The position numbers and the translations under genes are program-made. Below the pieces are notes generated by a model that did not search any database, was not told the DNA's origin, and was given only the letters and a program-made list of their open reading frames with translations. From a virus, in the IMG/VR virus record IMGVR_UViG_3300044922_000090, positions 1 through 21,737 of that record: a stretch of 21,737 bases of DNA, one strand, 5' to 3'. Shown here piece after piece: positions 1-21,737 of this stretch (position 1 is its first letter; every line of letters starts with the position of its first letter).

Positions 1-730
1 TCTCACCACCACCAAGCTGTCCGAGGTCGCCTTGGAATAGGTTTTCGCTGACCAGCTTATTAGCTAACAAGCGATACACGTCCCATCCGCAAAAGGCAAC
101 AAGGTCAGGCCTGCTCACGATCGCGACGGGGATGTTTTGGTAAACGTTCTCAAACGCTGAAACGATAGTCGCGTCGCTAAATGCAGCACCGGCCAAGGAT
201 GACACAATAGAGGCTGATGCCGTAGTCTTCTCCATCAGGTGCAAAAGGCCTACGGTCTTGTTCAAAGTCGCGTCACCGCTTATTGATGCAGACGAGCCTG
301 TCCATCCCGACGCGCCTGTCGCCGATGTCGACTGCCAAATAGCAGTCTCGATGTTAGCGGCGATCTTCTTAGCCTTCTGCGTTGCGAAAGCCTGCTCAAA
401 CGGCACACCTTCATAGTTGCTGCCTTGCGAAAGCTGGGTGGCAAGCCACTTGGTTTCCAGTTCGCGAGGACACAACTCCTCTTGTACCTTGACACGCGCA
501 ACGCTGATGACGCGCTGGCTGAACGTGGTTGTGCCGTTAGCGTTCCATGCGCACGCTGTGGCAGATTGAAACACGGCGTCGGTGTCCATAAGGTTCAACG
601 CCTCTTGATTTTTCACGCCCACGCGCTTCTGCATGAGCGACTGCGTTTTCGCGTCGAAAACGGCAGTGGTCAACAACGGGAGCTTATTCTGCTCAACGTA
701 GTCGGTTAGTCCTCCAATTGAAAATGACAT
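1..730 (-). CDS. Major capsid protein, N-terminal part (3' end outside window)
   Basis: The frame read on the minus strand from the ATG at 730 stays open to base 1, giving the first 243 residues without a stop. It begins MSFSIGGLTDYVEQNKLPLL and contains KNQEALNLMDTDAVFQ, TTFSQRVISVARVKVQEELC and PFEQAFATQKAKKIAANIE. This pattern is typical of major capsid proteins of Bacteroidota tailed phages (family recalled, not searched): an N-terminal YVEQN segment, an ALNLxDTDAVFQ segment, a FSQR/LCP strand region, then a helical segment leading to ETAIWQ. The start lies 3 bases after the stop of the scaffold-like gene and two genes after the XkdF-like protease, the usual protease-scaffold-capsid order. 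The product should form the icosahedral shell. The C-terminal part is missing only because the window ends. Confidence 0.85.
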   Translation of the reverse strand, partial: MSFSIGGLTDYVEQNKLPLLTTAVFDAKTQSLMQKRVGVKNQEALNLMDTDAVFQSATACAWNANGTTTFSQRVISVARVKVQEELCPRELETKWLATQLSQGSNYEGVPFEQAFATQKAKKIAANIETAIWQSTSATGASGWTGSSASISGDATLNKTVGLLHLMEKTTASASIVSSLAGAAFSDATIVSAFENVYQNIPVAIVSRPDLVAFCGWDVYRLLANKLVSENLFQGDLGQLGGGE

Positions 731-733
731 AGT

Positions 734-1354
734 TTATTTTTTAAGGGTTTTTAGGGTTTCATTCAATTCTGCAAGACGGCTGGCGCGGCTCATCTTCACG
801 GATTCAACGACGGCGTCACTTGCTCTTTTCTTCGGCGCAGCGGTAGGCATCTGCGCCAACGCTGATAACGCCGCGTCAATGGTGCTGAACCTCGCGGCGT
901 TAGCTTCAACCTCGCCGCCCATCTTCGCCATCATCTCCTCGACCTTGGCAGCCAAAGCAGCGATAGCCGCCTCCATAGCTTGCATCCTCTCCTCATGCGG
1001 ATCAGCAGGCATCTCTTCGCCTTCAGGTGTCACTTCAATCTCTACCTCTTGCGCCTCAACAACTTCAGGTGCCGGTGCAGGTGCAGCGTCGCCGATCTCG
1101 ACAATCTTGCCGCCCTCGGTCGTCACCACGCCAACTTCAGGGATGCTATGTGCGCCATCGGGAGCAGGCAGCAGTCCCTCTTCGGTCACGACGTAGACGA
1201 GCGTGCCAACGGCCAACTCGCCATCGACGCGGATCATCGTGCCATCCTCCAACTTGTAGTCGCTGAACGCCAACGGCGCAGCGGCTGGTGCCGGCGCAGC
1301 GGAGAAGCTACGCAGCACGCGGGTTAACTCTGAAATTCGATCTGATAGGTTCAT
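734..1354 (-). CDS. Scaffold-like capsid assembly protein
   Basis: The protein has 206 residues from the ATG at 1354 (MNLSDRISEL). I prefer this start to an upstream alternative at 1411, because that one lies inside the preceding protease gene and the GATATTTA box sits directly before 1354. The N-terminus is a short helix and an Ala/Pro linker. Next comes a beta-rich module at about 29-84 with Gly-Thr and Asp-Gly turns (KLEDGTMIRVDGELAVGTLV), then a second Pro/Ala/Glu linker, a coiled coil at about 125-150 (MQAMEAAIAALAAKVEEMM) and a basic helical tail ending KTLKK. Its size, acidic middle, coiled coil, basic C-terminus and place between protease and major capsid protein fit an internal scaffold, presumably cleaved by the neighbouring protease. 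That role is inferred from layout; no catalytic motif is present. Confidence 0.65.
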   Translation of the reverse strand: MNLSDRISELTRVLRSFSAAPAPAAAPLAFSDYKLEDGTMIRVDGELAVGTLVYVVTEEGLLPAPDGAHSIPEVGVVTTEGGKIVEIGDAAPAPAPEVVEAQEVEIEVTPEGEEMPADPHEERMQAMEAAIAALAAKVEEMMAKMGGEVEANAARFSTIDAALSALAQMPTAAPKKRASDAVVESVKMSRASRLAELNETLKTLKK

Positions 1355-1358
1355 ATAG

Positions 1359-1961
1359 TTAAATATCGTTTGGTTTGATAGTATGCAAAAAACTCTCAAA
1401 GGCTTGGGCAAACCCCGCCATCGCCACCTCTATCTCCGTATCCGTCGGCTGCATCCCGAAGTAGCCTTCAATGCTGAACCCGGTGAACTGGTCGCGATCC
1501 TCCCACACTTTGTCGTTCTCAACTTTGAACGATCCGAACCAACTGCCATCCTTCGCATCCTCGTAGCCGTTCGGTGGGTTGATGCCGCGCTCCCTGTCGA
1601 TCAGGTAGCTCTCAAACATATAGACACCATCGATGGCGGTGCTGTGTTCAGCGTTCACGTTGTGCTGGTTGCCCTGCTTAAAATATTTCTGCACCATCTT
1701 GCGGATCGTCTCCTTCTGGAAGATCACGAAGTACTCGCCCCTTGTTTTGTCGCGGCGTATGATCGGCGTATCTGCCAGCATCAACGGCCCTGTTAGTACG
1801 CGCTTTTCGCCTGTTTCGGTGAATCGCATCTTCTCCTTGCTGAACGCCTGAAATGGCCGCTCAATCGCAGGGGATTCAACGAGTGCGACGTAGCTGACGC
1901 CTTCGTCAACTTCATCAATGGTCATCAGGTAAACTGGTAGTTCCATAGCGTTAAATATCAT
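1359..1961 (-). CDS. XkdF-like prohead protease
   Basis: Two starts are possible: the ATG at 1961, which overlaps the tape measure stop by one base (TGATG) and gives 200 residues, or the ATG at 1946 (MELPVYLMTIDEVDEGVSYV), which gives 195 residues and fits the family's N-terminus better. The segment VSYVALVESPAIE, a His in NVNAEHSTAIDGVYMFES (His101 from the second start) and a Ser in DQFTGFSIEGYF (Ser158) match the XkdF-like serine protease family associated with phage prohead maturation. His and Ser are the expected catalytic pair. The gene lies directly before the scaffold-like and major capsid genes, as expected for an enzyme that trims scaffold and capsid during assembly. Its stop TAA is part of the GATATTTAAC box before the next gene. 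Confidence 0.8.
   Translation of the reverse strand: MIFNAMELPVYLMTIDEVDEGVSYVALVESPAIERPFQAFSKEKMRFTETGEKRVLTGPLMLADTPIIRRDKTRGEYFVIFQKETIRKMVQKYFKQGNQHNVNAEHSTAIDGVYMFESYLIDRERGINPPNGYEDAKDGSWFGSFKVENDKVWEDRDQFTGFSIEGYFGMQPTDTEIEVAMAGFAQAFESFLHTIKPNDI
1360..1367 (-). promoter_or_regulatory. GATATTTA start box, scaffold-like gene
   Basis: The minus strand reads GATATTTA, followed by 5 bases and the ATG at 1354. The box also contains part of the stop codon of the protease gene. It is one of four such boxes with identical spacing. Confidence 0.5.
1952..1959 (-). promoter_or_regulatory. GATATTTA start box, protease gene
   Basis: The minus strand reads GATATTTA, followed by 5 bases and the ATG at 1946. 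This favours 1946 over 1961 as the start of the XkdF-like protease. Confidence 0.5.
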
Positions 1962-4114
1962 CAGTTACCTAACTGTGCAAATTCGCTGATCCTACGCAAA
2001 CGCCCTGACACTGTGCGCACGTCGGATTCGACGACATACGCGCGCATACCTTGACCTTGCCCTGCGCCTGCACCTTCATTCGGGTTGGTTAGCTGGCTAT
2101 TCGGGTTCATCACTCCGCCTCCCGATGCGAAGCCTCCTGTCGTTGGAGGTGCTGATCCGCCGCCGCCTGTGCCAGCTGTGCCGCCTCCGCCGCCTCCTCC
2201 GCCGCCGCCAGTGATGCTCCTGACCTGCCCGATGCTCGTCGCTGCAATAGCTGCGATGCGTAGGCCAGCGTTAATCTTCGCCATCGTGCTTAGACTTAAT
2301 GCCTGCGTCACGCCAGCAGCACCAGCTGTCAAAGCGTTGGCAGGGTTAAGCGCTGCGTTGGCGTTGATGCCTGCCAGTTCCTTCTGCAAGTTTATAACAA
2401 CTTGCGCTATTGCCATGCCTTTCTCCAACGCCAGCGCCGCCAACATCACTGCCTTGCTCTTGCCTCCCAGTGATCGCATAATCTCAACGATGCTACCCGA
2501 TGCGGTGTTGTAGAACTGAACACGCGCCTCATTGTACGCCTTATCCCGCTGCAAGTCCTCTTGGCGTAGCTTTTCGCGCTCTGCGTATAGCTCATCTTCA
2601 ATTTGTATCTGATAGTCCAGCTGCGCCCTCTGCGCATCTAACTCCGCCTGATCCGCTGCATCTTGCTGCTCTTGAATCTTGGCCGTGCGTTCAGCGCGCA
2701 GTTGCGCTAACAATAGGTTGGTCGCCTCCTCGTTGCCCTGAACCTTGGCGAGGCGCTCTTCATAGCTGGCGTCAATCTGCTCCAACTCGCGCTCGTTGGC
2801 AGATAGGCTATTCTCCAGCAACACCTGCCTGCTGTCGGCAATGATGCCGTCAATTTCCTTCTGCTTTGCGGCGGCAGCTTCCCGCTCCTGCTCCTGTTTC
2901 CGCCTGCGCTCTTCAACGGCTTTCTCGCGCTCTTGCTGCCTCTTATCCGCCTCTTTTGCGGCAGCGTCCTGCTTTTCTAACTCTGTCTTTTTAATATAGC
3001 TTTCATACTGCGCTCGCAAGACGTTATGCTGATGCCGCGCCTCCGCCATCTCTTCCTCATCCTTCGCATTTTGCAGTCGCTTCCTGCTGATGTCGAACTC
3101 CATCGCGAAGACCTCCGCCTCGGTAGCGCCGCGCTCCTTGGCGATTTCTGCGGCACGCTCCATCGACTGAATCTGACCGTCAAGGTTCTCCTTCACCTTA
3201 ATGCCCAGAAATCCCTTGACCGCTGCCGTCAGTTTGTCGAAGTTGGCGATCAGCAAGCCAATGGCTACCACCGCCGCGCCGATGCCTGTCGCTATGAGCG
3301 CCAAGCGGAACGCCTTCATTGCCCCTGTGCTGGTGCCAACTGCCAGCGCATAGGCACGCTGCGCCGCCGCGTTCAGGTTGACCATCAGCGCAGAATCTTT
3401 ATTCAGCGCGTTGGCGACAGCCGTTGCACCATTGACCAACGCCAGCGCCGCCTGCACCTTCATCATTGCCTTCTGCACGTCCTCACTCTCCTCGCCGAAC
3501 AGCGCGGCTGCACCTTGCGCAACGGCGAAGCCGCCTGCGATGCCTTGAATTGCAGAGGTGAACGTGTCCAGCGTCCTTGTGTCCGACGCTAGCGCCTTGA
3601 CCTGTGCGCTTGTGTCACCGATAGCGTCCTTCAGCGATCCTGCCTCGGCAGCCATCCGCCGGAACTGGTCGGTGTTCTTCTGGCCCGCCGCTTCGAGGTC
3701 AAGCATCTGCTTTTGCAAGTCGCGGAGGCGCGCCTTTGCGGACTGCGTCGCTTTCTGGGTGTTGTCTTCAGCCTTAATATTGACGTTGACATCTTCATCT
3801 AATTCTGCTATCGCATCTTGCGCAACAGCGACGCCGCCGGCAACGTCTTGAAGTGATGATGTGAACTTGTCCAATGTCTGCGTACCAGACGACAGCGCCT
3901 TCACCTGCGCGCTCGTGTCGCCAATAGCGCTTCTTAAAGATTCTGCCTCGTTAGACATACGCCGAAACTGATCCGTATTCTTCTGCCCAGCCGCTTCCAG
4001 ATCAAGCATTTGCTGTTGCAATTCACGGAGGCGTGCCTTCGCCGATTGCGTCGCCTTCTGGGTGTCGTCTTCGGCTCTGACCTTGACGGTGATCTCTTTG
4101 TCTACTTCTGCCAT
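1961..4114 (-). CDS. Tail tape measure protein
   Basis: The protein has 717 residues. The first 200 or so contain two similar helical units (about residues 8-101 and 109-202) that share long identical blocks such as MLDLEAAGQKNTDQFRRM. A hydrophobic segment follows at about 271-292 (ALIATGIGAAVVAIGLLIAN), then a long charged coiled coil at about 340-530 rich in Glu, Arg, Lys and Gln, a second Ala-rich hydrophobic region at about 550-630, a glycine run at 636-645, and a C-terminal domain ending RRISEFAQLGN. Long coiled coil plus hydrophobic helices is the hallmark of tape measure proteins, which set tail length. The length is modest for the family. The start overlaps the stop of the upstream hub gene by one base (TAATG). 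The gene lies after the tail tip genes and before the protease, an unusual order. Confidence 0.82.
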   Translation of the reverse strand: MAEVDKEITVKVRAEDDTQKATQSAKARLRELQQQMLDLEAAGQKNTDQFRRMSNEAESLRSAIGDTSAQVKALSSGTQTLDKFTSSLQDVAGGVAVAQDAIAELDEDVNVNIKAEDNTQKATQSAKARLRDLQKQMLDLEAAGQKNTDQFRRMAAEAGSLKDAIGDTSAQVKALASDTRTLDTFTSAIQGIAGGFAVAQGAAALFGEESEDVQKAMMKVQAALALVNGATAVANALNKDSALMVNLNAAAQRAYALAVGTSTGAMKAFRLALIATGIGAAVVAIGLLIANFDKLTAAVKGFLGIKVKENLDGQIQSMERAAEIAKERGATEAEVFAMEFDISRKRLQNAKDEEEMAEARHQHNVLRAQYESYIKKTELEKQDAAAKEADKRQQEREKAVEERRRKQEQEREAAAAKQKEIDGIIADSRQVLLENSLSANERELEQIDASYEERLAKVQGNEEATNLLLAQLRAERTAKIQEQQDAADQAELDAQRAQLDYQIQIEDELYAEREKLRQEDLQRDKAYNEARVQFYNTASGSIVEIMRSLGGKSKAVMLAALALEKGMAIAQVVINLQKELAGINANAALNPANALTAGAAGVTQALSLSTMAKINAGLRIAAIAATSIGQVRSITGGGGGGGGGGTAGTGGGGSAPPTTGGFASGGGVMNPNSQLTNPNEGAGAGQGQGMRAYVVESDVRTVSGRLRRISEFAQLGN
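3509..3790 (-). repeat. Tape measure internal duplication, copy 2
   Basis: This copy encodes about residues 109-202 of the tape measure protein and is directly repeated relative to copy 1. The short joining stretch between the copies reads AELDEDV. Copy 2 leads straight into the rest of the protein (AALFGEESEDVQKAM), so it is probably the ancestral position and copy 1 the added one. That polarity is an inference. Confidence 0.88.
3812..4093 (-). repeat. Tape measure internal duplication, copy 1
   Basis: This copy encodes about residues 8-101 of the tape measure protein. It is offset from copy 2 by 101 residues (303 bases). Both copies contain TQKATQSAKARLR, MLDLEAAGQKNTDQFRRM and AIGDTSAQVKAL. 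Many synonymous positions differ between the copies, so the duplication is not recent, or it was gathered from diverged sources. Confidence 0.9.
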
Positions 4115-6375
4115 TACTTGCCTTTTATTGGGTTGACGATTTGTGGGTAATACTCACCTTGCACCTCCGCGTTGAGGTTGTAGTTGCCGACAGGGTTGAC
4201 CGACTGCGCGCTGAGCTCTGCGAGGTTTAAGATGCGGCGCAGCGTCACCCGGCACATGACGTTCTGCCCGATCCTGTAATCTTTTATCTCAAGCAACCGC
4301 CACTTGATGCCGTGCCAGTAGATCGGGATGCGGAAGTCAAGCGTCGCGATGTCGGTGACCGTCAGCAGGAATGTTGCCTCAACCTGCATCGCCTCCTTGC
4401 TTGCGATTTCTTCAATGTAGTTGCGCCAGTAGGTGTTGAATAGGTTATTGTTCGTATACGGCGTAAATCCTGCCTGACCATCCGGTAAGGCGAAGTAAAG
4501 CTGCCGCGGCATACCAAACGCCAAGTCCTGACTTGGGTTGTATGGGTTGTCAACGTGGCCGATATAGGGCAACGTGTCACCACTCACCCAGCTGCTTACC
4601 GTGGTCTTGAAGCCATCAATCCAAAGCCACGTTTCAACGCTGCCACTTGGCGACGGCTGCATCTTGACGTAGTTGTACTGCGCCAGCCTGTACCCTGTCT
4701 TCATCGTACGTATGCTGCCATCCGCTTCCACATCCCACGTCCTGCCCATGACGATGTTCGTGCGATACTGCGCAGGGATGACTGTCGCCGCCTTTGTTTC
4801 GATGACCTGCTCGCCACGTCCGTAGAAGTTGTCGGTGTCGTATTGCCTCGATCCATAGCCTGTCTGCCACGTGTTTCGGTACTGCTTGGATAGCGCCTCG
4901 CCACCATCGCGGTAGGCAAAGGTGAAGCGCTTGCGGAGTTCAGGATCGCCGCATATCATCGTCATCTCCGCGTTCTCGTCGGACTTCTGCGACCAATCAA
5001 CGACGCCGCTGGAGTAGAAGGTAGTCCACGGCTCAATGTAGATGAGTGACGGATCTTGCGGCGACTGGTAGAAATAGAGGTTAAACATCTTCTGCAAGTC
5101 GGCGAGAAGGTCAATCTGCAAGGTATCGGCAGGCAGCGCCGTGCGCATGTCCATTGATTGGCCGACAACGGAGAAGCGCTCCAGTAGGTTGATCTGCAAC
5201 GTACCTGCGTCCATCGTTGAGCCTCCTGTGTCGCAGTAAATCGTTATCTTCATCGTGCCAGCCGCCGGGAAGATGAGAGTCGCGTCAAGGGATAGAAGCC
5301 GCTCCGTAGTGCCAATCGTTTCGGTGACCTGAATGTTGTTGCCATACTGATCCTTCAGCACGTTGCCTGCATTGTCCTTTGCTGATATGATAAACGTAGT
5401 CGGATCAGCGCCGCCAGTGAAAATGCCTTCAAAGCGCAGTCGATATATGCCTATATATTGGCTGCTGCTGGTGTAAAGGCCAGTCGTAGTGTTGACCTTG
5501 CCGTCGCCACCGTTGAAGAATGGATCGCCAGTTTCGTCAAAGATTATCGTCTTTTCTTCGGCCCCATCCCACGTCACTAACTCGCTGCCAACATAGCACT
5601 TATCCGAGGCGCTGACATACGCGAATGCGTCGCCCGCGTAAGGGATGACCATACGCTCAAACTCCGCAGTGTTAAAGAAAGCCGACTGATAGCGATAGCC
5701 GTGCTGCGCGAAAATCAAGTCGACCATCTTCTTAACCCAAATGTTTGGACGCATCAACTCAATCGGGATCAGCCTATCGAAGATTGGCGTGATTGAACTG
5801 AACAGCGGCGCAAGCGGCCCTAATGGGTTGCTGACGTCGTAGCAGTGGAAGTGGCCAGCGGCGTCAATAATGCCGTAAACATATCCGCTCGCATCGCTGT
5901 AACTGTCATCCCAAGTGCCTGTGACCAGCGACACGCTGAAGGTGTGGTTCATGCCTGTCACTCCCACCGTGTCGACAAGCTTGACGTCAGCCATGTTGCT
6001 AAATAGCGCCACCTCCTCGCCGTAGATGGCGACCTCATAGGTCGCTTGGTTCTTCATGACCGTCATCGACAATAGCTGCATAGTGCCAGCGAATACCTGA
6101 ACGCCGTCACTCCACACCGCGCACTTGACCTGCTTGTTTGGTGTGAAGCCGCCAACGAAACTCTGCACGTTGTAGGCGTGGCGAAACGCGGCGTCGTTGC
6201 CCTTCGTAGATGGCAACGCAATCGTCTTGCTGAACGCACCCTTGCGCTTGGTGACGTCAGCCAAGTCCTGAACGCTGAAGGTGACCGCAATATCGGTGTC
6301 GCCAGAAACGTCAAGGTCAAAGCCTGTCGATGGCGCATCCGCGTCCGGGTAGCAGACGAACTTCACGTTACTCAT
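4114..6375 (-). CDS. Tail hub or tip structural protein
   Basis: The protein has 753 residues. The N-terminal region contains SVQDLADVTKRKGAFSKTIA followed by LPSTKGNDAAFRHAYNVQSF. This is characteristic of a large tail-associated protein common in Bacteroidota phages, usually placed next to the tape measure gene; I recall the pattern, no search was possible. The middle is beta-rich, with segments such as LQIDLLADLQKMFNLYFYQS at about residues 420-450. The C-terminal part (EIASKEAMQVEATFLLTVTD, then IYWHGIKWRLLEIKDY) resembles a baseplate or hub fold that receives the tail tube end. Its start overlaps the stop of the upstream tail gene by four bases (ATGA), and its stop overlaps the tape measure start, so the three genes are probably translationally coupled. 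An adsorption role is possible, but no receptor-binding domain is visible. Confidence 0.65.
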   Translation of the reverse strand: MSNVKFVCYPDADAPSTGFDLDVSGDTDIAVTFSVQDLADVTKRKGAFSKTIALPSTKGNDAAFRHAYNVQSFVGGFTPNKQVKCAVWSDGVQVFAGTMQLLSMTVMKNQATYEVAIYGEEVALFSNMADVKLVDTVGVTGMNHTFSVSLVTGTWDDSYSDASGYVYGIIDAAGHFHCYDVSNPLGPLAPLFSSITPIFDRLIPIELMRPNIWVKKMVDLIFAQHGYRYQSAFFNTAEFERMVIPYAGDAFAYVSASDKCYVGSELVTWDGAEEKTIIFDETGDPFFNGGDGKVNTTTGLYTSSSQYIGIYRLRFEGIFTGGADPTTFIISAKDNAGNVLKDQYGNNIQVTETIGTTERLLSLDATLIFPAAGTMKITIYCDTGGSTMDAGTLQINLLERFSVVGQSMDMRTALPADTLQIDLLADLQKMFNLYFYQSPQDPSLIYIEPWTTFYSSGVVDWSQKSDENAEMTMICGDPELRKRFTFAYRDGGEALSKQYRNTWQTGYGSRQYDTDNFYGRGEQVIETKAATVIPAQYRTNIVMGRTWDVEADGSIRTMKTGYRLAQYNYVKMQPSPSGSVETWLWIDGFKTTVSSWVSGDTLPYIGHVDNPYNPSQDLAFGMPRQLYFALPDGQAGFTPYTNNNLFNTYWRNYIEEIASKEAMQVEATFLLTVTDIATLDFRIPIYWHGIKWRLLEIKDYRIGQNVMCRVTLRRILNLAELSAQSVNPVGNYNLNAEVQGEYYPQIVNPIKGK

Positions 6376-7556
6376 AGCGCGGTGTTTTCATAGCCCACCT
6401 GAACGTCAACGCTGATCTGCTGCAACTTATCAACGACACGCTTGCGGACGTTGTAGGTGTCCGTCTTGACTACCACTGGAACGAGCTGCGTGCCAATCTG
6501 AATCCAGCACTCCGGTGAGTAGATCATCTCTTGAAGCCAGCTGAACTCCGCATCGGTGAGCCAGTCGCTGTTCAGCGTGTAGGTGTCGCGGTAGGTCACC
6601 GACCACTGCTTATCATAGACGTCATCGCCGTAGACGCTGGCGTTGTAGCCGTAGGTCTTGCGGTCAACATCGACGCGCTGCCTGTTCATCCGGGTAAAGG
6701 TGTAGCCGTCAATGCCGCCGTACATGTTGCGGAAAAAGACACGCAGGTCGTTGTATCGCTGGCAGTTGTCGATGACGTAAGTGTATGCAGCGGTTCGGCT
6801 GAACACGCTTGTATTCGTGCCTGCCGCGTTGAAAGTGACCAAGACTGCAATCTTGCCTCCATTCGCTGGGAAGTTGACACTCCCTGCGTTGCCGTCGGAA
6901 CACTGCGACGAGGTTAAGTTATAGACGCCATAAGGACCAGCGTTTATGATGTTGCTGATCGTCGACGTGCTGCCAGTCACCAGAAAGGCTGCACGCGGCG
7001 TGCCATCGTCGTAGGTGACGCGCAATGCAATCCCCGACACATTGGAAAGCACGCCGATGAAGTCGCTATCACCCGATCCAAGCGTTGAAGTCACTGGCCT
7101 GTTGCTGAACGTCTTAATCGCTGGCGTGTCACCCGACACCGTCGCCGCTATGTACGCACTCGGCGAGTAGGCCGCGTAGTCCTGCTGGCGAAACGCCGCC
7201 TGCCACGCGATAAGCGACGCTGATGCTGTGCCGCCTGTCGCCACCGTCGGAGGCGAGCCGAACTCCTCGCGGAAGGTCAGGTTGGCGTTGACTGCATAGC
7301 CCCCATCCTGCCAGCCGCTGATCAGCTGTGGTATTTTCGGTGCTATCAGCGTCTCCACGACCTTTGACACTCCGAAAAAGCCGTTGTTCGTCGTCGGCAG
7401 CTTGTCGCACTTCAAGCGCGCGGACGAAAGCGACCCCGACACGTCGCAGACATAGCGGAAGTTAGCGGAGGCGGTGTTGTTGCTCGACACGACCACGACG
7501 TCGCTGTTGCCGACTGGAAGCAGCGATGGCAGCGCGGATATTATAGTTATGCTCAT
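6372..7556 (-). CDS. Distal tail or baseplate protein
   Basis: The protein has 394 residues beginning MSITIISALPSLLPVGNSDV. It is rich in Ser, Thr, Asn and Gly and in predicted beta strands, has no signal peptide, and has no enzyme motif. The segments VVVVSSNNTASANFRYVCDV near the N-terminus and EFSWLQEMIYSPECWIQIG near the C-terminus resemble a tail protein family seen next to the large hub protein in Bacteroidota phages (recalled, not searched). The C-terminal stretch on cross-reading 'PVVVKTDTYNVRKRVVDKLQ' is a strand-rich end like those of distal tail proteins. The gene overlaps its neighbours by four bases on both sides, so it belongs to the tail operon. Its exact place in the tail tip is inferred. 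Confidence 0.6.
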   Translation of the reverse strand: MSITIISALPSLLPVGNSDVVVVSSNNTASANFRYVCDVSGSLSSARLKCDKLPTTNNGFFGVSKVVETLIAPKIPQLISGWQDGGYAVNANLTFREEFGSPPTVATGGTASASLIAWQAAFRQQDYAAYSPSAYIAATVSGDTPAIKTFSNRPVTSTLGSGDSDFIGVLSNVSGIALRVTYDDGTPRAAFLVTGSTSTISNIINAGPYGVYNLTSSQCSDGNAGSVNFPANGGKIAVLVTFNAAGTNTSVFSRTAAYTYVIDNCQRYNDLRVFFRNMYGGIDGYTFTRMNRQRVDVDRKTYGYNASVYGDDVYDKQWSVTYRDTYTLNSDWLTDAEFSWLQEMIYSPECWIQIGTQLVPVVVKTDTYNVRKRVVDKLQQISVDVQVGYENTAL

Positions 7557-8134
7557 ACGTTCATTGAAATTGATATTTCCTTGCCTACGACCTCGGCGAT
7601 GCTTTTGACCAACTCATCCATCTTCGCATCCGTAAGTACCGAATTGAGGAATGGCCGCCCCTTAATGCCGTCACGTTTTATTTTTGATGCAATAGAATAT
7701 GCGGCTTGTTCCATTGATGTTTCCGGGTCCGTATCGTCAAATTCTATCGTAACCGCCCGGTCAACAATCCATTTTTCTATTGCTTCAACGTGTTTTTTCG
7801 ACGGACGAATTCGCCGGAAGGTGAAAGGCGCACCCCTGTCTACGCTCACACCATTGACGCCGTACTCGACGAACTTCCAATACGACGCCATTTCCATCGC
7901 GACCTGTGCGACCTTCTGCTCTACCGGCAACTCCGCGAAGCCTACCGACTGACGCAGGTTAAGCGTAGCCTTGGCGTCAACGCGGTCGATGCCTTCAATG
8001 GTCAGCTTAATAACATCCTGCATCCACCGAATTAGCGCTGCGTTCACGTCAGGAGATCGCGACAGGCTGAACTCCTTGGTTACGTCAGTGCCAACGCCCA
8101 GTACGTCGCCCTCTAATTTTGCGGAAAATTTCAT
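7553..8134 (-). CDS. HK97 gp10-like tail completion protein
   Basis: The protein has 193 residues. The features that suggest the gp10-like family are LNLRQSVGF near residue 58, the YWKFVEYGVNGVSVDRGAPF segment at about 85-104, the PSKKHVEAIEKWI helix at about 111-123, and RDGIKGRPFLNSVL near 154-167. The GRPFL motif before a C-terminal helix is the usual ending. Members of this family act at the head-tail or tail terminator joint. The ATG at 8134 is preceded by the GATATTTA box with a 5-base gap. The gene follows the tail assembly chaperone after 33 bases and overlaps the next tail gene by four. The nearest alternative is a generic neck protein of the same fold. Confidence 0.7.
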   Translation of the reverse strand: MKFSAKLEGDVLGVGTDVTKEFSLSRSPDVNAALIRWMQDVIKLTIEGIDRVDAKATLNLRQSVGFAELPVEQKVAQVAMEMASYWKFVEYGVNGVSVDRGAPFTFRRIRPSKKHVEAIEKWIVDRAVTIEFDDTDPETSMEQAAYSIASKIKRDGIKGRPFLNSVLTDAKMDELVKSIAEVVGKEISISMNV

Positions 8135-8139
8135 GCAAG

Positions 8140-8147
8140 TAAATATC
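8140..8147 (-). promoter_or_regulatory. GATATTTA start box, gp10-like gene
   Basis: The minus strand reads GATATTTA, followed by 5 bases and the ATG at 8134. It lies in the gap after the chaperone gene and outside any other frame that I trust, so it is not explained by coding. Confidence 0.5.
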
Positions 8148-8167
8148 GCAACGCGAAAATCTATGCA

Positions 8168-8874
8168 CTACGGCATCGCCTTCATCAGCAGCAGCGCGTT
8201 CATGAACTCCCGCGCTGGCATGTTGAACACCTGATCCATGCGCAGCGGATCTTTGCCGGCCATGCGGTAGACCACACCGACCCAGCCGTAGTTCGGCTTT
8301 TTTACGCCTTGGCCGTTGTCGTCGTCTTCCCCTGATCCGTCAAAGACTTCCGCATAATCGTCAACAAAGGCTCTGAAAGCTGCAAAAAAAAAGCGGCATA
8401 ACCCCAAACGTCACTCATGTTCATCTGCAACATCGCCTCTGCGCGCTGCTTATGCCCCTTGCCATCGTACGCCTTCGGCCACCACTTCCACACCCTGCAC
8501 TCTCTCGAAAGCGTCGCCAAGATCAGGTGCAAGTTGTCAATCACCCCCTGCTCGCTACTCATGTCGTAGGAATACAACTCGACCAACTGCCCTGCGCTGA
8601 TTTCGTCAATGAACCACTCAAATTGATACCACTTTCCGGCAACCTTGGCGTGACGCTTGGCAGCCAGCGACGATAGCGATTTGCTTGCGGCGTTAATCTC
8701 ACCATACCGCTTGTTGACCTCCGCTATTGTCATTTTCTTGACCTGATCAATCGGCAGGTTGTCAAGAACGGCGATGACGCCGATCTTCTTGTCGCTGGTC
8801 GTGTAGATTGCGTTGGCCTCAATAGACACAATGCGTTGGAACTGGTCGACGGTGATTTTGTTGAGTAGGCTCAT
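8168..8874 (-). CDS. Tail assembly chaperone, frameshifted (GT-like) form
   Basis: A -1 slip on T TTT TTT within 8384-8392 joins 163 codons of the short form to a 72-codon extension that ends at the stop at 8168, giving 235 residues. The extension contains NYGWVGVVYRMAGKDPLRMD and PAREFMNALLLMKAMP, and looks like a real compact domain. On its own the extension frame has only a TTG near 8407 as a possible start and no ATG before the run, so translation by frameshifting explains it better than independent initiation. Another explanation is a length error in the nine-base run, which would make one continuous 235-residue gene. The coordinates given span the whole product; the two frames overlap by one base at the slip. 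Confidence 0.7.
8302..8874 (-). CDS. Tail assembly chaperone, short (G-like) form
   Basis: The protein has 190 residues from the ATG at 8874 (MSLLNKITVDQFQRIVSIEA). I prefer this start because the ATG overlaps the glycosyltransferase stop as ATGA. The protein is mostly helical, with EWFIDEISAGQLVELYSYDM near the centre and no enzyme motif. Near its end the codons GCT TTT TTT TTG form a run of nine T on the minus strand (8384-8392). A second open frame shifted by -1 begins without an ATG and continues past the stop. This layout of short frame, slippery run and overlapping downstream frame matches the G/GT tail assembly chaperones of lambda-like tails, which bind the tape measure protein and load tail tube subunits. 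The family call is inferred from layout more than from sequence. Confidence 0.72.
   Translation of the reverse strand: MSLLNKITVDQFQRIVSIEANAIYTTSDKKIGVIAVLDNLPIDQVKKMTIAEVNKRYGEINAASKSLSSLAAKRHAKVAGKWYQFEWFIDEISAGQLVELYSYDMSSEQGVIDNLHLILATLSRECRVWKWWPKAYDGKGHKQRAEAMLQMNMSDVWGYAAFFLQLSEPLLTIMRKSLTDQGKTTTTAKA
8384..8392 (-). promoter_or_regulatory. Predicted -1 ribosomal frameshift site
   Basis: This is a run of nine T on the minus strand containing the heptamer T TTT TTT in the chaperone frame. It lies 82 bases before the stop of the short form. I did not confirm a downstream stimulatory structure by eye. Confidence 0.65.
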
Positions 8875-9743
8875 GCTTTCAAGGCTTGGATGTATAATGC
8901 GTAAAGTTGCTTGCACACGCTTTCGGCGCGGTAGTCTGCAATGTCGCCGGGTACCGTCAGCATCTCGCGCTTTGTCACCGCCCCTTCAGCGTTGAAGTGA
9001 TAACTCATCACCGCCTTGCCGCACATCCACGCTTCAATCGTTGTCCTGCCGATGTGCAGGCCACAGGCAAAGTGACAACCCTTGACCAGCGTTTCGATAT
9101 TGCTCACCGCCTCGCAGTAGTGGATTGGGTAGCGACTTTTTAAGTCTTCGAGGAAATCGCCGTTGTTGTAGCCTACCAAGACAAAATGCCTGTCGTTATC
9201 ATTACACCACGCCGCCGCATCGTAAATCATAGCCTTGCGCATGTAGTCAAGCGTTCCGGCCAGTAAAACGTAACCGCCATCCTGTATTCCGTCCGTATTA
9301 AATCGGGTATAATCGACAGGGTTGTAGATGACGTGTATTTTATTCAATGGAACGCCATATCGCGCGTGTATTTCGTCTTTCTCATGCTGCGCTATGCTGA
9401 TGTACCTCTTGATGCTTTCGTGCTTCACAGGTCGCTCTAAATCGAAATAGACGCTGTGTATCGTCGCAACCTTCGGCGTTTGTGGGAATAGCGCACACAA
9501 GTAATCGGTGACCTGCTTGTGCTGAACGTGAATGACGTTGTAGGCTTCGCGCCCTGTCAACTCTGCAAATGGTTTAATCAGCACCCCCGCCATCTGCGCC
9601 TCTGCGATCATCGGGTAGTCCATGTATGGTGACGTGACCGTGACCTTATGCCCCATAGCCTTCAATCCCTTGGCAACCTGCAAGACGTAAAGTTCCGACC
9701 CTGTGTACTGGCGGAAGAACAATGATGCTATTAGTATGTTCAT
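8871..9743 (-). CDS. GT4-like glycosyltransferase
   Basis: The protein has 290 residues and reads like a small GT-B glycosyltransferase. The N-terminal Rossmann half starts MNILIASLFFRQYTGSELYV and contains ALKGLxAMGH-type sequence (VAKGLKAMGHKVTVTSPY) and IHVQHKQVTDYL. The interdomain region has HVIYNPVDYTRFN at about 137-149. The C-terminal donor half has YVLLAGTLDYMRK at about 158-169 and HIGRTTIEAWMCGKAV at about 230-245, which carries the conserved Glu of the EX7E-like donor site. It should move a sugar from a nucleotide donor in the cytoplasm. The start overlaps the acetyltransferase stop (ATGA), and the stop overlaps the chaperone start, so the enzyme is embedded in the late operon. 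The acceptor is unknown: capsid or tail protein, phage DNA, and host surface glycan are all possible. Confidence 0.8.
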   Translation of the reverse strand: MNILIASLFFRQYTGSELYVLQVAKGLKAMGHKVTVTSPYMDYPMIAEAQMAGVLIKPFAELTGREAYNVIHVQHKQVTDYLCALFPQTPKVATIHSVYFDLERPVKHESIKRYISIAQHEKDEIHARYGVPLNKIHVIYNPVDYTRFNTDGIQDGGYVLLAGTLDYMRKAMIYDAAAWCNDNDRHFVLVGYNNGDFLEDLKSRYPIHYCEAVSNIETLVKGCHFACGLHIGRTTIEAWMCGKAVMSYHFNAEGAVTKREMLTVPGDIADYRAESVCKQLYALYIQALKA

Positions 9744-10207
9744 GTCTTCTGTTTAATTGGTCGCGCTGGGTTGCCATACGCAAGAAAGCCATCGGGAATG
9801 TCACGCGTCACCACACTACCGGCGCCGATCAAAGCGTCAACGCCGATGCGCACTCCGCAGACAATCGTGCTGTTTGCCCCGACGCTGCATCCTTTGCAAA
9901 AGTAGGTAGATCGAAACCTGCCGTTGTTCTTCCAGTCGCCGTAAACGCTTGGGTAGTAGTCGTTGGTCGTCACCACATTCGGGCCGATGAATACATCATT
10001 GCCAATGATGCAGCCGTGGTAGATCAACGCGTGATTTTGGATTTTGACGTTGTTGCCAATTTGAACGCCAGTGTCAATGTGCGCGCCTTCGCCGATGACG
10101 CAGTTGTCGCCGATTTTAGCACCTGTGCGAATGTGAGCAAATGCCCATACTTTGACGTTTTCACCAAGTTCAACGCCCTCTTCAATTATTGCGGTTGGAT
10201 GTATCAT
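9740..10207 (-). CDS. WlbB/FdtC-like sugar N-acetyltransferase
   Basis: The protein has 155 residues and consists of hexapeptide repeats of a left-handed beta helix (IHPTAIIEEGVELGENVKVW and onwards). After the first coils comes NVVTTNDYYPSVYGDW, like the Asn-Asp-x-x-Pro loop of the WlbB/WbpD and FdtC acetyltransferases. The C-terminal coils read CSVGANSTIVCGVRIGVDAL, and the end GNPARPIK is the family signature. These enzymes transfer acetyl from acetyl-CoA to an amino group on a nucleotide-linked sugar. The gene starts 12 bases after the large terminase stop and overlaps the glycosyltransferase by four bases, so the pair probably acts in one pathway. At 155 residues it is shorter than most WlbB proteins but keeps the full core. 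The precise substrate cannot be assigned. Confidence 0.82.
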   Translation of the reverse strand: MIHPTAIIEEGVELGENVKVWAFAHIRTGAKIGDNCVIGEGAHIDTGVQIGNNVKIQNHALIYHGCIIGNDVFIGPNVVTTNDYYPSVYGDWKNNGRFRSTYFCKGCSVGANSTIVCGVRIGVDALIGAGSVVTRDIPDGFLAYGNPARPIKQKT

Positions 10208-10219
10208 GCTACAAATCTA

Positions 10220-11395
10220 CTACATGATCACGTACCTGCCTCCAGCGTTGGCTGATAGCTTGTTTAGCGCGACGTAACGCACCGCGTCAATGGCGTGGTT
10301 GTACCGGTCAATCGGCACACCCAACGACGCGCCAGTTCGATCCGTGTCCCAAGTGTAGTTCCTCAACTCCTTAATCAGGTTCGTCGATTCGCGCGTGACA
10401 AATAGCGGCTGACGTTTGAGGATGTCGATTGAGTTCCTGATGCTATCGGCGCCCTTCGTCGCCGGGTGTATGTTGAAGCCGAGGCGATGCACCTCCTCAA
10501 TGCTCTTGGGTTCAGCACTGTCAGCGATGATCGGCCACGACCTGCCAATGCCCAGCTTGCGTAGGTGTTCAGCGATGTCTTGGTTGGTCAGGCCTGATGA
10601 GTAGAGCAACTCATGCAGGAGGATAGTGCTGCCTCGCTTGTAGACGGCAACCACCGCCGTGGGATCGTTCGTGTACCCCCAGTCCAAGCCGATGGCTACC
10701 AGCTTATCACCAGCAAAGTCGATGCCGTCCACCTGCTGCCAATCGTCGAAGACCACGCCCTGCAATGATCCGACTTCACCCAAGCCGTAGACCTTCCACC
10801 AGTTCGCCCAGTACGTCGATGTCGCCGCCTTGACCTGCGCCGCTTCGATGTCGTCGCGGATCGTAGCCGGAAGCGCCTCATTGTCGCGGTAGGTCAGCAC
10901 AATCAACTCACTGTCTTGCTCTGCCAATACTTCGGTATGCGCCCAGAACTCCGACACAGGGTTGAAGTCGATGTAGATGGCTTCGCTCGTTCTGATGGCC
11001 AGCTGATGGTACGCCTCGAAGTCGATGTTGTTGGCCTCATTGATGTATAGCACCTGCCGCCGTGCGCCGCGTAGCTTCGCCTCTTGATCTGCACTGAAGA
11101 ACTCAATCGTGCTGCCGTTGGCAAAGGTGTATGTCAGCAGCGTCTTGTTCCAGCCTTCATCACGCCAGCGGTTCGTCCACTGCATGACCTTGCCAAAGTC
11201 CTTCATTGCGCCACGTCGTAGATGCGGGATTGATTCAGACACGACGCTGATCTCGGTCTTGGCCTTGGCTGCTATGTGGATCAGGACTGCCAGTATTGCG
11301 TATGTTTTTCCAGCACTTGTGCCGCCTTGGATGACTTTCTTTCGGGCAGTCATCCGCCGTATGCGTTTTATCGCGGTGGTGTGCTGGAAACTCAT
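10220..11395 (-). CDS. Terminase large subunit
   Basis: The protein has 391 residues and both expected domains. The ATPase half has the Walker A motif QGGTSAGKT (residues 23-31) and the Walker B-like strand QVLYINEANNI with Glu120. The nuclease half has the RNase H-like acidic residues: GLDWGYTNDPTAV (Asp238), IIADSAEPKSIEE (Asp292) and RYNHAIDAVRYV (Asp370). The protein packages DNA into the prohead through the portal, using ATP, and cuts the concatemer. The length and motif order fit the Terminase_3 type. The start overlaps the MazG-like gene stop as ATGA. The next gene is the acetyltransferase rather than the portal gene usually found there. Confidence 0.95.
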   Translation of the reverse strand: MSFQHTTAIKRIRRMTARKKVIQGGTSAGKTYAILAVLIHIAAKAKTEISVVSESIPHLRRGAMKDFGKVMQWTNRWRDEGWNKTLLTYTFANGSTIEFFSADQEAKLRGARRQVLYINEANNIDFEAYHQLAIRTSEAIYIDFNPVSEFWAHTEVLAEQDSELIVLTYRDNEALPATIRDDIEAAQVKAATSTYWANWWKVYGLGEVGSLQGVVFDDWQQVDGIDFAGDKLVAIGLDWGYTNDPTAVVAVYKRGSTILLHELLYSSGLTNQDIAEHLRKLGIGRSWPIIADSAEPKSIEEVHRLGFNIHPATKGADSIRNSIDILKRQPLFVTRESTNLIKELRNYTWDTDRTGASLGVPIDRYNHAIDAVRYVALNKLSANAGGRYVIM

Positions 11396-11586
11396 CCACC
11401 CTTGTCTATCTCCCCCTTCAACTTCTCAACATATACGGCCGCATCCATCAACTCCTCCTGCAGGTGTTGCAACCACTGGATCAGCGTCAGGTCATCCCTC
11501 TCCATCGTTGTGCCGTACTTCTCCTTGCCCTTTTCTGCTCTTGTCCTAAGTTGGGCAACAACGGCTTCGGTGATTGCGTCAGTCAT
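11392..11586 (-). CDS. Small MazG-like helical protein
   Basis: The protein has 64 residues from the ATG at 11586 (MTDAITEAVVAQLRTRAEKG). An upstream in-frame alternative at 11649 lies deep in the terminase small subunit gene, so I did not choose it. The pattern KEKYGTTMERDDLT followed by LQHLQEELMDAAVYVEKL resembles the second half of phage all-alpha nucleotide pyrophosphohydrolases, where EELMDA supplies metal-binding acidic residues. It lacks the full set of four helices, so activity is uncertain and a dimer would be needed. It overlaps the small terminase by eight bases and the large terminase by four, and so sits between the two packaging subunits. It could instead be an accessory packaging protein that kept only the fold. 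Confidence 0.55.
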   Translation of the reverse strand: MTDAITEAVVAQLRTRAEKGKEKYGTTMERDDLTLIQWLQHLQEELMDAAVYVEKLKGEIDKGG

Positions 11587-11923
11587 TGAATAGAGGCTGC
11601 TCGATTTTGACGTCTGCGGTGATTTCTTGCTTTGGCAATCCGTAGACACGTGATAACAATGTTTCCAGCGAATAGAGCGTGCCTTTCTCCAGCGACTTGC
11701 GCATCGCCCCTGCTATGGTCTTTTCCAGTATTGTCGCGCTTGGGTTCTCGTACACGCCTTTCAGTTCCTCAATAGTCATGGCCATCATAGCTTGGATCGT
11801 GTCGTTGATTTCGCTGCGCTTGTAGCCGTTTGCCGCCAGCGTCGTGACGTACTTACGCGGCCTCCCATTCGGGTTGCCGCTGGTTCCCTTTTGAAATTGT
11901 GTATGTTCAGGAGGCGTTGGCAT
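11579..11923 (-). CDS. Terminase small subunit (DUF5681-like)
   Basis: The protein has 114 residues. The N-terminus carries FQKGTSGNPNGRPRKYV, the signature of DUF5681-type proteins, which are often the small terminase in Bacteroidota phages. The rest is helical (DTIQAMMAMTIEELKGVYEN, then TILEKTIAGAMRKSLEKGTL) and ends with an acidic tail. A small terminase recognises phage DNA and hands it to the large subunit. The call rests on the N-terminal motif, on helical content and on the position one gene ahead of the large terminase. The start follows the methyltransferase stop by eight bases, with an A-rich stretch before the ATG. Confidence 0.75.
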   Translation of the reverse strand: MPTPPEHTQFQKGTSGNPNGRPRKYVTTLAANGYKRSEINDTIQAMMAMTIEELKGVYENPSATILEKTIAGAMRKSLEKGTLYSLETLLSRVYGLPKQEITADVKIEQPLFND

Positions 11924-11931
11924 TTTCCCTG

Positions 11932-13164
11932 TTATTGCCCTGTTTTGTATGGTTGCCCATTGCGCTTGACTTCAAGGCTTGGGTCAAGTTTCATCATACG
12001 GTCAACGATGACCTGGCAGTACTTGGGGTCGTATTCAACCAAGTAAGCCTTGCGATTCATTTGATGACAAGCCACCATTGTGGTTCCGCTTCCACCAAAG
12101 CCGTCTGCAACAATATCTCCCTGCTTGGAACTATTGCCTATTTGATACCCAATTAGTGGAACTGGCTTCATTGTTGGATGTTCCTTGTTTTTAGATGGTC
12201 GGTCAAATTCAAGCACGGTTGTTTGTTTTCTCCCTCCTTTCCAAAAGTGACCAGACCCAACCTTCCAACCATAAAGACAAGGCTCGTGTTCTTTAACCCA
12301 TTCCCACGATTCAGCGGAAACCCCTTCCAAACAAGATTCATGCTTCCATTGGTAGTCCTGACGACCCATAACTAAACAATTCTTTATCCAAACGAGGCAT
12401 TGCTTTAATAATAAACCGCTTGCCATAAACTGATTTCTAAATTGAGTTTCAGGTGCGCCTGGTGGCGACCATACATACCAAGGCGAACCCGCCTTTGAGT
12501 AAGAATTTAATGCAGTAAAAAAATCGTACAAAAACTTATCAAAATCTTCATCTTTTTGTTTGTCATTTACGATTTTAAGTTTATCCTTTGTCTTTCCTTC
12601 ATAGTCCACATTGTAGGGAGGGTCAGTCACAACAAGGTCAGCCATTTGATTGTCAAACAACTTTGCAAAAGTGTCGGTTTGCGTACTATCCCCGCAAAGC
12701 AAACGATGCGGTCCAATTTCAAACAAATCACCCAGCACGATGTCGGTCGTGATTTGGTCGGGTATCTCGTAGTCATCCTCCTCCGCTTCCAATTCCTTCG
12801 GGTCGTCAAATGCAGGAATGTCAAGACCCCACTCCTCCAACTGCTCGGCATCCCACTCATTCGCCAGCATCTCCCAATCCCACTCCCCGAAGCCGACGTT
12901 GTCTTTGATGATAAACTGCCGCTGCTTATCCTCATCCCAGTCCACAATCTCAATAGGTACTTCCTTCCATCCTGCCTCCTTCATCGCCTTGAGCCGCATG
13001 TTGCCGCCCAGTACGATCATATCGCTATTCACGACAACAGGCCGCACAGTTGCCATCTCTGGCAGTTCTTTTAGCGACTGCACCAGCTTGGCAAACTTCT
13101 CATCCTTGATTACTCGCGGATTGTTCGGGTTCGGCTTTATGTCTTTTATCGGTGTCAGCTTCAT
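11932..13164 (-). CDS. ParB-like domain fused to DNA methyltransferase
   Basis: The protein has 410 residues. The N-terminal part (about 1-115) looks like a ParB/sulfiredoxin-type domain, with IKPNPNNPRVIKDEKF at 9-24 and DMIVLGGNMRLKAMKEAGW at 48-66. The C-terminal part is a beta-class adenine-N6 or cytosine-N4 methyltransferase: catalytic motif DPPY at 181-184, target region in between, and the SAM-binding motif FGGSGTT at 356-362 after HPTMKP. It probably modifies phage DNA, perhaps to escape host restriction; no restriction enzyme is nearby. The AT-rich middle of the gene (about 12070-12720) differs sharply from its GC-rich ends, which suggests segmental recombination. The start overlaps the small upstream gene as ATGA. 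Confidence 0.9.
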   Translation of the reverse strand: MKLTPIKDIKPNPNNPRVIKDEKFAKLVQSLKELPEMATVRPVVVNSDMIVLGGNMRLKAMKEAGWKEVPIEIVDWDEDKQRQFIIKDNVGFGEWDWEMLANEWDAEQLEEWGLDIPAFDDPKELEAEEDDYEIPDQITTDIVLGDLFEIGPHRLLCGDSTQTDTFAKLFDNQMADLVVTDPPYNVDYEGKTKDKLKIVNDKQKDEDFDKFLYDFFTALNSYSKAGSPWYVWSPPGAPETQFRNQFMASGLLLKQCLVWIKNCLVMGRQDYQWKHESCLEGVSAESWEWVKEHEPCLYGWKVGSGHFWKGGRKQTTVLEFDRPSKNKEHPTMKPVPLIGYQIGNSSKQGDIVADGFGGSGTTMVACHQMNRKAYLVEYDPKYCQVIVDRMMKLDPSLEVKRNGQPYKTGQ

Positions 13165-13352
13165 GCCTCAATGTTTGTGACGATGTCAATGATCTTTTCT
13201 ATGACCGCGACCTTCGCGTGCATCGCGTTGGGTGCTGTGCTGTCTTCGAGCGAATCCAATACGTTTGACAGGTTTGTCAACAGGTGTCCGCGATCCTGCC
13301 AGTCGAGTGCGCGCGCTTCCTGTTCGATTGTAATGTCGGGTTGTGTCTGCAT
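13161..13352 (-). CDS. Small helical protein of unknown function
   Basis: The protein has 63 residues beginning MQTQPDITIEQEARALDWQD. It is predicted to be helical and acidic, with a Leu/Val/Ile-rich heptad-like second half (VLDSLEDSTAPNAMHAKVAV). No family was recognised. Its stop overlaps the methyltransferase start as ATGA, and it begins one base after the upstream gene's stop codon, so it belongs to the operon and may be coupled to the methyltransferase. Confidence 0.6.
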   Translation of the reverse strand: MQTQPDITIEQEARALDWQDRGHLLTNLSNVLDSLEDSTAPNAMHAKVAVIEKIIDIVTNIEA

Positions 13353-13353
13353 G

Positions 13354-13821
13354 TCAATCTTCGTTTAGTTCACCTAATTCTCGCAGCTTGTTCCTACTCC
13401 ACCCAAGCGCCGCCTTGCCGCCCCATAGCAGGTAGCTGATGTAACCACAGTCGCTGGTGCTGTCTGCGTTGTCGTAGTACGTTTCCGCACGCGATAGGTA
13501 GCTGTGCATCCGCTTGATCGTTTCAACGCTGATGCCTTCGCCTTTGGCCAGTTGCTGCGCCCTGACCTTGCCAGTTTGCGTTGCGCACTTGTTGCCGTTG
13601 CGCTCGTTCAGCTCAATGCCGCGCTTGGCGTTGTTGCGCACACCCTCGCCGTAGTCTGCGTAGGTGTCAGCAAAGGCGCTGCGGTCTGCCTCCCACTGCC
13701 TCGCGCAAACAAGGTAGCGCTGCTGCTGGCTCGGGAACTCGCTGGCAGTTTTGTCATCACCCATGCAACGCTGGATGAAGTCCGTTTTGCTTTCGCTGTC
13801 TGTTGGTGTAGGTAGTGGCAT
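13354..13821 (-). CDS. Conserved phage protein (MPLPTPTD family)
   Basis: The protein has 155 residues from the ATG at 13821. An in-frame ATG at 13836 overlaps the upstream stop as ATGA and adds five residues. I prefer the second start because MPLPTPTDSESKTDFIQRCM is a typical N-terminus for this kind of phage protein, and because the GATATTTA box lies five bases before it. Two parts are visible: a short N-terminal motif ending in FPSQQQRYLVCARQWE, and a domain with KVRAQQLAKGEGISVETIKRMHS, YDNADSTSDCGYI and LLWGGKAALGWSRNKL. In other phages this second domain is found near head protease or portal genes (recalled, not searched). Its biochemical role is unknown to me. Confidence 0.7.
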   Translation of the reverse strand: MPLPTPTDSESKTDFIQRCMGDDKTASEFPSQQQRYLVCARQWEADRSAFADTYADYGEGVRNNAKRGIELNERNGNKCATQTGKVRAQQLAKGEGISVETIKRMHSYLSRAETYYDNADSTSDCGYISYLLWGGKAALGWSRNKLRELGELNED

Positions 13822-13826
13822 AGTAG

Positions 13827-13834
13827 TAAATATC
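13827..13834 (-). promoter_or_regulatory. GATATTTA start box, MPLPTPTD gene
   Basis: The minus strand reads GATATTTA, followed by 5 bases and the ATG at 13821. An upstream ATG at 13836 overlaps the box. It decides between the two possible starts in favour of 13821. Confidence 0.5.
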
Positions 13835-14063
13835 ATTGAGTCGATAATCGTGCGCGTGCGTCCATTGCGTCAGCCATCATCTCCTGTAATCGGGAAACGG
13901 CGCATGATCCACACCACCAGTTCGTCCGTCCGTAGCCGTTGGCGTTAGCCACGTTCTCCAGCATCGACACCTCGCCCGGTGAGAGCGACATCGTCTGCGA
14001 TGCATAGTAGCCGTCAAGCTTGTGCTTCACCGATAGCACCTGCATTGCTTCGTCAAGTGTCAT
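13833..14063 (-). CDS. Small protein with CGSC motif, unknown function
   Basis: The protein has 76 residues beginning MTLDEAMQVLSVKHKLDGYY. A conserved-looking NWWCGSCAVSRLQEMM segment near residues 48-63 holds a Cys-x-x-Cys pair that could bind metal or form a disulfide. No family was recognised with confidence. It overlaps the preceding membrane protein gene as ATGA and the next gene in the same way if that gene's upstream ATG is used. A role in DNA metabolism or late gene timing would be speculation. Confidence 0.6.
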   Translation of the reverse strand: MTLDEAMQVLSVKHKLDGYYASQTMSLSPGEVSMLENVANANGYGRTNWWCGSCAVSRLQEMMADAMDARARLSTQ

Positions 14064-14314
14064 TTCTCCGACAGTTTAATGATCAGCACCGTCAGCCCGG
14101 CTGAAGAAAGACCGACAGGAATAGCAAGTAGCCAGTGCAGGCTGGAGGCTGTGATGGTCAGCACCACACCCCACCAAAAGGCGAGGCAGGTCAGGCAGGT
14201 CAGCGGCTTGCACCTCGCATAGCGGTAGTACCACGCTGGCAGGACGTTATAGCGGTTCATCGCCAAGGAAGTCATAGTGGCCAAAAGCAAGATAGTAATC
14301 AGGTCCAAGTTCAT
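14060..14314 (-). CDS. Small membrane protein with CxxC pair
   Basis: The protein has 84 residues beginning MNLDLITILLLATMTSLAMN. Hydrophobic stretches lie at about 4-19, 44-58 and 62-79, so two or three membrane passes are likely. Between them is a short loop with CKPLTCLTCLAFWWGVV, whose Cys residues sit against the membrane. The pattern recalls the DUF1360-type membrane proteins, but that similarity is weak. A holin is conceivable from size alone, but no lysin is adjacent. The first 68 bases overlap the sigma-like gene; internal ATGs at 14275 and 14260 would shorten the first hydrophobic segment, so I kept the upstream start. Confidence 0.6.
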   Translation of the reverse strand: MNLDLITILLLATMTSLAMNRYNVLPAWYYRYARCKPLTCLTCLAFWWGVVLTITASSLHWLLAIPVGLSSAGLTVLIIKLSEK

Positions 14315-14816
14315 GTTTTAGTCGTTGTTTGCAGTTGTTGATTGTGTACGAAATTGATCTCCAAGGTATCTTGGTGTGGCGCTCGATAAGTTTCTTGTTG
14401 CCCAATTCGAGCCATAGGAGGAATAGCTGCTTGTCGTATGGGTAGGCACCGGCTTTCGCCCAGCTATCCATGACTTCGAGCGCCCGGTTAAATATCGCAT
14501 CAGGCCTTTCGTCATACGGCTCATCAGCTGCCTCCAGCTGCTGATCGGCGATTTCCTCGCGCAGTTCATTGTGTCGGAAGTCGCGTTGAAATTTAGAGTT
14601 ACGACTTCGGTAAAGGTTGATAGCCATGCGCACGATGTAGAAGTTGAGGTAACCTCCTGCGTGCATTGCTTCGATCTTATCGGCTGGCTTTTCATAAAGT
14701 CGGATGACGAGTTCATGTTCAAGGTCAGGCGCAAGGTCAGGCGTAGCCAGCTGCCGCGCTATCTGCCGCAGCTTGCCGCTCGTGTAAAGCGTTAGTATGA
14801 TCGTGCGTGCCTCCAC
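14247..14816 (-). CDS. Sigma-70-like transcription factor
   Basis: The protein has 189 residues from a GTG at 14816; no ATG lies in frame before residue 51, so the GTG is the most reasonable start. The N-terminal half (LTLYTSGKLRQIARQLATPD, then GGYLNFYIVRMAINLYRSRN and KFQRDFRHNE) resembles region 2 of short sigma-70 family proteins in Bacteroidota phages, where the sequence binds RNA polymerase and the -10 region. The C-terminal half has a helix-turn-helix-like segment, LIERHTKIPWRSISYTINNC at about 143-162 followed by KQRLKHEL, like region 4. It could direct host RNA polymerase to late phage genes. The start lies 80 bases inside the preceding DnaA-like gene in another frame. Similarity is suggestive rather than strong. 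Confidence 0.6.
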   Translation of the reverse strand: MEARTIILTLYTSGKLRQIARQLATPDLAPDLEHELVIRLYEKPADKIEAMHAGGYLNFYIVRMAINLYRSRNSKFQRDFRHNELREEIADQQLEAADEPYDERPDAIFNRALEVMDSWAKAGAYPYDKQLFLLWLELGNKKLIERHTKIPWRSISYTINNCKQRLKHELGPDYYLAFGHYDFLGDEPL

Positions 14817-15144
14817 ATTGGTCGCAAATATACATAGTATCTTTTGGCCTGATGTTGTGCGGTTCGTAGCGCTTAATTTCTTTGAGCCATGTGTACTTCT
14901 TCATGGTGACCTGCAAAATGTGCATGACCTCCAAGCCGTGGTGTACTGTCGAATAATGGCGGCGCATCAGCTGGGCTATCTCCATCAGCGTCATTTGCAT
15001 TTTACTGCGCATCAAGTGCATGAGGCAATATCGCGCTTCGGCGACTTCGCGGTGACGGTCTTGGCTCTGCATCTGACGCAGGCCAATGCCGGTGCGCTTG
15101 GTGACCTGCTCCGCGTAGTAGTAAAACTCTTTTTGTCGGTTCAT
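14737..15144 (-). CDS. DnaA domain IV-like DNA-binding protein
   Basis: The protein has 135 residues. Residues 24-70 (RQMQSQDRHREVAEARYCLM, then MTLMEIAQLMRRHYSTVHHG) resemble DnaA domain IV. That domain has a helix, a Q-S/R start, an A-R segment, then a helix-turn-helix whose signature RDHSTV appears here as RRHYSTV. No AAA+ domain is present, so the protein is only the DNA-binding part. Near the C-terminus, ICDQCGGTHDHTN (Cys107, Cys110, His114, His116) could bind zinc. A likely role is binding the phage origin, or repeats near it, as an initiator or regulator. The start overlaps the nuclease stop as ATGA. The Cys pair and the C-terminal 26 residues are encoded over the beginning of the sigma-like gene in another frame. 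Confidence 0.65.
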   Translation of the reverse strand: MNRQKEFYYYAEQVTKRTGIGLRQMQSQDRHREVAEARYCLMHLMRSKMQMTLMEIAQLMRRHYSTVHHGLEVMHILQVTMKKYTWLKEIKRYEPHNIRPKDTMYICDQCGGTHDHTNALHERQAAADSAAAGYA

Positions 15145-15500
15145 TGGGTGGTGGTTGGTTTGTTGATTGCTTTGAGAAAGTCATCCAGTGATCGGACGAT
15201 GTGGTACTTGTAGCCGGCCGCTTCGATTGTCTCCTGCCATTGCTTTTGTTTGGGCTGCTGCCTACCGATGACCGTCTTAAACTCAATAGCGATTAAGCCA
15301 TTGTCGCTTAGATACATCATATCTGCAACGCCGGCCACGACGCCCATATCTCGATTCATAACGGCCCGGACCTTGTTGTCGCTATTATTATTTACCGCGA
15401 ATAACCGCCCCCGCTCTTCGGGGTAGTTGTTCCAGTGGTAAAGAAAGCACTGTGATTGGATCTTAAATTCTGACAGTTCTTGCATCGGTTTTGAAAACAT
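15141..15500 (-). CDS. VRR-NUC domain nuclease
   Basis: The protein has 119 residues, the usual size of a stand-alone VRR-NUC enzyme. The N-terminal EFKIQSQCFLYHWNNYPEER and RLFAVNNN, then GVVAGVADMMYL (Asp60), IAIEFKTVIG (Glu73-x-Lys75) and QQPKQKQWQETIEAAGY, form the PD-(D/E)xK core. These phage enzymes cut branched DNA such as replication forks and Holliday junctions, and here the gene follows a helicase. Starts at 15500 and 15485 are both possible. The first 109 bases overlap the helicase in another frame, which is unusual. The stop overlaps the DnaA-like start by four bases. Confidence 0.85.
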   Translation of the reverse strand: MFSKPMQELSEFKIQSQCFLYHWNNYPEERGRLFAVNNNSDNKVRAVMNRDMGVVAGVADMMYLSDNGLIAIEFKTVIGRQQPKQKQWQETIEAAGYKYHIVRSLDDFLKAINKPTTTQ

Positions 15501-16948
15501 TTATAGTGTGGTTCTCCAGTATCCTCATTTATTAACTCCGCCTTTTTCCTTGCCTCATACTTCCAATTTCCTGTTTTGCTGATGAGACGCAACCAATACT
15601 CACCCTCGCAATAGCAATCGCACATTTGATGCAGAACAAATCCCTTCTTCATTCCATCCGGGTTTTGCTTGTGCAGATTTGCCAAGACCTCCAGAGGTAT
15701 GTCCTTCTTTTTATTCATAATATCAAAACGCACTTTCTGAAGAATTACATCTGGCATGATCTCCTGCGCTGGGGCTTGGAATTTGAATCCGCAACCTGGG
15801 CATTCCTTGAAGCTGTTATGGCAAAGATACTCGCAATTCGGGCATTTTTTATGAGGCGCAACACCTCCCTTTGCCGGCCTTTTATCTAAGCTCCATATGC
15901 GATCTTCGTCCCACGGACCGTGCGTGTCTATGTTGTTGCCGAAGTCGAGGATGATGAACTTACTCTTCGTAGCTGTCACCCGGCTACCACGACCTACCAT
16001 CTGCAGGTACAAAGCCAAACTTGTGGTCGCTCGATACAGGATTACGACTTCTGTCTCCGGATCATCAAAGCCTGTCGTAAGAATGCCTACGTTGCACAGA
16101 ATTGCGTCGGGTGTGTTCTTGTACCAGTTCAATATAGATCGTCGATCCTCGTTGTGCATTTCGCTATCTACGTGCTTTGCTGGCAGTCCCGCCTCCTTCA
16201 TCTTATCGCATAGCTCAATAGAGCTTTCAATATTACTACTAAAAACGATCGCCTTCTTACCTGGGCAAACCTGCATGTAGTTCTTAATTACCCCGCCGTA
16301 CACTTTCCGGTCGCTGTATGCCTTGCCCATCTGGGCTGCATCGTATTCACCTTGGTACATGCCCACGCCAGATAAATCGACTGGGACTTTGTAATACTCC
16401 GGTTCTGCCAGGTAACCATCTTTAATCAATGTTTTAATGCTGACCGATTCAACGAGCTGGGTGTAGTGCTTAGACAGCGATGTCTGCTGACCGACTCTAA
16501 TTGGGGTGGCGGTAGCACCAATTACGTACTGATCTGCGTGCAGGTGTGGGAAGATTTTATCAAAGGCTGTTTTGTGCGCCTCGTCAAATATTACGAGCTT
16601 CATTTGTTTGAGCAGGTCACTCCACAAAGGTGTGTAAATCCTCCGCTTCATGGTTTCAATCATGGCAACGTAGCAACTTGCATCTTCGTACTTCCTATCT
16701 CCAGCCGTAATCTTGGCAGGGTTCAATTCAAATTGCTGCAGCGCATAGTGCGTTTGGTTCATCAGCTCCTGGCGATCGGTCAGGATCATGACCTTGTTGC
16801 CCTTGTCTATTGACTGCCTGGCCATATGGCTGAACATAACGGTCTTTCCGCTGCCGGTAGGGCTGCACAGTATTAGACGCTTGTGTTGGTTACTCATGTG
16901 CATCTTCATAGCCTTGATGGCTACATTTTGGTATGGACGTAGTTTCAT
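15392..16948 (-). CDS. Superfamily II DNA helicase with zinc ribbon
   Basis: The protein has 518 residues from the ATG at 16948 (MKLRPYQNVAIKAM). An upstream start at 17002 would translate repeats of the origin region, so I did not use it. Visible helicase motifs are Q-like LRPYQ, Walker A SPTGSGKT (29-36), DEAH (122-125), ATATP in GATATPIR (145-149), and the arginine-finger motif QMVGRGSR (316-323). A zinc ribbon follows, with Cys369, Cys372, Cys383 and Cys386 (HKKCPNCEYLCHNSF, KECPGCGFKF), and a second Cys cluster lies near the end (CFQNRCKNC). It should unwind DNA with ATP during replication or fork repair. It follows the iteron region and the primase, and its final 36 codons overlap the VRR-NUC gene. 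Confidence 0.9.
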   Translation of the reverse strand: MKLRPYQNVAIKAMKMHMSNQHKRLILCSPTGSGKTVMFSHMARQSIDKGNKVMILTDRQELMNQTHYALQQFELNPAKITAGDRKYEDASCYVAMIETMKRRIYTPLWSDLLKQMKLVIFDEAHKTAFDKIFPHLHADQYVIGATATPIRVGQQTSLSKHYTQLVESVSIKTLIKDGYLAEPEYYKVPVDLSGVGMYQGEYDAAQMGKAYSDRKVYGGVIKNYMQVCPGKKAIVFSSNIESSIELCDKMKEAGLPAKHVDSEMHNEDRRSILNWYKNTPDAILCNVGILTTGFDDPETEVVILYRATTSLALYLQMVGRGSRVTATKSKFIILDFGNNIDTHGPWDEDRIWSLDKRPAKGGVAPHKKCPNCEYLCHNSFKECPGCGFKFQAPAQEIMPDVILQKVRFDIMNKKKDIPLEVLANLHKQNPDGMKKGFVLHQMCDCYCEGEYWLRLISKTGNWKYEARKKAELINEDTGEPHYKCFQNRCKNCQNLRSNHSAFFTTGTTTPKSGGGYSR

Positions 16949-16959
16949 GGGTTTATGTT

Positions 16960-17185
16960 CGGTGGTAAGAGTGGTAAGAGAGTGGTAAGAGTTAAAAAGC
17001 AACTGTTACCACCAAAATATTGGGTTTGCAGTTTGCATACGATGTTTTTTGGCTCGGTGGTAAGAGTGGTAACTACTTTTAAGAAATAAACTATATTTAT
17101 TAATACACACACATGACGCATGCACGCACACATCATATAGGTTAAATTGAAAAAAACGCGTTTCACTCTTACCACTCTTACCACT
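16960..17185. repeat. Iteron cluster, candidate replication origin
   Basis: The gap between primase and helicase has GTGGTAAGA units. Direct units on the plus strand lie at 16962-16970, 16971-16979, 16982-16990 and 17057-17065, and a variant GTGGTAACT lies at 17066-17074. Inverted units lie at 17167-17175 and 17176-17184, and a variant GTTACCACC at 17005-17013. Between the repeats lies an AT-rich stretch (about 17071-17105) that contains TAATACACA, one base away from a DnaA box, and then an alternating purine-pyrimidine CA-rich tract at about 17103-17135. Short repeats with both orientations around AT-rich DNA, next to replication genes, are the layout of an iteron origin. Origin function is inferred. 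The repeats could instead be operators for a phage regulator. Confidence 0.65.
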
Positions 17186-17194
17186 TTTGTGTTT

Positions 17195-19396
17195 TTAGAA
17201 ATTGGGTTCAGACAGGCTGACTTCTGCTAATGTCCTCTTAGACATCAGATAACAGCGTTTTGTGATGTTGCTGCCACGTTGTTTAATACTCTTCCTCTCG
17301 AAGCCCATCTTCTTCAGGTATTGCCCAATCTTGTAGATGGTTATGTTCGAGGTCTTCAATCCGCTCGTGTTCAGGATGTACTGATACACATCGGATGTCG
17401 TAAACCATTCGGCACCTATGACTGTGCCAGGTGGCTCGTAATACTTTTCAATCATCTCGCCTTCTATGCTGACCTGGAGGTTCTGCTCTGTCTTTTCCTT
17501 TAGGTATTCACAGTCCGTGCCTGTGAGCATCCAATCCGTAGGGTTATCGTGATAATAGTGATACAGCTCAACGAACAGCGCAGCCTTGTCTATAGCTTCA
17601 TAGGCGTCCCAATTTATGCTGGCGACGTTGATAGGTATGATGCGCCGGTTGCCGGTTGGATCATTAATGACCTCTTCTTCATTCGACGTGCCGCACAGCA
17701 CCGCATACCTGGTTAGATCTTCGTGCGTTTTGCCGTACGGCTTACGAACACTAAAGGTCTGGCGGCTGGATAATTCCTTGAGTTTCTTAGCCTCCATTTT
17801 GCTCTTGCCTCCAAATTCATCGTCGCAGAGTATTATCTTCTTGCACATCAGTATCTCATCATCCTTGCCGCCATCAAGTTTTGATTCGCCGTAATACGAG
17901 CGCAGTTCTTCGGGTAGTAGGTTGCGGAAGAAATTGGTCTTGCCGATACCTTGTGGCCCTGTTAGCACCAGACAGATAATCGAATACTGGCCATGCATCG
18001 ATGCGACAATAGAGGTCAGCCATTTCGGCAGGAATCGCCTGATGTATGTGGAATCATGGACATCGCTGCTAATGGTATCGCACATCCTTTCGATGTTGCC
18101 GGTAGGTCTTGATCGCTTCTGCCTATTAAACCACTCCTTGAACGGATCGTATTGGGGGGTCCATTCTGAATCGATTATATCAAACACCAACTGCTTCTTA
18201 ACCTTACTGCCCTGCTGATCTATGGCCTCCAGGTAAATCGTGTTTAGCACCCGATCATCGACAGGCTTACCATCCAGCTCATACTGCCTTGTCACTTTAT
18301 TCATCCGGATGTTGTAGGTGCTAATCTGCGCCTTGAGGGCATCTAACATCTCATCAGCTGAAGGCTTATCTATTTCCTTTGCCGGCATCATAAACGTATC
18401 GTTTACGCGCTGATTCGCATCGTTGATGCCCTCTTGCTCCAGTTGTTTTAACGTCGCGCTCTTAGCTTTATCTTCATCCGCCCATCCTCCCTGCTTCCCA
18501 ATCTTGAGCCGGTTCGTTTGCGCAATCATCTGCACCCGCATAGTCTCGGCCGTTTGTATCTCGATGTTCGCATTCTTACACAGGAACATGAACGTCGCAA
18601 AGGTGACCTTGCCCCGAGTTCCCTTTAGTATAACAGTGTACTTGGAATCGCATGTTTTGAAGTCATACTTTAGCGACTGACTGCTGACCAGGTGGAATAG
18701 ATCTCGCCCTTCCTGGCTGTCTCCGTATTTGCTGACGATAGCCATCCCGATCTTCACCCAGTCCTCATATGATTCGCACAGGTTAACACGCTTCTGCTGA
18801 ATCTGGTCAGTGATATAGCTGATGTCTTTGTCGCTGTGGACGTAAATGGTTTTGGGTAGGAACTTAGGCTTTTCTAAATACTGCTTAAATACCGGCGGCA
18901 TTTTGTCTGCCTTGTATAAATCGGGATCGTAACTGACGTAGCGCAGTCGTGTCACATCCTTGCAAGATTCGTCTACAATCAGGTGGTAATTGTCGGCTAT
19001 GTACTTACTCAATCCAAGAAACGCATCCAGGTGTTTCTCAGAATCAATGCGAAATAGCACTGCCAATCCATATCCTCCAGTAGACGTAAAAACGCTATAG
19101 GTATACTTATCATCAATAAGCGCCTGGCGTTTGGTTTGTAGATCCGGGTTGTTCTGCTGGTCAATATCCATGCAGATGAATCCGCTGTGTTTGGTTATGT
19201 TGTCAGCGTTCCGTCTGCTAAATTCACCGCTTAGGGTTATGCATTCCAATGTCTCCTTCTTCACCTTGCCTATTCTTACATTCGTCACTTGGTCTTCATA
19301 CGTACCGTTTTTGACGTTGTCTAAAAAATTATCAAGATGGATTGTGGTTCTCGGGACTACGTCCTTGTGAGTTTTGAAAAAACTGCAGTTTGTCAT
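17195..19396 (-). CDS. Primase-helicase, BT4734/PriCT-2/VapE-like
   Basis: The protein has 733 residues. The N-terminal part (about 20-180: FICMDIDQQN, VFTSTGGYGLAVLF, KDVTRLRYVSYDPDLY) looks like the BT4734-like domain with the primase-type Asp-x-Asp pair (MDID). A PriCT-2-like domain follows at about 190-275 (ITDQIQQKRVNLCESYEDWV). A linker leads to a VapE-like ATPase at about 415-640: Walker A GPQGIGKT (480-487), Walker B IILCDDEFGG (521-530, Asp525-Asp526-Glu527), sensor GTSNEE near Asn572, and arginine finger NRRIIPI (Arg584-Arg585). The end has a winged-helix-like segment (TIYKIGQYLKKMGFERKS). It should make primers and act as a helicase at the phage fork. The start is 20 bases after the terminator's T-run. 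Confidence 0.87.
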   Translation of the reverse strand: MTNCSFFKTHKDVVPRTTIHLDNFLDNVKNGTYEDQVTNVRIGKVKKETLECITLSGEFSRRNADNITKHSGFICMDIDQQNNPDLQTKRQALIDDKYTYSVFTSTGGYGLAVLFRIDSEKHLDAFLGLSKYIADNYHLIVDESCKDVTRLRYVSYDPDLYKADKMPPVFKQYLEKPKFLPKTIYVHSDKDISYITDQIQQKRVNLCESYEDWVKIGMAIVSKYGDSQEGRDLFHLVSSQSLKYDFKTCDSKYTVILKGTRGKVTFATFMFLCKNANIEIQTAETMRVQMIAQTNRLKIGKQGGWADEDKAKSATLKQLEQEGINDANQRVNDTFMMPAKEIDKPSADEMLDALKAQISTYNIRMNKVTRQYELDGKPVDDRVLNTIYLEAIDQQGSKVKKQLVFDIIDSEWTPQYDPFKEWFNRQKRSRPTGNIERMCDTISSDVHDSTYIRRFLPKWLTSIVASMHGQYSIICLVLTGPQGIGKTNFFRNLLPEELRSYYGESKLDGGKDDEILMCKKIILCDDEFGGKSKMEAKKLKELSSRQTFSVRKPYGKTHEDLTRYAVLCGTSNEEEVINDPTGNRRIIPINVASINWDAYEAIDKAALFVELYHYYHDNPTDWMLTGTDCEYLKEKTEQNLQVSIEGEMIEKYYEPPGTVIGAEWFTTSDVYQYILNTSGLKTSNITIYKIGQYLKKMGFERKSIKQRGSNITKRCYLMSKRTLAEVSLSEPNF

Positions 19397-19415
19397 TATT
19401 AGAATTTATGGGTAG

Positions 19416-19450
19416 AAAAAAATGCCCCGACTGGTCGTAGCAGTCGGGGC
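19416..19450 (-). terminator. Intrinsic terminator before primase gene
   Basis: The minus strand carries a perfect 10-base stem: arms GCCCCGACTG (19450-19441 read on plus as CAGTCGGGGC) and CAGTCGGGGC (19433-19424), with the 7-base loop CTACGAC. The stem is followed by A and seven T (19422-19416). It terminates transcription coming from the early genes, and the primase ATG at 19396 follows immediately. No promoter fits between terminator and ATG, so primase expression needs readthrough. Confidence 0.85.
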
Positions 19451-19510
19451 AGGCCAAGGTAGCGGCTTTGCTTACGTTCACGAGCGGCTACGACCTCGCT
19501 GGCAAACTCT
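19416..19510 (-). ncRNA. Candidate attenuator leader RNA
   Basis: If transcription starts just after the -7-like box at 19515-19522, the RNA up to the T-run is about 93 bases. The segment GGTCGTAGC (19495-19487 on the minus strand) is a perfect 9-base complement of GCTACGACC (19441-19433), which is the terminator loop plus one base on each side. That pairing would either make a pseudoknot with, or compete with, the terminator stem. A third option is pairing of the same upstream segment with GCTACCT (plus-strand AGGTAGC at 19457-19463), forming another hairpin. These competing pairings look like an attenuator or riboswitch-type control, but no known family was recognised. Confidence 0.5.
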
Positions 19511-19514
19511 GATA

Positions 19515-19522
19515 CAAATATA
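19515..19522 (-). promoter_or_regulatory. Bacteroidota-type -7 promoter box
   Basis: The minus strand reads TATATTTG, matching the TAnnTTTG -7 box of Bacteroidota sigma-70 promoters. No good -33 TTTG partner is visible 19 to 22 bases upstream. The box lies in the short gap after the 73-residue gene and before the leader RNA and terminator. Confidence 0.4.
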
Positions 19523-19527
19523 CAACA

Positions 19528-19749
19528 TTAAGTCATATTGCGACCTCGCGGGTCGTGTTCATCTGCGACCTTTCGCATCGCGTCAATGATGTTGTTGTCG
19601 ATGTAGGTTGCAGCAATCGCAAGGTCGTAAAACAACTCGACCAGTTCAGTAGCGGTCAGTTCGCTGTCGTCACTTTCGATGCTGATGCGCTTGCCGTCGA
19701 TTTGCAGGCTTAGCTTTAAGCCAAGGTCAGAATGGGAGGTCGTTGCCAT
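19528..19749 (-). CDS. Small unknown protein, last of early operon
   Basis: The protein has 73 residues beginning MATTSHSDLGLKLSLQIDGK. A short beta-strand pattern (LKLSLQIDGKRISIESDDSE) is followed by two helices (ATELVELFYDLAIAATYIDN, then IIDAMRKVADEH). No family was recognised. The start lies 23 bases inside the SSB-like gene in another frame, so translation is probably coupled. Its stop comes 6 bases before the -7-like box, making it the last gene before the terminator. Confidence 0.6.
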   Translation of the reverse strand: MATTSHSDLGLKLSLQIDGKRISIESDDSELTATELVELFYDLAIAATYIDNNIIDAMRKVADEHDPRGRNMT

Positions 19750-20008
19750 TGTCTTGGATGTTTAGGTTATTGTGCGATTCTGCCTTCGGCTTGCCAGCGT
19801 AATACTCCGCGCTGTTCGCTGATGGCTGCTGCTTGACCTGCACGTTGCCGGCCAAGAACTCGCCCTTTGCGCCTTGCTTGCGCCACAGCGCAACTTGGTA
19901 TTCGATGCCGTTCAGGAGCAGGTTGCCCTTCCACGAGGGAGCGTTAGCGTTGTCGGAGTTGTTGGTGAAGACGCTGATGTCGCCGTCTTTCTTTTGGTAT
20001 GTACTCAT
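19727..20008 (-). CDS. SSB-like single-stranded DNA-binding protein
   Basis: The protein has 93 residues from the ATG at 20008 (MSTYQKKDGDISVFTNNSDN). A longer version from 20080 would start in the previous gene and is not favoured. The core is beta-rich (SWKGNLLLNGIEYQVALWRK, then EFLAGNVQVKQ) and fits a small OB-fold domain. It is followed by a flexible, Asn- and Ser-rich tail ending GNDLPF. That acidic/hydrophobic tip is the protein-interaction tail of SSB proteins, which recruits replication partners. Its place between recombination genes and primase supports a role in binding single-stranded DNA at forks. The fold is inferred, since residues typical of bacterial SSB are not clearly present. 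Confidence 0.7.
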   Translation of the reverse strand: MSTYQKKDGDISVFTNNSDNANAPSWKGNLLLNGIEYQVALWRKQGAKGEFLAGNVQVKQQPSANSAEYYAGKPKAESHNNLNIQDNGNDLPF

Positions 20009-20037
20009 AGTTGGTTTGGGTTTAAATTTTTTTTGGG

Positions 20038-20403
20038 TTATGGTTGTAAAGATAGGGGTGGTTCTTGCCATTCTTGGCACTCGTTCTCAAATGCGGCGTC
20101 GTGGAAGAAGTCAAGCGGCGTCTGATCCAGCCATGATTGCGCGCTTTCTATTTCGCTGTCGCTCATCACGGCTTTCTTCCATTCAAATAGCACTGGCGGA
20201 ACTTCCCCGACTTTGACTTCGGGTGTGGTTATGTCAAGTTTTATGTACTTGAAACTTGACACCCAAGCGTCAATGACGTCGATGCTGCCAGCGTGTTCGT
20301 GATTCCAGTCGTGCGCCTCGTATTCGATGTGGATTATTGGTTCAATGAATCCGCCGTTGTGCGCGATTGGGTAGAAGTGTTTGAAGGATCGTTCTCTGGT
20401 CAT
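20038..20403 (-). CDS. Unknown early protein, 121 residues
   Basis: The protein begins MTRERSFKHFYPIAHNGGFI. It has an aromatic, His-rich beta-like first half (IIHIEYEAHDWNHEHAGSID) and an acidic helical end (SDSEIESAQSWLDQTPLDFF). No domain or signal sequence was recognised. The start overlaps the preceding gene's stop as ATGA. The several His and Asp residues could bind metal, but no standard motif is formed. Confidence 0.6.
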   Translation of the reverse strand: MTRERSFKHFYPIAHNGGFIEPIIHIEYEAHDWNHEHAGSIDVIDAWVSSFKYIKLDITTPEVKVGEVPPVLFEWKKAVMSDSEIESAQSWLDQTPLDFFHDAAFENECQEWQEPPLSLQP

Positions 20404-20642
20404 AGGTCGGTTTGGTTTAGGTGTTCATACTTTTTTCGTTCTTCGGTCACGCCGAGGTTGTACGCGTTCTGCATGTCTTGGAGTGCGCTCCGGTACGCCT
20501 CCGCCCAGACCGGGTAGAGGCGCGCCGAAACTTCAGGCGATACGTTTTGGAATAGCTGGCCAACAAGCGTCACGACCTTGCCAAGCTGCATATTGTGGTG
20601 GGAGAGCGACATCATCGCTTCATCGCGTTCATATGGTGTCAT
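20400..20642 (-). CDS. Unknown early protein, 80 residues
   Basis: The protein begins MTPYERDEAMMSLSHHNMQL and is mostly helical (GKVVTLVGQLFQNVSPEVSA, then AYRSALQDMQNAYNLGVTEE). No family was recognised. Its start overlaps the preceding stop and its stop overlaps the next start, each by four bases (ATGA), so it is a tightly coupled member of the early operon. Confidence 0.6.
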   Translation of the reverse strand: MTPYERDEAMMSLSHHNMQLGKVVTLVGQLFQNVSPEVSARLYPVWAEAYRSALQDMQNAYNLGVTEERKKYEHLNQTDL

Positions 20643-21073
20643 CGGAAGGTTACGGTTAGAGTGGTCTTGGCTGGCTTCACTGGTACCACCGGCACAACTT
20701 CGCCAGTGTTCGGATCGACGATGGCGGCGGTGCCTGCCATCTTAAAAGCGGTCTTGACTAACTCGTGTCGTGCTTTGAGGCGGTCTGCCAGTTCAACGCA
20801 GACTGGATCTTGTGTAAAGTCCGGCACGTCACGCGGCTCGCGTAGCTGAACGCTTGCACCGTGAAATTTGAACTCGCCCTTGCCGTAGGTCGCAGCGGTG
20901 TCTTTCGCCAGTTCTTCAGTGCGCTCGATGATAGCCTCCAGCGCTTTCACAACCGCCTTGCAGCGGATGTGAACGGAAAGCGGATCAACGTGACCGTCCA
21001 TTACTTCGGCGGTGACGTGGTTGACGAAGGCCTCTATCTCGGCTTTGTCGATGTTGGTAGGAAGCGTTAGCAT
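20639..21073 (-). CDS. Conserved phage protein next to recombination genes
   Basis: The protein has 144 residues. A helical N-terminal half (VDPLSVHIRCKAVVKALEAI, then ERTEELAKDTAATYGKGEFK) leads to HGASVQLREPRDVPDFTQDP, another helix (LADRLKARHELVKTAFKMAG), and a C-terminal strand region ending VKPAKTTLTVTFR. I recall the same layout (helix, Y-GKG-F, G-ASV-ExRE, a second helix, then GE-PV-P-KT) from unnamed phage proteins found near recombination and annealing genes, but I know no biochemical function for it. It overlaps the gene before it by seven bases and the gene after it as ATGA. A scaffold or cofactor role in recombination is only a guess. Confidence 0.6.
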   Translation of the reverse strand: MLTLPTNIDKAEIEAFVNHVTAEVMDGHVDPLSVHIRCKAVVKALEAIIERTEELAKDTAATYGKGEFKFHGASVQLREPRDVPDFTQDPVCVELADRLKARHELVKTAFKMAGTAAIVDPNTGEVVPVVPVKPAKTTLTVTFR

Positions 21074-21282
21074 TGGTCACCTCCTTGCAGTGCGTTGATG
21101 AATGCCTCTCTGTCCTTCAGCTGCGATGCCTTAAAACGCAGTTTCATCTGGTACTGCTCGAAGGCGAAGCGGCTGCGCTCCTCGCGTTGCTTGATGCTGA
21201 ACTTGCTTAGTTCAAGCTTGAATTGTTGGTCTGTCATTGCCTTTTTTGGCAGTGGGGTGAAGGTGATTGTTTCGTTGTTCAT
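21067..21282 (-). CDS. Small charged helical protein, unknown function
   Basis: The protein has 71 residues beginning MNNETITFTPLPKKAMTDQQ. From about residue 20 to 64 it is one long charged helix (FKLELSKFSIKQREERSRFA, then FEQYQMKLRFKASQLKDREA) that could form a coiled coil. No family was recognised. It follows the annealing-type gene after 12 bases and overlaps the next gene by seven, so it may be a partner of one of them. Confidence 0.6.
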   Translation of the reverse strand: MNNETITFTPLPKKAMTDQQFKLELSKFSIKQREERSRFAFEQYQMKLRFKASQLKDREAFINALQGGDQC

Positions 21283-21294
21283 GGTTGTGTTGGG

Positions 21295-21737
21295 TTAAAG
21301 GGTGGATAAATATTTTAAGCCTGATTCGTACTTGGCGATGTCCCAGTTCTCGCGTGCCTCCAGCTTGAATCGTTGCTTGAGATCGGGTACTTTTTCGCAC
21401 AGCATGTGGTGGTACTGCATACGGATGTCGTTCAGCATCTGCTCTTTGCTGAGTGCCATTGCCTGCTCCTCCGCTGATGCGATGCTTGTTTCCAAGCCAA
21501 TACCGAAGTTGCCGAGCGCCCTTCCCCATGCGGAGGACTCGCAGTTCTCGACGTAGCTGGTCTTGTTGATAGCGCTACTGGTGCGATCTTCCTGTGCCAT
21601 TCCGCTTGCGACGATGCGGCCATTGGGATCGGTGATGATTGCGTTCAATACGCAGAAGTCGGGTGTCAGCTGTACGACTTCTGTGGTGAGGGAGTGATCA
21701 GCGAAGTTTGCGCGGAAGTATTTGAGGCGCTCGACTA
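21295..21737 (-). CDS. ERF-like recombination protein, 5' end outside window
   Basis: The frame is open to the right edge, so the true start lies beyond 21737. A TTG at 21648 is not the start, because homologous-looking sequence continues upstream (VERLKYFRANFADHSLTTEV). The visible 146 residues contain NAIITDPNGRIVASGMAQED, then SSAINKTSYVENCESSAWGR and ALGNFGIGLETSIASAEE. The motif NKTSYVENCESSAWGRALG is typical of phage ERF-type and related annealing proteins, which pair single strands in recombination. The C-terminal part is helical and acidic/basic mixed (EQMLNDIRMQYHHMLCEKVP). The family is recalled, not searched; some proteins with this motif are simply called unknown phage proteins. 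Confidence 0.7.
   Translation of the reverse strand, partial: VERLKYFRANFADHSLTTEVVQLTPDFCVLNAIITDPNGRIVASGMAQEDRTSSAINKTSYVENCESSAWGRALGNFGIGLETSIASAEEQAMALSKEQMLNDIRMQYHHMLCEKVPDLKQRFKLEARENWDIAKYESGLKYLSTL

Follow-up and report, generated by a model that had tools for sequence, protein, structure and literature searches.

In serotype conversion by temperate phages, gtr cassettes provide membrane flippase and glycosyltransferase (GT) functions that act on the host O-antigen in lysogens. Alternative glycan-modifying genes occupy one genomic slot there, as in the locus described here, but the family listing for a near-complete 33-kb relative with 46 ORFs, which gives the first 25 each of its 30 Pfam and 53 PHROG families, contains no integrase, flippase or modified-base enzyme. 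In mycobacteriophages, phage-encoded GTs glycosylate the capsid and tail tube (Freeman 2023, as cited in PMC12619734 and PMC12363180). This virion glycosylation is described for Che8 (gp110), Corndog (gp38) and Myrna, and PMC12363180 names capsid and tail tube as acceptors in both virulent and temperate tailed phages; phage-encoded GTs are common to that system and to the present locus. In contrast to the mycobacteriophages, the phage here is of Bacteroidota type and combines a conserved GT near the capsid with an exchangeable cassette elsewhere in the late operon.

The GT-containing host-recognition regions of pelagimyophages (PMC7029224) resemble this locus in that aquatic lytic phages carry variable sets of glycan genes close to structural ones; those regions span tens of kb and hold many unrelated genes, whereas the slot here measures 0.6–2.5 kb, has exact borders, is filled by a single functional class in close relatives, and has a separate invariant GT alongside it in the genome. 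The N-acetyltransferases WlbB, WxcM-N and QdtC belong to the same fold family as the first enzyme of the cassette, which differs in being phage-encoded and in standing beside a GT in a phage without other amino-sugar pathway genes. By TerL the nearest isolated phages (50%) are the Flavobacterium phages Fpv5–Fpv11/FPSV; their capsid gene also precedes the portal gene, but the interval from TerL to capsid/portal contains no annotated glycan gene in them. One TerL fragment, 98% identical, is found in a Chitinophagaceae MAG and is a weak pointer to Chitinophagaceae as the host, and the contigs and MAGs related to the record suggest a lake-water source.

The window, meaning the whole stretch of 21,737 bp that was analyzed, is a virus record classed as linear, and all genes discussed for the locus lie on the minus strand. 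The large terminase subunit TerL (10220–11395; PF17288, 2.9e-15; phrog_2, 1.3e-39) forms the upstream flank and is followed by a 12-nt leader (10208–10219), an acetyltransferase gene (AcT, 9740–10207), a GT gene (8871–9743) and the gene for tail assembly chaperone G (8302–8874), with ATGA overlaps both between AcT and GT and between the GT stop and the chaperone start. Both intact ORFs, their order and their ATGA coupling between TerL and the chaperone are as the initial annotation had described them, and the enzyme families agree with its reading of a sugar-modification cassette coupled to a late tail gene. The downstream late module (1359–8134) contains gp10-like, g6372, g4114, tape measure, XkdF protease and scaffold-like g734 genes; it runs on past the window through capsid, tail tube, a second (core) GT, an Lcl_C-domain protein and portal, as read in contigs G005 (also designated L108) and L107. 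The large tail protein g4114 (4114–6375) exists as two alleles 44% identical in phages whose neighboring genes are far more alike, and this allele pair is possibly a host-range locus. Upstream of the terminase, a ParB-methyltransferase fusion gene (11932–13164) is missing or replaced in many close relatives and forms a second variable site.

AcT is a 155 aa protein of the WlbB/WxcM-N-like left-handed β-helix sugar N-acetyltransferases (Hexapep, 9.3e-28), with the hexapeptide β-helix match covering its full length. Its best solved relative is WlbB (3mqg, 1.3e-37), which matches in sequence from end to end (residues 2–151), followed among solved structures by WxcM-like 4mzu (1.6e-30) and then by other sugar N-acetyltransferases. 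Asn82 of AcT aligns with the Asn of the TN motif in WlbB (...FTNVYNP...), which we take to be an active-site residue in WlbB with Asn82 as its counterpart. The second cassette protein is a 290 aa GT4-type (GT-B) enzyme with a GT4 N-terminal domain (PF13439, 2.5e-15) and a short C-terminal half; it displays the C-terminal E-x-x-x-C-G donor-site motif and basic residues of that family; the IEAWMCGKxV motif and R169/K170 are invariant in an alignment of 10 relatives down to 54% identity. A sequence search of solved structures with the GT gives no match, and the Foldseek top matches of its low-confidence predicted model (pLDDT 58) are GT-B enzymes (1.2e-6, TM about 0.4); a search of isolated phages, by DNA and by protein, also gives no match. 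AcT is 94–99% identical among distinct close sequences with a dN/dS of 0.02, and purifying selection acts on both AcT and GT (dN/dS 0.02–0.16, 14–15 distinct sequences).

The borders of the cassette are sharp on both sides. Comparison of 47 contigs around the TerL stop gives same-type/different-type identities of 0.96/0.94 at −40, 0.90/0.81 at −20, 0.88/0.68 at 0 and 0.80/0.25 at +20; within TerL, identity between types is equal to that within types up to the final 20 nt, drops to 0.25 immediately past the leader, and returns at the chaperone start codon, placing the cassette edges at most about 20 bp from the flanking genes. The leader TAGATTTG (10212–10219) is kept after the TerL stop across all cassette types as TAnATTTG and marks the left exchange boundary; the right boundary lies at the chaperone start, where the ATGA junction is common to all four cassette types A–D. 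TAnATTTG is similar to the −7 box of Bacteroidota; reading the leader as a promoter was rejected, as the window contains TANNTTTG 9 times where 9.2 are expected, showing no enrichment. The gene at 8874–8302 is identified as a tail assembly chaperone because its T9 slippery run (8384–8392), with a continuing −1 frame that gives the T extension (8168–8407) by G-T frameshift, is kept in 95/95 homologues, some only about 40% identical; the database query for this gene spanned 8302–8868, six bases short of the true start.

Searches with TerL, GT and chaperone recovered more than 100 related contigs, of which 57 close relatives with both flanks make up the slot census. The slot holds sugar-tailoring-type enzymes in 57/57 and is never empty, with a smallest TerL–chaperone gap of 600 bp in any relative that has both flanks. 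The lone methyltransferase is the most frequent content (27/57), followed by the acetyltransferase and GT4 pair (20/57), a UDP-galactopyranose mutase (UGM) with a GT8-like partner (7/57), a GT2 with a methyltransferase (2/57) and the mutase with DUF3431 (1/57). The single-gene cassette encodes a 195 aa protein assigned to Methyltransf_24, a broad Pfam family with members that also act on non-sugars. The mutase matches solved UDP-galactopyranose mutases at 5e-123; its partner, a 255 aa DxD-type GT, has a conserved TDGD motif and a weak predicted model that matches LgtC. In a more distant clade (TerL about 74%) the slot contains 2.0–2.5 kb of other GT and methyltransferase genes, and several ORFs there have no family match, hence the statement that all contents are sugar-type enzymes applies to the close relatives only. 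The initial annotation had proposed comparing the same locus across related phages, and had named identical genes fixed in every relative as an outcome that would speak against it; the comparison instead finds the cassette in some close relatives and different sugar enzymes in others, with the slot filled in all of them.

The expectation in that annotation that a portal gene would normally stand at the position of the cassette does not hold. Contig G005 matches the window at 100% identity in all shared genes compared, and it extends further; after the XkdF protease and scaffold-like gene, its order is capsid, tail-tube-like, core GT, Lcl_C-domain protein and portal (phrog_33693, 6.8e-37), and the more distant contig G004 has an identical capsid-to-portal order. 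Two distant relatives lack the cassette: L282, from a Bacteroidetes MAG, and L283, a presumed prophage on a Salinimicrobium contig. Both have tail genes directly after TerL, and no portal gene directly follows TerL in either. Displacement of the portal by the cassette is therefore rejected: the cassette occupies a late-module junction that distant relatives have without it, and no portal was displaced. The presumed prophage, from Salinimicrobium sediminis (L283:9995–19392), keeps the TerL–tail–tape measure order.

The core GT (phrog_7162, 7e-40) is located between the tail-tube-like and Lcl_C genes in all 61 contigs with a capsid gene and more than 1.8 kb of downstream sequence. It is over 90% identical in close relatives, while capsid, tube and Lcl_C each occur in two divergent alleles; GTs of phi92-like coliphages, at about 30%, are among its nearest isolated matches. 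A search for the core GT in the distant cellular-genome relatives, run without a positive control, gave no match. The capsid alleles (L108:9353–10339 and homologues) are about 70% identical on backbones otherwise over 90% identical, those of the tube-like protein beside it about 66%, and capsid and tube are swapped independently. The Lcl_C-domain protein adjoining the core GT (L108:6784–7590 and homologues) has two alleles, at 97–100% and about 80%, and may be a candidate acceptor or glycan-binding protein; among the six long contigs of close relatives that span the two loci, Lcl_C allele I is found with cassettes A and D (4/4) and allele II with B (2/2), numbers too few to test.

From these comparisons of sequence, the slot between TerL and the chaperone is a lineage-wide cassette exchange site, which is new here. 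Cassette type changes at least 17 times on the TerL tree (shuffled mean 21.8) and at least 15 times on the chaperone tree (shuffled mean 24.1); the gp10 tree requires 18 changes against 19.5 when shuffled and is not different from random. Nucleotide distance is weakly linked to cassette type by PERMANOVA at the chaperone pair (R2 0.16–0.18, p 0.0005) and at g6372 (R2 0.24, p 0.004), with no association at gp10 or TerL. A cassette tied to one virion-protein allele was sought with PERMANOVA and trees, and none was found with gp10, capsid or scaffold, the capsid-side genes being represented by few long contigs; cassette type follows no virion gene allele, and therefore no protein stands out as the substrate.

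Types A, B and C are all present in a second clade (TerL about 80%). Identity between the clades is 71% for the acetyltransferase, 56% for GT_A, 68% for the methyltransferase and 60% for GT_C, the same range as the backbone (core GT about 71%, portal 67%, chaperone 43%), and because cassette and backbone divergence coincide in this way the polymorphism is considered either about as old as the clade split or exchanged early; the mutase, up to 96% identical between clades, marks a recent inter-clade transfer. Across the cassette proteins dN/dS is 0.02–0.29. Different types co-occur in single metagenomes: A with B in 3300031758 (L013, L015), 3300042340 (L093, L116) and 3300046010 (L092, L123), and B with C in 3300046002 (L017, L124). 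The near-complete relative encodes an ERF-type annealing protein, a candidate driver of cassette exchange; in the window, a start-truncated ORF at 21295–21737 resembles an ERF-type single-strand annealing protein.

On balance, this exchangeable locus probably tailors glycans in a family of lytic Bacteroidota phages, and the window carries one of its alleles; the core GT would start and the cassette finish a glycan whose most likely carrier is a virion protein. The core GT would put the first sugar on the acceptor, and the cassette between TerL and the chaperone would complete the glycan. The WlbB-like enzyme of the window is predicted to acetylate a host-derived amino-sugar nucleotide, which the GT4 enzyme would then transfer; in relatives with the lone methyltransferase the slot would methylate the glycan, and in those with the mutase and GT8-like enzyme it would add galactofuranose. 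Cassettes would be swapped whole, by recombination between phages. The lone methyltransferase allele makes sense only with another enzyme supplying the glycan. The cassette should be translated with the late proteins because it is plugged between fixed flanks and always ends in the chaperone-start ATGA, and for this reason a virion protein is the most likely acceptor. The GTs of these phages are encoded with structural genes, the core enzyme between tube and portal (61/61) and the cassette enzyme in an operon stretch coupled to the chaperone; enzymatic specificities, the order of sugar addition and the virion target are inferred.

The main rival reading, judged rather unlikely, is that the cassettes and core GT alter host-surface polysaccharide late in infection, blocking superinfection and the sticking of progeny to debris. 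GT4, GT2 and GT8-like enzymes, UGM and acetyl- and methyltransferases are all enzyme types of O-antigen and capsule synthesis, the hypervariable GT regions of lytic pelagimyophages have been interpreted as modifying host lipopolysaccharide (PMC7029224), and the variability would fit phage–phage competition; however, a membrane-linked polymerase, flippase or acyl carrier is not seen among the families listed, the lack of an integrase among them leaves no long-lived converted host, a late chaperone-coupled position leaves little time for surface remodeling, and in every relative the core GT has capsid, tube and portal genes as its neighbors. A virion acceptor is somewhat favored over the host surface, on the grounds of late position, chaperone coupling, a lytic gene set, a conserved core GT near the capsid and tail-tube genes, and the lack of an integrase and of modified-base genes among the families listed.

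There is a small chance that the slot contents serve no common purpose and are passive morons, or host-derived metabolic genes, that a permissive gap tolerates. Moron insertion sites typically show such variable content at one fixed intergenic position, but a slot that is never empty in 57 close relatives and holds one functional class throughout, with an old polymorphism common to two clades, low dN/dS and translational coupling kept, argues against such tolerance. Glycosylation of phage DNA against restriction, an option raised by the initial annotation, is very unlikely: acetyltransferase, UGM and lone methyltransferase alleles fit it poorly, and no thymidylate-synthase-like, hydroxymethylase or other modified-base gene appears in the family listing of the 33-kb relative, although phage GTs acting on DNA are well known and the window does carry a ParB-methyltransferase gene.

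The locus is best read as a variation on known phage glycosylation with a serotype-like architecture. More tentatively, one invariant GT may start the glycan while mutually exclusive cassettes, older than the clade split and shuffled by recombination, set the outer sugar; these would constitute coexisting virion "serotypes" under frequency-dependent selection in lakes, with adaptive immunity not the driver. Phage virion glycosylation has been shown in a few mycobacteriophages, and antibody evasion is the explanation given there. If the present locus glycosylates virions, environmental phages vary their surface sugars by whole-cassette swaps at one slot, with several types per sample; this would imply a selective pressure other than antibodies, for example host receptors, decoys, competing phages or grazers, and would make the reason for phage sugar coats testable through natural alleles on nearly identical backbones.
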